Source: Rhodothalassiaceae bacterium
Lineage (GTDB): Bacteria > Pseudomonadota > Alphaproteobacteria > Sphingomonadales > Rhodothalassiaceae
Direction of reading: 5' to 3'
DNA length: 64,000 nucleotides
Assembly (NCBI GenBank): GCA_026004935.1
Contig: BPKC01000001.1
Span: 558,001-622,000 of the forward strand
Below, one piece after another: positions 1 through 64,000 of this stretch. Position 1 is the first letter of the stretch. Each line of letters begins with the position of its first letter. Made by a program: the position numbers and the translations under genes. The notes under the pieces are model-generated. The model searched no databases and was not told the origin of the DNA. It saw nothing but the letters and a program-made list of their open reading frames with translations.

Positions 1-444
1 GCCGCGCTCTGGCGCGCGCTGGGCGCCGAAGTCGAGATCATGGATCCCGTCCACCACGACCGCGTGATGGCGGTGGTCAGCCACATTCCGCATCTCATCG
101 CCTACACCATCGTCGGCACCGCCTCGCATCTTGAAGAGGTGAGCGAGCGCGAGGTCATGAAATACGCCGCCGGCGGCTTTCGCGACTTCACCCGCATCGC
201 CGCCTCCGATCCCGTCATGTGGCGGGACATCTTCCTCGCCAACCGCGACGCCGTCTTCGACATGCTGGCCGCGCTCAAGGCCGATCTCGCCCGGCTGGAG
301 CGCGCGATGGCCGAGGGCGACGGCAAGGCGCTCGAGGACTGGTTCCGCCGCACCCGCGCCATCCGCCGCGGCGTGCTCGAGATCGAGCGCCGGACGGGCG
401 CGGCCGTGCCGGGCGACAGCTTGACCGGCGAAAAGCGGGGGTAA
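1..444 (+). CDS. Prephenate/arogenate dehydrogenase, C-terminal part (cut by window edge)
   Basis: The open frame runs in from the first base, so the true start lies outside the window. The visible 147 residues are the all-helical dimerisation domain of TyrA-type prephenate dehydrogenases, which catalyse the NAD(P)-dependent oxidative decarboxylation of prephenate or arogenate on the way to tyrosine. Diagnostic pieces are MDPVHHDRVMAVVSHIPHL near the break and GGFRDFTRIAASDP about 35 residues later, containing the conserved histidines and the G-FRD-TRIA block. The NAD-binding Rossmann half is missing, so prephenate and arogenate specificity cannot be separated. hemA follows 141 bases downstream on the same strand behind its own regulatory site. 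Confidence 0.9.
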   Translation, partial: AALWRALGAEVEIMDPVHHDRVMAVVSHIPHLIAYTIVGTASHLEEVSEREVMKYAAGGFRDFTRIAASDPVMWRDIFLANRDAVFDMLAALKADLARLERAMAEGDGKALEDWFRRTRAIRRGVLEIERRTGAAVPGDSLTGEKRG

Positions 445-462
445 GGGCGGCCCGGCCCGCTT

Positions 463-476
463 TTGACATGGATCAG
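463..476 (+). promoter_or_regulatory. FNR/FixK-like box upstream of hemA
   Basis: TTGACATGGATCAG fits the FNR/FnrL/FixK consensus TTGAT-N4-ATCAA at 8 of 10 half-site positions; TTGA and ATCA are intact. It lies about 110 bases before the hemA start, in the short gap after the tyrA-type gene. FNR-family control of hemA is well known in alphaproteobacteria, which supports the call, but no -10/-35 pair was identified. Confidence 0.5.
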
Positions 477-585
477 GGGAACACTGTCGCCGCGCCGCCA
501 TGATCGCGGATCGGGACGAATTCTTGCAGCCGCGGGCGCGGCGGCGTAAGGAAGGCGGGAATGCCGTAAAGGGCGGAGCTGAGCC

Positions 586-1803
586 ATGCGCGACTATCGG
601 CGGATCTTTCAGGAGGCGATCGAGCGGGTGAAGCGCGAGGGGCGCTACCGCATCTTCCAGGATCTCGAGCGCCAGAAGGGGCATTTCCCCCGCGCGCTGC
701 GCCACGCCGACGGCGAGAACGCGCGGCCCGTCGTCGTCTGGTGCTCCAACGACTATCTGGGCATGGGCCAGCATCCCAGGGTGCTCGCGGCGATGCACGA
801 GGCGCTCGAGCGCTGCGGGGCGGGTGCGGGGGGCACGCGCAACATCTCGGGCACCAACCACTATCATGTGCTGCTGGAGGCGGAGCTTGCCGATCTCCAC
901 GGCAAGGAGGCGGCGCTGCTGTTCACCTCGGGCTATGTCGCCAACGAGGCGACGCTGTCGACGCTGGCGAAGCTTCTGCCCGGCTGCATCGTCTTCTCCG
1001 ACGCCCTCAACCACGCCTCGATGATCCAGGGCATCCGCCATTCCGGGGCCGAAAAGCGGATCTTCCGGCACAACGACGTCGCGCATCTGAGGGAGCTTCT
1101 CGAGGAGGCGCCGCGCGAGCGGCCGAAGATCATCGCCTTCGAGTCGGTGTATTCCATGGACGGCGACATCGCCCCCATCGCCGAGATCGCCGATCTGGCG
1201 GCCGAATACGGCGCGCTCACCTATCTCGACGAGGTCCACGCCGTCGGCCTCTACGGGCCGCGCGGCGGCGGCATCGCCGAACGCGACGGGGTGATGGACC
1301 GGATCGACATCATCGAGGGCACGCTGGGCAAGGCCTTCGGCGTGATGGGCGGCTACATCGCGGCGAGCCGCGACATCGTCGACGTCGTGCGCTCCTACGC
1401 CTCCGGCTTCATCTTCACGACCGCGCTCGCGCCGGTGATCGCCGCCGGGGCGCTGGCGAGCGTCCGGCATCTGAAGGAAAGCGGCCGCGAGCGCGAGCTG
1501 CACCAGCAGCGCGCGGCGGAGCTGAAGGCGATGCTCAAAGAGGCCGGGCTGCCGGTGATGCCGAGCGAATCGCACATCGTGCCGGTGCTCGTGGGCGATC
1601 CCGTGCGCTGCAAGCAGGTGACCGACCTGCTGCTCGCCGACTACGGCATCTACGTCCAGCCCATCAACTATCCGACGGTCCCGCGCGGCACCGAGCGGCT
1701 CCGGCTCACGCCCGGTCCGATGCACACGCCCGAGATGATGCGGGCCTTGGTGCGCGCGCTCGTCGAGGTCTGGCGGCGGCTCGATCTCGAGCTCGCCGCC
1801 TGA
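586..1803 (+). CDS. hemA: 5-aminolevulinate synthase
   Basis: Condenses glycine and succinyl-CoA to 5-aminolevulinate, the first committed step of the C4 route to haem, typical of alphaproteobacteria. The 405 residues match the usual family length. Family landmarks are [15 protein letters not shown] near residue 50, the glycine-rich [15 protein letters not shown] near residue 80, [12 protein letters not shown] near 190, [12 protein letters not shown] near 215, and the PLP-lysine motif [16 protein letters not shown] near 245. It is a class II alpha-oxoamine synthase. The ending [15 protein letters not shown] separates it from KBL and BioF relatives. The ATG follows a weak purine stretch. An FNR-like box lies upstream, suggesting induction when oxygen falls. 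Confidence 0.97.
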
Positions 1804-1875
1804 GGCGCGGGGCGGCCGGACCGGCCGCGGACCGCGGGCTGCGCAGGGGCATGGCTGCGGGCGGGAAGAGCCGCC

Positions 1876-2097
1876 ATGGAACGGCACGGGCCGCGGGAAG
1901 TCCTGCTGGAATTCCGGCGCATCGGCCGCCACGTCAAGGTCACCGCGATCGACCCTGACAGCGGCGTGGAGGTTACGGTCGTGGGTGACGCGGCGACGCC
2001 CGAAGATCACCTGATCGCTCTCGCGCGGCGCAAGCTCGCCCGGCGTCTTGCGCGCGGCGGGCGCGGAGACGATCGGGGCCCCGGCATCCTGGTCTAG
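1876..2097 (+). CDS. Small conserved alphaproteobacterial protein (DUF6898-like)
   Basis: A 73-residue protein with a compact N-terminal beta-rich part, EVLLEFRRIGRHVKVTAIDP, followed by a helix rich in arginine. From memory it resembles a small uncharacterised family found next to housekeeping genes in this class (DUF6898), but this was not checked. It has no signal peptide or membrane segment. The start follows AAGAGCCGCC and lies 72 bases after hemA on the same strand, so co-transcription with hemA is possible. The function is unknown. Confidence 0.6.
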   Translation: MERHGPREVLLEFRRIGRHVKVTAIDPDSGVEVTVVGDAATPEDHLIALARRKLARRLARGGRGDDRGPGILV

Positions 2098-2534
2098 ATG
2101 CCGTGCCGGCGTGCCGCCGTCCTCACGCGGTCTTCAGCCTGCGGGACATGCATGCCGGGCAAAAACAGCCCTGACGATTTCGCGTGCGGTGGACGAGATG
2201 ATGGAGAACGCCGTCCGGTCCGCGGAAGCGCGGCGGCGAAGGGATGAACCGACCTGTTTTCCGGCACCAGCAAGCCGAGCGCATCTCTCAGGACCTGCTC
2301 GCGCGCGCGCCGATCCTTCATCCGGCGCCAGGGCAGCGATTTGCCCGCATAGATGTGGCTTGCATGAAGTTCGATCTCTGAACCTGGGCCGAGGTCAAGG
2401 CCATCGACGAAATCGTCCAGCTTCTTGATGAGGTGATACATTCCCCGCTCGAATACGGAAACGCCGGCCAGCACGAAGTGCCGATCCTTCGGATTGGCGG
2501 CACCGCCGGCCCCGTCCAGATAGAGGATGTGCAT
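2094..2534 (-). pseudogene. DUF3800-domain gene, frameshifted remnant
   Basis: Reading from an ATG at 2534 with a good GGGGAGG ribosome site, the first ~90 residues are a clear DUF3800 N-terminus: MHILYLDGAGG (the acidic YLDxxG start), FVLAGVSVFE, and ELHASHIYAGK. DUF3800 proteins resemble RNase H-like nucleases and often travel with mobile or defence DNA. After about residue 95 the frame turns into low-complexity sequence, while another frame continues with hydrophobic sequence until it stops. The protein is also about half the usual length. I read this as a frameshifted, decaying copy. Its last bases overlap the 3' end of the small convergent gene at 1876-2097. Confidence 0.6.
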
Positions 2535-2790
2535 TGGCCGCCTCCCCTTCGGCCAAAAAAAATGCAGCCGGGTGGAGATCACTCCAACGGACCGTCTGAA
2601 GGACAGCCCTCCCTACCGCGCGAGGCCAGGTGGCACCGGAGGGGAAAAATGTCAGGAAGCGGCATCTCCGATCGCGGACCGGTGCGTGCGGAGACCCATC
2701 ACGCGGCAGGAGCCGTCAGCAGCACGCTGTGTTCCGTTTGCATGCGGTGCCGATCGGAGCCGGAAAGCGAAACCGTCGGCCGCCCGCTGC

Positions 2791-3303
2791 CTACGACGGC
2801 AGGCGGCGGGTCACCTCGTCGAGCGCGCGGGCGGTGAATTCCTCGGCCCGCCGCCCCTTGAGCTCGTCGCGCAGCACCTCGGCGACGGCGCCGACCGCGA
2901 CTTCCGCCGCGCTCGCGCGCAGCGCGCGCACCGCCGCATCGCGCGCCTGGGTGATGCGCACATCGGCGGCCGCCTCGCGGCGCGCGACCAGGGCGGTGAG
3001 CGCCTCCTCGGCCTCGCGCGCCATGACGGCGGCATCCGATTCGGCCTGGGCGACGATGGCGTCCACCTGCTCGTGGCTCCTGCGCTCGAGCTCGCGCGCG
3101 GCCGCAAGCGCGGCTTCCGCCTCCTCCTTCAGCCGGCGCGCCTCGGCGAGTTCCTCGGCCACCCTGCGCGCATGGGCGTCCAGCGCCTCCGCGATCCGCC
3201 GGTGGGCGCGCCAGTAGAGGGCCGCGGCGAGAAACAGGAAGAAGGCGACGGCCACCCAGAATTCGGCGCTGAAAAGAAGCCCGGTCTCGTGTTCGGCCGC
3301 CAT
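2791..3303 (-). CDS. atpF: F0F1 ATP synthase subunit b
   Basis: Peripheral-stalk subunit b of the proton-translocating ATP synthase, linking the membrane a subunit to the F1 head. It has 170 residues: one N-terminal membrane helix (FWVAVAFFLFLAAALYW, about residues 15-31) and then a long charged Ala/Glu/Arg helix suited to a coiled coil. It is the last gene of the F0 operon. Its ATG overlaps the b' stop by one base (TGATG), so the two stalk subunits are translationally coupled. The F1 genes are not in this window, as is normal where F0 and F1 form separate operons. Confidence 0.95.
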   Translation of the reverse strand: MAAEHETGLLFSAEFWVAVAFFLFLAAALYWRAHRRIAEALDAHARRVAEELAEARRLKEEAEAALAAARELERRSHEQVDAIVAQAESDAAVMAREAEEALTALVARREAAADVRITQARDAAVRALRASAAEVAVGAVAEVLRDELKGRRAEEFTARALDEVTRRLPS

Positions 3304-3869
3304 CAGCGCCGCTCCCCGCTGCGGGCCGCAAGCCGCCCGACCGCCTTCTTCAGCGCGGCGGCCGGTGCCGGCTCGCCGAGCAGCCGCGCGTGGATCTCCT
3401 GCGCCGCCTCTGCCGCGATCTTCGGCAGCTCCGCCAGCACCTCCGCGCGGCTTTCCGCGATCGCGGCTTCCGCTTCCGCGATCCGGGCCTTCAGGCGCTC
3501 GTCGAGCGCGGCCAGCGTGCGCTCCTGCTTCTCGCGGATCTCCTGACGCGCCCGCTGCAGCACCGCCTGGGCGCGGCTGCGCGCCTCGGCCAGCCGCGCG
3601 TCCACGAGCTCCTTCAGCTTTGCGCTTTCGCGATGGAGCCGCTCGGCGTCATCGATGTCGGCGGCGATGCGCTCGGCCCGCTCGCTGATCACCCGCTGCA
3701 GCCGCGGCAGCACGGCGCGCGCGAGCACGATGTAGAACAGCACGAAGGTGATGACGAGCCAGGTCACCTGCGGTTCGAAGGTGGTGAAATCGAACGGCGG
3801 GAAGGCCGTCCCCTCCTCCGCGGCGGGGACGTGTTCGATGGTCGTCACCTGCGTGCTGCCGGCCGTCAT
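3303..3869 (-). CDS. atpF': F0F1 ATP synthase subunit b' (second b-type subunit)
   Basis: The second, non-identical peripheral-stalk subunit found in phototrophs and alphaproteobacteria, which form a b/b' heterodimer instead of b2. It has 188 residues. The N-terminal extension is acidic and proline-containing (FPPFDFTTFEPQ), followed by one membrane helix (WLVITFVLFYIVLARAVL, about residues 37-54) and a long coiled-coil-like helix rich in Arg, Glu and Ala. It sits between atpE and atpF in the canonical order a-c-b'-b. It has diverged clearly from the downstream b subunit, so this is not a recent duplication. Confidence 0.93.
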   Translation of the reverse strand: MTAGSTQVTTIEHVPAAEEGTAFPPFDFTTFEPQVTWLVITFVLFYIVLARAVLPRLQRVISERAERIAADIDDAERLHRESAKLKELVDARLAEARSRAQAVLQRARQEIREKQERTLAALDERLKARIAEAEAAIAESRAEVLAELPKIAAEAAQEIHARLLGEPAPAAALKKAVGRLAARSGERR

Positions 3870-3918
3870 GCCATGCGCTCCCGGCGAATCGGGACCGGGG
3901 TGCCCCGGCCCCCCGCGC

Positions 3919-4146
3919 TCAGACCGCGAAGATCAGCAGGAAGGCGATGAGCAGCGCGAACAGCGCGATCGCCTCGGTCAGCGCGAATCCCAGCAGCAGG
4001 TTGCCGAACAGCTTCGGCGCCGCCGAGGGATTGCGCAGCGCACCGGCAAGATAGTTGCCGAAGATGAGCCCGAGCCCGATGCCCGGCCCGGCGACGCCGA
4101 GCGTCGCGATGCCCGCACCGATCAGTTTCGCCGCTTCCGGTTCCAT
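3919..4146 (-). CDS. atpE: F0F1 ATP synthase subunit c
   Basis: The proteolipid that forms the rotating membrane ring. It is a 75-residue helical hairpin with a glycine-rich first helix (GAGIATLGVAGPGIGLGLIFG), the polar loop R38-N39-P40 that contacts gamma/epsilon, and a second helix with the proton-carrying carboxylate E58 in LTEAIALFALL. A glutamate preceded by T57 and no sodium-site signature suggests proton coupling. An AGGAGAAGGAAA ribosome site precedes the ATG, as expected for a subunit needed in many copies. Confidence 0.96.
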   Translation of the reverse strand: MEPEAAKLIGAGIATLGVAGPGIGLGLIFGNYLAGALRNPSAAPKLFGNLLLGFALTEAIALFALLIAFLLIFAV

Positions 4147-4243
4147 GGGTGTTTCCTTCTCCTGTCCGTCTGAACCGACCGTCCGGGGCGGCTGTGGTCC
4201 CGCCCGGGAGCCGCCGCCCGCCTAGCCTCGTTTGCCGCGTCCG

Positions 4244-4993
4244 TCAATGGGCTGGATGCAGCGCATCATTGAGATAGATGCAGGACAGCACCGCAAACAC
4301 GTAGGCCTGCAGCACGGCAACGAGAAACTCGAGCGCGGTGAGCGCGAAGGTGAAGGCCAGCGGCAGCACCGCGCCGGCGATCCCGAGAATGCCGCCGAAT
4401 GCGAGGAAGGTCGCGACGAAGCCGCCGAAGACCTTCAGCATCACGTGGCCCGCCAGCATGTTCGCGAACAGACGCACCGACAGCGACACCGGCCGCACGA
4501 AATAGCTCAGCACCTCCATGGGCACGATCAGAAACAGCAGCCCGAGCGGTGCGCCCGAGGGCACGAACAGCCTGAGAAAGCCGATGCCGTGCTTCACGAA
4601 GCCGACGATCGTGACCCCGACGAAGACGATCGCGGCCAGGGTGAAGGTGACGATGATGTGGCTCGTGACCGTGAAGGAATAGGGCAGCAGACCCGCCAGA
4701 TTGGCACCGAGGATGAAGAAGAACAGCGTAAAGATGAAGGGAAAGAAGGGGCGGCCCCCATCACCGGCGTTGTCCTTGAGCATGTTGGCCACGAAGCCGT
4801 AGGCGAGTTCGGCCGCCGTCTGCAGCCGCCCCGGCACCAGCCGTGCGCGGCTCGTCGCCGCCAGCATCAGCAGCGACAGCGTCCCCACCACGCCCAGCAT
4901 CCACAGCGAGCTGTTGGTGATGGACAGGTCCAGCCCGGCGATCTCGAGCGGGACATGCCGGTGGATCTCGAACTGCTCGATGGGCCCAGCCAC
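4244..4993 (-). CDS. atpB: F0F1 ATP synthase subunit a
   Basis: The membrane subunit that forms the two proton half-channels against the c ring. I chose a GTG start at 4993, preceded by AGGAG, which gives 249 residues, the normal family length; the frame is open further upstream but that part is compositional noise. The essential arginine sits in SLSVRLFANMLAGH. Other landmarks are LMLAATSRARLVPGRLQ, ILGANLAGLLPYSFTVTSH and the C-terminal LQAYVFAVLSCIYLNDALH. It is the first gene of the F0 operon. No atpI is found upstream; 226 bases separate it from a chemoreceptor gene. Confidence 0.95.
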   Translation of the reverse strand: MAGPIEQFEIHRHVPLEIAGLDLSITNSSLWMLGVVGTLSLLMLAATSRARLVPGRLQTAAELAYGFVANMLKDNAGDGGRPFFPFIFTLFFFILGANLAGLLPYSFTVTSHIIVTFTLAAIVFVGVTIVGFVKHGIGFLRLFVPSGAPLGLLFLIVPMEVLSYFVRPVSLSVRLFANMLAGHVMLKVFGGFVATFLAFGGILGIAGAVLPLAFTFALTALEFLVAVLQAYVFAVLSCIYLNDALHPAH

Positions 4994-5219
4994 CGCCTTC
5001 AGGCTCCTTTCACGCCGACCTGCCGTGCCGCATCCGCGCCCCGGGGTGCCGGCGCCCCGCCGCTTAGCGCCGAGGGACGCCCGCCGGCCGCCGCTCCAGG
5101 GCGCCGGAGGTCGCGCGCTTGGAAGCAAAGCGGGTGCCGCCCTGTCAAGCGCTTTCGTGGCACCCCGGGTGCCGCGCCCCGGATGCCGCAAGAGGACGGG
5201 TGCTGTGGCCGAGGCGGTT

Positions 5220-6608
5220 TCAGGACGCGCGCGCCTCGTCATCCGCGCGGCGCAGCACCTCGAGCAGGCGCAGCACCTCGCGCGAGGCCTCCTCCATCTC
5301 CTCGATGGCCTTGAGCGCGCCGTCCAGATCCCCGGCGGCGAAGCGCCGCGCCGCCTCCTTGCCGGTGCGGTGCACGGCCTCGTGCACGGGCTCGAGCTCC
5401 CGGAAGGCCGGGTGGTCGGCGAAGCGCCGGCCGCCGTCGCCATAGTACCACCGGCCCAGCCGGCACTTGTGATGGTCCGCCAGCTCGTCGGGCGAAAGCT
5501 GCAGGCGACCCGCCGCCATGGCGACGAGGCGGCGCTTCCAGATCACGTGATCCGCCTTCGCCAGACGCACGACCTTGCCGCGGAATGCGGCCGCCGCCAC
5601 GTCCTCGATCTGACGGCTGAGCGCCCGGTCGAGGCGGTCGGTGGCGTCCGCGATCGCCTCGAGCTGGCGCTGATTGTCGGCGCTCATCGTCGCGACGGCC
5701 GCCACGCCGCCCGAGACCTCCTCGACGGCGTCGCCCTGCTGGCGGATGATGCCGGCCACCTCGGCGACCCGCTCGGAGAGATTGGTCACCTCCCGGCCGA
5801 CGCCGTCCATGCTCTGCCCCAGCTCGTCGACGGTGCTGCGGCCCGTCTCGGCGATGCCGGCGGCATCCTCCATGACCGACGATATGTTCTGCACCTGGGC
5901 GAGCAGCGCCTCGATGCGGTTGCGGATGTCGACGGTCGCCTTCGCCGTCTGCTGCGAAAGGCTCTTGACCTCGTTGGCGACCACGGCGAAGCCGCGCCCC
6001 GCCTCGCCGGCGCGCGCCGCCTCGATGGTCGCGTTGAGTGCGAGCAGATTGGTCTGGCTCGCGATCTTCTCGATCTCGCCGACGATGCCGCCGATCTCCT
6101 GCGAGGCCTCGCCCAGCGCCTGAACGTCGGCGGCGGCCCGGGTCACATGGGCGGCGAGCTTGCGGAAGGCCTCGATGGACTCGCGCACGCGCGCGACGCT
6201 GTCCGCGAAACTGGTGCTGACCTCCTCGGCGCTGCCGGCGGCGCTGGCCGCGATCTGGTCGATCTCCTTGACGGAGGCCGCCAGCTCCTCCACCGCCGCC
6301 GCCATGGCCTGGGCGCGATCGGTGGTCTTGCGCAGGGGATCCAGCATGCGCGCGGCAAGGATCGCGATCTCGTTCGCCTCGATGGCGGTGTCCACCACCC
6401 GGTCCGCGCGGCTGCGCAGGCGGTCCTCCAGCTTGCGTCCGAGCTCGCGCGCAACCGTCGAAAGGCGGTCGGAGCCCCGGGGCGGCGGGGCGGCGTAATC
6501 GCCGGCGAGAATCCGCTCGAGATAGGCGACCACCTCGTCCTCGCTGCGCACCCCGGCCGCCGATTCCTCCAGCACCGTCGCATCCATGACACGCGTCTCC
6601 TCAGCCAA
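5220..6608 (-). CDS. Soluble methyl-accepting chemotaxis protein with C-terminal CZB zinc domain
   Basis: A cytoplasmic chemoreceptor of 462 residues with no membrane segment. Residues ~80-345 form the long signalling coiled coil, with the hairpin tip EIEKIASQTNLLALNATIEA and AGRGFAVVANEV, the CheA/CheW contact region. The last ~110 residues are a chemoreceptor zinc-binding (CZB) domain: H354 in DHVIW, HHKCRLGRWYY with C382, and histidines near 399 and 409 give the expected three-His, one-Cys set. CZB receptors sense zinc or, through the cysteine, oxidants such as hypochlorite. No che genes are nearby, so it presumably plugs into a pathway encoded elsewhere. Confidence 0.92.
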   Translation of the reverse strand: MAEETRVMDATVLEESAAGVRSEDEVVAYLERILAGDYAAPPPRGSDRLSTVARELGRKLEDRLRSRADRVVDTAIEANEIAILAARMLDPLRKTTDRAQAMAAAVEELAASVKEIDQIAASAAGSAEEVSTSFADSVARVRESIEAFRKLAAHVTRAAADVQALGEASQEIGGIVGEIEKIASQTNLLALNATIEAARAGEAGRGFAVVANEVKSLSQQTAKATVDIRNRIEALLAQVQNISSVMEDAAGIAETGRSTVDELGQSMDGVGREVTNLSERVAEVAGIIRQQGDAVEEVSGGVAAVATMSADNQRQLEAIADATDRLDRALSRQIEDVAAAAFRGKVVRLAKADHVIWKRRLVAMAAGRLQLSPDELADHHKCRLGRWYYGDGGRRFADHPAFRELEPVHEAVHRTGKEAARRFAAGDLDGALKAIEEMEEASREVLRLLEVLRRADDEARAS

Positions 6609-6728
6609 GCCTGACCGACACCCGGCAGGGCCGCGGTTCCCTCCACCGCAAGCCGCCGTGCCGGCAGCCTCGCAGGATTGCCCTAATCTTCGGTAAACGG
6701 GCGGAAAATCGGAGGCGGGCGCGCGGCG

Positions 6729-7967
6729 CTAGCGCGCACGCCGTGCCGGCCGCGCGACGGCGAGAGCGAGCAGCAGGGTCGTGCCCGCGAGCGCGGCCGC
6801 TGCGGCGTAGGTGGCGGCCGGGCCGCCGACGTCCCACAGCCGCCCGGCCAGCAGGCCCGCGGCCAGCGCCGCCAGCCCGAAGAGCATGTGGAAGACGCCG
6901 AAGCCCGTCGCCCGCTTCTCCTCGGGAAGCGTCGCCGAGACGAGAGCGGCGAGCAGGCTCTGCGTCAGCCCCATGTGCAGACCCCAGACGGCGACGGCCG
7001 CCCAGAAGGCCGGCCCCTGCGCCCCGGCCGCGAGCATCAGGTCGGCGGCCAGAAGCAGGGCGCCGCCGATCGCGAACAGGCGGCCCGCGCCGATGCGGTC
7101 GGCAAGCCGGCCGGCGGGGTAGGCGCTCGCCGCATAGACCGCGTTCATGGCGACGAAGACGAGCGGCACAAGCGCCGACGCCATGCCCTGGCGGCCGGCC
7201 GCGAGCAGCAGGAAGGCCTCGCCCGCGCGCCCGCCCATCAGCAGCGCGCCGATCAGCACCAGCAGCCAGAAGCGGGCGGGAAGCATGCGGATGTCGGACG
7301 GAAGCGCCCGGCGCGGCGGCGTCGCCGATGCGGCGGCCTCGGGCGCGGGCCGGTCGCGCTCGCGCACGAAGCGCAGCAGCACCGCGACGCTCAGCCCCGC
7401 AGGCACCACGGCGACGAGGAAGACGGCGCGCAGGTCGCCGGCGAAGGCCACCACCAGCAGGCTCGCGAGAAGGGGCCCAAGCAGCGCGCCCACCGTATCC
7501 AGCGACTGGCGCAGCCCGAAGGCGGCGCCGCGCCGCGCCTCGTCCACCCAGTCGGCGATCAGCGCATCCCGCGGCGCCCCGCGCAGGCCCTTGCCGATGC
7601 GGTCGATGACGCGCGCCGCGATCACCAGCGCCGGCGAGACCGCGAGCGCGAACAGCGGCTTGGAGAGGGCGGCGAGCCCGTAGCCGGCCACCACCACGGG
7701 CTTGCGGCGGCCCAGCCGGTCCGCGAGCCGGCCGCCGATCAGCTTGCACACGGCCGCCACCGCCTCGCCCAGCCCCTCGACGAGGCCGACGACGAGGGCC
7801 GAGGCGCCGAGCGTGCCGGTCAGGAAGACGGGCAGCAGCGCATGAATCATCTCTGAGGAGGCGTCCATGAGCAGGCTGGTCAGCCCCAGCGCCCACACGG
7901 TGGCGGGCAGCCCGGGCCCGAACCGCGGCCTCGGGTCGGGTCGTCTTCGCCCGTCTTCGCCCGTCAT
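6729..7967 (-). CDS. MFS transporter (drug-export-like)
   Basis: A 412-residue integral membrane protein with about twelve predicted helices in two halves, separated by a charged loop near residues 195-225. The loop between helices 2 and 3 carries the major-facilitator signature GGRLADRLGRRKPVV near residue 80, repeated weakly in the second half as AGRLADRIGAGRLF. A second conserved patch is RVIDRIGKGLRGAPRDALIAD near residue 120, seen in a drug-export-like MFS subgroup. The substrate cannot be inferred. It has no partner gene; neighbours are accA and a chemoreceptor gene on the same strand. Confidence 0.85.
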   Translation of the reverse strand: MTGEDGRRRPDPRPRFGPGLPATVWALGLTSLLMDASSEMIHALLPVFLTGTLGASALVVGLVEGLGEAVAAVCKLIGGRLADRLGRRKPVVVAGYGLAALSKPLFALAVSPALVIAARVIDRIGKGLRGAPRDALIADWVDEARRGAAFGLRQSLDTVGALLGPLLASLLVVAFAGDLRAVFLVAVVPAGLSVAVLLRFVRERDRPAPEAAASATPPRRALPSDIRMLPARFWLLVLIGALLMGGRAGEAFLLLAAGRQGMASALVPLVFVAMNAVYAASAYPAGRLADRIGAGRLFAIGGALLLAADLMLAAGAQGPAFWAAVAVWGLHMGLTQSLLAALVSATLPEEKRATGFGVFHMLFGLAALAAGLLAGRLWDVGGPAATYAAAAALAGTTLLLALAVARPARRAR

Positions 7968-8001
7968 GGCCGGCAGCCCCGCACGGGGCCGGCGCGGCGC
8001 A

Positions 8002-8973
8002 TCAGCGCCGGCCCTTGCGCGCGAGCGCGCGGCCCATCTGGAGGAACTTCTCGCGCCTGAGGGCCGGCAGCCGCTCCGGCGCGGTGGCGAGCAGGGCGCG
8101 CAGATGCTCGCTGATCGTCTGGCCGAGGGTGGCGAGCGCCGTCTCCGGATCGCGGTGGGCGCCGCCCAGGGGCTCGGGCACCACGGCGTCGATCACCCCG
8201 AGGGCGGACAGATCATCGGCCGTGATCTTCAGCGCCTCGGCGGCGGCGTCCGCCTTGTCCGCCGTGCGCCAGAGGATCGAGGCGCAGCCTTCGGGCGAGA
8301 TGACGGAGTAGATCGCGTGCTCCATCATCAGCACGCGGTCGGCGGCCGCGAGCGCCACCGCGCCGCCCGAGCCGCCCTCGCCCATGATGGTTGCGACGGT
8401 GGGCACCTTCAGGCGCAGCATCCGCTCGATCGCGCGGGCGATCGCCTCCGCCTGGCCGCGCTCTTCCGCGCCCTTGCCCGGATAGGCGCCCGGCGTGTCG
8501 ACGAAGGTGAGCACCGGCAGGCCGAAGCGCTCGGCCAGATCCATCAGCCGCACCGCCTTGCGGTAGCCCTCCGGCCGGCCCATGCCGAAGTTGTGGGCGA
8601 TGCGCTCCTCGGTGCTGGCGCCCTTCTCATGGCCGATGACGACGACGGAGCGGCCCTCGAAGCGCGCAAGACCGCCCTCGATCGCCCGGTCCTCGCCGAA
8701 GCAGCGGTCGCCGGCGAGCGGCAGGTAGTCGGAGAACAGCTTCGCGATGATGTCGCGGAAATGCGGGCGCTCGGGATGGCGCGCCACCTTCGTCTTCTGG
8801 GCGGGGGTGAGCTTGAGGTAGGTCGCCCTCAGAAGCCGGTCGCGCTTGGCCTCGAGGCGCGCGACATCCTCGCTCAGGTCCACCGCGCCGCCTTCGTCCG
8901 CGAGCTTGCGCAGATCGCGGATCCGGCCCTCGAGTTCGGCGATCGGCTTCTCGAAATCGAGAAACGTCATCAT
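8002..8973 (-). CDS. accA: Acetyl-CoA carboxylase carboxyltransferase subunit alpha
   Basis: The alpha half of the carboxyltransferase that moves CO2 from biotin on AccB to acetyl-CoA, giving malonyl-CoA for fatty-acid synthesis. Starting at the first of two adjacent ATGs (8973), six bases after GAGG, gives 323 residues, the standard length. The protein begins with the family-typical FLDFEKPIAELEGRI. Core motifs include HPERPHFRDII near 90, GDRCFGEDRAI near 110, LTFVDTPGAYPGKGAEERGQ near 165, and GEGGSGGAVALAAADRVLM near 205, which forms the oxyanion pocket. accD is not in the window. Confidence 0.97.
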   Translation of the reverse strand: MMTFLDFEKPIAELEGRIRDLRKLADEGGAVDLSEDVARLEAKRDRLLRATYLKLTPAQKTKVARHPERPHFRDIIAKLFSDYLPLAGDRCFGEDRAIEGGLARFEGRSVVVIGHEKGASTEERIAHNFGMGRPEGYRKAVRLMDLAERFGLPVLTFVDTPGAYPGKGAEERGQAEAIARAIERMLRLKVPTVATIMGEGGSGGAVALAAADRVLMMEHAIYSVISPEGCASILWRTADKADAAAEALKITADDLSALGVIDAVVPEPLGGAHRDPETALATLGQTISEHLRALLATAPERLPALRREKFLQMGRALARKGRR

Positions 8974-9207
8974 CTGTGACCTCGCCCCTTCGCCCGGATG
9001 GATCGACAGCGCGCGCACATAGGCCGCCGGACGTCCTTTCGCAAGGCCGGAAAGGCTGGCGCGCCGGCGGGTGCGCTGTCAAGCGCGGCCGCGGCGAGGC
9101 GGCCGGGCTGCGGCGCTTGCGCACGCGCGGGCGATCGCCTACAAGCCGGGCCGGAAGAGGGACGGGGCCTCAGGATCCGGTTCCGTCCGCCGCGAGGGAG
9201 CACGCCC

Positions 9208-9426
9208 GTGAACAGCAGCGAAATCGCCCGCCTGCAGCGCTATCTGCGCGAGAAGTTCGCCAACCCGCACTTTCGCCTCAAGCGGCGGTCCACCACCGAC
9301 GATTCGGTGGAGGTGTATCTGGGCGAGGAGTTCATCGGCGTGATCTACCGCGACGAGGAGGAGGGCGAGCTCTCCTACGCCTTCCAGATGGCGATTCTCG
9401 AGATGGACCTGCCCGAGGAGGGTTGA
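9208..9426 (+). CDS. DUF3126 family protein
   Basis: A 72-residue acidic protein with the family pattern SEIARLQRYLREKF, then RLKRRSTTDDSVEVYLGEEF and SYAFQMAILEMDL. I chose a GTG start at 9208 behind GAGGGAG, because homology-like sequence begins there and upstream residues are unrelated. It is probably a small alpha/beta domain. DUF3126 proteins are widespread in alphaproteobacteria and have no assigned function. The next gene starts 21 bases after its stop, so the two are probably co-transcribed. Confidence 0.8.
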   Translation: MNSSEIARLQRYLREKFANPHFRLKRRSTTDDSVEVYLGEEFIGVIYRDEEEGELSYAFQMAILEMDLPEEG

Positions 9427-9446
9427 GCCGGGCGGACGCGGGGGGC

Positions 9447-10172
9447 ATGCGCACGGCCCGGCATCCCGGGGCCTGGGCGGCGCTGGCGGCCGAGACCCTT
9501 GCGCGCTTCGGCTGGCCGCTCATCCATCAGCGCACGAGTCGTCCCGTCGTCCGGCTGCGGGTGCATCCGCTGCGCCGGGCCGTGATCGTGCGGGCGCGCC
9601 TCGAGGATCATGGGCGGGCCGCCCGGCTGATCGCGGCGCATGCCGGCGAGATCGCGCAGCGGATCGCGGCCCTGCCGCCGCCGCGCCCGCTCGTGGACGG
9701 CGCGCGCCTGCCCTGGGCGGACGGGGATATCCTGTTGCGTCATGACCCGGATGCACCGCGCGCCGGCCGGCGCGAGGGGGACCGGCTGGTGATCGGCGGC
9801 GGGTCGGCCGGCTTCGGCGTGCGCGCCGCCCGCGCCCTGCGGCGGGAGGCCGAGCGCGAGCTTGCCGGGCTCGTGGAAAGCTGCGCGGGCCGGCTGGGCG
9901 TGCGGGTCGGGGCGGTGCGGGTAAAGGAGACGGTCTCGCGCTGGGGCTCGGCGTCTCCGGCCGGCGTGATCGCGCTGCAATGGCGGCTCGGCTTCGCGCC
10001 GCAGATGGTCCGGCGCTATGTCGCCGCCCATGAGGCGGCGCATCTCGTCCACCCGCACCACGGTCCCGCCTTCTGGCGCACGGTGGAGCTGCTCGGCGTG
10101 GACCCGCCGTCCGCGCGCGGCTGGCTGCGCACCCACGGCCCCGCGCTCTTCGCCATCGGCGCGTCGTGGTAG
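9447..10172 (+). CDS. YgjP-like (DUF45/SprT-type) zinc metallopeptidase
   Basis: A 241-residue cytoplasmic protein whose C-terminal third carries the gluzincin-type zinc site: HEAAHLVHPHHGPAFW has HExxH plus the downstream histidine that completes the ligand set. Just before it, KETVSRWGSASPAGVIALQWRL is the typical YgjP/M48-like SRWG segment. Proteins with this domain are predicted proteases, often neighbours of nucleases or restriction enzymes. Only DUF3126 lies upstream here. The ATG at 9447 has a weak ribosome site; a TTG at 9423, overlapping the DUF3126 stop, is an alternative start. Confidence 0.82.
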   Translation: MRTARHPGAWAALAAETLARFGWPLIHQRTSRPVVRLRVHPLRRAVIVRARLEDHGRAARLIAAHAGEIAQRIAALPPPRPLVDGARLPWADGDILLRHDPDAPRAGRREGDRLVIGGGSAGFGVRAARALRREAERELAGLVESCAGRLGVRVGAVRVKETVSRWGSASPAGVIALQWRLGFAPQMVRRYVAAHEAAHLVHPHHGPAFWRTVELLGVDPPSARGWLRTHGPALFAIGASW

Positions 10173-10187
10173 GCGGGCCGCGCCGCC

Positions 10188-10565
10188 TCAGACCGGGTGC
10201 CGGCTGCCGCGCGCCGCGCCCCGGGCCCGGCGGGGCGCAAAGGGGACGATGCGCGCCAGCTCGTCGGCGATCGCGCGCTTGCGCGCCATCAGGTCGTGGT
10301 CGCGCTGCAGACCGAGGAAGAAGCCCTCGCTGACCCCGAAGAAGCGGGCGAGTCTGAGATCGGTGTCGGCGGTGATGGCCCGCCGGCCATGCACGATCTC
10401 GTTGATCCGCCGCGGCGGCACGCCGATGGCGCGCGCCAGCGCATTCTGGCTCAGCCCCGCCGGCTTCATGAATTCCTCCAGCAGGATCTCGCCGGGATGG
10501 GGGTTGGGCGCCGGTTCTCCCGCCCACGCCGAGACGTCACCGGCCCGCGCAGGATCCGTACTCAT
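10188..10565 (-). CDS. HigA-like XRE-family helix-turn-helix regulator (orphan antitoxin type)
   Basis: A 125-residue DNA-binding protein of the HigA/VapI type. [20 protein letters not shown] introduces the helix-turn-helix: the first helix ends in [13 protein letters not shown] and the recognition helix is [14 protein letters not shown], followed by [20 protein letters not shown]. Such proteins are normally the antitoxin and autorepressor of HigBA modules. No HigB-like RelE-fold gene is adjacent: the neighbours are a metalloprotease gene (convergent) and a DUF2336 gene (upstream, 22 bases away). It is therefore an orphan, possibly a regulator that has lost its toxin or never had one. Confidence 0.85.
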
Positions 10566-10587
10566 CTCTGCCGCGCTCCCGTTCCTC

Positions 10588-11829
10588 TCAGTCCTCCAGA
10601 AAATAGCTCAGATGCCAGACGAGCTCCGCCTCGTCCATGGGATAGTCGACGCCGTTCTTCGCGGGCACGAGCTGGGAGGGCGGGACCAGCGCGAATTCCG
10701 TCTGCAGCCGGAAGGCCGTGCGCATCTTCAGCCCCGCCTTCCAGGCGAGCGCGGTCACCGCGCGGCCGGACTTGGAGTGGATGATCCGGCGCACGACGGC
10801 CGGCTCGATGTCGGCCATGACGGCCAGCGCCTGGATCAGCAGCTCGCGCCGGTTGTGCTCGATCGCCTCGATCACGAAGTCGTCGGTGAGCATGCCGCGG
10901 CGATGGAATTCGCGCGCCTGGCGGGCGAGCTCGGCCTCCTCCTCCTCGCCGACGCGCTCGGCGGCGATGCGCTCGCGCACGCGCTCGAGGATCTCTTCCG
11001 CGACCTTCTCATCGAGCGGATTGCGCTCCATCATCTGGTGCACGAGTGCGCTCGCGACGAAGCCCGCGATCCGCTTCATGGCGCGCACCGACAGCTGCGG
11101 GCGCAGCGCCAGCGGCCGGTGCCAGGCCTCGACGGCGCGCGCATGGTCGATGATCCGGTCGAGCGTCTCCTCGCGGATCTGCGCGCTCTCGTTGGCGAGC
11201 AGGGCCGCCACCGCGGGAATGTCGAGGGTCGCGGCGATGTCGTCGCTCACCGCCGCCGGCAGGTTCTCGCGCCGGGCGATGGCGGCCAGCGCCTCCGACG
11301 ACATGCCGGCGGCGATCAGCTCGCGCAGGTCGTGCTCGTCGAGAAGCGGCGAGTATTCGAGCACGGGGCAGGCGACGATCGCCTCGAGATCGCGGGCGAG
11401 CTGACGGATGATCTCCTTCGGCACCCGCGTCTCGCGCTTGATCTCTTCGGCGACGATCGCGCGCACCCTGGGCAGGGCGTCCTGGGCGAGCTGTTCCAGC
11501 ACGGCGATGGCGCGTTCGCGGATCTTCGCCGCCTGCCCGGGGTCGAGCCCGGGCACGAGCCGCGCGATCTTGCGGGCGAGCTCGGCGCGGACCTCGTCGT
11601 CGGGATCCTCGGCGAGCAGCTGGTCGGCGTGGATGGGGGCGGCGGGATTGGCGGCGACGCGGCGGCGCACCTCCGCATCCTCGTCTTCCGCGAGATAGTA
11701 GAGGATCTCCGGGCGCATGTCGGCGCGCGCGGCCAGCATGCGCCGGTCCTCCAGCCGGCCCTCCTCGAGCATCCGGCGCGCCTGCTCGTAGGGAATCCCG
11801 TCCCCGTCGCGGTGCCCCGATTCAGCCAT
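10588..11829 (-). CDS. DUF2336 (HEAT-like repeat) protein
   Basis: A soluble 413-residue, largely helical protein. Repeating units of about 37 residues, such as [18 protein letters not shown] and [15 protein letters not shown], look like short HEAT/armadillo-like repeats, the feature of the DUF2336 family. The C-terminal part carries [17 protein letters not shown] and [14 protein letters not shown], also family-typical. No enzyme motif is visible. Its start overlaps the end of the diguanylate cyclase gene by eight bases, so both are translated from one message. DUF2336 proteins are common in alphaproteobacteria near signalling genes, which fits a scaffold or response role in c-di-GMP signalling; that is inference. 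Confidence 0.85.
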
Positions 11830-13573
11830 CGCGCGCTCCGTCTTCCCGCGTCTCCTGGGCTTCTTCCTCGATCTCGGGCAGCGCGATCACCAGCCTGCCG
11901 CGCCCCTGCTCCTTGGCGGCGTAGAGCGCGCGGTCGGCGATCTCGAGAAGATCCTGGATCCGCTCCACGCCCGGCGCCGGGCTCATGACGAGACCGATGG
12001 AAAGGCCGAGCGGGCTTGCGGCGTCGCCCGCGGCCTCCCTGAGCTCGCCCACGCGCGCAAGGAGCGCCGCCGCCTTCGCCTTGGCGCCGTCGAGATCGGT
12101 GTCCTCCAGCCACAGCGCGAACTCATCCCCGCCGAGCCGGCCCGCGATGTCGCCCACCCGGCTCTGCTCGCGCAGCATCCGTCCGAAATGCCGCAGCACG
12201 GCATCTCCCGCGGCATGCCCGAGGCGGTCGTTGACCTCCTTGAAATGGTCGAAGTCCAGAAACAGCAGCGCCGCCGGCCGGCCGGTGCGGCGCTGATGGC
12301 GCATGCGCTGCTCGACGTCGGCCAGAAACGCCCGGCGGTTGAGGATGCCGGTGAGCTCGTCGGTGCGCGAGAGCATCCGCAGCTCGTCCAGCATCGCCGC
12401 CTGCTGCAGCGCGATCGCCATGTGGTCGGCGAGCCCCTGGACCAGCTCCACCTCGAAGGCCCGCCAGGGTTCGCGCCGCGTGTCGCGGCGGAACAGCACG
12501 ACGGCGTCGAAGCGCCCGGCGGTCGCCCCGGCCATGAGGATCCGTTCGCCGTCCTCGTCGAGCTCCATGACGACGTCGCCCGCGGGCGCCCGGCCCGTGT
12601 CGGCCCGGCCCTCGAGCTCGCCGAGCGCCGCGCGCGCGGCATCGGCCAGCGTTCCCGCGGTCGCGATCTCGTCCTCGCCGCCGTCCTCGGCGCGCCGGCG
12701 CAGCGCCCAGCCGCTTTCGGCTCTCAGCGCCTCGCCGGCTCCTTCGGCGACGCTGCGCAGCACCGCGCGCGGCGAGGCCTGGGCGCGGATGTCGAGCACC
12801 ATGCGCGCCAGCAGCGTCTGCCGGGCGTGGTCCAGCGCGCGGGCGACCTCGCGCTCGGTCTCCTCAGTGATGTCGCGGGCCACCCCGCGCGCGCCGCCGC
12901 GGCCCGCAACCGGCACCGCGGATCCGAGCAGCACCACGGACCGGCCGTCCCGGTCGCGCACCCGGCACTTGACGCCCCTGAGCGGCTCGCGGGTCTCGAA
13001 GATGTTGAGGCTGTCGGCCTCCAGCCGGAGCACCTCGGCCGCGCGCCGGCCGATCAGCTCGCGCGGCTCGAACCCCAGCGCCCCGCGCGGGCTCACATAG
13101 GTGAAGCGGCCGTCGGCATCCGTCTCCCAGCCGAAGTCGGCGGAGCAGAACATGAGATCCTTGTAGAGCTCGCGCGAGCGCAGCAGGGCGCGGGCGAGAT
13201 TGGTCTCGAAGCTGGCGTCGCGCGCAACCAGCAGCACGCCGCCGTCCGGCTGCGGCACGGCGCAGACCTCGAAGCTCGCCCCGGCCGGCGCGCCATCGCC
13301 CGCAGGCGCGTCTTCGTCCGCGCCGTCGGCGCCGATCTCGACGCGACCCATCACCGGCCGGCCCGCAAGCCGCGCCTCGATCACGAGCGAGCGCAGCGCC
13401 GGGTCATGCGCCGCGAAGGCGTGCCACAGCCCGCGCGCGCGGGGGCCGCCCGCAAGCTCCCTGAGCGCGAGATCGGGCCCGAGCCGGAGCGTGACGGTGT
13501 CCTCCCCGCCCTCGGCGGACGGACGGGCGGTCTCGACGGGGACCGTGCCGGATGCCTTGCGCTGCATCGCCAA
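11822..13573 (-). CDS. Diguanylate cyclase with PAS, GAF-like and GGDEF domains
   Basis: A sensor enzyme expected to make cyclic di-GMP from two GTP. It has 583 residues from a TTG start (an ATG six bases in is equally possible). Residues ~140-245 are a PAS domain (GWETDADGRFTYVSP ... GVARDITEETER). Residues ~260-395 are GAF-like, ending in LVQGLADHMAIALQQAAML. The GGDEF domain starts at SRTDELTGILNRRAF; the active-site motif is intact at about 481-485, and an inhibitory-site RVGD lies five residues before it, so product inhibition is likely. No membrane segment is visible, so it is a cytosolic sensor. It overlaps the DUF2336 gene downstream. Confidence 0.93.
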   Translation of the reverse strand: MAMQRKASGTVPVETARPSAEGGEDTVTLRLGPDLALRELAGGPRARGLWHAFAAHDPALRSLVIEARLAGRPVMGRVEIGADGADEDAPAGDGAPAGASFEVCAVPQPDGGVLLVARDASFETNLARALLRSRELYKDLMFCSADFGWETDADGRFTYVSPRGALGFEPRELIGRRAAEVLRLEADSLNIFETREPLRGVKCRVRDRDGRSVVLLGSAVPVAGRGGARGVARDITEETEREVARALDHARQTLLARMVLDIRAQASPRAVLRSVAEGAGEALRAESGWALRRRAEDGGEDEIATAGTLADAARAALGELEGRADTGRAPAGDVVMELDEDGERILMAGATAGRFDAVVLFRRDTRREPWRAFEVELVQGLADHMAIALQQAAMLDELRMLSRTDELTGILNRRAFLADVEQRMRHQRRTGRPAALLFLDFDHFKEVNDRLGHAAGDAVLRHFGRMLREQSRVGDIAGRLGGDEFALWLEDTDLDGAKAKAAALLARVGELREAAGDAASPLGLSIGLVMSPAPGVERIQDLLEIADRALYAAKEQGRGRLVIALPEIEEEAQETREDGARDG

Positions 13574-13719
13574 GCCGGGTGATCCTTCGCATGATGCGCG
13601 CCCGCGGTCCTGCCGGCAGGGCGTGGCGGCGCGACGATAGCCGGGGATTGCCTACCAGTTTGTTAAGGACCATCTGCTGGCCGGCGGCAGCGGATGACGG
13701 GCATGGAAGGAAGCCGGGC

Positions 13720-14403
13720 GTGCGGATCGCGGATCGCATCCGGGACTGGGTGTTCGACCTCGACAACACCCTTTATGCGCCGTCCTGCCGGCTGTTCGAC
13801 CAGGTGGACCGGCGCATGGGGCTGTTCATCTCGCGTCTCCTCGGCGTCGATCCGGTGGAAGCGCGGCGCATCCAGAAGGACTATTTCCTGCGCTACGGCA
13901 CGACGCTGAGGGGTCTGATGCTCCATCACGGCGTCGATCCAGGGGAGTTCCTCGATTTCGTCCACGACATCGACGTGACCGTCGTCCCGCCAGCACCCGA
14001 GCTCGCCGCGATGCTCCGCCGCCTGCCCGGCCGCTGCCTCGTCTACACCAACGGCCCGCGCCGGCACGCGGAGCGCCTGCTCCGGCGGCTCGGCATCGCG
14101 GAGGCGGTCGCGGACATCTTCGACATCGCCGCCGCCGGCTTCGTGCCGAAGCCGCTTGAGGAGAACTTCGCCGCCTTCCTCGCCGCGAGCCGGGTGGAGG
14201 CCGCGCGCGCCGTGCTCGTCGAGGACATGGCGCGCAACCTCGTGCCGGCGGCGCGCGCCGGCATGACGACGGTGTGGCTGAAGACGGGCTACGAGTGGGG
14301 CGCCGTCGACCACGACCCGGCCGCCGTCCACTACGAGATCGAGGACCTTCTCGCCTGGCTGCGGCTGCAGGTGGAGGATGCGGCGGCACCGCCCGGCGAT
14401 TGA
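13720..14403 (+). CDS. Pyrimidine 5'-nucleotidase-type HAD hydrolase
   Basis: A haloacid-dehalogenase-fold phosphatase related to yeast Sdt1-type pyrimidine 5'-nucleotidases. The 227 residues start at GTG 13720 behind GGAAGG. Motif I is VFDLDNTLY (nucleophile D13, acid D15), motif II is VYTNGPRRHAERLL, the motif III lysine is in FVPKPLEENF, and motif IV is VLVEDMARNL. The helical cap between motifs I and II includes DYFLRYGTTLRGLMLHHGVD, diagnostic for this subgroup. It likely dephosphorylates nucleotides or damaged nucleotide analogues. It lies directly upstream of dapD-dapE on the same strand, an arrangement I recall from related alphaproteobacteria. Confidence 0.88.
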   Translation: MRIADRIRDWVFDLDNTLYAPSCRLFDQVDRRMGLFISRLLGVDPVEARRIQKDYFLRYGTTLRGLMLHHGVDPGEFLDFVHDIDVTVVPPAPELAAMLRRLPGRCLVYTNGPRRHAERLLRRLGIAEAVADIFDIAAAGFVPKPLEENFAAFLAASRVEAARAVLVEDMARNLVPAARAGMTTVWLKTGYEWGAVDHDPAAVHYEIEDLLAWLRLQVEDAAAPPGD

Positions 14404-14499
14404 CTTCGCCGCGCCGGCTCCGCCATTTTCCCGGCGCCATGCGCGCGGGCGGCAACGGTTGGCCCGGATGCCGCGGGCGCCAGAGGAAAACGGGTCGGC

Positions 14500-15327
14500 A
14501 TGCGGGATCTCGAGGAGACGATCGAAAAGGCGTGGCGGGCGCGCGACGCCCTCGCGGACCGGGGCGCGGCCGAGCGCGCGGCGCTGGCGGAAGCGGTGGA
14601 GGAGGTCTTCGCCGGGCTCGAGGCCGGGCGCATCCGCGTCGCCGAGCCCGGCGCGGGCGGCTGGCGCGTCAACGAATGGGTGAAGCAGGCGATCCTGCTG
14701 GCCTTCCGATTGTGGGATGCGCGGGTGATCGACGGGCCCTGGGGCGGCCGGGCCTTCGACCGCATTCCGCTGCGCTTCGGCGACTGGACGGCGGCGGATT
14801 TCGCACGCGCGCGCATCCGCATCGCGCCGGGGGCGATCATCCGCCGCGGCGCGCATCTCGGCCCCGACGTCGTCTGCATGCCGAGCTTCGTCAACGTCGG
14901 CGCCCATGTGGGCGCGGGCACCATGGTGGACACCTGGGCCACGATCGGCTCCTGCGCCCAGATCGGGGCGCGCTGCCACATCTCGGGCGGCGCGGGCATC
15001 GGCGGCGTGCTGGAGCCGCTGCAGGCCGCCCCCGTGATCATCGAGGACGACGTCTTCATCGGCGCGCGCGCGGAGATCGCCGAAGGCGTCATCGTCGAGC
15101 GCGGCGCGGTGATCGCCATGGGGGTGTTCCTGTCGGCCTCGACGAGGATCGTCGACCGCGAGACCGGCGAGGTCTTCACCGGCCGCGTGCCGGCGGGCGC
15201 CGTGGTGGTGCCCGGCGCCCTGCCCGGACCCGCCGGCGGGCCGGCGCTGGCGGCGGCCGTGATCGTCAAGCGCGTGGACGCGCGCACGCGCGCGAAGGTC
15301 GCGCTGAACGAGCTGCTCAGGCCATGA
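14500..15327 (+). CDS. dapD: Tetrahydrodipicolinate N-succinyltransferase
   Basis: Transfers succinyl from succinyl-CoA to tetrahydrodipicolinate in the succinylase branch of the diaminopimelate/lysine pathway. The 275 residues are standard for the family. An N-terminal helical part ([15 protein letters not shown]) precedes the left-handed beta-helix built from hexapeptide repeats: [40 protein letters not shown] and [11 protein letters not shown]. The substrate-binding segment [16 protein letters not shown] near residue 55 is intact. Its stop overlaps the dapE ATG by four bases (ATGA), so the two enzymes are coupled. Confidence 0.97.
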
Positions 15328-16574
15328 CCGGCCGCCCCCGAGCCCGGCCCGGCTGCGCGCAAGGGATCGTCGTCCCCGATCCGGTGGAGCTCGCGCGCGC
15401 GCTCGTGCGCTGCCCCTCGGTCACCCCGCGCGACGAGGGCGCGCTCGACATCATCTCCGAGGCGGCGGCGCGGATGGGCTTCGAGGTCTTCCGCCTGCCG
15501 TTCGAATCGCCGGGCACGGCCCGGGTCGACAATCTCTTCGCCATCCGCGCCTTCGGCCCGCGGCCGCAGGACGGCCCGCACATCTGCTTTGCCGGGCATT
15601 CCGACGTCGTGCCCGTCGCGCGGCCCGACCGCTGGCGGGTGGACCCGTTCGCCGGCGAGGTCGTGGATGGCGTTCTCGTGGGCCGGGGTGCCGCCGACAT
15701 GAAGGGCGCGATCGCGGCGGCGCTGTCCGCGATCGCCGGCTTTCTCGCCGAGGTCGAGGCGGCCGCGCCCGAGGCGCCGTCGGGGCGGCTGTCGCTGCTG
15801 ATCACGGGCGACGAGGAGGGCCCCGCGCTCAACGGCACGCGCCGCGTCCTCGAATGGATGGCGGCGCGCGGCCATGTGCCCGACTTCTGCCTCGTCGGCG
15901 AGCCGACGAGCCGCGTGCGGGTGGGGGACACCGTCAAGATCGGCCGGCGCGGCAGCCTGAACGGGCATCTCGTCGTCGAGGGCGTCGAGGGCCATGTCGC
16001 CTATCCGCAACTCGCCGACAACGCGATCCCCAAGCTCCTGCGGCTGCTGGACGCCCTGCTCGCCGAGCCTCTCGACCGGGGCACGGCGGTCTTCGAGCCG
16101 TCCAATCTCGAGATCACCGACATCAGCGTCGGCAACCACGCCCACAACGTCATCCCGGGCCGGGCCGAGGCGCTCTTCAACATCCGATTCAACGACCTGC
16201 ACACGGGCGACAGCCTCGTGCGCTGGCTGCGCGAGAAGCTCGATGCGACCGGCCTGCCCTATGCCCTCGACGTCCATGTCTCGGGCGAGGCCTTCGTGAC
16301 CCCGCCCGGGCCGGGTCTGCGCGCGCTGGTGGAGGCGATCCGGGCCGAGACGGGGACGGAGCCGGAGCTGTCGACCTCCGGCGGCACGTCGGACGCCCGC
16401 TTCATCAAGGACCATTGTCCGGTCGTCGAATGCGGGCTCGTGGGCGCAACGATGCACAAGGCCAACGAATGCGCGCCGGTCGCGGACATCGCCGCGCTCG
16501 CGCGCATCTACCGCCGCTTCTTCCGCGAGGCGGCGCGTGCGCTCGCCCCCGGGCCGGTCGCCGGCGATCGGTGA
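15324..16574 (+). CDS. dapE: Succinyl-diaminopimelate desuccinylase
   Basis: A di-zinc M20-family hydrolase that removes succinate from N-succinyl-LL-diaminopimelate, two steps after DapD. It has 416 residues from the ATG overlapping the dapD stop. The N-terminus is about 20 residues longer than usual. Metal and catalytic motifs are intact: [12 protein letters not shown] (His-x-Asp), [15 protein letters not shown] (bridging Asp), [13 protein letters not shown] (catalytic and ligand Glu pair), VGEPTS, and a C-terminal histidine in GATMHKANE. The lid/dimerisation domain lies in the middle ([14 protein letters not shown] onward). [20 protein letters not shown] confirms DapE rather than ArgE. Confidence 0.96.
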
Positions 16575-17046
16575 TCGGTAATCGCCGGTTCGTGATCGGT
16601 GCACCGACCGGCGCGCCCGGCCCCTTCCCTCGTCACCCGCCGGCTTGACCGGCGGGTCCAGCAGACGGCGGGGCCGATTACCGCCGTCGGAGCTCCCGTC
16701 CCCGCCCGCTGGGTTCGCCGGTCGAGCCGGCGAACGACGATTCAGTCATCGGTCATCGGTCATCAGTAATCAGGAACCCGCGTGGCGAGCGCCCCCGGAC
16801 GGCACCCGCTTTCTTCGTCACCCGCCGCGCACTCTTCATCGTCACCCGCCGGTTTTTCTCCCGTTTCTGAAGACTGATGACCGATCACCGATGACCCGCA
16901 GGGTTCGCCGGTCGGGCCGGCGCACGACGCGGGAAGAATGCGGCGCCCGCCGTCCGGCGGCCGGCCTGCGCGGGTGCGTCTTGATGGGGGGCGCGGCGCT
17001 TCCCATCTCTTGCATGCCAAGAACATCACAAGGACATGCGAGGAAC
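16575..17046. repeat. Intergenic palindromic repeat cluster, copy A
   Basis: This gene-free 472-base gap is filled with short palindromes. Clear ones are 16635-16657 (ACCCGCCGG ... CCGGCGGGT) and 16714-16734 (TTCGCCGG ... CCGGCGAA); a related, less perfect one lies at 16899-16926. Between them are runs of near-identical heptamers (TCATCGG twice, then TCATCAG, 16746-16766) and their reverse complements (16876-16894). A 31-base block at 16710-16740 reappears exactly, inverted, at 35900-35930. The pattern resembles REP-like elements that accumulate between genes. Open frames across it are low-complexity by-products. The last ~60 bases probably carry the promoter of the next gene. Confidence 0.75.
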
Positions 17047-17262
17047 ATGATGGAGCGCAGAAAGCCCCCCTTCGATGCGGCCAGCTTCGCCAATCTCGGC
17101 GCGCCGCATCTCGTCTACATCAAGCCCATCCTGCTGCCGGACGGGCGGCGCAACTTCGCCATCCACGCGGCGAACGGCACGCCGCTCGGGGTCACCGAGG
17201 ATCTCGCGGCCGCCCTCGTCGAGCTGCGCAGCCGCGAGCTGGAGCCCGTCAGCCTCCACTGA
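17047..17262 (+). CDS. DUF1150 family protein
   Basis: A 70-71 residue protein matching the DUF1150 pattern: FANLGAPHLVYIKPI near the N-terminus, then FAIHAANGTPLGVTEDLAAA. Two ATGs in a row (17047 and 17050) follow GCGAGGAAC; the second has better spacing. The family is nearly universal in alphaproteobacteria, is often next to small heat-shock protein genes, and has no known function. Here it stands alone between a repeat cluster and a convergent LysR gene. Confidence 0.82.
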   Translation: MMERRKPPFDAASFANLGAPHLVYIKPILLPDGRRNFAIHAANGTPLGVTEDLAAALVELRSRELEPVSLH

Positions 17263-17380
17263 GGGCGGCGGGAAGGGTCAGACCCTTACCTGCACGCCCA
17301 CCCGGCGAAGACGCGATCCGTGCGGCTTCCTGGGCGCGGAGACCGCCGACACCCTGCCACGGATCGCCGATCTCCGGCGC

Positions 17381-18370
17381 TCAGATCTCCCAGGCCCAGG
17401 AGCGGCCGGCCTCCTCGCGCAGCCAGTCGAGAAAGCGGCGGACCTTCGGCCGCTCGAGGTGGCTTTCGGGGCAGACGATGTAGTAGGCGAAGTCCACCGG
17501 CCGGCTTTCCCGGAACGGGCGCACCAGCCGGCCGGCCTTCAGATCGGCTTCCGCCAGCACGCGCTTGGCCAGAGCCACGCCGCGCCCGGCCGCCGCCGCC
17601 TCGATCGCGAGCGCCGTCTGGTTGAAGTGGAGCGCGGGCTGGCCCTCCTCCATTTCCACACCGGCGGCCTTCAGCCACATGGCCCAGCTCGGACAGGATT
17701 CGTCCTCGATCGAGCTGTCGTCATGGATGAGCGTGACCCGCCTCAGGTCCTCCGGCGTGCGGATCGCATCGGGGCCTTCGACCAGCTGCGGCGCGCAGAC
17801 GGGGAAGACCTCCTCGCGCATCAGCTCCTCGACATAGAGCCCGGGGTAGTCCCCCGCGCCGTAGCGGATCGCGACATCCACCTCCTCGCGCCGGAAATCC
17901 GTGAGCTCATGGGTGGCGACGATCTTGACGATCAGGTCGGGTGCGCGCTCGGCGAGGCGGCCGAGGCGCGGCACCAGCCATTTGGCCGCCAGCGACGGCG
18001 GCACGGAGACGACGAGCTCGCGCTCGTCCCCGTCCGCCTGAAGGATGGCGCAGGCTTCGGTGAGCGCCTCGAATCCCTCCGTCAGCACCGCGAGCGCCTC
18101 GCCCGCGCGGCGGGTGAGGCGGATCTCCCGGCCCGTGCGGTGGAACAGCTGGACGCCCAGATAGTCTTCGAGCGCGCGGATCTGCTGGCTGACGGCGGCC
18201 GGGGTCACGGCGAGCTCGTCGGCGGCGTCCTTGAAGGAGAGATGCCGCGCCGCCGCCTCGAAGGCGCGCAGGGCGTTGAGCGGCAGCTGCCCGCGCCTGA
18301 GCCGCCGCGCCGCCACCGCACGCCGGCCCGGCGATGATGCCGGCGGCCGATCCTGTCCGTGACCTGCCAT
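17381..18370 (-). CDS. LysR-family transcriptional regulator (GcvA-like)
   Basis: A 329-residue LysR regulator. The N-terminal winged helix-turn-helix is NALRAFEAAARHLSFKDAAD followed by ELAVTPAAVSQQIRALEDYL, typical of the GcvA branch. The effector-binding domain follows from about residue 110 (ELVVSVPPSLAAKWLVPRLG ... VAIRYGAGDYPGL). I used the ATG at 18370; a TTG at 18406 would overlap cysH. It lies 19 bases downstream of cysH on the same strand, so it may be the last gene of the sulfate operon. It is closer to GcvA/AmpR than to CysB, so a role in sulfur control is only a guess. Confidence 0.88.
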   Translation of the reverse strand: MAGHGQDRPPASSPGRRAVAARRLRRGQLPLNALRAFEAAARHLSFKDAADELAVTPAAVSQQIRALEDYLGVQLFHRTGREIRLTRRAGEALAVLTEGFEALTEACAILQADGDERELVVSVPPSLAAKWLVPRLGRLAERAPDLIVKIVATHELTDFRREEVDVAIRYGAGDYPGLYVEELMREEVFPVCAPQLVEGPDAIRTPEDLRRVTLIHDDSSIEDESCPSWAMWLKAAGVEMEEGQPALHFNQTALAIEAAAAGRGVALAKRVLAEADLKAGRLVRPFRESRPVDFAYYIVCPESHLERPKVRRFLDWLREEAGRSWAWEI

Positions 18371-18389
18371 GTCCCGCACCAGGCGCGGA

Positions 18390-19139
18390 TCAGGGGGCGA
18401 TGTCAAGCCCCGCGCGCCGGGCCGCCTCGGCGCGGGGCAGATGGATGCCGCATTCGGTCTTCTCGCGCCCGCGCCAGCGGCCGGCTCTTACATCCGCATC
18501 CCCGGGGCGCAGGCGATCGGTGCAGGGCATGCAGCCGATGGAGACGTAGCCGTCGGCCTCCAGCGGATGCCGCAGCAGATCCTGGGCGGTGAAATAGGCC
18601 GCCACATCGGCCCGCGACCAGTCGGCCAGCGGATTGATCTTGATGCGCCCGTCCACGGCCTCGACCCGCGGAAGCCGCGCCCGGTCCGCCCCCTGGTAGC
18701 GCTTGCGGCCCGAAATCCAGGCGGAGAAGGGGGCGAGCGCATCTTCGAGCGGCAGCACCTTGCGCAGGAAGCAGCAGCGGTCCGGATTGTCGCGAAAGAG
18801 CGTCTCGCGGGGATCCTCGGCCGCAATGAGCGCGGGATCGGGCTCCACCGTGATGACGTTCGCAAGCCCCAGAATGCGCCGCAGACGGTCGCGGTAGCGC
18901 AGGGTCTCGCCGAAGAGCCTGCCGGTGTCGACGAAGATGACCGGAAGCTCCGGCGCGATCCGTGCGACCATGTGCAGCAGCACCGCCGACTCGGCCCCGA
19001 AGGAGGAGACCAGCGCGATCCGGCCGGGAAAGACGTCGTGGATCACCTCCGCCAGGACGTCTTCGGCCGGCCGGCCCGCGTAGCGGTCGGCCAGCACCCG
19101 CGCCCAGTCATCGACAAGGTGAAGCGGCAGCGCCGTCAT
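18390..19139 (-). CDS. cysH: Adenylyl-sulfate (APS) reductase, assimilatory
   Basis: Reduces activated sulfate to sulfite with thioredoxin. The 249 residues start at the ATG overlapping the stop of the preceding gene (ATGA). It has the N-type ATP-pyrophosphatase fold: SSFGAESAVLLHMV near residue 45 and VDTGRLFGETLRY near 70. RCCFLRKVLPLEDAL and GCMPCT together supply the CC plus CxxC cysteines of a [4Fe-4S] cluster, which marks enzymes acting on APS rather than PAPS. The C-terminal catalytic cysteine is present in KTECGIHLP. It belongs to the cysG-DUF2849-cysI-DUF934-cysH operon. Confidence 0.94.
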   Translation of the reverse strand: MTALPLHLVDDWARVLADRYAGRPAEDVLAEVIHDVFPGRIALVSSFGAESAVLLHMVARIAPELPVIFVDTGRLFGETLRYRDRLRRILGLANVITVEPDPALIAAEDPRETLFRDNPDRCCFLRKVLPLEDALAPFSAWISGRKRYQGADRARLPRVEAVDGRIKINPLADWSRADVAAYFTAQDLLRHPLEADGYVSIGCMPCTDRLRPGDADVRAGRWRGREKTECGIHLPRAEAARRAGLDIAP

Positions 19140-19621
19140 GCCGGAACGCCCTTTCTGCTGCGCCCGTGCCGCAGCTCCGGCACAGTCGGCCGGGCGTCGC
19201 GGGCGAACTGAAACCACAGCTTCGGGATCGCAAGGCAGCGGGCATGCGCCTCGGCCAGCGGCTCCTCCGGCAGGTCGAGCGCATCCACGCCCACCCGGCG
19301 CATCAGATCCGCCATCTGCGGCACGAGGCGCCCGCGGATCCGGATGGTTCCCCGATAGCCGAAATGGCGTCTGAGATGCCGCGCGAGCGAGGCGGGGCTG
19401 CCGTCGCGGGCATGCCGCGGCAGGATCTCCACCGCCACGGCGCGCGCGAGCAGCGGGGCGAAGTCCGCATCCTCGGCCGCGGCCGGCAGGCGCAGGACGA
19501 GGGGCCCTTCGGCCGGCACCTCGGCGGGCGCGCTCTCCCCGGTCAGATCGACGAGCGTCCCCTCGCCGGCGGCCTCGTCGAGCGGGGCGATGCGGCCGGT
19601 TTTCACGTCAAGCCGGAACAT
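19136..19621 (-). CDS. DUF934 family protein of the sulfite-reduction operon
   Basis: A 161-residue protein from ATG 19621 that overlaps both neighbours: 14 bases with cysI and 4 with cysH. The DUF934 core is visible as FRRLRGHFGY-like RHLRRHFGYRGTIRIRG, followed by LVPQMADLMRRVGVDALDL. The family almost always sits between sulfite reductase and APS/PAPS reductase genes and is annotated as an assimilation accessory of unknown activity. The tight overlap supports stoichiometric translation with CysI and CysH. No cofactor motif is seen. Confidence 0.88.
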   Translation of the reverse strand: MFRLDVKTGRIAPLDEAAGEGTLVDLTGESAPAEVPAEGPLVLRLPAAAEDADFAPLLARAVAVEILPRHARDGSPASLARHLRRHFGYRGTIRIRGRLVPQMADLMRRVGVDALDLPEEPLAEAHARCLAIPKLWFQFARDARPTVPELRHGRSRKGVPA

Positions 19622-21272
19622 AGAGGGCCTCCTTGAAGGGTTCGAGCCCGGTCCTGCGGAAGGTGTCGAGGAAGCGCTCGCCGGGCCGGCGCAGCTTGAG
19701 CCAGGTCTCGACCACGGTCTCGACCGCCCGGACGATGCCCTCCTCGTCGAAGCCGGGGCCCGTGATGGTCGCGATCGCGGCGTCCTCCGCCCCCGAGCCG
19801 CCGAGCAGCAGCTGGTAGCGCTCCTCGCCCTTGCGGTCGACGCCGAGCACGCCGATGTGGCCGGCGTGGTGATGGCCGCAGGCGTTGATGCAGCCCGAGA
19901 TCTTGATCTCCAGATGGCCGATGTCCTCCTCGTCGAAGCGCTGCGCCAGCCGCTCGGCGATGCGCTGGGCGATCGGGATCGAGCGGGCGTTGGCGAGCAC
20001 GCAGTAGTCGAGCCCCGGGCAGGCGATGATGTCGCTCGCAAGCCCCGCGTTCGCGTGGTGGAGGCCGACAGCTTTGAGCGCCACGTAGACCTCGGGCAGA
20101 TCGGCGGCCGCGACATGCGGCAGGACGAGATTCTGGCGGTGGGTGACCCTTATCTCGTCGGCCGAAAACCGCTCGGCCAGCCGGGCGACGAGCTCCATCT
20201 GCTCGGCCGTCGCATCGCCGGGAATCGCGCCCGGGGCCTTGAGCGAGACGGTGACGATCCGGTAGCCCGGCTCGCGGTGGGGCGCGACATTGGTCCGCAG
20301 AAACCGCGCAAACGCCGGGTGCCGCGCGGCGAAGCGGGCCAGCAGTTGCTGCGCCTCCGCCTCGTCGCGTGCGGGAAGCGGCGGCGGGGCGAACATGGCC
20401 GCGATGCGCGCCCGCTCGGCGGCGACGAGATCGAGATCGAAGCGGGGCAGGATCTCGGCAAAGCGCGCCTCCACCTCCTCGCGCATCGCCTCGATCCCGC
20501 GTTCGTGCACGAGGATCTTGATCCGGGCCTTGAAGGGATGGTCGCGCCGACCCCAGCGGTTGTAGACGTGAAGGATCGCTTCCAGATAGGGCAGCAGCTC
20601 GGCCTCCGGCAGGCCCTTGCGGATCACCTTTGCGATCATCGGCGTGCGGCCCTGGCCGCCGCCCACCAGCACGTCGAAGACGACGGCACCGCCCTCATCC
20701 CGCCGGGCGATGAGCCCGATGTCATGGAACCACACCGCCGTGCGGTCCTTCGGCGATGCGGTCACCGCGATCTTGAACTTGCGCGGCAGGAAGGAGAATT
20801 CCGGATGCCGCGTGGACCACTGGCGGATGAGCTCGGCGGTGATGCGGGGATCCGTCGCCTCGTCGGCGGCCGCGCCCGCGAAGGGGTCGCTCGTCACATT
20901 GCGGATGCAGTTGCCGGATGTCTGGATGCTGTGGAGATCGGCCTCCGCCAGCCGCTCCAGCACGGCGGGCATCTCGTCGAGCCGGATCCAGTTGAACTGG
21001 ATGTTCTGGCGCGTCGTGAAATGGCCGTAGCCCCTGTCGAAGCGGCGTGCGACGTCGGCCAGCGCCCGCATCTGGCGCGAATCCAGCGTGCCGTAGGGGA
21101 TCGCAACCCGCAGCATGTAGGCGTGCATCTGCAGATAGACGCCGTGCATCTGCCGGATGAGCTTGAAGTCCTCCTCCGGCAGCACGCCGGCCAGCCGCTC
21201 GGCCACCGCCTCGCGGAATTCCGCGATGCGCTCGGCAAGAAGCGCCCGGTCGTGATCGTCATAGCGGTACAT
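19608..21272 (-). CDS. cysI: Sulfite reductase hemoprotein (NirA/CysI-type nitrite/sulfite reductase)
   Basis: The siroheme-[4Fe-4S] enzyme that reduces sulfite to sulfide; 554 residues. Two ferredoxin-like repeats are recognisable (HGVYLQMHAYMLRVAIPYG and the later RVTHRQNLVLPHVA). The metal-binding cysteines form the usual two pairs: CPGLDYC (CX5C) near residue 415 and SGCINACGHHH (CX3C) near 455, the last cysteine bridging siroheme and cluster. FTTRQNIQFNWIRL near 90 is the typical anion-binding region. Flanking cysG, cysH and DUF934 argue for sulfite rather than nitrite as substrate. The electron donor is not encoded here. Confidence 0.93.
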   Translation of the reverse strand: MYRYDDHDRALLAERIAEFREAVAERLAGVLPEEDFKLIRQMHGVYLQMHAYMLRVAIPYGTLDSRQMRALADVARRFDRGYGHFTTRQNIQFNWIRLDEMPAVLERLAEADLHSIQTSGNCIRNVTSDPFAGAAADEATDPRITAELIRQWSTRHPEFSFLPRKFKIAVTASPKDRTAVWFHDIGLIARRDEGGAVVFDVLVGGGQGRTPMIAKVIRKGLPEAELLPYLEAILHVYNRWGRRDHPFKARIKILVHERGIEAMREEVEARFAEILPRFDLDLVAAERARIAAMFAPPPLPARDEAEAQQLLARFAARHPAFARFLRTNVAPHREPGYRIVTVSLKAPGAIPGDATAEQMELVARLAERFSADEIRVTHRQNLVLPHVAAADLPEVYVALKAVGLHHANAGLASDIIACPGLDYCVLANARSIPIAQRIAERLAQRFDEEDIGHLEIKISGCINACGHHHAGHIGVLGVDRKGEERYQLLLGGSGAEDAAIATITGPGFDEEGIVRAVETVVETWLKLRRPGERFLDTFRRTGLEPFKEALYVPA

Positions 21273-21594
21273 CGCCGCGCCTTTCGATGACGTCGCGTTC
21301 CCACAGATCGGGTCTGACCGACGGGCCCAGCGCCCGCAGCCGCTCGCGCAGCTTCACGGGGCGGACGCGCCCCTCGGCGTCGCATTCGGCCTCGATCGCG
21401 GCGACCAGCTCCACCTCGGCCCGGGCGTTCGCCTCGCGGGCGCGCTGCAGCAGGCCGTCGCGCTCCGCCGGTGTCGCCGCGAAGGCCGCCCCGGCGGGAT
21501 CGCGCAGCCAGCGCCCGTCGGCGGCGAGAAACACGCCCGCGCCCGACCACAGCTCATGCGCCGTCACGATCCAGCCGCGCCGCTGATCCGTCAT
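21259..21594 (-). CDS. DUF2849 family protein of the sulfite-reduction operon
   Basis: A 111-residue protein that starts inside the last codons of cysG (ATGA overlap) and ends inside the start of cysI (14-base overlap). WIVTAHELWSGAGVFLAADGRW is the DUF2849 hallmark: an N-terminal beta hairpin followed by an acidic helical half ending in RPDLWERDVIERRGD. The family is known only from this operon context between cysG and cysI in alphaproteobacteria and has no assigned activity. Its position suggests a chaperone-like or regulatory partner of sulfite reductase; that is inference. Confidence 0.85.
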   Translation of the reverse strand: MTDQRRGWIVTAHELWSGAGVFLAADGRWLRDPAGAAFAATPAERDGLLQRAREANARAEVELVAAIEAECDAEGRVRPVKLRERLRALGPSVRPDLWERDVIERRGDVPL

Positions 21595-22979
21595 GAGACC
21601 GCTCCCGCGATCGCCGCTCCGGCCGCGTCCGCGCGCGCCGTCCCGATCGCCGCCGCGGCCGGCGCGCCGAGGATGAACAACGCGGGACTCGTGATCCGCC
21701 GCTCGCTCACGGTGCGCGCAAGGGTCCCGAGGGTCGCGACGAGCCGCCGCTCGCCCGGCCAGCCGATGCGCTCGGCGATCAGCACCGGCGTGTCGGGGGC
21801 AAGGCCTCCCTCGAGCAGGTCGCGCGCCCAGGCTTCGGCCTCGCCGACGCCCATGTAGACGACGAGGCTGCGGTCGCCGCGGGCCAGACCCGACAGATCG
21901 GCCGCCGCGCCCCCCGCCTTTCTGGCGGTCACGAAGGACACCGCCTGCGCGCCGTCGCGCGCGGTGAGCGCGATGCCGGCCGCGGCCGCGGCGGCGCTGG
22001 CCGCCGTCACCCCGGGCAGGATCCGATGCCGCACGCCGGCCCGGCGCAGGGCCGCGACCTCTTCCATCGTATGCGCGAAGATCGCCGGATCCCCGCCTTT
22101 GAGCCGCAGCACGAGGCGTCCGCGCCGGGCGTGGGCGATCATGAGGCTCGTCGCCCGCGCCAGCGCCCCGGACTTGTCGCGGCCCGCGCGGCGGGAGACG
22201 TCGATCACCAGCGCATCGCGGCGCGCCAGCGCCAGCACCTCGGGCGAGACGAGCCCGTCATGGAGGATGACGTCGGCGAGCGAGAGCAGCCGCGCGGTCT
22301 CGATCGTCAGCCAGTCCGCCCGCCCCGGCCCCGCGCCCGCGATCACGACCTCGCCGGCGCGATCGCGCCGGGCCTCCGCCGCGGTGCCGAGGGCCCGCTC
22401 GAGCCCGGCGGCGAGGATGAAACGGCGGTCCTTGGTCGACTCCCCGCAGGCCCGCCAGCGCGCGCGCAGCCGGGCGAATCGTCGGGCCAGCGCGCCGAGA
22501 TCGGCCGGCAGCAGCGCCTCGATCCGCCGGCGGATGAGCGCGGCGAGCTGCGGCAGCGTCCCGCCGGTGGCGATCGCCACCTGTACCGGCGGCCGGGCGA
22601 CGAGGGCGGGAAAGAAGACGTCGCAGAGCTCCCGGCGGTCGACGGCGTTGACCAGCGCCCCGGCGCGCCGGGCGGCCGCGGCGAGGGTCCGCGTGAGCCG
22701 ATCATCCTCGAGCGCGAGGATGACGAGCCGCGCCCCCGCAAGCTCCCCGGGCTCCGGCAGCCGCGCGACGAGCGCGACACCCGCATCTTCTTCCGCCGCC
22801 GCAACCAGCGCCGGCATCGGCCGCGCGCCGGCGAACAGCCGCACCGCGACGCCCGCCGCGCGCAGGGTCTTCAGCTTGGCGAGCGCCGCCGCCCCGCCGC
22901 CGACCAGCACCACCGGCCGGTCGCCGAGCCGAAGATCGACGAGAAGATGTGCGCGTGCGCGCGCTCCGGGCTCCGCCAT
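21591..22979 (-). CDS. cysG: Siroheme synthase (fused precorrin-2 dehydrogenase/ferrochelatase and uroporphyrinogen-III methyltransferase)
   Basis: A bifunctional 462-residue enzyme making siroheme for CysI. The N-terminal half is the NAD-dependent precorrin-2 dehydrogenase and iron chelatase (LLVDLRLGDRPVVLVGGG, Rossmann glycines near residue 25; VNAVDRRELCDVFFPALV near 110). The C-terminal half, from about residue 210, is the SAM-dependent uroporphyrinogen-III methyltransferase (AGPGRADWLTIETARLL, DVILHDGLVSPEVL, VRLKGGDPAIF-like VLRLKGGDPAIF, and GITAASAAAAAAGI-like VTAASAAAAAAGIALT). Start ATG 22979 follows GCGAGGAC. It heads the sulfite-reduction operon and overlaps DUF2849. Confidence 0.95.
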   Translation of the reverse strand: MAEPGARARAHLLVDLRLGDRPVVLVGGGAAALAKLKTLRAAGVAVRLFAGARPMPALVAAAEEDAGVALVARLPEPGELAGARLVILALEDDRLTRTLAAAARRAGALVNAVDRRELCDVFFPALVARPPVQVAIATGGTLPQLAALIRRRIEALLPADLGALARRFARLRARWRACGESTKDRRFILAAGLERALGTAAEARRDRAGEVVIAGAGPGRADWLTIETARLLSLADVILHDGLVSPEVLALARRDALVIDVSRRAGRDKSGALARATSLMIAHARRGRLVLRLKGGDPAIFAHTMEEVAALRRAGVRHRILPGVTAASAAAAAAGIALTARDGAQAVSFVTARKAGGAAADLSGLARGDRSLVVYMGVGEAEAWARDLLEGGLAPDTPVLIAERIGWPGERRLVATLGTLARTVSERRITSPALFILGAPAAAAIGTARADAAGAAIAGAVS

Positions 22980-23388
22980 CGTCCTCGCTTTCCTGCCGGA
23001 CGGCCGCGGCGCGCACGGGGTGTGAGACGCACGGCCGCGACCGCGCCGAGGATGCCGCCCGCGGCCCCGGCCCGGCAAACGAGGATATCTTCGCGCTCGG
23101 CGAAGTTTTTCTCATCCTGCCCAGGGCGGTTCCGCCCGCGGCCGCGCCGGCCGGCCCCGGGCCGTTTTCCGTCCCCCATAAGACCGGACTGACCTTCCGC
23201 GCCGACCCGCGCCTCGTCGCCAGCTCGCAGCGGGTTTGCACGTCAGACAGTAAAATGCCCCCCGCCTCGCTCAACATCAGTATAGCCCGCGGATATCAGG
23301 GGACACCAAAAACTCAGCCATAACCATTTGCTCCATATGATATTGACATGATATAGTCTCTAGCCTACCATGTTTTTACTCTGGTGAT
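22980..23388. other. Gene-free boundary between the cys operon and an A+T-richer insertion
   Basis: About 230 G+C-rich bases upstream of cysG, presumably holding its promoter, give way near 23220-23280 to clearly A+T-richer sequence (for example CATATGATATTGACATGATATAG at 23334-23356, split here by position only). I see no gene, terminator or tRNA. The change in base composition marks the left edge of the foreign segment, but I found no clean target-site duplication or attachment repeat. A short GGGGACACC string at 23298-23306 recalls ends seen near IS200-type elements and is too short to use. Confidence 0.5.
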
Positions 23389-25178
23389 GTGACGTGCCTG
23401 GTCGGGAAGAACGAGTCGGGCAAGACAGCGTTTCTTCAGGCACTCTATCTCTTGATGCCTGCACGCGAGAATATAAAACTGTCCACCCATGAGCAGTACC
23501 CAGCGTGGCTAGAGAAGCGCGATCGGGTCAACAAGAATGATCTCGGCGCGTTCTGCCCAGTCCGGGCGACCTTTGAACTGGAACAGTCCGATTTAGAAGC
23601 TGTTGCCAACGTGCTCGGTGAGGGGGTCCTCTCCAGCGCCACACTAGTCTTGGAAAGGAGGTATAACGGAGATCTCATCTTCATGGTTCAGACAGAAGAG
23701 GTCGCCGCGGTCCGAAATTTGGTCGATATGCTAGAGCTTCCAAAGAGTTATGCAAGGCGTGCGCGCTCTATCAACAGCCTAGAAGATTTGCGCAAGCTGG
23801 CTACCGAGCTGTCGGATATGACCGAGGACACGGACGCAACCGCTGCCGGTGCTGCGCTGTTAAGTAAGATTGATGAGGTCTATGGCACGAGGGGCGTCGA
23901 ACAGGCCGCGCGGGCTGCTCTGGAACAGAGGGTCCCCAAATTCTTTTACTTTAGCGAGTACAGTACCCTGCCGTATAAAGTGGTAATCCAGAGGGTGTTG
24001 CGGGAGGAGGACCGCCAGCTGACGGACGGCGAGCTGACCGCCCGCTCTCTGCTGCGAATGGCGGCCGCAGAAGGCGAGTACCTGCTGGATTCGGATTATG
24101 AGCGACGCAAGCGCGAGCTGGAGAACGTGGCGAACGCCCTTACAGACGATGTGTTGAGATTTTGGAGCCAGAATCCCGAGCTGCGGGTGCATCCAGACAT
24201 CGAGCGGCGCACTGCAACGACGCCTCCCGGGTCAGACGCTGACGAGCTAAAGATCCGGATATGGGACAACCGTCATCAGCTGTCTTTGCCGATCGACGAG
24301 CACTCTAGTGGATTCCGGTGGTTTTTTTCGTTTTTGGCTGCGTTCTCCGAGTACGAGTTCGCTGAGACGCCCGTAGTTATCTTTCGTTGGACGAGCCGGC
24401 CTTGGGGCTGCACGCGCGGGCCCAAGCGGACTTCCTAAGGTTCATCGACGAACGCTTATCGAGAAGGCACCAAGTTATTTACACCACACATTCGCCATTC
24501 ATGGTTCAGCCGGGGAAGCTTGAGCGTGTGCGGTTGGTAGAGGACAAGGGTCCCAAGGAGGGTGCGAAGGTATCGGCGAACATCATGTCCACGGATCGAG
24601 ATACGCTATTTCCCCTCCAAGGCGCTCTGGGGTACGACTTGGCGCAGCATTTGTTCATCGCGCCTCACAACTTGGTCGTCGAGGGTACGTCCGACTACAC
24701 GTACCTTAGGGTAATTTCTGACTTTTTCACGCAGCAGGGGGATCGCCAGCCGCTGGACGAGCGGTGGTCAATAGTTCCGGTGGGCGGTGCAGATTTGGTG
24801 CCGACGTTCGTCGCGCTGCTTGGCCATCACCTCGACATAACGGTTGTGGTGGATGCTCGCGAAGAGGGACACCAGAGGTTATCAAAGTTGGCATCGGAAG
24901 GCTATCTCGCCGACAAGCGCATCATCACGATCGGCGAACTGCTCGGAAAGCCCAGCGCGGACGTTGAGGATCTGTTCTCTCCCGGCGATTACTTGGACCT
25001 GTACAACAGAGCGTTCGGAAAGAGCCACAGGGTAGTGGACTTGAAGGGTGCCGACCCGATCGTAAAGCGCCTTGCTCGTCTCGAAGGTATCAGGCGCTTC
25101 GACCACGGCAAGCCAGCTGACGTGTTCCTACGCGATCGGGCCAGCATCGCTGCCCAAGCTCAGCAAGAAGACGCTTGA
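23389..25178 (+). pseudogene. OLD-family-like AAA ATPase with TOPRIM domain, 5'-truncated and frameshifted
   Basis: An ABC-type AAA ATPase/nuclease related to OLD and other predicted defence or repair nucleases, in damaged form. Walker A is VGKNESGKTAFLQALYLL at the very start; homologues carry about 25 more residues before it, and only a short in-frame tail (back to a stop at 23344) is present. The coiled-coil/arm region fills residues ~60-300. Near 24384-24390 the frame changes: VVIF in one frame continues as LDEPALGLHARAQADFL (Walker B and D-loop) in another, as expected from loss of one base. TTHSPFMV (H-switch) follows, then TOPRIM-like NLVVEGTSDYTYL and ITVVVDAREEG. Base composition is distinctly lower in G+C than all neighbours, indicating horizontal transfer. 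Confidence 0.8.
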
Positions 25179-25189
25179 GCAATCTTTGA

Positions 25190-25205
25190 AGCCCTCTTCA
25201 GGGCT
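25190..25205 (+). terminator. Short hairpin after the OLD-like gene
   Basis: AGCCCT-CTTC-AGGGCT forms a perfect six-base-pair stem with a four-base loop, 12 bases after the stop of the TOPRIM-bearing frame. No run of T follows, so it is a weak intrinsic terminator at best. Confidence 0.35.
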
Positions 25206-25749
25206 GTCAACCAGACGCTGGTCACAAAAAAATAGCAACCCATGACACAAGCCGGAATTGTCTTCAGCTCATGCCAGTTGACCGACAGCGATGCATTGAG
25301 TGGCGACGTGTACTGTCGCTGATTGGGAGTGTTACTGTATTGACTTGCATTATTCTGCCCGTTGCTATCATCTCTACTGCGGCCGCATACTTCTTGACCT
25401 TCTTCGTCCGTTCGAGCCCGACTAAGTTTCGAACACCCGTAACAGATGGCCGTCCGTTCCTGCGGCGGGCGGGCGGGGCTGAGGCGCCGCCAGCCCGCCC
25501 GTGAGGTTCGCTCGCCTTTGGCCGCGGCAGGACGGCCGATGCGGTGCGCCCTGTTGGGCCGCGATGACAGCCGTTCGCCCCGGCACTCACCTCTTCCCCG
25601 CGCGGGTTCCACCTGGTTTAGCGGCCTGGGCTCACCGCCCCCCGCGGCTCCGCCCGCGGCCGCCCGGGCGGCCTGCGCCGCAGGGGTGCTTGTCAGGGCC
25701 GGGCGCGGATGCCAAAAGCCGGGGCGGGACCGGTGCGGGAGGAGATGCC
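25206..25749. other. Gene-poor right part of the insertion and leader of the TRAP operon
   Basis: The A+T-richer composition continues to about 25440, then the usual G+C-rich composition returns. A frame at 25271-25504 could encode a short protein with one hydrophobic stretch (LTCIILPVAIISTAAAYFL), but it has no ribosome site, runs across the composition boundary and ends in low-complexity sequence, so I do not call it. Bases 25440-25745 contain no recognisable gene; in particular there is no TRAP substrate-binding protein, which would normally lie here. GGGAGGAG at 25738-25745 is the ribosome site for the next gene. Confidence 0.5.
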
Positions 25750-26286
25750 ATGCGCCTTCGTCTGCTGCTGCGGCTGATGGCGCGGCTGGAAGAGGCGCTC
25801 GGGCGGCTTGCGGGTGCGGCGCTTCTTCTGCTCGTCGTCGTCCAGTTCGCGCTGGTGGTGATGGCGGCGGTGTTCGCCGAGGGCTCGATCTGGCTCCAGG
25901 AATCCCGGATGTATCTGAACGCCCTCGTCTTCCTCGGTGCGGCGGGCTACACGCTGATGCGCGATGCGCATGTGCGCGTCGACGTCTTCTTCAACGATCT
26001 GCCGCGCGGCGCGCGCGCGCTCGTCGACATCGGCGGCACGCTGCTCTTCCTTGTGCCCTTCCTCGTCGTGCTGTGGTGGGGCGCGCTGCCCTATGTGGCG
26101 GACTCCTGGGCGATCCGCGAGGGCTCGACCGAGACCGGCGGCATCCCCTTCGTCTACGGCCTCAAGTCGCTGATCCTGCTGTTCGCGGGCACGCTGACGC
26201 TGGAGGCGGCCGCGCTCGTCGCCCGCGGCCTGCTGCGGCTCGGCGAGGTGGACGGAGCGGCCGAGAAGGGTGGAGGCGCGCCGTGA
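25750..26286 (+). CDS. TRAP transporter small permease (DctQ type)
   Basis: The small membrane subunit of a tripartite ATP-independent periplasmic transporter, which uses ion gradients to import organic acids and related solutes. It has 178 residues from an ATG behind GGGAGGAG. Four hydrophobic helices are visible (about 20-42, 50-75, 90-112, 135-160), with the DctQ hallmark WLQESRMYLNALVFLGAAGYT and DAHVRVDVFF. The stop overlaps the GTG of the large permease. The periplasmic binding protein usually encoded alongside is absent nearby, so the substrate cannot be inferred. Confidence 0.9.
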   Translation: MRLRLLLRLMARLEEALGRLAGAALLLLVVVQFALVVMAAVFAEGSIWLQESRMYLNALVFLGAAGYTLMRDAHVRVDVFFNDLPRGARALVDIGGTLLFLVPFLVVLWWGALPYVADSWAIREGSTETGGIPFVYGLKSLILLFAGTLTLEAAALVARGLLRLGEVDGAAEKGGGAP

Positions 26287-27842
26287 CGCTCGACGCGCTG
26301 CTGATCGCGCTGCTCATCGTCTCGCTCGTCGGCTTCCTGCTGACGGGCTATCCGGTGGCCTTCGTGCTCGCCGGCACCGCGCTGCTGTTCGCCGCCATCG
26401 GCGCACTGGCGGGCGTGGTGGAGACCGGCTTCATCGCCCTGCTGCCCGAGCGGATCTACGGCATCATCCAGAACGAGCTGCTGCTCGCCGTGCCGCTGTT
26501 CATCGTCATGGGGGTGGCGCTCGAGCGCTCGCGGGTGGCGGAAGACCTGCTTGATGCCATGGGCCGGCTGTTCGGGCCCGTGCGCGGCGGGCTGGGCTTC
26601 GCCGTGACCATCGTCGGCGCGCTGCTCGCCGCCTCCACCGGCATCGTCGGGGCGACCGTGGTGACCATGGGGCTGCTCTCGCTGCCCACGATGCTCAGGC
26701 GCGGCTACGACCCCGCGCTCGCCTGCGGCACCATCTCGGCCGCAGGCACGCTCGGCCAGATCATCCCGCCGTCCATCGTCCTCATCCTGCTCGCCGACGT
26801 GCTCTCCTCCGCCTATCAGCAGGCCCAGCGGGCGCTCGGCATCCAGGCAACCAGGGCGGTCTCGGTGGGCGAGCTGTTCGCCGGCGCGCTGCTGCCCGGG
26901 ATCGCGCTGGTCCTGCTCTATCTCCTCTACCAGGCCCTCGTCGCCTGGCTCAGGCCCCGGGCGAGCCCCGCCATCCCCCGCGCCGGCGGGGGCGGGGACG
27001 GCGACGGGCGGCTGTGGCTGCGGCTGCTGCGGGTGCTCATCGCCCCCGTCGTGCTGATCGTCACCGTGCTGGGCTCGATTCTCGCCGGCATCGCGACCCC
27101 GACGGAGGCGGCCGCCGTGGGGGCCGCGGGCGCGGTGATGCTGGGGGCGATGCGGCTCCGGCCCGGCACGCGGGGCGTCGTGCTGGCGGGCGCCGCCGCG
27201 GCCGCACTGCTGGCGGCGATTGCCGGTCTCCACGGGCCCGTCGCGCCCGCAAGCGGAGCCGGCATGCTCGCCGCCGTCGCGGTGGCGGTGCTCGCCGTCG
27301 CCGTCGTCGCGAGTCTCGGGGCGCTGGCCCGGGCAGGCGTTCTGGGCGAGATCCTGCTGGGTTCGGTGCGGATCTCGACGATGATCTACGCCATCCTCAT
27401 CGGCGCGGCGATGTTCTCCCTCGTCTTCCGCGCGCTCGGCGGCGACATCATCGTCGAAGAGGCGCTCGCCGCCCTGCCCGGCGGGGCCGCGGGCGCGCTG
27501 GTGACGGTGATGGTGGTCATGTTCCTGCTCGGCTTCTTTCTCGACTTCATCGAGATCACCTTCGTCGTGGTCCCGATCGTCGCCCCCATCCTGTTCAAGA
27601 TGGGGGTCGATCCGGTCTGGCTCGGGGTGCTGATGGCGATGAACCTGCAGACGAGCTTTCTTACCCCGCCCTTCGGCTTTGCGCTCTTCTATCTGCGCGG
27701 GGTTGCGCCGGCCGAGGTGCCGACGGCGGCGATCTACCGCGGCGCGGTGCCCTATGTGGTGATCCAGCTTCTCGCGCTGGCCCTGCTCGCGGCCTTCCCC
27801 GGGCTCGCCACCTGGCTGCCGCGCGTGATGGGCGGAGGGTGA
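26283..27842 (+). CDS. TRAP transporter large permease (DctM type)
   Basis: The 519-residue channel-forming subunit, starting at a GTG that overlaps the DctQ stop (GTGA). It is longer than classical DctM (~430 residues), with extra hydrophobic segments between about 255 and 345, a feature of a larger TRAP subgroup. Recognisable landmarks are FLLTGYPVAFVLAGTALLF at the N-terminus, LLAVPLFIVMGVALE, SLPTMLRRGYDPALACGTIS near 140, GTLGQIIPPSIVLILLADVL, IATPTEAAAVGAAGAVML, and NLQTSFLTPPFGFALFYLRG near the end. The next gene starts three bases after the stop, so it is co-transcribed. Confidence 0.93.
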   Translation: MTLDALLIALLIVSLVGFLLTGYPVAFVLAGTALLFAAIGALAGVVETGFIALLPERIYGIIQNELLLAVPLFIVMGVALERSRVAEDLLDAMGRLFGPVRGGLGFAVTIVGALLAASTGIVGATVVTMGLLSLPTMLRRGYDPALACGTISAAGTLGQIIPPSIVLILLADVLSSAYQQAQRALGIQATRAVSVGELFAGALLPGIALVLLYLLYQALVAWLRPRASPAIPRAGGGGDGDGRLWLRLLRVLIAPVVLIVTVLGSILAGIATPTEAAAVGAAGAVMLGAMRLRPGTRGVVLAGAAAAALLAAIAGLHGPVAPASGAGMLAAVAVAVLAVAVVASLGALARAGVLGEILLGSVRISTMIYAILIGAAMFSLVFRALGGDIIVEEALAALPGGAAGALVTVMVVMFLLGFFLDFIEITFVVVPIVAPILFKMGVDPVWLGVLMAMNLQTSFLTPPFGFALFYLRGVAPAEVPTAAIYRGAVPYVVIQLLALALLAAFPGLATWLPRVMGGG

Positions 27843-27845
27843 ACC

Positions 27846-28589
27846 GTGCCCGCGCTGCATCTGTTCACAGATTTCGGCCGGGAGGGGCCCTATGTGGGGC
27901 TGATGAAGGCGGCGGCGCGGCGCGCCGGGCTCGAAGACGGGGCGATCGTCGATCTCATGCATGACGCCCCGCGCTTCCGCCCGCGCGAGGCGGGGCTGCT
28001 GCTGGCCGCGCTCGTGCCGTGGCTGGAGGCGGATGCGGCGGTCGCGGCCGTCGTGGATCCCGGTGTCGGCACCGCGCGCCGGGCGCTCATCGCGCGCGTC
28101 GGCGGCCGGATCCTCACCGGCCCGGACAACGGCCTCCTCGTGCCGACGCTCGAAGCCGCCCGGGATGCGGGCGAGCCGGTGCGCGTGGCGGAGATCCTCT
28201 GGCGGCCGGAGAAGCTGTCGGCCAGCTTTCACGGCCGCGACCTGTTCGTGCCGGCCGCCGTGCGCGCGCTCACCGGCCGGCCGCTGGAGACCCGGCCGCT
28301 CGCGCCCGACGCCCTCGCCGGCTGGCAGGATCCGCCCGATCCCGCGCGCATCATCTACATCGACGGCTTCGGCAACGCGATGACGGGGCTGCGGGCGGCG
28401 GCGCTGGGAGAGGCGGCGCTCGTCGTCGCAGGCCGCCGGCTGCGCCGCGCCCGCACCTTCGGGGCGGTCCGCGAGGGCGAGGCCTTCTGGTACGAGAATT
28501 CGCTGGGGCTTGCCGAGATCGCCGCCAACCGGGGCGCGGCGGCCGCGCTCCTCGATCTGTCGATCGGCACGCCCGTCGCGATCGCATGA
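27846..28589 (+). CDS. S-adenosyl-L-methionine hydrolase (SAM hydroxide adenosyltransferase, DUF62)
   Basis: Belongs to the fluorinase/chlorinase fold family whose common members split SAM to adenosine and methionine with water. It has 247 residues from a GTG start three bases after the TRAP gene. Family signatures are LFTDFGREGPYVGLMK at the N-terminus (substrate-binding Asp), AAVVDPGVGTARRAL near residue 70, LTGPDNGLLVPTL near 95, SFHGRDLFVPAA near 130 and IYIDGFGNAMT at the domain border. The halide-binding loop of fluorinases is not apparent. The role of a SAM hydrolase behind a TRAP transporter is unknown. Confidence 0.88.
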   Translation: MPALHLFTDFGREGPYVGLMKAAARRAGLEDGAIVDLMHDAPRFRPREAGLLLAALVPWLEADAAVAAVVDPGVGTARRALIARVGGRILTGPDNGLLVPTLEAARDAGEPVRVAEILWRPEKLSASFHGRDLFVPAAVRALTGRPLETRPLAPDALAGWQDPPDPARIIYIDGFGNAMTGLRAAALGEAALVVAGRRLRRARTFGAVREGEAFWYENSLGLAEIAANRGAAAALLDLSIGTPVAIA

Positions 28590-28680
28590 GCGCCCGCGCG
28601 CGGGCAGCCGTGGACGCGATCGTCCTCCATCCTCTCTCTCCTTTTCCGCCCCAGCGCCGCGGCACGCCGGTCGGGCGCAT

Positions 28681-28694
28681 TTGATCCATGTCAA
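28681..28694 (+). promoter_or_regulatory. FixK/FNR box upstream of ompW
   Basis: TTGATCCATGTCAA is a perfect TTGA-N6-TCAA dyad, nine of ten matches to the FNR half-sites TTGAT and ATCAA, 92 bases before the ompW start. OmpW genes are known FNR-family targets, so anaerobic or micro-oxic activation is likely. Confidence 0.65.
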
Positions 28695-28786
28695 GGCAGG
28701 ATGCGGTGCGAGGCGGCAGGAGGACCGCGCGCGCCCTCGCGGGGCGCCATCCCGTCGACCGGCAGACAGATCACAGGGAGTTACCG

Positions 28787-29440
28787 ATGACCCAAGGCAA
28801 GTGGTGGAAGACGGCATTGCTGGGAGCAGTGGCGGGTGTCGCCCTGCTTGCGGGCCAGAACACGGCGGCCCGGGCGGAGGCCGGCGACGTGCTGGTGCGC
28901 GTGCGCGGCCTCTACGTGCTGGCGCCGAACGACAAGAGCACGGCGCTTGCGCCATCGGTGGTGCGGCTGAAGGACGATATCGTGCCCGAGATCGACTTTT
29001 CGGTGTTTCTGACCGACAACGTCGCCCTCGAGCTCATCGCGGCGACGACGCGGCACCGTGTCGGTCTGCGCACGCCCGGCGAGCCGGACGCCGCGCTGGC
29101 GAAGGTCTCGCTGCTGCCGCCGACGCTCACCCTGCAGTACCATCTGCCGCTTGAGGGCGGCTTCAAGCCCTATGCGGGCGCCGGCGTCAACTACACGATC
29201 TTCTACGATTCGAAGCTGCTGCCCGGCGCGCCGCTCACCGAGATCCACTACAAGGACCGCTTCGGCTGGGCGCTGCAGGCGGGCTTCGACTACGCACTCG
29301 GCGATTCCCCCTGGTTCGTGAACGCCGACTTAAAGCGCATCTTCCTCAAGACGAAGGTGAAGACCACGGGCGGCGCGCCGGTCAGCCCCGTCAACATCGA
29401 CCCGTGGATTTTCGGTCTCGGCATCGGCTACCGCTTCTAG
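28787..29440 (+). CDS. ompW: OmpW family outer membrane protein
   Basis: An eight-stranded beta-barrel that lets small hydrophobic molecules cross the outer membrane. It has 217 residues from an ATG behind CAGGGAG. A signal peptide spans residues 1-29 (KWWKTALLGAVAGVALLAG, cleavage after AARA). Strand-like segments alternate as expected: VLVRVRGLYVLAP, PEIDFSVFLTDNVALELIAA, LTLQYHLPLEGGFKPYAGAG and WALQAGFDYAL. The chain ends with the barrel signal GLGIGYRF. DLKRIFLKTKVKT is typical for OmpW. It is monocistronic, with an FNR-type box upstream and a strong terminator downstream. Confidence 0.92.
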   Translation: MTQGKWWKTALLGAVAGVALLAGQNTAARAEAGDVLVRVRGLYVLAPNDKSTALAPSVVRLKDDIVPEIDFSVFLTDNVALELIAATTRHRVGLRTPGEPDAALAKVSLLPPTLTLQYHLPLEGGFKPYAGAGVNYTIFYDSKLLPGAPLTEIHYKDRFGWALQAGFDYALGDSPWFVNADLKRIFLKTKVKTTGGAPVSPVNIDPWIFGLGIGYRF

Positions 29441-29468
29441 ACTTCGGGACGGCGACCGGAAAGCGAAA

Positions 29469-29504
29469 GGGGGCGGGAGATGCGTTCTCCCGCCCCCGGG
29501 TTTT
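29469..29504 (+). terminator. Intrinsic terminator between ompW and wrbA
   Basis: A perfect 12-base-pair stem (GGGGGCGGGAGA at 29469-29480 and its complement at 29486-29497) with a five-base loop, then GGG and TTTT. It lies 28 bases after the ompW stop and, being symmetric, may also stop transcription from convergent wrbA. Confidence 0.8.
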
Positions 29505-29519
29505 CCCTGCGGCCGGGTC

Positions 29520-30122
29520 TCAGCCGAACAGCCGCTTGGCGAGCTCGGCCACATGGCGGCCTTGCGCACGGGCGATGGCCCGTTCGCGCGCACTGGGCTG
29601 CCGGCTGCCGTCGGGTCCGGCCAGCGTGCCGGCGCCGTAGGGCGAGCCGCCGCGCGGCTCGTCGATCTTGAGCAGCTCCGGCGCCTTCGCATAGGGCAGC
29701 GGGACGATGATCATCCCGTGATGGGCGAGCGTCGTCCAGCTGGTGACGATCGTCGTCTCGTTGCCGCCGCCGGTGGCCGTCGAGGTGAAGACGGAACCGA
29801 GCTTGCCGGCAAGCTTGCCCTCCATCCACAGCGGTCCGGTCTGGTCCCAGAACTGGCGCATCTGGGCGGCCATGTTGCCGAAGCGCGTCGGCGTGCCGAT
29901 GATGATCGCGTCATAGTCCGCGAGCTCCTCGGGGCTGGCGACCGGCGCCTCCTGGTCGAGCTTGGCGCCCGCCTTCTCGGCCACCTCCCGCGGCATGATC
30001 TCCGGCACGCGCTTGACCGCGACCTCCGTGCCCTCCACCTCGGCCGCGCCCGCCGCCACTTCGCGCGCGAGCGCTTCCACATGGCCGTACATGCTGTAGT
30101 AGAGCACCAGAACCTTCGCCAT
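29520..30122 (-). CDS. wrbA: NAD(P)H:quinone oxidoreductase WrbA
   Basis: A flavodoxin-fold FMN enzyme that reduces quinones by two electrons and protects against oxidative stress. The 200 residues are the standard length. The FMN phosphate loop is [19 protein letters not shown] near the start, followed by [20 protein letters not shown] near residue 75, and [15 protein letters not shown] and [12 protein letters not shown] near 110-140; the WrbA-specific [19 protein letters not shown] sits near 160. The ATG at 30122 follows AGGGAGA. It is divergent from an HxlR regulator gene with a palindrome in the shared spacer, suggesting that regulator controls it. Confidence 0.94.
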
Positions 30123-30247
30123 CTCGCGTCTCCCTTCGCCTGCGTTCGCGTGCACCGCCGCCGGCGTCCACGACCGCGCGACCGCCCGGCGCAGCGGCTT
30201 CGCGGCGGTCATAGCGGCAAACGGTTACCCTTGACAACCAGGCACCG

Positions 30248-30260
30248 ATTGGTAACCAAT
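30248..30260. promoter_or_regulatory. Palindromic operator between wrbA and the HxlR gene
   Basis: ATTGGT-A-ACCAAT is a perfect 13-base palindrome in the divergent spacer. A related GGTTACC lies 16 bases to its left (30223-30229), next to TTGACA (30231-30236), which could be a -35 element. The layout fits autoregulation plus control of wrbA by the adjacent HxlR protein. Confidence 0.5.
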
Positions 30261-30317
30261 TGCCTGCAGGCTGCGTGACGCGCCTTGCGGCTGACGACCG
30301 GCGGGAGTCCGGGGAAC

Positions 30318-30701
30318 ATGGCGGCGGACGACCCCTCCCGGGGCCCGGAGATCTCTCATCGTGATGCCGACGGCCGACCCGCCTGCCCGATGGAGGGTCT
30401 GCTCAGGCTGCTCTCGGGCCCGTGGACGACCTATCTTCTCTACGTCCTCCAGCGCGACGGGCCGCAGCGGTTTCTGGCGTTGAAGCGCGCAATTCCCGGC
30501 ATCTCCGCGCGGCTTCTGACCGACCGCCTGCGCCGGCTGGAGGAAGCCGGGCTCGTCTGGCGGCGGGTCGAGCCCACGCGCCCGCCGCGGGTGACCTACG
30601 GGCTGACGGACAAGGGCCTCGAGCTGCGCAGCGCGCTGGTGGCTCTCGAGGAGGTCGCGGCCCGCTGGCAGGCGCGGGAGGCCGGCGGCAGGGATCAGTA
30701 G
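30318..30701 (+). CDS. HxlR-family (DUF24) transcriptional regulator
   Basis: A small winged-helix regulator of 127 residues from an ATG behind [27 protein letters not shown] contains the conserved N-terminal cysteine of redox- or electrophile-sensing HxlR proteins (YodB, QorR type). The recognition part is [19 protein letters not shown] and the wing ends [14 protein letters not shown]. It is divergent from wrbA, a quinone reductase gene, matching the known habit of these regulators to sense quinones or aldehydes and repress a neighbouring oxidoreductase. Its 3' end overlaps convergent truA by seven bases. Confidence 0.9.
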
Positions 30702-31429
30702 GCCGCCCAGAGGAAGTAGAGTCCGTCCGGCGGGGCGTTGAGGCCGAGCGCCCGGCGGTCGCGGGCCTCGAGCGCGGCCTTGACGTCCTCCGGCCGCCAC
30801 TTGCCCATGCCGACGAGGGCGAGACAGCCGACCATCGAGCGGACCTGGTGGTGCAGGAAGGAGCGGGCGACCGCCGTGACATGCACCTCGTCTCCCGCGC
30901 GCTCGACATGCAGCAGATCGAGGGTTTTCACCGGCGAGGCCGCCTGGCAGGCGACATGCCGGAAGGTGGTGAAGTCGTGCCGGCCGACGAGGTGGCGGGC
31001 GGCTTCGGCCATGGCCGCCGCATCGAGCGGGCGCGGCGCCCGCCATACCAGCCCCTTCTCGAAGGTCAGCGGCGCGCGGCGGTCGCGGATGCGGTAGAGA
31101 TAGGCGCGCCGGCGGCAGGAAAAGCGCGCATGAAAATCCTCGTCCACCGGCTCGACGCTGAGCACCGCCACGGGCCAGGGCTTGACGTGGTGATTGAGCG
31201 CCCCCTGGATCTGGTGCGGCTTCAGGGGCCGCGCGATGTCCACATGCGCGACCTGGCCCAGCGCATGGACACCGGCGTCGGTGCGCCCGGCCGCAAAGAC
31301 GGTGACCTGCTCGCCCGTGAACGCCCGGATCGCGTGCTCCAGCACCTGCTGGACGCCGGTGCCGTTCGCCTGGCGCTGCCAGCCGACGAAGGGCCGGCCG
31401 TCGTATTCGATGACGAGCTTGTAGCGCAT
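30695..31429 (-). CDS. truA: tRNA pseudouridine(38-40) synthase
   Basis: Converts uridines 38-40 of tRNA anticodon stems to pseudouridine. The 244 residues start at ATG 31429. The catalytic aspartate is in the invariant [19 protein letters not shown] near residue 50. N-terminal [32 protein letters not shown] and [16 protein letters not shown] are family blocks, and [21 protein letters not shown] near 205 is the C-terminal signature. It is the last gene of def-fmt-truA, 25 bases behind fmt, a common bacterial order for protein N-terminus and tRNA maturation genes. Confidence 0.97.
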
Positions 31430-31454
31430 GGCGGCCTCATGCCCGCAGCGGGGC

Positions 31455-32405
31455 TCATTCGGCAAGGGATTCGAAGCGCGCGCCGGGTTTGAGCGGAAAG
31501 CCGCGCAGGAAGGCCTCGGCATCGAGCGGCCGTCTGCCGGCCCGCTGGAGGCGTCCGATCTCGAGCAGCCCGTCACCCGTCGCGACCAGCAGCGGCGCCG
31601 TCTCCACCACCGTGCCCGGCGGCGCCCCGCCGGAGCCGGGTGCGGGCGCGGCGGCCAGGATCCGCACCGGGGTGCCGGCAAGCTGCGTGCGCGCGCCGGG
31701 ATAGGGTGCGAACGCCCGGACCTGGCGCGCGATGGCGTCCGCCGGCTGCGCCCAGTCGATGACCGCCTCGCGCTTTTCGATCTTCGGCGCCCGGGTCGCG
31801 CCCTCTTCGGGCTGGGGGCGCGGCGTGGTCCGCCCCGCGACATACGCGGGCAGCACCCCGACCAGCAGCCGGGCCCCCATGGCCGCCAGCCGCTCATGAA
31901 GGCTGCCGGCATCGTCGTCGGCTGCGATCGGCGTCGCCTCCTGCGCGAGGATCGGGCCGGTGTCGAGTCCGGCGTCCATTTTCATGATGGTCACACCGGT
32001 TTCGGCGTCTCCGGCGAGGATCGCCCGCTGGATCGGCGCCGCGCCCCGCCAGCGCGGCAGAAGGGACGCATGGATGTTGAGAAAGCCATGGGGCGGGATG
32101 GCAAGCATCTCCTCGGGCAGGATGAGGCCGTAGGCGGCGACAACGCCGAGATCGGGAGCAAGCGCGCGCAGTCGGTCCAGCACCTCCCGGTTGCCCTTCA
32201 GCCGCACGGGCGTCAGCACGGGCAGCCCGCGGGCTTCGGCGAGGCGCTGGACGGGCCCGGGGCGCGGCTTCTGCCCGCGTCCGCCCGCGCGCGGCGGCTG
32301 GGTCAGCACCGCGACGATCTCGTGGCCGGCCGCGATCAGCGCATCGAGGGCGGGCACGGCGAAATCCGGCGTGCCGCAGAAGACGATCCGCAAGGGCCGG
32401 TCCAT
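31455..32405 (-). CDS. fmt: Methionyl-tRNA formyltransferase
   Basis: Formylates initiator Met-tRNA using 10-formyltetrahydrofolate. It has 316 residues with the N-terminal Rossmann-like formyltransferase domain ([20 protein letters not shown] at the start; [20 protein letters not shown] near 110 with the catalytic Asn-His-Asp set, the Asp in [11 protein letters not shown]) and the C-terminal OB-type tRNA-binding domain from about residue 205. It lies between def and truA; def-fmt is a textbook pair because deformylase removes what this enzyme adds. Confidence 0.97.
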
Positions 32406-32435
32406 GGCTCTGGCTCTCCCGGGGGCGCGCCGGCG

Positions 32436-32972
32436 TCAGAGCACCTTCGCGGCCTGCCGCTCCTGCTCGCGCCGGGCCTTGACGATCTTGCGGATGATCA
32501 TGTCGCGCCGGAGCTTCGAGAGATAGTCCACGAACAGCACGCCGTTCAAATGGTCGATCTCGTGCTGCAGGCAGGTGGCGAGCAGGCCGTCGGCCTCCTC
32601 CTCGTGCAGGCGGCCGTCGAGATCGAGATACCGCACCCGCACCCGCGCCGGCCGCTCGATCTCCGCATAGTGCTCGGGCACCGACAGGCAGCCCTCGTTG
32701 TGCACCCGCGTCTCCTGCGAGCGCCAGAGGATCTCGGGATTGACGAAGACCCTGGCGTTGCGGCCCTCCTCGCCCTCGTAGTCGACGTCGGCGACGAGCA
32801 TGCGGATCGGCTGGCCCACCTGGATGGCGGCGAGCCCGACGCCGGGGGCCGCATACATGGTCTCGATCATGTCGGCCGCAAGCCGCTTCAGATCCGCGTC
32901 GATGCGCTCGACCGGCGCGCTCTTCCTGCGCAGGATCGGATCGGGAATGCAGACCACCGGGAGAACCGCCAT
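32436..32972 (-). CDS. def: Peptide deformylase
   Basis: An iron/zinc hydrolase that removes the N-formyl group from nascent proteins. The 178 residues start at ATG 32972. All three active-site motifs are intact: GVGLAAIQ near residue 50, EGCLSVPE near 95 and QHEIDHLNG near 140, providing the Gln, Cys and two His ligands plus catalytic Glu. The long C-terminal helix ([20 protein letters not shown]) indicates a type 1 enzyme. It is the first gene of def-fmt-truA, with 30 bases to fmt. Confidence 0.97.
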
Positions 32973-33054
32973 CGCTCGCTCGCCATGCTCAACGCTGCCG
33001 CGCCGCCAGCAGATAGGGGGCGAGGGGCGCGCGGTCAAGAAAGCGCGCCGGCCC

Positions 33055-33471
33055 TCACGCGAGTCCGTCGAGCCCGCCGGCGGCCGCGGCCTCCTCCCAA
33101 TTTGCGCCGTCGAAGGGAATCTCGCGCGCGGGCCGGTGCTGACCGGGATCGAGGCAGCGGGCGTTGACCGAGACGCCGTCCGGGTGCGAGCGCGGATGGT
33201 AGAAGCTCTTCACACCGCAGATCCGGCAGAAGAGATGGCGCGCGGTGCGGGTGCCGAAGCGGTATTCCGTGAGCAGCTCCGCGCCCCGCTCCAGCACGAA
33301 GTCGGCCGCCGGCACGATGAGGTGCAGATAGGCCGTCATCCGGCAGATCGAGCAGGTGCACCGCACGACGGGCTGGTCGCGGGCGGCGCGCACGCGAAAG
33401 CGCACGCCCCCGCAATGGCAGCCGCCCGTCATCGAGATCTTCGCCTCGCCGTCTGCGGCCATCGCCTTCAC
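33055..33471 (-). CDS. GFA (glutathione-dependent formaldehyde-activating)-like zinc protein
   Basis: A 138-residue protein of the GFA/CENP-V fold. Cysteines for two zinc sites are present: [10 protein letters not shown] at the start, RCTCSICRM near residue 38, and [15 protein letters not shown] near 80. The family is named after an enzyme proposed to speed addition of formaldehyde to glutathione, but most members, this one included, have no proven reaction. Its ATG overlaps the stop of the YbaK gene by four bases, so the two are co-translated. No formaldehyde dehydrogenase is nearby. Confidence 0.88.
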
Positions 33472-33980
33472 CCGAGATCGAGCGGCTGCGCCCCCGTCAC
33501 CGCCAGAAGGTCGCGGGGGCCGAGCGCCATCATCGCGCGCACCGTGCCCGCCGAGGCCCAGACGACGTCGTGGGCGAGCAGCGCCGCATCGATATAGGCG
33601 GGAAGCGGGCGCGCGTGGCCCACGGGCGCGACCGCGCCGATCTCGAAACCGGTCGCCGCCTTCACCTCCTTGGCGCGCGCCGGGCGCACCGGGGCGCCCA
33701 GAGCCCGCGCGAGCCGCGCCTCGTCCACGCGCCGGTGGCCGGGGGCGAGCAGCAGCAGCGGCTCCTCATCCGGCTCGTCGCGCCGGCGCATGAAGACGAG
33801 GGATTTGACGACCCGCTCCGGCCCGATCCCGAGAAGCGCCGCCGCCTCGCCCGCGCTGCGGCAGGACCGCGCGAAGGCACGGACCGCGCGCACCAGATGC
33901 GCGCGGGCCCCGAGCGCCGCCGCGACGGCGGGCGCCATCCCGCGCGCGATGAGATCCCCGTCTGCCGCAACCTCCGCCAT
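33468..33980 (-). CDS. YbaK/EbsC-family aminoacyl-tRNA deacylase
   Basis: A 170-residue trans-editing domain related to ProX/YbaK, which hydrolyse mischarged tRNA such as Cys- or Ala-tRNAPro. The conserved lysine sits in ERVVKSLVFMRR near residue 55. VDEARLARALGAPVRPARAK, ATGFEIGAVAPVGH near 110, and DVVWASAGTVRAMMALGPRDL near 140 are family-typical blocks. The ATG at 33980 was chosen over an upstream TTG. It is followed directly by the GFA-like gene with ATGA overlap. The exact tRNA substrate cannot be told from sequence. Confidence 0.88.
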   Translation of the reverse strand: MAEVAADGDLIARGMAPAVAAALGARAHLVRAVRAFARSCRSAGEAAALLGIGPERVVKSLVFMRRRDEPDEEPLLLLAPGHRRVDEARLARALGAPVRPARAKEVKAATGFEIGAVAPVGHARPLPAYIDAALLAHDVVWASAGTVRAMMALGPRDLLAVTGAQPLDLG

Positions 33981-34023
33981 GGGTCCAGCCTGCCCCGTCT
34001 TCCCCGCGCGGCGCAAGAGGGGC

Positions 34024-35025
34024 CTAGAGGTCGTGGCGGGCGAGGAAGGCGTCGACCGCCCGCCAGAAGGCGGCCCGAAAGGGGGCGGCTTCCTGGAGGA
34101 TCTCGTGGCGCGCGCCGGCGATCTCCACCACCTCGGCCGCCGGCAGGCGCCGGGCGAGCCGCCGGGCCGCCGCGTTGTCCACCACGCGCTCGCCCCCGGC
34201 CAGCACGAAGAGGGCGGGCCGGGAAAGCCCGCCCATCTCCGCCGCCCGATGCAGGTCGGCCATCGCCCGGCAGGCGGCGGCGAGCCAGCCCCAGGTCACC
34301 CCGCCCACCGCAAGCGCGGGATTGCGGGCGATCATCTCGGCCTCCAGCCGGTAGCGGGCGTCATCATGGGTGAACAGGGCCATGCGGCAGGCGTGCCAGG
34401 CCGGATCCGCCTCCGGCGGCCGCCATGGGCCCTGGCCCCAGGCGTAGGCGCTCGCGCGGCCGAGGCGGACATGGACACCGGCGATCGTGCAGATCACGGG
34501 CTGCGGCAGCAGCGGCGTCTTCAGCCCGACGAGCGGGGCGGCGAGCAGCAGGGCGGACACATCTTCCGGCCGACGCAGCGCCGCGAGAAGAGCCACGAGC
34601 CCGCCCATGGAATGGCCCAGCAGCAGCGCGGGCCCCGCGAGAGCGAGCGCGTCGCGGGCGTGGGCGAGGGCGGCCAGCGCGTCTTCCGTCATGAGGGCGA
34701 AATCGGGGATGTGGTGGCGTTGGCGGCCGGGCAGGCTGCGCGACGAGCCGCCCTGGCCGCGGTGGTCGAGGACGGCGACGGCGAAGCCGCGCGCCTGCAG
34801 CGCGCGCATGGTCTCGAACCAGCGCTCGATGAACTGGCCGCGCCCGGGAAGCCCCAGCACGAGCCCGCGCGCGGGCGCGCCGCCGCGCGCCGGCGCAAGG
34901 GCCAGCCGCAGGCGCACGCCGCCCGGCCGTTCGAGCGTCCGCCACAGAAGACCGGCCGGGGGGCGGGCCGGATCCTCGCCCGCATCCGCAACGGTCCCCT
35001 CGAGAGGCTCCATCGGATGTTTCAT
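34024..35025 (-). CDS. Alpha/beta hydrolase (lysophospholipase/monoacylglycerol lipase-like)
   Basis: A 333-residue serine hydrolase of the PldB/Hydrolase_4 type. The nucleophile elbow is LLLGHSMGGLVALL (S139), the oxyanion region is GLPGRGQFIERWFETMRAL, and VLDHRGQGGSSR near residue 85 is the conserved strand-loop. The acid is probably in AGGERVVDNAAA and the histidine in GARHEILQE near the C-terminus, completing the triad. There is no signal peptide, so it is cytoplasmic, acting on lysophospholipids or monoglycerides by family analogy. It has no partner gene; the next gene upstream is divergent. Confidence 0.85.
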   Translation of the reverse strand: MKHPMEPLEGTVADAGEDPARPPAGLLWRTLERPGGVRLRLALAPARGGAPARGLVLGLPGRGQFIERWFETMRALQARGFAVAVLDHRGQGGSSRSLPGRQRHHIPDFALMTEDALAALAHARDALALAGPALLLGHSMGGLVALLAALRRPEDVSALLLAAPLVGLKTPLLPQPVICTIAGVHVRLGRASAYAWGQGPWRPPEADPAWHACRMALFTHDDARYRLEAEMIARNPALAVGGVTWGWLAAACRAMADLHRAAEMGGLSRPALFVLAGGERVVDNAAARRLARRLPAAEVVEIAGARHEILQEAAPFRAAFWRAVDAFLARHDL

Positions 35026-35213
35026 GCCCGTACGCTCCGCCCGGCCCGCGCTGCGCCGGCCAGCCTAGCGGCTTTCGGGGCGCGCGACAAAGCGCCCGGG
35101 CGCCCCGGCCGCGCGCATCAGGGCTTGATAACGCCGGCCGCGCGCGCCATGTGAGCGGCGGAGCAGGCCTCCCGCGCAGAGGCGCGCGGGAGGCGCGAGA
35201 AGGAAGGCCCGCG

Positions 35214-35792
35214 ATGTTCATCGAGACCCAGGCGACCCCGAACCCCAACACCATCAAGTTCCTGCCGGGCCGCGAGGTCAGCCCCGGCCGGCTGCTCGAG
35301 TTCACCGATGCGGCCGAGGCGGAAGCCCGTGCGCCGCTCGCCGCGCGGCTGCTGGCGGTGCCGGGGGTCAGGGCCGTCTTCCTGGGGCGCGATTTCGTGT
35401 CGGTGACGAAGGAGGAGGATGCCGACTGGGCCGCGCTGAAGGCGGAGCTGCTCTCGCGTCTCGTCGACCATTTTCTGAGCGGGGCGCCCGTCGTCCTCGA
35501 CAGCGGGGAGACGGAGGCCGCGGATTCCGCGGCGGGCGGGGACGGCGAGGACGGCGAGACCGTGCGCCAGATCAGGGCCGTGCTGGAGGAGAAGGTCGCG
35601 CCGGCGGTCGCGCGTGACGGCGGCCACATCCTGTTCCATTCCTTCGAGGACGGGGTGGTGTATCTCGAGATGCAGGGCGCCTGTGCGGGATGTCCGAGCT
35701 CCGTCTACACCCTGAAGCAGGGGATCGAGAATCTGCTGCGCTACTATGTCCCCGAGGTGCGCGAGGTGCGCCCCGTCGTCGGGCAGCAGTGA
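35214..35792 (+). CDS. NifU-domain iron-sulfur carrier protein (Nfu type)
   Basis: An Fe-S cluster carrier of 192 residues. The N-terminal Nfu_N domain begins FIETQATPNPNTIKFLPG, and the C-terminal NifU-like domain carries the cluster-binding CxxC in GACAGCPSS near residue 160. An acidic linker (about residues 95-115) separates them. The architecture is that of mitochondrial Nfu1/HIRIP5 and its alphaproteobacterial counterparts, which deliver [4Fe-4S] clusters to late targets such as lipoate synthase. Start ATG 35214 follows GAAGGAAGG. It stands alone ahead of a repeat-filled gap. Confidence 0.94.
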   Translation: MFIETQATPNPNTIKFLPGREVSPGRLLEFTDAAEAEARAPLAARLLAVPGVRAVFLGRDFVSVTKEEDADWAALKAELLSRLVDHFLSGAPVVLDSGETEAADSAAGGDGEDGETVRQIRAVLEEKVAPAVARDGGHILFHSFEDGVVYLEMQGACAGCPSSVYTLKQGIENLLRYYVPEVREVRPVVGQQ

Positions 35793-36427
35793 CTGCTGAG
35801 CGGTGCCCGTCGGTCCGCGAGCCCTGAGGGTGCGCACCGGCGGGTGACGCGCGCCGCACCCGTGCGCTGATGACCGATGACCGGCGACTGATCACCGATT
35901 CGTCGTTCGCCGGCTCGACCGGCGAACCCATGAGGCGGTGAACCCGGCACGGGTACCGGGGTTGGCTCCGCTGCCGGCTGGACCCGCCGGTCGAGCCGGC
36001 GGGTGACGGGAAAATAGTGTACCGGCGGGTGATGATGAGAGAGGGCCGGCGGGTGACGCTCTCTTTTCTCGTCATTCGCCGCGAAAGCGGCGAATCCAGC
36101 CGCCGGGCGCGACGGAAGCCCGCGCCGGGGGTTGCCCCCCTGCCCGCTGGACCCGCCGGTCGAGCCGGCGGGTGACGAGAAAATAGTGTACCGGCGGGTG
36201 ATGATGAGAGAGGGCCGGCGGGTGACGCTCTCTTTTCTCGTCATTCGCCGCGAAAGCGGCGAATCCAGCCGCCGGGCGTGACGGAAGCCCGCGCCGGGGG
36301 TTGCCCCCCTGCCCGCTGGACCCGCCGGTCGAGCCGGCGGGTGACGGGAAAGGGGAGTGGACCCGCCGGTCAAGCCTGCGGGTGACGGGAAAGGGGAGTG
36401 GACCCCGAGGCTAGCCGGGAGGCGGCG
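35793..36427. repeat. Intergenic palindromic repeat cluster, copy B, with 169-bp tandem duplication
   Basis: No gene fits here. Starting at 35981 a 169-base unit is followed immediately by a second copy (36150-36318) differing at about two positions, and the beginning of a third at 36319. That start is itself duplicated as a 41-base unit (36319-36359, 36360-36400) with several changes. Each unit begins with the palindrome GACCCGCCGG ... CCGGCGGGT and includes another (ATTCGCCGC ... GCGGCGAAT). At 35900-35930 lies an inverted, exact 31-base match to the repeat cluster after dapE, flanked by the same GATGACCG-type short repeats (35869-35899). It is probably a REP-like family growing by tandem duplication. 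Confidence 0.85.
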
Positions 36428-37039
36428 TCAGGCCGGGTCGAGGCGGTGGCGGGCGCGAAGCGCCGCGGCGAGCGTGCCCTCGTCCAGATACTCGAGGCTG
36501 CCGCCCACCGGCACGCCATGGGCGAGCTCGGTGACGGTCACCGGGCTGCCGGCGAGCCGCTCGGCGATGTAATGCGCGGTGGCCTGGCCCTCTATGGTCG
36601 CGGGCAGGGCGAGGATCAGCTCGTCCACCTCCTCGGTCTCGAGGCGGGCGAGCAGCGCGGGCAGCCGGATGTCCTGCGGACCGACGCCCTCCAGCGCGTT
36701 CAGCAGCCCGCCGAGGACGTGGTAGCGGCCCTTGAACAGGCGGCTGCGCTCCAGCGCCCACAGATCGGCCACCTGCTCGACGACGCACAGCAGCCGCGCC
36801 TCGCGTCGACCGTCCCGGCAGATGCCGCAGGGATCCGTGACATCGAGATTGCCGCAGCGGCTGCAGGCGCGCACCGCCTCCGCCACCTCCTGAAGCCGCC
36901 GCGCGAGCGGGCGCATCCGGCCCTCCCTGTTGGCGATCAGATGCAGCACGATCCGCCGCGCCGAGCGGGGCCCAAGCCCCGGCAGCCGCGCAAAGGCCTG
37001 GATCAGCCCCTCGATGGCGGGATGGCCTTCAGCGGTCAT
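36428..37039 (-). CDS. recR: Recombination mediator RecR
   Basis: Works with RecF and RecO to load RecA on gapped DNA. The 203 residues start at ATG 37039. The order is canonical: helix-hairpin-helix ([15 protein letters not shown], residues ~15-29), a four-cysteine zinc finger ([16 protein letters not shown], near 57-72), and the TOPRIM domain ([15 protein letters not shown], then [19 protein letters not shown]). The final block [17 protein letters not shown] is family-typical. It closes the dnaX-ebfC-recR cluster, conserved across many bacteria. Confidence 0.97.
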
Positions 37040-37094
37040 GAACGGCCTCCGACACGCAATCGACCGGTCCGGCGCGGGAATCGCGCGTGCGCGG

Positions 37095-37418
37095 CTAGAA
37101 CGGCAGGCCCATGCCCGGCGGCAGCCCCATCTCGGACGCAAGCCGCGCCATCTCCGCCTTCATCCGCTCCTCGGCCGCCGCCCGCGCCTTCTGATGGGCG
37201 GCGACGATGAGATCCTCGAGGATCTCCCTTTCCTCGGGTTTGAGCAGCGACGGGTCGATGGAGACGGCCTTCAGCTCTCCCCTGGCGGTGAGCTGGACCC
37301 GCACCATGCCGCCGCCCGCCTGGCCCTCGACGGTGATGCGGCCGAGCTCCTCCTGCAGTTCGGCCATGCGCGCCTGGGCGTTCTGCGCCGCCTTGAGCAG
37401 CTGGGAGATGTTCTTCAT
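37095..37418 (-). CDS. ebfC: YbaB/EbfC nucleoid-associated protein
   Basis: A 107-residue dimeric DNA-binding protein. [20 protein letters not shown] forms the N-terminal helix, [20 protein letters not shown] the central sheet, and [11 protein letters not shown] and [12 protein letters not shown] the rest of the tweezers-like fold. The ATG overlaps the dnaX stop by four bases, and recR follows after 55 bases. The protein binds DNA with little specificity and is thought to act in nucleoid structure or repair together with RecR. Confidence 0.95.
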
Positions 37419-39187
37419 GATGGCTTCCGCTCTTTCCTGTCAGGGTCTTCGGGGCTGCCGCCGGCCGCGCGCACCGAGACGAGGCGGGCGTCGGGGAAGG
37501 CCGCGAACAGCGCCTTCACCACGGGGTGCGCCATCGCCCGCTCCCGCAGGGCCCGCTGGGCGGCCTCCTCCTCCTCGCGCAGGCTGGGGGCGCCGTCCTC
37601 CTCGGAAGAGAGCACCACCTGCCAGGCCCGCCCCGTCCATTCGCCGAGCAGCCGCCGGATCTCGCGCAGATCATCGGCGCCGATCTCGCTCAGCCGGCCG
37701 GCGACGATGAGCCCGGGGCGCAGCCGCACCGGACGCAACCGGTCCTTGATGAGCGTCGCAAGCCGCCCGCGGCCGTGGGCGTGGAACAGGGCCACGAGCT
37801 CGGCCAGCGTGCCGGGCATCGGATCGGCCGCCGCGGCCGCGTCGGCCGCCGTCGCCGGGTCGGGATCGGGCGCGGGCTTGCGCAGCGCCGCCCCGGTCGC
37901 TTCGGCCCGCGGAGCGGGCGCGGGATCGGGCCGCCGCCCGCCGCCCGCCGGCGCGGGCGTCTCCGCCGCCGGCCCGGCGGCCGCCCCGGCGGTGCCGCGC
38001 GTGGATGCCGGCGGCTGCCCCGCGCCCTCGCGCTTCAGCCAGGCCAGCGCCTCCGCCGGTGTCGGCAGCCCCGCCGCATGGGCGAGGCGCAGCAGCGCCA
38101 TCTCGGCGGCATCCATCGGCTGGGGGGCGGCGCGCACCTCCTCCAGCCCCTTGAGCAGCATCTGCCAGGCCCGCTGGAGCCGGGCCATGTCGAGATCGTC
38201 CACGAGCGCTTCCGCAAGCGCGCGCTCCGCCGGCCCGCGCAGGGGGTCCTTGAGGGCCGCGCGGGTAACCGAGATGCGGGCGAGCCACGCCAGCCCGTCC
38301 AGCAGGTCCGTCATCAGCAGCACCGGATCCTGTCCCGCGGATCTCAGGGCCGCCACGCGCTCCAGCACCTCCTCCGCGCGGCCCTTGAGCGCGGCGGCGA
38401 GCAGCTCGAGCACCGCCGCGTGGTCCGCAAGCCCCAGCATGCCGCGCACGGTTTCCTCGCCGATCCCGGCGCCAGAGAAGGCGATCGCCTGATCGAGCAG
38501 CGAGAGCGCATCGCGCACCGAGCCCTCCGAGACCCGGGCGATCACCGCCAGCGCCTCGTCGCTGACCGCGACCTCCTCGCGCGCGGCGATGTCCTTCAGA
38601 TGCGCGATCAGCACGTCCGGCGGCACGCGCTTGAGATCGAAGCGCTGGCAGCGCGAGAGCACGGTCACCGGCACCTTGTGGATCTCGGTGGTGGCGAAGA
38701 TGAAGATCACATGCTCCGGCGGCTCCTCCAGCGTCTTCAGGAGCGCGTTGAAGGCCGAGCGCGAGAGCATGTGCACTTCGTCGATGATGTAGACCTTGTG
38801 GCGCGCGGAGACCGGCGCATAGGCCACCGAATCGATGATCTCGCGGATGTCGTCGACACCCGTGCGCGAGGCGGCGTCCATCTCGATGACGTCGACGTGC
38901 CGGGACTCGGCGATGGCCACGCAGGCCTCGCAGCGCCCGCAGGGCTCGATCTCGCCGGCCGCCGGATCGCGGCCGGTGCAGTTCAGGGCGCGGGCGATGA
39001 TCCGGGCCGTCGTCGTCTTGCCCACCCCGCGCACGCCGGTGAGCAGATAGGCATGGGCCACCCGCCCCGAGCGCAGGGCGTTGGCGAGCGTGCGCACCAT
39101 CGCCTCCTGGCCGACGAGTTCGGCGAATCGCTGCGGCCGGTACTTGCGCGCGAGCACCCGGTAGGAGCCTGTGGCGTCAGCGGTCAT
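37415..39187 (-). CDS. dnaX: DNA polymerase III subunit gamma/tau
   Basis: The clamp-loader ATPase. The 590 residues start at ATG 39187; the open frame further upstream is noise. Walker A is LTGVRGVGKTTTARIIARAL near residue 50, a zinc finger of four cysteines follows (NCTGRD ... CGRCEACVAI), Walker B is VYIIDEVHMLS near 130, and the sensor-1 and arginine-finger region is FIFATTEIHKVPVTVLSRCQ. Domain III and an Ala/Pro-rich linker (about 395-470) lead to the tau-specific C-terminal part. I saw no obvious slippery A/T-rich site for producing gamma. The SRP RNA gene lies upstream. Confidence 0.96.
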   Translation of the reverse strand: MTADATGSYRVLARKYRPQRFAELVGQEAMVRTLANALRSGRVAHAYLLTGVRGVGKTTTARIIARALNCTGRDPAAGEIEPCGRCEACVAIAESRHVDVIEMDAASRTGVDDIREIIDSVAYAPVSARHKVYIIDEVHMLSRSAFNALLKTLEEPPEHVIFIFATTEIHKVPVTVLSRCQRFDLKRVPPDVLIAHLKDIAAREEVAVSDEALAVIARVSEGSVRDALSLLDQAIAFSGAGIGEETVRGMLGLADHAAVLELLAAALKGRAEEVLERVAALRSAGQDPVLLMTDLLDGLAWLARISVTRAALKDPLRGPAERALAEALVDDLDMARLQRAWQMLLKGLEEVRAAPQPMDAAEMALLRLAHAAGLPTPAEALAWLKREGAGQPPASTRGTAGAAAGPAAETPAPAGGGRRPDPAPAPRAEATGAALRKPAPDPDPATAADAAAAADPMPGTLAELVALFHAHGRGRLATLIKDRLRPVRLRPGLIVAGRLSEIGADDLREIRRLLGEWTGRAWQVVLSSEEDGAPSLREEEEAAQRALRERAMAHPVVKALFAAFPDARLVSVRAAGGSPEDPDRKERKPS

Positions 39188-39300
39188 CGGCCTTGATCGA
39201 GCCTTCCTGTCGCGGCGGACGAAGCTGCGGCGCAGTCTAGAAGCCGCACCCCGCTCACGGCAAGCGCACGCAGCCGGCGGCGCCGCCCGGGCCACAAAGC

Positions 39301-39395
39301 GGAAGGGCGGTCGCGACCCGCCGGCGCCCCGCTACGGCTGCTTCCTTCCGGACCTGACCGGGTTTGCGGGAGCCGGGCGTCCGCGCCGCCCTTCC
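39301..39395 (-). ncRNA. ffs: Signal recognition particle RNA (4.5S)
   Basis: On the minus strand the core contains GGTCAGGTCCGGAAGGAAGC followed by AGCC, the nearly invariant apical loop and Ffh-binding region of bacterial SRP RNA. The ends pair perfectly over ten bases (GGAAGGGCGG at 39301-39310 with CCGCCCTTCC at 39386-39395), giving one ~95-nucleotide hairpin, the usual small bacterial form. It sits about 110 bases upstream of dnaX on the same strand, an arrangement seen in many bacteria. Exact 5' and 3' ends are estimated from the pairing. Confidence 0.93.
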
Positions 39396-39484
39396 AGCGC
39401 GGCTATATGGGCCGGGCGGCCCTTGCGCGCAAGGGCGAAATCGCGCATCCCGGGGTCCGAAGACGGGACGGGAGGAGGCGGCGG

Positions 39485-40441
39485 TTGCGGCGGACGGACC
39501 TTCCCTTCGCCTTCGCCGGCACGGCGCTCAGGCGCGAGGAGGCGCTGGCGGCCGAGGCGGCGCGCACGGGCCCCGGGGATGCGGATCTTCTGCTGCTGCT
39601 GGACGGCAAGGGGCGCGCCGCCTTTCACGAAGGCGAGGGGCGCATCCTGCGGCTCGCCGTCGCGCTTGCGAAGACATGGGCCGGTGATCCGGCCGGCTGG
39701 GTCCTCCTCGGCCGGGACGAGGCGGGCCGGCGGCACTGGGCGGCGCTGGTGGAAGACGACGCCCTCGCCGGTCTCGCGGACGCGGCGGCGGGCGCCGTCT
39801 GGGCCGATCCGCGCGGCATCGCCCACCGGCTCACCATGACGGCGGCGGCCGGCGGCCCGCCCGACCGCGACAGCGGCGATCTCGCCGCCGCGCGCGCGCT
39901 GCTGTTCTGGCACCGCGACAACCGCTTCTGCTCCTCCTGCGCCGGCCGGATGCGCGCGGTGCGCGCGGGCCTGGCGCGGCTGTGCGGATCCTGCGGGCGC
40001 GAGATCTATCCGCGTGTGGACCCGGCGGTGCTGGTGCTGGTCCATGCCGGGGACGCCTGCGTGCTCGCGCGCGGGCGCAGTTTTCCGCCCGGCATGGTCT
40101 CGACCATCGCGGGCTTCGTGCTGCCCGGCGAGACGCCGGAGCAGGCGGCGGCACGCGAGACCGCCGAGGAGCTGGGGCTTGCGGCCGCGGCCCCCGCGCG
40201 GCTCGTCGCAAGCCAGCCCTGGCCCTTTCCCCACTCTCTCATGCTCGGCCTGCTGCAGGAGGTGCGCGACGGCCCGCTCGCGATAGACGAGACGGAGCTC
40301 GCCTCTGCACGATGGTTTAGACGCGCCGAGACCATCCGGCTGCTAGAAGAGGCGCGCGCCGGCCGGCGCGGCGAGCTCTTCGTGCCGCCGCCGCTGGCGC
40401 TGGCCCATCACCTGATCGCCCTGTGGGCGCGGGATTCCTGA
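39485..40441 (+). CDS. nudC: NAD+ diphosphatase / NADH pyrophosphatase (Nudix)
   Basis: Hydrolyses NADH (and NAD-capped RNA in characterised relatives) to the mononucleotides. The 318 residues start at a TTG six bases after GGGAGGAGG; an ATG at 39407 is in frame but lies against the SRP RNA gene and lacks a ribosome site. The zinc ribbon is FCSSCAGRM ... LCGSCGREIYPR near residues 145-175, and the Nudix box GFVLPGETPEQ-AAARETAEELGL is complete near 215. SQPWPFPHSLMLGL is the NudC-specific SQPWPFPxS motif, which separates it from other Nudix enzymes. Confidence 0.93.
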   Translation: MRRTDLPFAFAGTALRREEALAAEAARTGPGDADLLLLLDGKGRAAFHEGEGRILRLAVALAKTWAGDPAGWVLLGRDEAGRRHWAALVEDDALAGLADAAAGAVWADPRGIAHRLTMTAAAGGPPDRDSGDLAAARALLFWHRDNRFCSSCAGRMRAVRAGLARLCGSCGREIYPRVDPAVLVLVHAGDACVLARGRSFPPGMVSTIAGFVLPGETPEQAAARETAEELGLAAAAPARLVASQPWPFPHSLMLGLLQEVRDGPLAIDETELASARWFRRAETIRLLEEARAGRRGELFVPPPLALAHHLIALWARDS

Positions 40442-40474
40442 AGGGGTGGAGGACGAGACGGCGAGGAGACGACC

Positions 40475-43207
<2,733 letters not shown>

Positions 43208-43245
43208 GCCCTGCACGCAGCCCGAACCGCGGATGCGCGGCGCTC

Positions 43246-43273
43246 TTGCATTTGCCGGCGTCGCGCATCTAAT
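43246..43273 (+). promoter_or_regulatory. Possible sigma-70-type promoter for the cytochrome c gene
   Basis: TTGCAT (43246-43251), a 16-base spacer and TCTAAT (43268-43273) form a plausible -35/-10 pair in the 197-base gap before the cytochrome gene. Just downstream a nine-base-pair palindrome (43287-43309) could fold in the leader. Assigned by eye only. Confidence 0.3.
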
Positions 43274-43404
43274 GTGCGCGCCGCATCGCCCCCGGGCCGG
43301 CCGGGGGCGGTCGGGTCGGACCGTTCGCGGCAGGTGACGGCGCCCCGGAACACGGGCCGGAACGCCCGCAGCGGCGCCGCAATCAGGCGAGGAGCGCGGA
43401 TCCC

Positions 43405-43995
43405 ATGGCGTGGGACATCATGGAGGTGAACAAGGTGGCGGCCGGCGTTCTCGTGGCCGCGCTGGTCGCAAAGCTCGGCGGCTGGTTCGCCGACGAGCTC
43501 ATCGAGCCCGAGACGCCCGAGAAGCCGGCCTATGCCGTGGCGGTGGCCGAGGAGGCGGCGCCGGCGGCCGAGACGGCCGCACCCGCGGCCGGCCCCTCGC
43601 TGGCGGAACGTCTCGCCGCGGCCTCGCCCGAGAAGGGGGCGAAGATCTTCGGCAAATGCGCCGCCTGCCACACCATCGGCGAGGGCGAGCCGAACCGCAT
43701 CGGCCCCAATCTTCACGGCATCGTCGGGGCGCCCGTCGCGCACCGGTCCGACTTCGCCTATTCGGACGCGGTCAAGAACCACGGCGGCACCTGGACCTAC
43801 GAGATGCTCGACCGCTGGATCGAGGATCCGCGCACCACGATCCCCGGCAACAAGATGGCGTTCGCCGGCATCAGGCGCCCGCAGGACCGGGCGGATCTGA
43901 TCGCCTTCCTCAGGGCCAACACGCCCAACCCGCCGCCGCTGCCGGCGCCCGAGCAGCCGGTGGCTGCGGCCGACGCGGAGGCGGCGGGCGGCTGA
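43405..43995 (+). CDS. Membrane-anchored c-type cytochrome (CycM/c552-like)
   Basis: An electron carrier of 196 residues. An uncleaved N-terminal anchor (VAAGVLVAALVAKLGGWF, residues ~11-28) is followed by an Ala/Pro/Glu-rich linker to about residue 72 and then a class I cytochrome c domain. The haem attachment motif is C85-A-A-C88-H89 and the sixth ligand is the methionine in GNKMAFAGI. GPNLHGIVGAPVAHRSDFAYS is typical of the mitochondrial-like CycM group, which passes electrons from the bc1 complex to cytochrome oxidase. The C-terminus is a proline/alanine tail. Confidence 0.93.
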   Translation: MAWDIMEVNKVAAGVLVAALVAKLGGWFADELIEPETPEKPAYAVAVAEEAAPAAETAAPAAGPSLAERLAAASPEKGAKIFGKCAACHTIGEGEPNRIGPNLHGIVGAPVAHRSDFAYSDAVKNHGGTWTYEMLDRWIEDPRTTIPGNKMAFAGIRRPQDRADLIAFLRANTPNPPPLPAPEQPVAAADAEAAGG

Positions 43996-44006
43996 GGGGC
44001 GCCGTT

Positions 44007-44972
44007 TCAGCGGAGCAGGCGGGGGCGGAAGATCCCCTTGAGCGGCTCGGCGTGACCGCGGGCCTCGAGCCAGCCGAGCACCTCCTCCAGCGGGTCGATC
44101 GTCACCATCATGTGGGTGGCGTTGGCGTGGAGGACGTGCTCTGCGTCCGCCATGATCCCGACATGGCCCGGGAAGAAGGCGAGATCGCCCGCCGCGGCCT
44201 CGGCCCGCGCGACCGGCTCGCCCAGCGCCTGCTCCATGGCGAGGCGCTGGAGGTCGGAATCCCGGGGCAGTCCGGTGGCCGTGAAGCGGAAGGCGAGCTG
44301 GACGAGGCCGCTGCAGTCGATGCCCGCGGCGGTGCGCCCGCCCCAGCGGTAGGGCGCGTCGAGAAACCGCCGCGCGATCTCGAGCGGCGGCGGTGCCGGC
44401 GCGTCGATGGCGACAAGATGGCGGGCCGGGATCCAGCCGTCGCGCTCGGCGATGCGCAGATAGGCTTCGTCCGCCGAGGTCTCCACCACGGTCACCAGCG
44501 CGCCGAAGGGCAGCAGCGCCAGCATCGCCGACTGCAGCGACGGCCCGGAAAGCAGATGCGTGAACAGATGCGCGACGCGGTGGGTCGGCCGGTCCGGGAT
44601 CGCCGCCAGCGCCCGCGCGTCGAGGTAGCCCACGTAGCCGTCGTCCACGAGCTGACCGAAGGCCCAGCCGCCGCGCTCGTCCAGCACCAGCACCCGCTCG
44701 CCGAACAGGGCCTCGTCGGCGGCCGCCCCGGTTGCGGAGGGCTCGTTGTAGATGGCGACGCTGCCCGCGATCACGCGCTTCAGGACCGGCGCGCGCCGGC
44801 GGGCTGTGGCCGGAATGCCCCCGTCGTCGAGCCCCGCCGCCGCGAGGTCCGCGCGCGCAAGTCTGAGCCGCGGGTCCCGCCGCGCGGGGTGGGCGGGATC
44901 GGGAAACCAGGCCGCGATCCGGCGCGCGAGCTCCGTCATGGCCGCGGCGCCGGTGTCCGCAGATGGCGTCAT
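44007..44972 (-). CDS. NlpC/P60 (C40) family cell-wall endopeptidase with SH3-like domains
   Basis: A 321-residue cysteine peptidase expected to cut peptide bonds in murein stem peptides. Two SH3-like segments precede the catalytic domain (SVAIYNEPSATG... near 71 and VETSADEAYLRIAERDGWIP near 165). The catalytic cysteine C220 lies in GIDCSGLVQLAF; the histidine is in FFPGHVGIMAD and a third polar residue in HANATHMMV. No signal peptide is visible, so it is probably cytoplasmic and recycles peptides, as in related proteins encoded beside M17 peptidases. Its ATG overlaps the MarR stop by four bases; the M17 gene is two genes upstream. Confidence 0.88.
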   Translation of the reverse strand: MTPSADTGAAAMTELARRIAAWFPDPAHPARRDPRLRLARADLAAAGLDDGGIPATARRRAPVLKRVIAGSVAIYNEPSATGAAADEALFGERVLVLDERGGWAFGQLVDDGYVGYLDARALAAIPDRPTHRVAHLFTHLLSGPSLQSAMLALLPFGALVTVVETSADEAYLRIAERDGWIPARHLVAIDAPAPPPLEIARRFLDAPYRWGGRTAAGIDCSGLVQLAFRFTATGLPRDSDLQRLAMEQALGEPVARAEAAAGDLAFFPGHVGIMADAEHVLHANATHMMVTIDPLEEVLGWLEARGHAEPLKGIFRPRLLR

Positions 44973-45334
44973 TCGCCTTTTCCTCCTGCCGGGGGGCCCG
45001 CATCCGCGAGCGCGGCATTTGCCAGCTCGTAGAATTCGCTCAAGAAAACCGCGCCCTTGACCGTGCGCTGGACGAGGACCGAGCGGCGGTCCGCCGGGTC
45101 CTTCTGGCGCCGCACCAGGCCGTGGCGGCCGAGACGGTCGAGCGCGCGGGTGATGACCGGCTTGTGGACGCCGAGCAGCCGGGCGAGACCGCGCACGGTA
45201 TGCGGCGGCTCGGTGAGATAGACGGTCAGCAGCACCGCCATCTGCCGGTTCGTGAGATCGGGAAGCGGGCTGCGCACGGCGGCGACCAGCACCCGCCGCC
45301 AGTCCGCCAGAAAGGCATGGAGATCGCCCGCCAT
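44969..45334 (-). CDS. MarR-family transcriptional regulator
   Basis: A short MarR protein of 121 residues. The winged helix is complete: LTNRQMAVLLTVYL, then HTVRGLARLLGVHKPVITRAL (recognition helix) and VRRQKDPADRRSVLVQRT (wing with the conserved D-x-R-S). The terminal dimerisation helices are shortened. It is sandwiched between an M17 aminopeptidase gene (upstream, 108 bases) and the C40 peptidase gene (downstream, ATGA overlap), so it may regulate peptide or cell-wall metabolism; that is inferred from position. Confidence 0.88.
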   Translation of the reverse strand: MAGDLHAFLADWRRVLVAAVRSPLPDLTNRQMAVLLTVYLTEPPHTVRGLARLLGVHKPVITRALDRLGRHGLVRRQKDPADRRSVLVQRTVKGAVFLSEFYELANAALADAGPPAGGKGE

Positions 45335-45442
45335 GCGCCCCGTGCGCTTCCCTTTCGCCGCCGCCGCCGGACCGGCGGCATCGTTACGAGAGCGTATCGA
45401 TCGCCAGTTAACGCGAGGTGACCGGCCGCCGTCAAGCCGCCG

Positions 45443-46888
45443 TCAGCCGCCGGGCCAGCGCGCGCGCAGCACCGCGAAGACGGCTCTGAGCGCGAAGGCC
45501 TCGCCGCCGGCCGGCCGGCCCGGTCGCGCCTTGCCGTTCCAGGCGTAGATGTCGAGATGCGCATGCGCGCCCGCGCGGCCGACGAAGCGGTCGAGAAAGA
45601 GGGCCGCGATGATCGCTCCCGCGAAGCCGTGGGAGGCGATGTTGCTCAGGTCGGCGATCTCGCTGCCGAGATCCTCGGCGTAAGGGTCGTGGATCGGCAG
45701 CCGCCAGAGCGGGTCCGCCTCCCGCCGGCCCGCCTCCTCCAGCGCGGCCGCCAATGCGTCGTCGCGGGTGAACAGGGCCGGCAGGTCGGGGCCAAGCGCG
45801 ACGCGGGCCGCGCCCGTCAGCGTCGCGAAATCGATGAGCAGCTCGGGCGCGCTCTCGTCGGCGAAGGCGAGGGCGTCGGCGAGGATGAGCCGGCCTTCGG
45901 CATCGGTGTTGCCGATCTCGACCTGCAGCCCCTTGCGGGTCGCGATGACGTCGCCGGGGCGATAGGCGCGGGCGTCCACGGCATTGTAGACCGCCGGGAT
46001 CACGAGATGCAGCCGCACCGGCAGCCCGTGCTCCATCACGAGCGCGGCCAGCGCCAGCGCATGGGCGGCGCCGCCCATGTCCTTCTTCATGAGCCGCATG
46101 CCCTGGGCGGACTTGATGTCGAGGCCGCCGGAATCGAAGCACACGCCCTTGCCGACGAGGGCGAGCCGGGGCGCATCCTCCGCGCCCCAGGTGAGGCTGA
46201 TCACATGCGGCGGCTCGTGCCCGGCCGCGCCCACCGCGTGCACGGCCGGGAATCCCTTCTCGATCAGGGCATCCCCGCGCCAGATCTCGACCGCCGCCCC
46301 GTGCCGGGCGGCCAGCGCCTCCACCTCGGCTGCAAGCCTCTGAGGTCCAAGCCGGTTCGCCGGCAGATTGACGAGGTCGCGGACCCGGAAGACCGCCCGC
46401 GCCTCGGCCAGCGCCCGGCGGCGGGGCTTCTCGCCGACCAGCAGCCGGCGCAGCGCCGGCGGCTTCGGCTCGGCGGCGAGCGAGAAGCGGTATCCTTCGA
46501 GCGCAAAGCCGAGCGCGGCCGCGGCCTGCTGTTCGTCATCGAGCGGATCGGCGAAGCGGTAGCTGCCCTCCGGCAGCGCCGCCGCGATGGCCGCGGCGGT
46601 CCAGCAGTCGAGCGCCTTCTCGGGCCGCCCCGCCAGCGCCGCCGCCGGCAGCCCGTCCCGGCCCGGCACCACGAGCACCGCGCCCGGCGCCGCGGCAAAG
46701 CCGTGGATCGCGGCAAGCCGCCGCACGGCGTCCGCATCGGCCGCCGCATCGCCCGCAAGCGCGGAAAGGCCCTCGGCGTCCAGCGCCTGCCACCGCGCGG
46801 GATCGACGAGCCGGATCGGCACGGCGGCCGCGCCACCGGCGGCCTCGGGCGCGGGCAGAATGTCCTCGGGCGATCGCAGCGCGGCCAT
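45443..46888 (-). CDS. Leucyl aminopeptidase family protein (M17)
   Basis: A cytosolic di-metal aminopeptidase of 481 residues. The catalytic C-terminal domain has the M17 signature NTDAEGRLILADAL near residue 330 and metal ligands in LVGKGVCFDSGGLDIKSAQG near 245 and MKKDMGGAAHALAL. The N-terminal domain (1-160) is the divergent one typical of alphaproteobacterial PepA-like proteins. The pairing of an M17 peptidase with a C40 peptidase, here split by a MarR gene, recurs in relatives and suggests joint degradation of wall-derived or dietary peptides. Confidence 0.92.
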   Translation of the reverse strand: MAALRSPEDILPAPEAAGGAAAVPIRLVDPARWQALDAEGLSALAGDAAADADAVRRLAAIHGFAAAPGAVLVVPGRDGLPAAALAGRPEKALDCWTAAAIAAALPEGSYRFADPLDDEQQAAAALGFALEGYRFSLAAEPKPPALRRLLVGEKPRRRALAEARAVFRVRDLVNLPANRLGPQRLAAEVEALAARHGAAVEIWRGDALIEKGFPAVHAVGAAGHEPPHVISLTWGAEDAPRLALVGKGVCFDSGGLDIKSAQGMRLMKKDMGGAAHALALAALVMEHGLPVRLHLVIPAVYNAVDARAYRPGDVIATRKGLQVEIGNTDAEGRLILADALAFADESAPELLIDFATLTGAARVALGPDLPALFTRDDALAAALEEAGRREADPLWRLPIHDPYAEDLGSEIADLSNIASHGFAGAIIAALFLDRFVGRAGAHAHLDIYAWNGKARPGRPAGGEAFALRAVFAVLRARWPGG

Positions 46889-47066
46889 GGGCTCTCCGTC
46901 TCTTCCGGAACAGGGGTCCGCCGGCGCCGGGCCGGCCGCGCGAGCCTAGCGGCTGCGGCGGGGCGAGGCAACGGGCCGGGCATCCGGCGCAATGGGCATT
47001 TGACAACCGCGAATCGGCGATTCATGCTGGACCATCATGGGCTTGGCGGGACGACGGCGAGGACGC

Positions 47067-48578
47067 ATGAAACCCACCGCCCGACCGGATCCGGAATGGG
47101 ACGCCGCGCTCGGCGACCTCGGCGCCGCGCCGGGCGGCCGGCGCTGGTGGCGGGATCTCGTCCTGTGCGTGATCGGGCTGGCGGCGCTCGCAACCGTCCT
47201 GCCGCATTTCGCCCCCGCGCCCTGGCGCGGGGTCGCATCCGCCCCACCGGCCGAAGATGCCGCGGAATTCATCGCGCGGGCGGCCGCCGACGAGCTCGCG
47301 CAGCCCGGGGTACCGGACGCCGCCGCGCCCGGGCCGTCCGCCCGCGGCGATGCGGCCGCGCCCGGCGATGCGGCCGTTGCCGGACCACCCTCCGCCGCCC
47401 CCGCGCCCCGTCCGGTCGGGCGCCTTGCGGTCCTGCGGCGCGGCGAGGCGCTCGTCGATCTGCTGCGGCGCGAGGGGCTGTCGGCGGCGGATGCCCTCGC
47501 GCTGGTGGGTGCGCTGAGGCCGCATGCGGATCCCCGGCGGCTGCCGGCGGGTGCGCGCTTCAAGCTCACCTTCCGCCCGCCGGGCGGGGGGACGGCGGAT
47601 GCGCCGGTGCTGGAGGCGCTCTCCTACCGCCTCGCCCCGGACCGGCTGCTCGCCGTCCGCCGCGCGGATGACGGTTTCGAGGCGGTGGTGCGCGCGGTGC
47701 CGGCCGCCACCGTGACCGGCTTCGCCGCGGGGCGGATCACCGACAGCCTCTATGTGGATGCCGAGCGGGCCGGCGTGCCGGTGCCGATCATCGCCGAGGC
47801 GATCCGCGCCTTGGGATTTGCCGTCGACTTCGAGCGCGAGATCTGGCCCGGCGACGGATTCGAGATCCTCTATACGACGATGATCGCCGAGGACGGGCTT
47901 GCCGAGCCCGGAGACGTGCTGTTCGTGGGGCTGACGCTCCGCGGCCGGCAGCTCGCCTACTACCGCTTCGCGGCCGAGGGGCGCGACGACTATTTCGACG
48001 CGCGCGGAGAGAGCATCCGCCGCACGCTCATGAAGACGCCGCTCGACGGCGCCCGGCTCACCTCGCGCTTCGGGCGCCGCCGCCATCCGATCCTGGGCTA
48101 CGTGACCGCGCACAAGGGCGTCGACTTCGGCGCGCCCTCCGGCACGCCCGTCTATGCTGCCGGCGACGGGGTCGTGGAGCGCGCCGGACGCTACGGCGGC
48201 TACGGCAACTACGTGCGCATCCGCCACAACGCGACCTACGCCACCGCCTACGGGCATCTGAAGGGGTTTGCGCGCGGCATCCGCCCCGGCGTGCGCGTGC
48301 ACCAGGGGCAGGTGATCGGCTACGTCGGCGCGACCGGCCGCGCGACGGGGCCGCATCTGCATTACGAGGTGCTCGTGAACGGCCGCCAGGTGAACCCGCT
48401 GACGCTGGAGCTGCCCTCCGGTCGGGTGCTCGCGGGTGCCGAGCGCGCCGCCTTCGCGCGCTGGCGTGCCGAGGTGGACGAGATGCGCGCCAAGCTCCGC
48501 CATGCCGAGGCGCTGCGGCTGGCGCAGGATGCGGGCGGGTCGGCCGTGTCGGCGCAGGCGGCCGAGCGCGGGGATTAG
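47067..48578 (+). CDS. M23 family peptidoglycan endopeptidase, membrane-anchored
   Basis: A 503-residue LytM-type murein hydrolase. One membrane anchor (LVLCVIGLAALATVLPHF, residues ~32-49) puts the rest in the periplasm. A linker rich in Ala/Pro leads to a LysM-like/OapA-like region (VLRRGEALVDLLRREGLSAA) and the M23 domain: SRFGRRRHPILGYVTAHKGVD holds the first zinc His and Asp, and GPHLHYEVLVNG the catalytic HxH. Both are intact, so it should be active rather than an EnvC-like activator. I preferred ATG 47067 (GCGAGGAC ahead) over ATG 47037. It is similar to MepM/YebA. Confidence 0.92.
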   Translation: MKPTARPDPEWDAALGDLGAAPGGRRWWRDLVLCVIGLAALATVLPHFAPAPWRGVASAPPAEDAAEFIARAAADELAQPGVPDAAAPGPSARGDAAAPGDAAVAGPPSAAPAPRPVGRLAVLRRGEALVDLLRREGLSAADALALVGALRPHADPRRLPAGARFKLTFRPPGGGTADAPVLEALSYRLAPDRLLAVRRADDGFEAVVRAVPAATVTGFAAGRITDSLYVDAERAGVPVPIIAEAIRALGFAVDFEREIWPGDGFEILYTTMIAEDGLAEPGDVLFVGLTLRGRQLAYYRFAAEGRDDYFDARGESIRRTLMKTPLDGARLTSRFGRRRHPILGYVTAHKGVDFGAPSGTPVYAAGDGVVERAGRYGGYGNYVRIRHNATYATAYGHLKGFARGIRPGVRVHQGQVIGYVGATGRATGPHLHYEVLVNGRQVNPLTLELPSGRVLAGAERAAFARWRAEVDEMRAKLRHAEALRLAQDAGGSAVSAQAAERGD

Positions 48579-48707
48579 CGCCGCGCCCGTCTCCGTCGCG
48601 GCATCCCGGCGCGCGCCGCGTTCTTGACGGCGGCGGGCGGTCCGGGCAAAGGCTTCTCGCGCGGGTCGCCGAAGGGCTCGGGCGGTGGAAGACGGGAGGA
48701 TCGGCGG

Positions 48708-49283
48708 ATGGCGAATTGCGCGCGCGGGCTGCTGGTCGAAATCGTGACGGCTGCGGGAGCGGTCGCGCTGCTTGCGGGCGGCCCCTCCGGCGCGGCCGCG
48801 CAGGCGCGCGACCGGGATCTCGCCGCCTGCACGAAGATCGCCGAGCCCGACCGGCGGCTGGCCTGCTACGACGCCGTGATGCGGGCGAAGGCGCGGTCGG
48901 GCGAGCTGCCGCCGGCGCCGGCGGCGGAGGCACCGGAAAGCGGGGCCCCGGCCGGGGATGCCTTCGGTCTGCCCCCCGCCGTGCCCCGGCCCGAGCCCGC
49001 TCCCGCCGCGGGCGCCGGCGCCCGCACCGCCGACGACTTCGGCCTGCCGCCGGCACCACCGCCGCGCGACGATGCGCGCGAATACGTGCTCAAGGACATG
49101 CACCGCGCGCCCACGGGCGAGGCGATTCTCGAGATGGCCGATGGCGTCGTCTGGCGGCAGACCGATGAGCGGTATCTTCCGCCGCTCAAGCCGGGCACCC
49201 GGGTGCGCGTCAAGCGCGGTCTCATGGGCAGCTTCATCCTGATTGCGGACCGCTGGAGCGTGCGGGCGCGGCGCATCCGCTAG
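48708..49283 (+). CDS. Exported protein of unknown function with CxxI...RLACYD motif
   Basis: A predicted periplasmic protein of 191 residues. The signal peptide is followed by ACTKIAEPDRRLACYDAVMR, a short cysteine-pair helix motif found in several families of small exported proteins (for instance VasI-like type VI proteins and others), so it is not diagnostic. A Pro/Ala-rich linker (about 65-125) connects to a C-terminal beta-rich domain, GVVWRQTDERYLPPLKPGTR and VRVKRGLMGSFILIAD. It lies 129 bases after the M23 peptidase gene on the same strand. No function can be assigned. Confidence 0.7.
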   Translation: MANCARGLLVEIVTAAGAVALLAGGPSGAAAQARDRDLAACTKIAEPDRRLACYDAVMRAKARSGELPPAPAAEAPESGAPAGDAFGLPPAVPRPEPAPAAGAGARTADDFGLPPAPPPRDDAREYVLKDMHRAPTGEAILEMADGVVWRQTDERYLPPLKPGTRVRVKRGLMGSFILIADRWSVRARRIR

Positions 49284-49319
49284 GCGGTCCGGCCGCCATC
49301 CCGGAGCGGGCGGCACGGC

Positions 49320-50291
49320 TCAGCCGGCCCTGCGGGCATCGATGATCCAGGCGACCAGGTCCTCCCCGGGTCCGGCGCGCAGAGCATCCGTCTTCACTTC
49401 CGTCGCCCCGAAGCGGGCGAGATCCGCCGCCCAGGAGGCAAGGTCCTCGCGCGCCACCGCGGCGGCGAGGAGATCGCCGAGGCGGCGGGCATGGGCATCG
49501 AGCTCGGCTTCCAGCTCGTCGATCTTTTCGATCAGGGTGCGAAGCGGAAAATGGCCCGCGACGCTTACGGTGTGCAGACACAGGCTGACGCAGTGCCGGA
49601 CCATCCCGGGGTTGGCCGGGGCGCCGAGGGACTTGAGCAGCCGGTCGGCTTCGCGCTTGAGACCGGCGATGAGCAGACCGGCGGCAGCCGTGTCGGTCCC
49701 GGCCTTGAGACGTGCGAGCACCTCGCGGGTGCGGGCTGGCAGCGGGGCGGCGCGCAACGCCTCGGCCTCGGCCTTCTCCCGCGCCGCCGCCCGGGCCAGC
49801 ACACCTTCGGCGGCATGCATCACGAAGTGAAGCCGCGCGCCGGGGCGCGCGACGCGCACGGCTTCCGCCACCGCGGCCGGCCGCGGCGCATACTCGATCC
49901 CGAACTGCGAAACCACCCAGTCGAAGCTGCCGTCGCGGAAGGGCAGCGCGGCGGCATCGGTACGCGGATGGAACCGGATCTGGCGCGCCACCGGCTTTTC
50001 CAGGCGGAGATGGCGCAGGGGATCGATGGCGGCACGATCGATGGCGTCGATCCGCACGGGACGCCGGTGCCGCAGAGCCGTCCGCGCCGCCAGCACGGCG
50101 ATCGCCCCGTTGCCGGCGCACAGGTCAAGCAGCCTGTCTCCCTTCCTGAGCGCGCGCGCGAAGATCCCTTCCCAATGCGCGCCGATCGGCCCCGCATAGG
50201 CGGAATCCAGCGGTCCGCAGGAGGCGAGCCGCGGCGCACGCCAGTAGCGCGTCCAGTGCGCCGTCTCGCGTTCGTCACGCCCGACCGCCAT
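49320..50291 (-). CDS. Class I SAM-dependent methyltransferase
   Basis: A 323-residue protein with a Rossmann-type SAM-binding domain. Motif I is LLDLCAGNGAIAVLAA near residue 50, the acidic motif II is IDAIDRAAIDPL, and motif III-like FDWVVSQFGIEYAP near 130 contains the post-II aspartate. The remaining ~150 C-terminal residues are helical and not recognised. The substrate is unknown. The shared upstream region with the TonB receptor gene is 301 bases, and the two genes are divergent, so a link between them is possible but not shown. Start ATG 50291 was chosen because homology-like sequence begins there. Confidence 0.8.
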   Translation of the reverse strand: MAVGRDERETAHWTRYWRAPRLASCGPLDSAYAGPIGAHWEGIFARALRKGDRLLDLCAGNGAIAVLAARTALRHRRPVRIDAIDRAAIDPLRHLRLEKPVARQIRFHPRTDAAALPFRDGSFDWVVSQFGIEYAPRPAAVAEAVRVARPGARLHFVMHAAEGVLARAAAREKAEAEALRAAPLPARTREVLARLKAGTDTAAAGLLIAGLKREADRLLKSLGAPANPGMVRHCVSLCLHTVSVAGHFPLRTLIEKIDELEAELDAHARRLGDLLAAAVAREDLASWAADLARFGATEVKTDALRAGPGEDLVAWIIDARRAG

Positions 50292-50390
50292 GGCGGCTCC
50301 CGCATGCTCGTGCACCGCAGGTCTGCCTAGCGCAGTGCGCGGGCCGGGGAAAGGCCGGCGGCGGTCGGGAAGAGAATGGAGCAAATTGTT

Positions 50391-50420
50391 GCGAAAATGT
50401 CACACTGTCGAAATTTTCGC
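50391..50420. promoter_or_regulatory. Inverted repeat in the spacer upstream of the TonB receptor
   Basis: GCGAAAAT (50391-50398) and ATTTTCGC (50413-50420) form a perfect eight-base dyad with a 14-base gap, standing out in the 301-base G+C-rich spacer between divergent methyltransferase and receptor genes. It could be an operator. The rest of the spacer contains no gene; AACGCGGAGGATCAAGGAAC before 50593 supplies the receptor ribosome site (GGAGGA). Confidence 0.4.
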
Positions 50421-50592
50421 TGCCCCCAGGGGCCCGAAGGGGGTGCCGGCGATTGTCTGCCCTGATCTCTTTGCCTAGAGTGCCGGGCAGCCTTCCTGAC
50501 GCGAAGGCCGGTCATCTGCGGGGGAGAGCGACCCGCATGGCGGTTTGGGTGGATAGAAGACCAACAGCGTTCAACGCGGAGGATCAAGGAAC

Positions 50593-53500
50593 ATGACGGA
50601 AAAGAAGGGCATCTCGCGCAAGGCGGCGCTGCTGTCGAGCGCAGCGACGCTGACCGCCGGCCTCATTCTGGGTGCCGCGCCGCTGGCCCTGGCCCAGCAG
50701 CAGGGCGAGGCCCCGGACCAGGCCGAAGAGATCGAGCAGATCGTGGTCACCGGTTCGCGCATCGCGCGTCCCGAGCTGACCTCGCCGAGCCCGCTGACGG
50801 TCGTGGGCGCCGAGGACTTCAAGGTCACCGGCACCATCAACACCGAGGCGCTGCTGAACCAGCTGCCGCAGGTGATCCCGGGCGTCACCCAGTTCTCGAA
50901 CAACCCGGGCGGCGGCATCGCGACCGTCAACCTGCGCGGATCTGGGCTGCTGCGCGCACCCTGGTGCTTGTGAACGGTCGGCGCCTGGTGCCGTCCACGA
51001 CGGGTGGCAGCGTCGACCTCAACAACATTCCGGCGCCGCTCATCAAGCGGGTTGAGACGATCACCGGCGGCGCTTCGGCGGTCTATGGCTCGGACGCGAT
51101 CTCGGGTGTCGTCAACTTCATTCTGAAGGACGACTTCGAGGGCGCCGAGATCAACGCGATGTATCGCGTCACCAGCCGCGGCGACTCCGCCATCAAGACT
51201 GCCTCGCTGACGGTGGGCGGCAACTTCGCGGACGGCCGCGGCAACGTCTACGGCCACATCGAGTATCTCGACCGCGAGGAGACCTTCGCCGCCCAGCGCA
51301 AGTTCACCGAGGTGGACTTCCGGGACGGCACCTGCGGCACGGTCGACAAGTTCAAGCTCGGCGAGGATGACGGCGACATCCCGTGCTTCACGGCGGGCGG
51401 CAGCTCCGGCATCCCGGAGGCGCTGATCATCGACACGAATCTGGCCGGCTACGGACTTCGGCAGCGCGCGGATGACCTTCCTGCCGGACGGCACGCCGGT
51501 GCCCTTCGGGACCAACGGCATCGGCCTCTACAACTTCGCGCCGCCGAACTACCTGCAGGTGCCGCAGGAGCGGTTCCTGATCTACACCGGCGGGCACTAT
51601 GACCTGTTCGACAATGTCCAGCTGTTCTTCGCCGGCACCTTCTCCCACAACCGGGTGCCGCAGCAGCTGGCGCCGACGCCGTTCTTCTCGATCACCAACG
51701 AGCCGGTGGACGTGAACGTCGACAACCCGTTCCTGAAGCCGGAGCTGCAGCAGATCTTCCAGCAGCTGGATGCGCTTCAGGCGCAGGATCCCTTCAACCT
51801 GCCTGAGGACGGCGTCGTGCGGCTGTTCGACATCCGCCGGCGCCTGCTCGAGGTGGGGCCGCGCTTCAATGACGACGACGTCAACAACGCCTTCCAGCTC
51901 GAGTTCGGCGCGCGCGGCGAGATCGACGCGCACACCCGCTGGGAGACCTACTACCAGGTGGGCAAGGTCGACGAATCCGGAGATCTTCCGCAACGACGCC
52001 TCGATCGACCGGCTGAAGCGCCAGCTGCTGGCGAAGCGGGCGAATGACGGCTCGATCCAGTGCGCCGAGAACGTCGACGCCGACGGCAATGTCGTCTCCA
52101 ACCCGACGGACTGCGTGCCGATCAACCTCTTCGGGCGCGGCAACATCTCGAAGGCGGCCGCCGACTTCCTGCGGCTGACGGGCGTCACGAAGACGACCAT
52201 CAAGCAGGAAGTGTGGCTCGGCAAACGGTCAACGGTGACCTGGGGCAGTTCTTCTCGCTGCCGGCGTGGTGACGTCGGCTACGCAGTGGGTCTCGAGTAT
52301 CGGCGTGTGACCGGCGCCTTCCAGGCGGACGATCCCTTCGAGCGTGGAACGGTGATCGGCTTCAACGATGCCGCCTCGCTCGCGGGCAAGTTCGACGTGT
52401 TCGAGGTCTTTGCCGAGGTGAACTATGCCTTTGATCACGGATATGCCCTTCGCCGGAGTACCTCGGCATCGACGGCGCGTTCCGCATCTCCGACTATTCG
52501 CTGGAGGGTACCGGCACGGTCACGACCTGGGCGCTGCAGGGCGAGTGGGTGCCGATCAGCGGTGTGCGCTTCCGCGGCGGCTTCCAGCGCGCCGATCCGT
52601 GCGCCGAGCATCGTTGAGCTGTTCCTCGGCCAGGGCAACAACTTCCCCGGTGCGAGCGACCCCTGCGCGGGCGCCAACCCGGTCGGCAATGCCCAGCTCA
52701 CCGCGCTGTGCGTCGCCACCGGCGTGCCGCAGGGCCAGATCGGCTCGGTGCCCGAGCCGGCCTCCGGCCAGGTGCAGGAGATCATCGGCGGCAATCCGGA
52801 TCTCGATGCCGAGAAGGCCGACACCTACACCGTCGGCCTGCAGCTGACGCCGGACTTCCTGCCCGGGTTTGCGATGTCGGTGGACTACTACAACATCAAC
52901 ATCGCGGACGCGATCGGCCAGTTCGGCGGCGGTGCCGCGAACATCATCAACAGCTGCTACTTCGTGGCGCGTGACGCGAACAGCGCCTTCTGCCAGGCGA
53001 TCCAGCGCACGGCAGACGGGCGCGATTCAGGCCGTGTTCGCCACAAACGCCAACATCGCGGTGATCGAGACCTCAGGTGTCGGACCTCGAGATCAACTAC
53101 GAGTTCGACGTCGCCGACGCCCTCGGTTCGGTCATCGGCAGCGATGACCTCGGCAACCTCAAGCTCCGGTTCCTCGGCACCTTCGTGGGCGAGAACCGGT
53201 TCAAGGCGGACCCGATCTCGCCGTTCCAGAACTGCGTCGGCTTCTTCGGCGACATCTGCGGCGAGCCGGATCCCGAGTTCCGCTGGGTGACCGACGCGCG
53301 CTGGAGCTGGCACGGCTGGACCGCCAATGTGCGCGTGCGCTGGCTCGACAAGGTCCGCAACGACCTCGGCGTCACCTTCGAGGGCTCCAACCGGACCTTC
53401 GACAAGGATCTGGAGAACCAGATCGCGAGCGCCGTGCTCAAGGCCCAGACCTATGTCGACATGTCGGTGTCCTACCAGATCACCGAGAACGTGAACTTCA

Positions 53501-53631
53501 CCTTCGGTGTCGACAACGTGTTCGACAATCATCCGCCGCTTACCGCGCAGGATGAGCAGTCGAACACCTATCCGGGCACCTACACGGTTCTCGGTACGAC
53601 CTTCTGGGGTGCGCTGCGGCTGAACTTCTAG
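50593..53631 (+). pseudogene. TonB-dependent receptor gene with about twelve single-base insertions
   Basis: A complete outer-membrane receptor of about 1008 residues can be reconstructed, but only by skipping roughly twelve extra bases: A50940, T50948, one G at 50953-50954, G51979, two A at 52223-52224, T52267, T52424, G52455, G52594, one base at 53018-53021, and G53076. The total returns to the starting frame. Reconstructed features: a signal peptide (residues 1-35), TonB box region QIVVTGSRIARPEL, plug motifs LRG-LGAARTLVLVNGRR and ITGGASAVYGSDAI, SGVVNFILKDDFEGAEI, NPDLDAEKADTYTVGLQ, and a C-terminal barrel end GALRLNF. As deposited no full product is made. The cause may be sequencing or assembly error. 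The downstream terminator is intact. Confidence 0.85.
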
Positions 53632-53662
53632 GCCACGGCGTCAGCTCCCAAGGGCTGATCGG

Positions 53663-53699
53663 GCGGCGGGTCCAGATGGGCCCGCCGCTCTTTCTTTCT
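53663..53699 (+). terminator. Intrinsic terminator after the TonB receptor
   Basis: GCGGCGGGTCC (53663-53673) pairs with GGGCCCGCCGC (53678-53688), 11 pairs including one T-G wobble, around loop AGAT, followed by TCTTTCTTTCT. It lies 32 bases after the stop codon. Confidence 0.8.
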
Positions 53700-53747
53700 G
53701 TGACGCCCGCGCATGTCCGGGATGAGGGGGGGCGGTACTGTGAAGCC

Positions 53748-55598
53748 TCAGCCGCTCCGCCGCACGTCGAAGGCCACCGTCATCCGCGGGGTGGGGGCCG
53801 AGAAGGGCGCCGTGCCGTGCCAGCAGAAGGAGGGAAAGAGCGCAAGCAGCCCTTCCTGCGGGCAGATCCATCTGACGGCTTCCCCCCCTTCCGGGACCGG
53901 CACGGGCGGCACGCCGAAATGGATCCAGCCCTGGCGGGCCGGATCGTCTTCGCGCACGACCTCCGGCAGGCGCACATAAAGCGCGGAGCTCAGCCAGCCG
54001 GCCGGATGGTAGTGCGTCACATGAAATCCCCGGTCGGCCAGCCGCACGGACCAGGATCCCGCAAAGCGCACCGCACGCGGCCGCAAGCGCAGGAAGGGAT
54101 GGCGGCCGTCGCCTTCCGGCAGATCGGCGATGTAGCGCTCCACCGTGCGCGCGATCGCCCATTTCAAGGCGCGGATCTCGGGCTCGGCGCGCAGCAGCAG
54201 ATTGCCCAGCGTCTGGGTGCCGCCTCTGAGCGTCTGTGCGAGAGGCTGGGCGCGGGTGATGTGCAGCCGCTCGAGACAGGGCGCCAGCGCCGCCTGGAAG
54301 GCGGCGAAGTTCTCGTATCCCGGCGGCGTTTCCAGCGGCAGGGGGCGCACGAAGTGGTCATAGTCGAGCAGCCATTGTGCGCGCGCGTCGCCACCCAGCC
54401 GCCAGAGGGCTTCGAGATGCCCCAGCACCGCATAATCTTCCGGCTGCGCGGCCACATGAGGCTCGAGCTCGGCCGCACCTTCGCGATACCTCCCAAGTCT
54501 CAGGTGACAGCGCGCCCGCGTGACCCACAGCGTGCTCGCGGGAACGGAGGGCTCGCCCGCAAGCTCCGGGCGCAGAACCGAGAGCGCCTCCTCGGCCGCG
54601 CCGGCTTCCTCCAGTATCCGTCCGCGCCAGAGCGCAAGCAGCGGCTGCGCGCCGCAGGCCGCCTCGGCGCGGCCGGCGACCGCCTCGGCCTCCTTTAGCC
54701 GCCCCGCAAGCACCAGCGCCCGCAGATAGGCGCTCCAAAGTCCGAGCGCCTGCGGCGCGCGTGCCACGAGTTCCTCGAACAGGGGAGCGATCTCCTCGCC
54801 GCGCCCGTAGGCCGCCAGAATGTCCGACAGTTCCTCGGCCGCATCTGCGCGATCGGGCCGGGCCGCAAGGATCTCGCGCAGCAGCGCCATCCCCTCTTCC
54901 GCCCGCCCGGCCTCCACGAGGGCACCCGCTTGCGCGATCCGCAGACGATCGCGGTCCGCAGCAAGCGCCTCGGCCGCCCGGTAGTGGGTCAGAGCCTCCA
55001 CGCCGGCCCCCATCTCGCGCAGGAGATTGGCGAGATTGTTGCGCACCCGCAGATCCTCGGGCGCGAGCTTCAGCGCCCGTTCGAGCGTGGTGCGGGCTTC
55101 ATCCAACCGCTCCAGGGCCTTCAGCGCGCGGGCCCTGGCGAGCAGCAGGCGAACGGGCGGGCGCGCCACCAGACGTTCCGCCCGCGCCAGAGCAGCCAGC
55201 GCTTCTTCCTCATCGCCTACCTCGATCAATGCGATGCCGAGATTGATCCAGGCATCCACGAAATCCGGCTTCAGCGCCACCGCCTGCCGATAGGCGGTGA
55301 CGGCCTCGACGCTGCGGCCCAGGTCGGAGAGCGCATTTCCCAGATTGTTCCACACGGCGGGCTGGTCACGCCGGACGGCGAGCGCGCGGTTGAACCAGCT
55401 CACGGCCGTCTCGTTGTCGCCCCGTCGGCGGGCGACCGCACCCTTGAGCTGGAGCGCATCCGCCTGCGCGGGATGGCGGCGCAGAACCGCGTCCAGCAGG
55501 CGCTCCGCCTCGTCCAGCCGGCCCTGCTGCAGCGAGACCAGGGCAGCCTGCAGCTGCCCTGCGAGCCAGACCCCGTCCTGCGCCGGTGGCTGCGCCAT
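53748..55598 (-). CDS. TPR protein with C-terminal 2-oxoglutarate/Fe(II) oxygenase domain
   Basis: A 616-residue two-part protein. Residues ~1-400 are tetratricopeptide repeats: AVWNNLGNALSDLGRSVEAV and DAWINLGIALIEVGDEEEAL are textbook units, with weaker ones after. The last ~190 residues are a putative 2OG-Fe(II) oxygenase of the TPR-linked kind (2OG-FeII_Oxy_5): HVTHYHPAGWLSSALYVRLPE holds the first ligand region and FPSFCWHGTAPFSAPTPRMTV the second histidine and the arginine that grips 2-oxoglutarate. Related proteins are encoded beside TonB receptors in other alphaproteobacteria. The target of hydroxylation is unknown. It is convergent with the receptor gene and divergent from another oxygenase gene. 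Confidence 0.87.
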   Translation of the reverse strand: MAQPPAQDGVWLAGQLQAALVSLQQGRLDEAERLLDAVLRRHPAQADALQLKGAVARRRGDNETAVSWFNRALAVRRDQPAVWNNLGNALSDLGRSVEAVTAYRQAVALKPDFVDAWINLGIALIEVGDEEEALAALARAERLVARPPVRLLLARARALKALERLDEARTTLERALKLAPEDLRVRNNLANLLREMGAGVEALTHYRAAEALAADRDRLRIAQAGALVEAGRAEEGMALLREILAARPDRADAAEELSDILAAYGRGEEIAPLFEELVARAPQALGLWSAYLRALVLAGRLKEAEAVAGRAEAACGAQPLLALWRGRILEEAGAAEEALSVLRPELAGEPSVPASTLWVTRARCHLRLGRYREGAAELEPHVAAQPEDYAVLGHLEALWRLGGDARAQWLLDYDHFVRPLPLETPPGYENFAAFQAALAPCLERLHITRAQPLAQTLRGGTQTLGNLLLRAEPEIRALKWAIARTVERYIADLPEGDGRHPFLRLRPRAVRFAGSWSVRLADRGFHVTHYHPAGWLSSALYVRLPEVVREDDPARQGWIHFGVPPVPVPEGGEAVRWICPQEGLLALFPSFCWHGTAPFSAPTPRMTVAFDVRRSG

Positions 55599-55720
55599 CG
55601 CATCTCTCCCGCGCCCGGGGCCGACGGACCCGAACGTCCCCGTCCCCTTTTGCGCTTTGGCACAGACCGGCCGAAATGTGTAGGCTTGCCGCAATGGACG
55701 ATCCGGGCCGGGAGGCAGGG

Positions 55721-57010
55721 ATGGCGAGCGCCGAGGAGCTCTATCGCGAGGCATACGCACTGGCGTGCCAGGGCCGCCAGGCCGAGGCCGACGCAAGGTT
55801 GAGGAAGGCGGCCGAGCAGGGCTTCGCGCCGGCACGCTACACGCTCGCCCTCAATCTGCTGCAGCGCGACGGCCGCAAGGCCGCCGGCGCGGCGCGGGCG
55901 CTGCTCGAGCAGGGCGGCCCCACCCCACTCATTCCCGCGGCACAGCTCCTCGCCATGATCGCGCTGCTCGGCCTCGACGGTCCGCCGGACGTCGGCCAAG
56001 CCCTCGCCATCATCGAGGCGGGTGCGGGTCGTGGCGCACCGTCCTTCCTGCGCCAGATCGGTGTCGCCATGCTGCTGGCGGATGACGCCGCCGGGGCCGC
56101 GGCCGAGGGCGAGGCCCTGCTTTTCGAGGCGGCGCGGCGCGGGGACATTCTGGCGAGCCTTGCGCTAACCCGCCTGCGCGTCGAGGGCGGCCGAGACCTC
56201 GGCGGCATTCCCCCGATTCCCGCCGCCACCCGCGCGCGGCTCGCCGAGGCCGGACATCCCGCCGCCGAGCTGCCGGTTCCGACCGTGCCCGCTTCACCCG
56301 CCGCCCCGCCGCCCGTGCCGCTTGCGGCCGGGACGGCGGCCAACCTGGAGGCGGCGTGCCGGCGGCTTCGCGGGCTTCTCGATGCCGTCCCCGCCACGCC
56401 CCTTGGCGAAGAGCGCCGGGGTGCCGACGGCTATGCCGTGCGGGTCCACCGGCGGGTGTGGCCGGCGCTGGCCTGCGACTATGTCGCGACCCTCGCGCTG
56501 CCGCATCTCCAACCCTCCACGGTCCTCGATCCGCGAAGCGGGCGGATGAGGATGCATCCGGTGCGCCGCTCCCACCATGCGACCCTCTACCCCTGGGACC
56601 AGGATCTCGTGACCTGGCTGCTCGAGCGGCGGCTTGCGGCGCTGGTCGGCGCGCCGGCGGATCATGGCGAGATGCTGTGCATCCTCCACTACCCGCCGGG
56701 CGGGGAGTACCGGCCCCATCTCGATGCGCTCACCGCCGAAGGCGGCACGAGCGGTGCGGAAATCGCCCGCAGCGGCCAGCGCACGCACACGGTGCTGGTA
56801 CGGCTGTCCGGCGCGTTCGCCGGCGGGGAGACGCATTTTCCGAAGGCGGGGCTCACCTTCTCGCTCGAGCCGGGCGATGCGCTGGTCTTCCCCAATGTGG
56901 ACGAGAAGGGCGAGCCCGATCCCCGTTCGCTGCATGCCGGCTTGCCGGTCCGCAACGGCGTCAAATGGATGGCCACCAAGTGGATCCGCGCGCGCCCCTA
57001 CGTCTGGTAG
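55721..57010 (+). CDS. Sel1-like repeat protein with C-terminal prolyl-4-hydroxylase domain
   Basis: A 429-residue protein. The first ~170 residues contain Sel1/TPR-like helical repeats (AEADARLRKAAEQGFAPARY, ALLFEAARRGDILASLALT). After a Pro/Ala linker (about 175-205) comes a P4Hc-type 2OG-Fe(II) dioxygenase: iron ligands H and D in GEYRPHLDAL, the distal H in SLHAGLPVRNG, and the 2OG-binding lysine in GVKWMATKWIR; HTVLVRLSGAFAGGETHFP is the usual middle strand. ATG 55721 behind GGAGGCAGGG was chosen over ATG 55694. It is divergent from the TPR-oxygenase gene, with 122 bases between them. Confidence 0.9.
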   Translation: MASAEELYREAYALACQGRQAEADARLRKAAEQGFAPARYTLALNLLQRDGRKAAGAARALLEQGGPTPLIPAAQLLAMIALLGLDGPPDVGQALAIIEAGAGRGAPSFLRQIGVAMLLADDAAGAAAEGEALLFEAARRGDILASLALTRLRVEGGRDLGGIPPIPAATRARLAEAGHPAAELPVPTVPASPAAPPPVPLAAGTAANLEAACRRLRGLLDAVPATPLGEERRGADGYAVRVHRRVWPALACDYVATLALPHLQPSTVLDPRSGRMRMHPVRRSHHATLYPWDQDLVTWLLERRLAALVGAPADHGEMLCILHYPPGGEYRPHLDALTAEGGTSGAEIARSGQRTHTVLVRLSGAFAGGETHFPKAGLTFSLEPGDALVFPNVDEKGEPDPRSLHAGLPVRNGVKWMATKWIRARPYVW

Positions 57011-57016
57011 CGCGCA

Positions 57017-57997
57017 TCAACCCGCCTCGGGCGCTCCCCGCCGCACGCGCGCCGCAAGATCCAGCACCGCCTCGCGCGCCGGCGGGCTCGTGCCCTCGGT
57101 GGCGGCGGTGGCCGCGGCGGTCGCCATCGCGAGCCGCGAGGCCTCGATCCAGTCGTCACCCCGCATCACGCGGGCGATCAGCGTGCCGAGAAGGAAGTCC
57201 CCCGCGCCCGCAAGGCTCACGAGCGCTACCGCCGGCGGCTCCCAGCGCCAGGCCCCGCCCTCGCGCACGACGACGAGCCCCTTCGGCCCCAGCGTATAGC
57301 AGAAGGTCCGGGTCCTGCCCGCCGCCACCATGCGCCGCGCGAGCGTGAGAAGATCGCCCCGGCCGTGGCCCAGCCGCCCGGCCAGCTCCGCCATCTCGCG
57401 CCGATCGGGCTTGACGAGGTCCACGCCCGCCTCGAGCGCCGCCACCAGCGCCTCGCCGCGGGTGTCGACGGCGATCCGCGCCGACGGCGCCGCCTCGCGC
57501 ACCAGAGCGACGAGGCGCGCCATCTCCGCCGGCGCCACCCCTGCCGGCAGCGAGCCCGAGAACACGACCCACTGCGGCCCGGATGTGCGCAGCCGCTCCG
57601 CCAGCACGGCGCCGAGCTCCGCCAGCTCCTGCGCGCGCCAGCGCGGCCCGGGGTGGATGATGCGGTAGAAGCCGCCGTCGGGAAGCGTGATCTGCCAGCT
57701 CTCGCGCGTCTCCTCGGCGATGGGAAAGACCGCGCAGGGCACATCCTCCGCGTCGAGAAGATCCCTGAGCCGCGCGCCGGTCGGCCCGCCGAGCGCCGCC
57801 AGCGCCTCCACCGACTCCCGCTCCAGCCAGCGCCGGGCCATGCGCGCGACATTGATCCCGCCGCCGCCCGGATCGCGCTTGAGCCGCCGGCTCGCGAGCT
57901 TCACCTGCGGCTCCCAGGCGTCGACCCAGGCGGTGACGTCGAGCGCCGGGTTGAGGGTGACGGTCATGAGGGATCCGCGCGCCGCCATGTCCCTCAT
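57017..57997 (-). CDS. PfkB-family sugar-phosphate kinase (1-phosphofructokinase type)
   Basis: A ribokinase-fold kinase of about 326 residues (starts at 57997, 57988 or 57967 are all possible). The N-terminus MTVTLNPALDVTAWVDAW and RLKRDPGGGGINVARMARRW are those of the FruK/PfkB/LacC subgroup acting on fructose-phosphate or tagatose-phosphate. VDLVKPDRREMAELAGR near residue 200 and SLAGAGDFLLGTLIARVM near 265 (anion hole and catalytic Asp in GAGD) complete the active site. It starts one base after the pgi stop, so F6P produced by Pgi is the natural candidate substrate, which would make it an ATP-dependent phosphofructokinase like E. coli Pfk-2. Confidence 0.88.
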   Translation of the reverse strand: MRDMAARGSLMTVTLNPALDVTAWVDAWEPQVKLASRRLKRDPGGGGINVARMARRWLERESVEALAALGGPTGARLRDLLDAEDVPCAVFPIAEETRESWQITLPDGGFYRIIHPGPRWRAQELAELGAVLAERLRTSGPQWVVFSGSLPAGVAPAEMARLVALVREAAPSARIAVDTRGEALVAALEAGVDLVKPDRREMAELAGRLGHGRGDLLTLARRMVAAGRTRTFCYTLGPKGLVVVREGGAWRWEPPAVALVSLAGAGDFLLGTLIARVMRGDDWIEASRLAMATAAATAATEGTSPPAREAVLDLAARVRRGAPEAG

Positions 57998-57998
57998 C

Positions 57999-59708
57999 TC
58001 ATCCGCGTCCGACAAGACCCGCCGCGCGCGCAAACGCGACGAGGGCCGGCGGCAGCTCCGCCGCCTCGCCGCCCGCCTGCCGCAGCAGGTCTTCCGCCGC
58101 CCGCGCCCGCTCCTTGCCGAGCTCCACGCCCCACTGGTCGAAGGGATTGATGCCGAAAAGCCAGCCCTCGATGACGGTGCGGTGCTCGAAGAGCGCAAGA
58201 AGCGCGCCGAAGCCTTCCGGATCGAGGCGTTCGAGGAGCAGGATCTGATGCGGCCGTGCCCCCGGCAGCACGAGATGCGGGGCAAGCCGGCGCAGCTCCT
58301 CGCCGCCGTGGCCGGCGGCCTCGAGCGCGGCCTCCACTTCCGCGCGGCTGCGGCCGGCGAAGAAGGCCGCCGACTGGCCGAGGAGATGGGCGATGAGCGC
58401 CCGGTCGAGGTCGCCATGCCCGCTCCAGCCCGGGCGGATGCCGATCATGGTCACGACGAGGTCCCGCGTGCCCTGGTGCAGCATCTGGAAGAAGGCGTGC
58501 TGGGCGTTGGTGCCGCGCCGTCCCCACAGCGCGGACGTGCCCGGCCAGGCGAGCGGCCGGCCGTCGGCGGCGGCGACGCGCTTGCCGTTGCTTTCGAGAT
58601 CAAGCTGCTGAAGGTGGTCGACGAAGCGTTCCAGCCGGTCGGCATAGGGCACCACCACCTCGCCCTCGACCCGACGCACCGCCTTCATCCAGAAGCCCGC
58701 AAGCGCAAGCCGCAGCGGGAGGTTGGAGGGGGGCGGGGCTTCGCGCACATGCGCGTCCATCGCCCGCGCGCCGGCGAGAAGCCGCGAAAACGTCTCCCAT
58801 CCCAGCCCGAAGGCGATGGGCGCGCCGAAGGCGGATGTGAGAGAGAACCGCCCGCCGATGCTTTCCGGCACGACGAGGGTCCGTTCCGGGGCGAAGCCGG
58901 CAGCCGCGGCGCGCCCCGGCGCGGCGGTGATCGCGAGCGCCTGCGCCTCCGGCTCCGGTGCGGCGCCGGCAAGCCAGGCCCGGACCTTGCGCCAGAGTGC
59001 AAGCGTCTCCACCGTGCCGAAGGACTTGGAGGCGACGGTGACGAGCGTGCGCGCGGGATCGAGACCCGAGAGCACCGCATCGAGGCTGCTTCCGTCCATA
59101 TTCGAGAGGAAGTGAACCGGAAGGCGGCCGTCCGCCGGCTGAAGCGGCGCCAGGGCCTCCCATGCGGCCTCCGGCCCCAGATGCGAGCCGCCGATGCCGA
59201 GATGAATCATCGCGGCAAAGGGCGCCCCGCCCGCCCCTCGCCAGCGACCCGAGCGGACGTCCTCGACGAGCTCCCGCAGCCGCGCCCGGCCTTCCGCGAG
59301 AAGCGCGGCATCCCGGCGCGCGGCCGCGCTCGCGAGTCCGCCCGCGGCCGCGGCAAGGCCGGTCTCCTCCGCACGCGCCAGCCAGTGCAGGGCGGGGCGC
59401 TCCTCCGTCACATTGACGAGGCGGCCCGCAAACAGCGCCGCGCGCAGATCCGACACATGCATCGCCGCCGCGAAGCGCAGGAGCGCCCGCCAGCAGCGGT
59501 CATCCAGCAGCAGCGGGGCCTGGAACAGCGTCACCCCCGCCGCCGAAAGCGGCGCCTGCTCCTCCATGCGCTGGACGGGACGCCGCGCGATCCGCCCCGC
59601 CTGGCGCTTGAGCGCCGCGAAGGCGGCGGCCACGGCCGGATCATGGGGCGAAGGCGGCGCGGCGCCGTCATGCGCGCCGGGATCCTTCTTCAGCTCCGGT
59701 TCAGTCAT
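57999..59708 (-). CDS. pgi: Glucose-6-phosphate isomerase
   Basis: Interconverts glucose-6-phosphate and fructose-6-phosphate. It has 569 residues with two SIS-type sugar-isomerase domains. Landmarks: MIHLGIGGSHLGPEAAWEAL near residue 165, VASKSFGTVETL near 225 (phosphate-binding), the family signature GGRFSLTSAFGAPIAFGLGW near 285, the catalytic glutamate/histidine region GRRGTNAQHAFFQMLHQG near 395, and signature 2 GINPFDQWGVELGKE near 525. The ATG overlaps the stop of the upstream amidotransferase-like gene (ATGA), tying a central-metabolism enzyme to an amide-metabolism pair. Confidence 0.96.
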   Translation of the reverse strand: MTEPELKKDPGAHDGAAPPSPHDPAVAAAFAALKRQAGRIARRPVQRMEEQAPLSAAGVTLFQAPLLLDDRCWRALLRFAAAMHVSDLRAALFAGRLVNVTEERPALHWLARAEETGLAAAAGGLASAAARRDAALLAEGRARLRELVEDVRSGRWRGAGGAPFAAMIHLGIGGSHLGPEAAWEALAPLQPADGRLPVHFLSNMDGSSLDAVLSGLDPARTLVTVASKSFGTVETLALWRKVRAWLAGAAPEPEAQALAITAAPGRAAAAGFAPERTLVVPESIGGRFSLTSAFGAPIAFGLGWETFSRLLAGARAMDAHVREAPPPSNLPLRLALAGFWMKAVRRVEGEVVVPYADRLERFVDHLQQLDLESNGKRVAAADGRPLAWPGTSALWGRRGTNAQHAFFQMLHQGTRDLVVTMIGIRPGWSGHGDLDRALIAHLLGQSAAFFAGRSRAEVEAALEAAGHGGEELRRLAPHLVLPGARPHQILLLERLDPEGFGALLALFEHRTVIEGWLFGINPFDQWGVELGKERARAAEDLLRQAGGEAAELPPALVAFARAAGLVGRG

Positions 59709-60385
59709 GGGTCATGCCGTCCTCGTCCTGCGCGGCGGCGGGCGGCGGCGACCAGCGCCGCGAACAGCCGCCGCGTGCTCGCCTGCCAGAACAGATACTC
59801 GGGATGCCATTGTACGCCGATGAGAAACCAGTCGTCCTCCGTGCCTTCCACCGCCTGGATGATGCCCTCATCGTCCCAGGCCACCGCCCGCAGCCCCTCG
59901 CCCGGCTCCGCGACGGCCTGGTGGTGGATGGCGTTCACCCTGAGCCGCCGGCGGCCGAAAAGTTCGGCGAGACGGCTGTCGGGGGCGATGGTCACGGATT
60001 TGACGGGAAGTGGCGTCCGCCGGGCGCGCGCGCCGGCCGCGGCCTCGGAGAGGTCCGTGTGGAGCGTGCCGCCCAGCGCGACATTGATCATCTGTGCGCC
60101 CCGGCACACGCCCAGCACCGGGCGACGGTCGCGCGCGGCCTCGGCGAAGAGCGCAAGCTCGAGCGCATCGCGCGCGGGATCGATGCGGGCGGTGGGGGTG
60201 AGGTGGCCGGCATACAGGCGCACGTCGATGTCGTCGCCGCCGCCGAGCAGCAGGCCGTCGAAGGCGTCCTTCGGCCGTCCGCCGCCCGGCACCACGCGCG
60301 CCGCCCGCGCTCCGGCCGAACGGAGCAGGAGCGCGATCAGCCACCAGTCCACCGGCGTGCCGCCGGCACCGTCCGTCATCCACAC
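59705..60385 (-). CDS. Class I glutamine amidotransferase-like protein (peptidase C26 / gamma-glutamyl hydrolase type)
   Basis: A triad glutaminase-fold protein of about 226 residues. The nucleophile cysteine is in PVLGVCRGAQMINVALGG, and the histidine and glutamate are in GVQWHPEYLFWQ, as in PuuD-like gamma-glutamyl-GABA hydrolases. DGLLLGGGDDIDVRLY is the usual oxyanion-strand region. The start is uncertain: GTG 60385 is used here, but the first beta strand of the fold (RRPRPLVWMTDG) begins at a CTG (60406) that overlaps the upstream stop as CTGA. Its partner upstream is an amidoligase gene; the pair is recurrent in proteobacteria and presumably makes and breaks, or feeds ammonia to, an amide bond. 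Confidence 0.87.
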   Translation of the reverse strand: MWMTDGAGGTPVDWWLIALLLRSAGARAARVVPGGGRPKDAFDGLLLGGGDDIDVRLYAGHLTPTARIDPARDALELALFAEAARDRRPVLGVCRGAQMINVALGGTLHTDLSEAAAGARARRTPLPVKSVTIAPDSRLAELFGRRRLRVNAIHHQAVAEPGEGLRAVAWDDEGIIQAVEGTEDDWFLIGVQWHPEYLFWQASTRRLFAALVAAARRRAGRGRHDP

Positions 60386-60402
60386 GAGCGGGCGCGGGCG
60401 CC

Positions 60403-61380
60403 TCAGTCGCACAGGAGCGCCTCCACCAGATCCGCCCATTCCTCGCGGCTGCCGGTAAAGCGGCGATAGGCGCGGGCGAGCCGGCCCAGCATCGTGGCGT
60501 CTTCCGCCAGCTCCTCCACCATGACCCAGCGGTTCCACTCGCCGGTGATCGACCAGCCCTTCTCGCCGATGCGCGAATCGGGGACGCGGTAGTGATAGGT
60601 CGGCCGCGCCTTCACGCGCACGTCGCGGACGTGGCGCTCGAGCAGGGCGGCGTCCACATGGGCGAACAGCGGCAGCAGATCGAGCCCGCGGTTGCGGGTG
60701 GCGTTGTCGGAAAGATAGTCCTCCATGAACTGGGGCCAGTCCGGCGCGTAGTCCGGGTCGAGGACGAGGCGCGCGTAGGAGCGCGGGAAGGGATTGGCGA
60801 AGGCGAAGAGCCGGCGCAGCATGTCGCGCCCGGCCGTGCGGCGCAGCCAGTCCTCCATCACGAGATAGGCGCGGAACTGCCGCAGGACGACGGCGATGTC
60901 GGTGGCCGGCACCTCCGGATTGAACTGCATGGCGAAGGCGTAATAGAGCGCCTCCCCCGTGCCCCGCGCGCCCCTTTTCGCCAGGGCCAGCTGAAGGTCG
61001 TCGAAGGCCGGGATGTCCGCGATTTCGATCGGCGGGCCGACGATTTCCGCCGGCACGAAATGGCTCGCCAGCTCGCCGAGCTTGCCGAGAAGTTCGGTCT
61101 CGATCTCCCTCCAGCGCTCGTCCTCGGCCTTGGCGTGCAGATAGATCGCGTCGAGCTTGACGGCGAAGCGCCCGAAGCGGGTCTCCTCCACCACCCAGGC
61201 GTTCGGCCCCTCCTCGCGCGCCCTGCCGCCGAAGAGCTCTGTGACGGTGCGCGCCGCCTCCTCGAGCGGCAGCTCGCCGAACTCGATCTCGATGCCGACG
61301 CGGCGCGGGCGGCCGTCCGCCGTCTCGGGCAGCGGCGGCTGCTTCGGCTCGGGGATGGTCGCGGTGCCGCTCTTCGCCAT
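60403..61380 (-). CDS. Amidoligase family protein (glutamine-synthetase-like COOH-NH2 ligase)
   Basis: A putative ATP-dependent ligase joining a carboxylate to an amine, of the amidoligase family related in fold to glutamine synthetase and gamma-glutamylcysteine ligase. The 325 residues start at ATG 61380. Visible blocks: RRVGIEIEFGELPLEEAA near residue 25 (the acidic ExE metal-binding strand), VVEETRFGRFAVKLDAIYL, AEIVGPPIEIADIP near 115, MQFNPEVPATD, NRGLDLLPLFAHVD near 235 and RPTYHYRVPDSRI plus ITGEWNRWVMVEELA near 285. It is the first gene of a four-gene overlapping operon with a C26-type hydrolase, pgi and a PfkB kinase. Substrates are unknown. Confidence 0.88.
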   Translation of the reverse strand: MAKSGTATIPEPKQPPLPETADGRPRRVGIEIEFGELPLEEAARTVTELFGGRAREEGPNAWVVEETRFGRFAVKLDAIYLHAKAEDERWREIETELLGKLGELASHFVPAEIVGPPIEIADIPAFDDLQLALAKRGARGTGEALYYAFAMQFNPEVPATDIAVVLRQFRAYLVMEDWLRRTAGRDMLRRLFAFANPFPRSYARLVLDPDYAPDWPQFMEDYLSDNATRNRGLDLLPLFAHVDAALLERHVRDVRVKARPTYHYRVPDSRIGEKGWSITGEWNRWVMVEELAEDATMLGRLARAYRRFTGSREEWADLVEALLCD

Positions 61381-61505
61381 GGTGGTGGTATCTCCTTTGG
61401 CTGGCGATCGCCGGGCTCCTTGGCGTACCGGTCCCCCTTCGGCTAGCATGCCGCCTGCCGGCAAGGCCAGCCGCCAGGTGGCCGCAGATCATGGGGAAGC
61501 CAGGG

Positions 61506-62549
61506 ATGGCCGCAGACGGCGACGGCGACATTCCGCTGAAGATGCGGGCCATGGTCTTCTCCGGGCCGGGCCGGCCGCTGACGCTCGAGCGGGTGCCGGT
61601 GCCGCGTCCCGGTCCGCGCGAGGTGCTGATCCGGGTCGAGGCCTGCGGCGTCTGCCGCACGGACCTGCATCTCGTCGACGGCGAGCTTCCCGAGCCGATG
61701 CCGGGCGTGATCCCGGGCCACGAGATCGTCGGGCGCGTGGTGGCGGTCGGCGGGGAAGCGGCGGCCGCCGGACTTGCGCATCTCGCCCCGGGAAGCCGGG
61801 TCGGCGTCGGCTGGCTCGCCTCCACCTGCGGGCTGTGCCGCCACTGCCGGCAGGGGCGGGAGAATCTGTGCGACAAGGCCCGGTTCACGGGCTACACCCG
61901 CCACGGCGGCTATGCCGAGTATCATCTGGCCGATGCGGGCTTCGTGTATCCCCTGGAGCTCGCGCTCGATGACGCCCATGCGGCGCCGCTCATGTGCGCG
62001 GGGCTGATCGGCTACCGCAGCTACCGGATGATGGGGGATGCGCTCGCCGTCGGCATCTACGGCTTCGGCGCGGCGGCCCACATTCTGTGCCAGGTGATGG
62101 TGGCGGAGGGCCGGCGGATCTTCGCCTTCACGCGCCCGGGCGATGCGGCCGCGCAGGAATTCGCCCGCGGGCTCGGGGCGGTCTGGGCCGGGGATTCGAC
62201 GGCCCTGCCGCCCGAGCCGCTCGATGCCGCGCTCATCTTCGCGCCCGTCGGCGCGCTGGTGCCCGCGGCGCTCAAGGCCGTGCGCCCGGGCGGGCGGGTC
62301 ATCTGCGGCGGCATCCACATGAGCGACATCCCGGGCTTCGCCTACCGGGAGCTGTGGGGCGAGCGGGCGATCATGAGCGTCGCGAACCTCACCCGCGCGG
62401 ACGCCGACGCCTTTCTTGCCCGCGCCCGGGGCCTCGAGCTTGAGACCCATGTGAAGGTCTATCCGCTGGAGGCGGCGAACGAGGCGCTCGCGGATCTCAG
62501 GGCCGGGCGGCTTCAGGGCGCGGCGGTGCTGGTGACGGAGCGGCGATGA
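61506..62549 (+). CDS. Zinc-dependent alcohol dehydrogenase (MDR family)
   Basis: A 347-residue medium-chain dehydrogenase. The catalytic zinc site is ACGVCRTDLH (Cys near 45) with GHEIVGRVV, and the structural zinc site is complete: CGLCRHCRQGRENLC near residues 110-125. The Rossmann domain begins VGIYGFGAAAHILCQVM near 190, a GxGxxA/G variant. GYTRHGGYAEYHLADAGFVY is typical for the AdhP/zinc-binding ADH subgroup acting on primary alcohols. ATG 61506 follows GGGGAAGCCAGGG; ATG 61491 is an alternative. Its stop overlaps the kynU start, so the two are translated together. Confidence 0.92.
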   Translation: MAADGDGDIPLKMRAMVFSGPGRPLTLERVPVPRPGPREVLIRVEACGVCRTDLHLVDGELPEPMPGVIPGHEIVGRVVAVGGEAAAAGLAHLAPGSRVGVGWLASTCGLCRHCRQGRENLCDKARFTGYTRHGGYAEYHLADAGFVYPLELALDDAHAAPLMCAGLIGYRSYRMMGDALAVGIYGFGAAAHILCQVMVAEGRRIFAFTRPGDAAAQEFARGLGAVWAGDSTALPPEPLDAALIFAPVGALVPAALKAVRPGGRVICGGIHMSDIPGFAYRELWGERAIMSVANLTRADADAFLARARGLELETHVKVYPLEAANEALADLRAGRLQGAAVLVTERR

Positions 62550-63787
62550 TGGACGCGCCCGGCGCCGGCAAGGAGGATGGCGCGCCGCCCCTGCCGCCGG
62601 GCCTCGACCAGGAGGCGGTGCGCGCGATGGATGCGGCCGACCCCCTCGCCGGGTTCAGGAACCGCTTCGTCATCCCCGACGGCGTCATCTATCTCGACGG
62701 CAACTCGCTGGGTCCGCCCGCGGCCGGGACGGCCGAGCGGCTCGCCGCCTTCGTGCGCGCGGAATGGGGCGGGCGGCTCATCCGCGGCTGGTACGAGGGC
62801 TGGATGGCGCTGCCCGAGCGGCTGGGCGATGCGATCGGCCGGCTCATCGGCGCCCCGCCGGGGGCCACCATCGTCGCCGATTCCACTTCCGTCAATCTCT
62901 ACAAGGCGGCGCGCGCGGCGCTCGAACTCGCCGCCGGTCGGTGCAGGGTGCTGATCGACGAGGCGGATTTTCCGACCGACCGCTATATTCTGGCGGCCGC
63001 CGCGGCCGAGGCCGGGATGAAGCTCGAGGCCGTGCCGGCGGCCCGCCTCGCCGCCGCCATCGACGAGGACACCGCGCTCGTCGCCTTCAGCCATGTCGAC
63101 TACCGCACCGCCGAGGTCCGGGATCTGAAGGCGCTCACCGCGGCGGCCCACGCGGCCGGCGCGCGGGTGCTCGTGGATCTGTCGCATTCGGCGGGGGTCC
63201 TGCCGGTCGAGCTTGCGGCAAGCGGTGCGGATCTGGCCGTCGGCTGCGGCTACAAGTTTCTGAACGGCGGGCCGGGCGCGCCGGCCTTCATCTCGGTGAG
63301 GCCGGATCTGCTTGCGGTCGCCCGCTCGCCGATCCCCGGCTGGATGGCGCATTGCGACCCCTTCGCCTTCGCGCCGGAGTTCGTGCCGGCCGCGGGCATA
63401 CGCCGCTTCGCCTGCGGGACGCCGCCGGTTCTGGGGCTGCAGGCGCTCTCCGTGGCGCTGGAGAATTTCGCGGAGCTCGACGTCGCCGCACTCGCCGCCA
63501 AGGCGCGCCGGCTCGGCAGCCTCTTCCTCGCGACCCTCGAGGCCCGCCGCGGTCCGCTGGGCGGGGCGCTGCTCTCGCCGCGGGACGAGGCGGGCCGCGG
63601 CGCCCAGGTGTCGCTGCGCCAGGCCGAGGCGCGCCGGCTGATGGGTGAGCTTGCCGCGCGCGGCGTGATCGGGGACTTCCGGCCGCCCGACGTGATGCGC
63701 TTCGGATTCTCCCCGCTCATCCTCACCTATGACGAGGTCCGGCGCGCGGCGGAGATTCTGGCGGATCTGCTCGCCGCTCACAGATAG
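62546..63787 (+). CDS. kynU: Kynureninase
   Basis: A PLP enzyme that cleaves kynurenine to anthranilate and alanine in tryptophan breakdown. The 413 residues match the family. FRNRFVIPDGVIYLDGNSLG near residue 40, FVRAEWGGRLIRGWYEGWM near 70, ADSTSVNLYKAA near 110, DEADFPTDRYIL near 145, DLSHSAGVLPVEL near 210 and the PLP lysine in VGCGYKFLNGGPGAPAF near 235 are all intact. CGTPPVLGLQAL is the substrate-side loop. No tryptophan dioxygenase or formamidase gene lies in the window. Its tail overlaps the convergent cardiolipin synthase gene by ten bases. Confidence 0.95.
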   Translation: MMDAPGAGKEDGAPPLPPGLDQEAVRAMDAADPLAGFRNRFVIPDGVIYLDGNSLGPPAAGTAERLAAFVRAEWGGRLIRGWYEGWMALPERLGDAIGRLIGAPPGATIVADSTSVNLYKAARAALELAAGRCRVLIDEADFPTDRYILAAAAAEAGMKLEAVPAARLAAAIDEDTALVAFSHVDYRTAEVRDLKALTAAAHAAGARVLVDLSHSAGVLPVELAASGADLAVGCGYKFLNGGPGAPAFISVRPDLLAVARSPIPGWMAHCDPFAFAPEFVPAAGIRRFACGTPPVLGLQALSVALENFAELDVAALAAKARRLGSLFLATLEARRGPLGGALLSPRDEAGRGAQVSLRQAEARRLMGELAARGVIGDFRPPDVMRFGFSPLILTYDEVRRAAEILADLLAAHR

Positions 63788-64000
63788 GGCGTGAGCAGCC
63801 AGGCGGCACGATGGGCGAGCCGGCGCGCGACCGGCAGGCGCCGTCCCCAGTCCTGCGGAAGGGTCCGGGCATGGCGGGCGTGCCGGGCGATGCAGCGCGC
63901 CACCGTCCCCACAGCCGCGCGGCCGTAGAGCTCCAGATTGAGTTCGAAGTTGAGGCGGAAGCTGCGCACGTCCCAGTTGCTCGATCCGATCATGGCCCAG
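63778..64000 (-). CDS. Cardiolipin synthase, C-terminal part (cut by window edge)
   Basis: The frame is open to the last base, so the 5' part lies outside the window. The visible ~73 residues contain WAMIGSSNWDVRSFRLNFEL, the end of the second phospholipase-D-type domain in bacterial cardiolipin synthases (the GSxNxDxRS block after the HKD motif), and the usual basic C-terminus ending in WLLTPYL. The enzyme condenses phosphatidylglycerol to cardiolipin in the inner membrane. The HKD motifs themselves are outside the window, so the assignment rests on this tail alone. Confidence 0.85.
   Translation of the reverse strand, partial: WAMIGSSNWDVRSFRLNFELNLELYGRAAVGTVARCIARHARHARTLPQDWGRRLPVARRLAHRAAWLLTPYL

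Follow-up and report, generated by a model that had tools for sequence, protein, structure and literature searches.

REP palindromes with a CGTC tag are mostly alphaproteobacterial, form head-to-head dimers and are described as having no dedicated transposase; those of the Proteobacteria include dRS3 of Neisseria and RPE-4/6 of Rickettsia (Di Nocera et al., 2013; PMC3733652). The agent that moves CGTC REPs was stated to be unknown in that account (PMC3733652), and no later answer was apparent from titles and the opening parts of abstracts in the literature. Another closely related arrangement is the REP doublet or REPIN, a replicative unit that mostly occurs singly, near-identical doublets and their flanks also forming some tandem clusters (Bertels and Rainey, 2011; PMC3116915).

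The array located between nfu and recR in the Rhodothalassiaceae genome falls within the published CGTC-REP family, as a large member, and its arrangement resembles that of BIMEs and REPIN clusters. The published REPs have an unpaired CGTC tag, a stem of 8–9 bp, a loop of 4–5 nt and a short unpaired tail, mostly CCA, and those of the present genome agree with them in tag, loop and CCA tail and have 9-bp stems; in both, head-to-head dimers predominate, heterodimers being found in several published families, and the elements are intergenic, lie between convergent or unidirectional genes and have no transposase match, which here refers to the Y1_Tnp screen and eight Pfam-checked genes (PMC3733652). 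A-T pairs at the first two stem positions were reported "almost invariably" for the published REPs, as a common rather than a name-giving property (PMC3733652); here, the type B and ATCC types have A and T at these positions, and types A (ACCC) and C (GTTC) differ. Clusters are the rule here and rare in the published family, with Neisseria and Wolbachia as exceptions, and the very strict left-right polarity, the spacer of ∼51 bp and the adjoining heptamer tracts also set the present REPs apart from the published ones (PMC3733652). Strict polarity, predominance of clusters and the (YGATSAC)n heptamers that adjoin the REPs are what is unusual in this genome.

The dimers resemble REPINs in being foldable inverted REP doublets whose spacer is less conserved than the REPs and is kept more in length than in sequence, and resemble REPIN clusters in forming tandem repeats of near-identical doublets including flanks (PMC3116915). 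However, REPINs are accompanied by RAYT genes and are mostly single, whereas the present genome has no Y1 match, its tags are CGTC, and most of its dimers are clustered with systematically different ends (PMC3116915). The label REPIN was withheld because the RAYT feature fails, though by analogy the array would work like a REPIN cluster. Alternating REP orientation, regular spacing and intergenic mosaics are shared with BIMEs, which belong to another REP family with another tag and have different linker motifs (PMC2817692; PMC3733652).

Organization of the array between nfu and recR

The window, i.e., the whole stretch of 64,000 nucleotides that was analysed, corresponds to C1:558001-622000 of a 2.91-Mb genome in two contigs. 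Analysis of the window with TRF detected a period of 169 with 2.3 copies at 35958-36351 (96% match, score 744) and a period of 41 with 2.2 copies at 36317-36405 (score 164), and the next-best tandem array of the window scored only 66. Only 2 mismatches in 169 bases separate the 169-mers at 35981-36149 and 36150-36318, and the copies of the 41-mer likewise show 2 mismatches in 41. This bears out the original prediction of a 169-base tandem duplication with a doubled 41-base unit and supports its claim of a recent expansion; as judged from one genome of the species, the active mechanism that it proposed is a conjecture. Its placement of the repeat between nfu and recR was likewise correct, as Pfam domains match both genes, which are transcribed convergently (Table 1). 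The prediction had also let each unit start with a palindrome; the repeat stands, but its phase does not, since the start of the 169-mer is arbitrary and its limits are out of phase with the dimer and the 61-bp linker that make it up. What actually repeats is a module of ∼109 bp in which two CGTC-tagged REP palindromes face each other head to head, ∼51 bp apart, with the tags at the outer ends.

The two REPs of the module are of different types, the left one having an ATTC/GTTC stem and the right one an ACCC/ATCC stem. The palindrome scan revealed three dimers (35901-36008, 36070-36177 and 36239-36346) and one additional right REP in the window array, arranged as left(C)-50-right(A)/61/left(B)-51-right(A)/61/left(B)-51-right(A)/12/right(A, imperfect), the first dimer having a left REP unlike that of the other two. 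Every REP of this array carries the CGTC tag, a 9-bp stem, a loop of 4–5 nt (4 nt in type B, otherwise 5 nt) and a CCA tail (CCA/TGG), in agreement with the predicted REP-type nature of the repeat. Among the left stems, ATTCGCCGC and GTTCGCCGG/A predominate, and among the right stems ACCCGCCGG/A and ATCCGCCGA/G.

Table 1. Positions of the REP loci of the window and of the genes on either side of the array (window coordinates).
Feature	Position	Strand	Remarks
nfu (Fe-S scaffold protein)	35214..35792	+	gene call; Pfam Nfu_N 3e-26, NifU 6e-25; end 108 bp upstream of array
Degenerate heptamer tract (YGATSAC)n, touching first left REP tag	35867..35900	+	regex match, sequence
Left REP type C: CGTC GTTCGCCGG CTCGA CCGGCGAAC CC	35901..35929	-	
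Dimer spacer, 50 bp	35930..35979	.	
Right REP type A: GG ACCCGCCGG TCGAG CCGGCGGGT GACG	35980..36008	+	
Linker 61 bp: two half-REPs (ACCGGCGGGTGATG, GCCGGCGGGTGACG) and pyrimidine run	36009..36069	.	
Left REP type B: CGTC ATTCGCCGC GAAA GCGGCGAAT CC	36070..36097	-	
Dimer spacer, 51 bp	36098..36148	.	
Right REP type A	36149..36177	+	
Linker 61 bp, copy 2	36178..36238	.	
Left REP type B, copy 2	36239..36266	-	
Dimer spacer 51 bp, copy 2	36267..36317	.	
Right REP type A	36318..36346	+	
Linker 12 bp belonging to the 41-bp tandem unit	36347..36358	.	
Additional right REP, imperfect, within copy 2 of the 41-bp unit	36359..36387	+	
Originally predicted two 169-bp tandem units	35981..36318	+	2 mismatches in 169
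recR, convergent to nfu	36428..37039	-	gene call; Pfam RecR_HhH, RecR_ZnF, Toprim, RecR_C
Second REP locus: right-51-left dimer 16631-16739 and imperfect left REP 16901-16929	16631..16929	-	

A duplication of this kind could be an artefact of assembly, as such arrays can break assemblies; the fragmented same-genus genome G001 (340 contigs) has a contig starting at a REP. However, the copies differ at two sites, the genome is in two contigs, so that the repeats were evidently spanned, and a duplication spanning at least one period was detected in 16 of the 48 multi-dimer arrays (periods of 120–363 bp and identity of 94–99.7%, by a method that admits little below ∼86% identity). Owing to these three observations, an artefact is highly improbable.

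Genome-wide distribution of the dimers

The genome search for the unit, which the original prediction had put forward, was productive. The exact dimer pattern gave 157 forward and 203 reverse matches in the own genome, which thus contains at least 360 dimers; the reversed-pattern control gave 0. The right-REP pattern with up to 2 mismatches yielded 331 + 371 = 702 matches (control, 0). Taken singly, the nfu-recR array is real, well explained and ordinary, one among many such arrays.

Scanning of 37 fetched stretches and the window for palindromes identified 517 REPs. Within these loci, all 191 head-to-head neighbours separated by ≤130 bp lie at a distance of 48–54 bp, 190 of them being left-right heterodimers and one right-right. 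The spacer length of 217 dimers was 51 bp in 151, 50 bp in 39, 52 bp in 21 and other in 6, and the gaps that separate dimers inside arrays also create other REP arrangements. Two or more REPs were present at 47 of 48 fetched places, which had been chosen for similarity to the array unit; by a less biased count, 51 of 64 places at 0–1.724 Mb carry two or more dimers.

Both neighbouring genes were called for 43 of the 47 arrays with two or more REPs, and, as judged with our own simple gene caller, 19 of these arrays lie between convergent, 20 between unidirectional and 4 between divergent genes, with none being intragenic. A bias of the array orientation relative to the genes was considered and dropped (of the 20 unidirectional arrays, 9 run with the genes, 10 against and 1 is mixed). 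A replication-strand polarity on either side of the terminus was also dropped, the clusters at 0–1.724 Mb being 30 plus and 34 minus. The positions of origin and terminus used here are rough, resting on the nearly opposite location of parB (349 kb) and the points of skew change; GC skew at 58 sampled places was mostly positive at 1.02–1.83 Mb and mostly negative at 1.84–2.66 Mb. The density of REP dimers was observed to rise toward the inferred terminus: it amounts to 1.7 per 100 kb at 0–0.35 Mb, takes successive values of 7.7, 7.1 and 8.6 between 0.35 and 1.40 Mb, and reaches 25.9 at 1.40–1.724 Mb, with a mean of 16.0 for the remainder of the genome, whose places are partly listed.

Hairpin structure and compensatory changes

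When 57 dimers, each from a different array, were aligned, 96.5% of the cells of the two local hairpins formed standard pairs and 47 cells showed double-sided changes, which fell at 4 pairs; slid versions of the alignment gave 25–46% pairing and 0–2 such changes. Among 500 shuffles, 49 reached 4 pairs with double-sided change and all reached the number of pair types, but the 47 cells and the covariation score were attained by none. As the 57 rows had been picked by the palindrome scan, this test leans toward structure and was therefore repeated on 194 distinct dimers collected with a search pattern that puts no constraint on three stem pairs or on either tag. The three unconstrained pairs were complementary in 192, 185 and 190 of the 194 dimers, the best of 500 shuffles reaching 116, 151 and 138. 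The left end read CGTC in 191 dimers and the right end read GACG in 190; dimers within one array are related, so these counts are not independent. This control strengthens the case for the hairpins, whose stem positions change in compensatory fashion. Long-range pairing of the left with the right REP arms as a conserved fold was rejected, as it was no better than in shuffles.

When one dimer was folded as DNA, its two hairpins formed together with an arm in the spacer, and the two tags paired to close the structure (z -4.9); folding of the whole array as RNA gave z -10.6 relative to shuffles. A role of the nfu-recR array in bidirectional transcription termination or in mRNA stabilisation, with selection for its duplication, would accord with this folding far beyond shuffles, with the covarying hairpins and with the convergent position of the array. 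However, a consensus scan of 35700-36500 detected no terminator-like site, the other arrays include those between unidirectional and divergent genes, the unidirectional ones have no orientation bias, and the recR locus of G001 lacks an array; such a role is therefore considered quite improbable.

No known RNA family was matched at the array (Rfam, gathering threshold), the matches in the window lying elsewhere. They comprise a DUF3800-VI RNA motif at 2565-2618 on the minus strand (51.7 bits, gathering score 35) and a small SRP RNA gene at 39298-39395 on the minus strand (54.6 bits). The latter adjoins ORF 37415-39157, which we take, from its translation, to be dnaX.

Search for a mobilizing enzyme

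An associated transposase had also been envisaged in the original prediction, and on this point it found no support: the genome has 0 matches to the Y1_Tnp or RAYT domain PF01797, the one family screened, for which 5 of 14 control genomes were positive. Of the 196 genomes examined from the order, 39 have Y1_Tnp and 11 have the right-REP pattern. No link between the REPs and Y1 enzymes is visible, since Y1_Tnp occurs in 2 of the 11 REP carriers (G008 and G018) and in 37 of the 185 other genomes. The full dimer pattern was detected in 3 of the 196 genomes, with 360 matches in the own genome (G000) and one each in G001 and G020; the count for G001 is a lower bound owing to the fragmentation of that assembly and its contig beginning at a REP. 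Four genomes (G018, G020, G063 and G078) have 19–43 right-REP pattern matches each, with a Y1 match only in G018 among these four, and some of their GGATTC or GGACTC stems were seen close together in opposite orientation.

An autonomous parent element situated between two REPs was sought among 18 predicted genes between arrays 1.2–3.2 kb apart and rejected. Eight of the 18 were checked in Pfam and ten by eye, and no transposase was found among the eight, which consist of a CRP-type regulator, a cyclopropane synthase, a TonB-like protein, HlyD, a flavoprotein, an aminotransferase, DNA polymerase I and one gene without a match (L028:4133-5869).

The CGTC dimers might still be mobilised by a non-Y1 enzyme or by the host replication or repair machinery. 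The 702 right-REP matches in a complete genome devoid of Y1_Tnp point in this direction, as do the strict polarity and near-fixed length of the dimers, which resemble ends recognised by a protein, and the lack of Y1_Tnp in four of the five genomes with at least 10 copies (G000, G020, G063 and G078, not G018). Against such ongoing mobilisation stand the eight Pfam-checked inter-array genes, with no transposase among them, and the flank comparison below, in which recent dispersal was not seen; on balance, it appears rather unlikely.

Heptamer tracts beside the REPs

In 326 kb of array loci, all 83 matches to the (YGATSAC)n regex were ≤157 bp from a REP, as against 0 matches in one shuffled copy. 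As these loci had been chosen for their REPs, places chosen for the heptamer were also examined. A 21-mer heptamer pattern has 99 matches genome-wide, and 14 stretches were taken from this list, mostly without a known dimer (two had dimers already listed nearby). In these stretches, 21 of 23 matches lie ≤300 bp from a REP, and the remaining two overlap at locus L159, where the scan revealed no REP in 2 kb.

Besides the tract given in Table 1, the window contains heptamer tracts at ∼16740-16785 (minus strand) and 16874-16900. The tract was often observed at 5 or 12 bp from a type C left tag. At locus L162 (G000:C1:2796800-2799000), a heptamer tract with an unpartnered left REP is repeated three times in tandem and followed by a complete dimer.

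Dispersal and local duplication of the dimers

Between arrays, the spacers are 63% identical (52% when shuffled), the left REPs 85% and the right REPs 92%, the identity of the REP arms being inflated by the picking scan (≤3 mismatches). Fifty-nine dimer pairs from different loci have ≤5 spacer mismatches. In 19 of them, identity is lost ≤5 bp from the tags on both sides; in 24 it runs for ≥20 bp on exactly one side and in 8 on both. Within arrays, only 11 of 132 similar pairs are bounded by the tags, and 111 run on for ≥20 bp on at least one side. That a third of the similar inter-locus pairs are tag-bounded suggests that the dimer can disperse as a unit, and the flanks usually held in common by array copies suggest local duplication. 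Part of the spread is block copying, given the 24 one-sided and 8 two-sided flank extensions among the 59 pairs, and only a minority of pairs speak for a unit bounded by the tags, 32 of the 59 keeping long flank identity on one or both sides. Moreover, unlike dimers are themselves bounded on both sides in 64% of 2196 sampled cases, so that only spacer similarity marks the tag-bounded pairs as copies.

All 19 tag-bounded inter-locus pairs have 3–5 spacer mismatches. Every similar dimer pair is tag-bounded in 9 of 29 pairs of arrays; the best dimer pairs of these 9 have 3–5 spacer mismatches, so that recent dispersal was not seen. The first dimer of the window and the dimer at ∼C1:1551142, for example, have 3 spacer mismatches and flanks without identity. 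As a separate observation, the spacer of the dimer in the second REP locus of the window (Table 1) is identical to one at ∼C1:512542, with ≥55 bp of flank in common on both sides; the two loci, 62 kb apart, represent a block copy. The recR locus of G001 (2.9 kb) contains no REP, and with RecR only 68% identical the junction is too diverged to be read.

The flank data fit an old dispersal of dimers together with block copying, probably followed by newer local duplication. It is conceivable that the dimers are relics, spread long ago by a RAYT-type (Y1) transposase that was then lost, with only local recombination altering copy number since, an option which was raised for CGTC REPs by Di Nocera et al. 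(PMC3733652). Such a history is in agreement with the genome's lack of Y1_Tnp matches, with the low spacer identity between arrays and with the 3–5 spacer mismatches of tag-bounded inter-locus pairs set beside the two differences between the 169-bp tandem copies. On the other hand, REP arms that are 85–92% identical despite diverged spacers suggest continuing constraint, an objection slightly weakened by the scan-inflated figure, and the frequency of Y1_Tnp among REP carriers reveals no Y1 link. We regard the relic history as a real possibility, somewhat short of an even chance.

The best explanation overall is very probably that of an intergenic CGTC-tagged REP array which arose through old dispersal of dimers and local duplication. 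Under this explanation, dimers would once have dispersed along the chromosome as tag-bounded units by way of folded single-stranded DNA. Homologous misalignment of nearby repeats, through replication slippage or unequal recombination, may then have duplicated a dimer and its linker in tandem, and at the nfu-recR site would have produced the 169-bp and 41-bp steps. The arrays may putatively serve as transcribed hairpins or as DNA sites, and they presumably persist because they lie outside genes and do little harm.

Implications for the CGTC-REP family

In our estimate, it is unlikely that a non-Y1/RAYT enzyme or a host process moves the CGTC REP heterodimers as true mobile units whose left and right ends are distinct. 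If it were true, the mover would best be sought in the present genome, which has 360 polar dimers and lacks a Y1 match, and the moving process would have left the heptamer tracts at the left tags as a by-product. For the CGTC REPs as a family, the alternatives are that the mover is something else or that the family survives on local recombination alone, and the question of the mover becomes testable in a compact genome in which strictly polar dimers number in the hundreds and a Y1 match is lacking.

Follow-up and report, generated by a model that had tools for sequence, protein, structure and literature searches.

In the gamma-glutamyl-putrescine pathway, the glutamine-synthetase-fold ligase PuuA is paired with PuuD, a C26-family hydrolase of gamma-glutamyl amides. 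Pairs of an amidoligase (Amidoligase_2, PF12224) and an amidotransferase were reportedly predicted by Iyer et al. in 2009 (doi 10.1039/b917682a), a study cited by PMC10580990. Another two-gene unit, MurT-GatD, is presented in PMC3267633 and PMC5871853 as a co-transcribed ligase and class-I amidotransferase that acts in peptidoglycan amidation; MurT is a Mur ligase relative, unlike the PF12224 amidoligase considered below. Closer in its ligase component, an amidoligase gene accompanied by a glutamine-amidotransferase-type gene occurs in OM43 phages, where such pairs are discussed in PMC10580990 as possible modifiers of the cell wall or of secondary metabolites; the partner there is a PF13522 amidotransferase, whereas at the present locus it is a C26 protein, followed downstream by pgi and pfkB. 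In the literature searched, we found no study of the biochemistry of a PF12224 and C26 pair, in keeping with the initial annotation of this DNA, which had called the pair biochemically uncharacterised.

Gene arrangement and predicted products

The window analysed here is a stretch of 64,000 nucleotides, and the locus within it comprises the following features.

60403..61380, minus strand: amidoligase (Amidoligase_2, PF12224), 325 amino acids, ATG at 61380, stop at 60403; Pfam 157.8 bits, E 5.7e-46
59705..60412, minus strand: C26-type class-I glutamine amidotransferase-like hydrolase, likely GTG start at 60412; Pfam Peptidase_C26 157.8 bits
57999..59708, minus strand: pgi, glucose-6-phosphate isomerase, ATG at 59708; Pfam PGI 380.8 bits
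57017..57997, minus strand: PfkB-family hexose kinase, Pfk-2-like, ATG at 57997; Pfam PfkB 120 bits, TIGR03168
61381..61490, no strand: intergenic region separating the divergent amidoligase and zinc alcohol dehydrogenase genes; members of the family have or lack the pair at this junction
61491-62549, plus strand: zinc alcohol dehydrogenase (ADH), divergent from the amidoligase
62546-63787, plus strand: kynureninase-like gene (kynU), beyond ADH and divergent from the amidoligase

All four minus-strand genes named in the initial annotation are present and overlap or abut, and their Pfam and NCBIfam identities agree. The amidoligase ATG is preceded by AAAGGAG, a good ribosome site. Two of the three junctions were as first described: the pgi start and the C26 stop form an ATGA overlap, and the PfkB ATG follows the pgi stop one base later. 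The third was not, as the most likely C26 start is the GTG at 60412, which overlaps the end of the amidoligase gene by 10 nt in place of the CTGA or short gap proposed. Overlaps of this kind (10 nt, ATGA) imply that translation of pgi is coupled to that of the genes before it. A promoter scan at the four-gene locus found no sigma-70-like promoter, and a terminator scan found no internal terminator in the unit, the sole terminator-like site lying on the plus strand. Because the genes overlap or abut, and given the outcome of both scans, one operon is the natural reading of this polycistronic arrangement, and the four genes would be co-transcribed. Base composition is uniform over the operon and gives no hint of recently acquired foreign DNA.

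Beside pfkB, at 53748-57010, two genes encode 2OG-Fe(II) oxygenases, a TPR fusion on the minus strand and a second enzyme on the plus strand; both genes also lie beside pgi-pfkB in the relative G001. At 51472-53631 (plus strand), what seems to be the C-terminal portion of a TonB-dependent receptor occupies two or more reading frames, which suggests frameshifts, through either sequence errors or a broken gene.

The amidoligase matched PF12224 far above the family cut-off (157.8 versus 22 bits) over model positions 2-245 of 245, and the GxEIEF motif and other family-invariant residues are intact in alignments of 12 and 38 sequences. A sequence search found no meaningful match to a solved structure among the relatives of the protein. 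A confident AlphaFold model built with 38 sequences (pLDDT 88.5, pTM 0.88) gave PafA, glutamine synthetase, plant glutamate-cysteine ligase (GCL) and YbdK as leading PDB matches in Foldseek, with weak E-values (0.012 at best). All four belong to the glutamine-synthetase superfamily, and the protein is best read as a putative carboxylate-amine ligase with a predicted glutamine-synthetase fold. Neither the amidoligase nor the C26 protein matched a defence system in PADLOC, and a search for phage copies found none.

In the C26 protein, the catalytic residues C100 (within C100-R-G), H200 and E202 are invariant in 10 homologues, completing the expected Cys-His-Glu set. Its closest solved structures are Lin1909, the 7d4r/7d50/7d53 amidotransferases and PuuD. 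Against the PuuD equivalog model NF008471 (gamma-glutamyl-GABA hydrolase), it scored 66 bits where the cut-off is 266, and the protein is therefore PuuD-like rather than PuuD. The locus thus resembles PuuA-PuuD in joining a ligase of predicted glutamine-synthetase fold to a C26 hydrolase, and differs from it in this score, in its PF12224 ligase family and in having no polyamine oxidation genes adjacent. By analogy, the comparison suggests that the pair may make and cleave a gamma-glutamyl-type amide.

The active-site segments ESNGK, GTNxQHAFFQ and INPFDQWGVELGK of pgi align to solved PGI and the PGI domain is matched, with a score of 448 bits against the NCBIfam equivalog NF001211 (cut-off 492); judging by these results, pgi encodes a diverged member of its domain family. 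It is present in single copy in the source genome (G000) and therefore has a housekeeping role. The PfkB protein passed the TIGR03168 hexose kinase cut-off (221 versus 216.4 bits) and scored below that of the Pfk-2 equivalog NF007632 (139.5 versus 353); it aligns to E. coli Pfk-2 and contains the GGGGINVAR and GAGD motifs. PfkA (PF00365) is absent from the source genome and from six others of its family, and because none of these seven genomes has it, the PfkB protein is probably a 6-phosphofructokinase, its presumed use of fructose 6-phosphate (F6P) following from the pgi linkage, the similarity to Pfk-2 and the absence of PfkA. Pgi and PfkB together resemble a glycolytic pgi with a Pfk-2-type pfkB, converting glucose 6-phosphate (G6P) to F6P and on to FBP, with PfkB the only phosphofructokinase candidate in the source genome; what sets them apart is that, among 151 genomes, pgi lies beside a cut-off-passing PfkB only in the source family.

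Conservation of the pair and of its neighbourhood

We compared the locus with three samples. A search with the single amidoligase protein gave no confirmed relatives, and an alignment-based scan gave 590. From related amidoligases we took 80 loci, spanning Alpha- and Gammaproteobacteria and other phyla; a class-wide sample added 24 further amidoligase-bearing genomes, with a slight overlap with the 80 loci possible; and a sample of 151 genomes (the source genome and 150 relatives) contained 12 with an amidoligase. These same 12 are the only ones with an amidoligase among 401 genomes of the order.

The C26 gene lies directly downstream of the amidoligase in 74 of the 80 related loci and adjoins it in 22 of the 24 class-wide genomes. 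Among the 11 amidoligase-bearing relatives of the source genome it adjoins in nine, directly downstream in eight and divergently in one. The recurrence of the pair, as the initial annotation had it, is borne out by these frequencies. Pgi and pfkB present a different picture: they were found near the amidoligase in none of the 80 loci and none of the 24 class-wide genomes, and 10 of the 11 relatives have the pair (or the amidoligase) with neither gene nearby. When all 12 amidoligase genomes of the order were examined, pgi stood beside the amidoligase only in two, both of the source family: the source genome, which alone also has pfkB beside amidoligase-C26-pgi, and G006. A survey of this linkage had been proposed with the initial annotation; it showed the linkage to be neither strictly unique to one genome, since it occurs in two genera of one family, nor conserved as a unit. 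From these neighbourhoods we conclude that the pair is conserved and that its linkage to pgi and pfkB is not; amidoligase-C26 is a two-gene module of a known type, here at a location particular to the lineage.

Gene orders within the source family place this position more exactly. The source genome has kynU-ADH / amidoligase-C26-pgi-pfkB, and G006 has kynU / amidoligase-C26-pgi, with no pfkB. Three relatives carry the junction between kynU and pgi without the pair: G002, a complete genome with amidoligase nowhere in it, has kynU / pgi-pfkB; G005 has kynU / pgi; and G004 has kynU-ADH / pgi. Because of these three, we take the kynU/pgi junction as the family background, and it is precisely there that the pair is either found or missing. 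Pgi and pfkB are adjacent in two relatives, G002 and G001; in the latter the genes downstream of them match those of the source genome, and no amidoligase was detected there at a locus only partly covered, as the contig breaks inside pgi. These orders indicate that pfkB was gained or lost independently of the pair within the family. Throughout the family, kynU keeps its place next to either pgi or the pair.

The pgi proteins of the source genome and G006, which belong to two genera, are 41% identical; with the pair upstream of pgi in both, the arrangement is therefore not very recent. Judged from the gene orders, it is not required within the family, though kept in two genera. Amidoligase and concatenated trees joined the source copy to that of G006 weakly (0.53 and 0.69), inside a well-supported three-member clade, and a C26-only tree did not group the two. 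Because the first grouping is weak and the C26 tree disagrees, a single origin of the pair in the source family is only modestly supported.

Competing accounts of the locus

Our preferred explanation, to which we assign a probability of about 80%, is that a two-gene amidoligase-C26 cassette is flanked on one side by a divergent promoter region and on the other by a glycolytic pgi(-pfkB) unit specific to the lineage, and that the co-location reflects transcription shared through gene order and not a shared substrate. We favour two independent modules because the modules reassort freely among relatives. A single transcript, initiated upstream of the amidoligase, would cover all four genes. The ligase would use ATP to couple a carboxylate, with glutamate as the foremost candidate, to an amine, and the C26 protein would hydrolyse the resulting amide or a related one of gamma-glutamyl type, in the way that PuuA and PuuD act on putrescine. 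Independently of the pair, pgi and the phosphofructokinase would take G6P to F6P and FBP. The initial annotation had read the coupling to pgi and pfkB as the mark of a sugar-phosphate amidation pathway, in which the amidoligase would amidate an F6P-derived sugar acid or amino-sugar carboxylate, the C26 protein would turn the product over, and pgi and PfkB would control precursor supply. Four overlapping or abutting genes with implied translational coupling argue for such a pathway, as does a second genus in which pgi still follows the pair; selection for the arrangement is possible. That pathway is nonetheless very improbable, and the comparison does not support it: pgi and pfkB are missing near the amidoligase throughout the 80 loci and 24 genomes, the modules reassort within the family (G002, G004, G005 and G006), with pgi-pfkB lacking the pair in G002 and pair-pgi lacking pfkB in G006, and pgi, as the only genomic copy, has its housekeeping role. 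We give equally little credence to a family-restricted version, in which the pair was recruited to sugar-phosphate metabolism in the source family, made an amide from an F6P-derived acid, this being why translation of pgi is coupled to it. A tight four-gene operon that splits into two independent modules on comparison with relatives illustrates that gene order can mislead functional inference.

The main mechanistic rival to an amide-cleaving C26 protein is an ammonia supply like that of MurT-GatD, in which the C26 protein would be a glutaminase feeding the amidoligase and the pair would form one amidotransferase. The frequent stop-start overlaps of the two genes suggest a complex, the co-transcribed MurT-GatD unit offers a precedent, and the C26 protein also matches the class-I GATase domain; this match reaches only 45.9 bits, far below the 157.8 for Peptidase_C26, and the hydrolase PuuD is among the nearest solved structures. 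We regard the glutaminase as possible, if rather unlikely; like the weak Foldseek E-values, this alternative counts against our preferred explanation. A role for the pair in envelope or ionic stress, forming and removing an amide on a lipid, a wall component or a compatible solute, is likewise a tentative proposal with the odds against it. It is compatible with two modules and adds a role to them, the place before pgi then being incidental or serving growth coupling. Its support comes from other genomes: VTT/DedA-domain membrane proteins make up 9 of 79 scanned immediate neighbours, and 10 of 13 VTT matches in 115 loci lie at most 0.8 kb from the amidoligase, in four different arrangements, these counts being inflated by shared descent. 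KdpE-like regulators and KdpD-like kinases in some relatives of the same order, a mechanosensitive channel beside the pair in Halomonadaceae, and an amidoligase-response regulator-histidine kinase-UppP-DedA run on an Azospirillum plasmid point the same way. No such neighbour stands beside the pair in the source window, however, and most loci have unrelated neighbours.

Neighbours of the pair at other loci

The VTT/DedA genes lie beside the pair at L020-L023, L063, L085, L109, L134, L138 and L151, and their four arrangements are divergent upstream, downstream after trpE-amidoligase-C26, YqaA-like downstream, and same-strand upstream. Taken as a lead, the neighbours of the pair elsewhere point to envelope or ionic stress more readily than to glycolysis, and the recurrent VTT/DedA neighbours are a better guide to its function than pgi.

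A mechanosensitive-channel association over 46 loci was set aside, as it was inflated by antisense shadow ORFs and reflected mainly Halomonadaceae synteny; the Salinisphaera neighbour proved to be pyruvate dehydrogenase E1. KdpE-like response regulators follow the pair in some relatives of the order (L020-L022 and L024) and KdpD-like kinases lie near it in L021 and L024, those L021 proteins that were scored falling well under the KdpD and KdpE equivalog cut-offs. An amidoligase lacking a C26 partner on the Azospirillum argentinense plasmid AbAZ39_p2 (L177, 4061-8578) precedes a response regulator, a histidine kinase, an undecaprenyl-diphosphate phosphatase and DedA, an envelope-type context. 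Beside other C26-less amidoligases, in L057, L061 and L065, lies a divergent class-V-aminotransferase-like gene.
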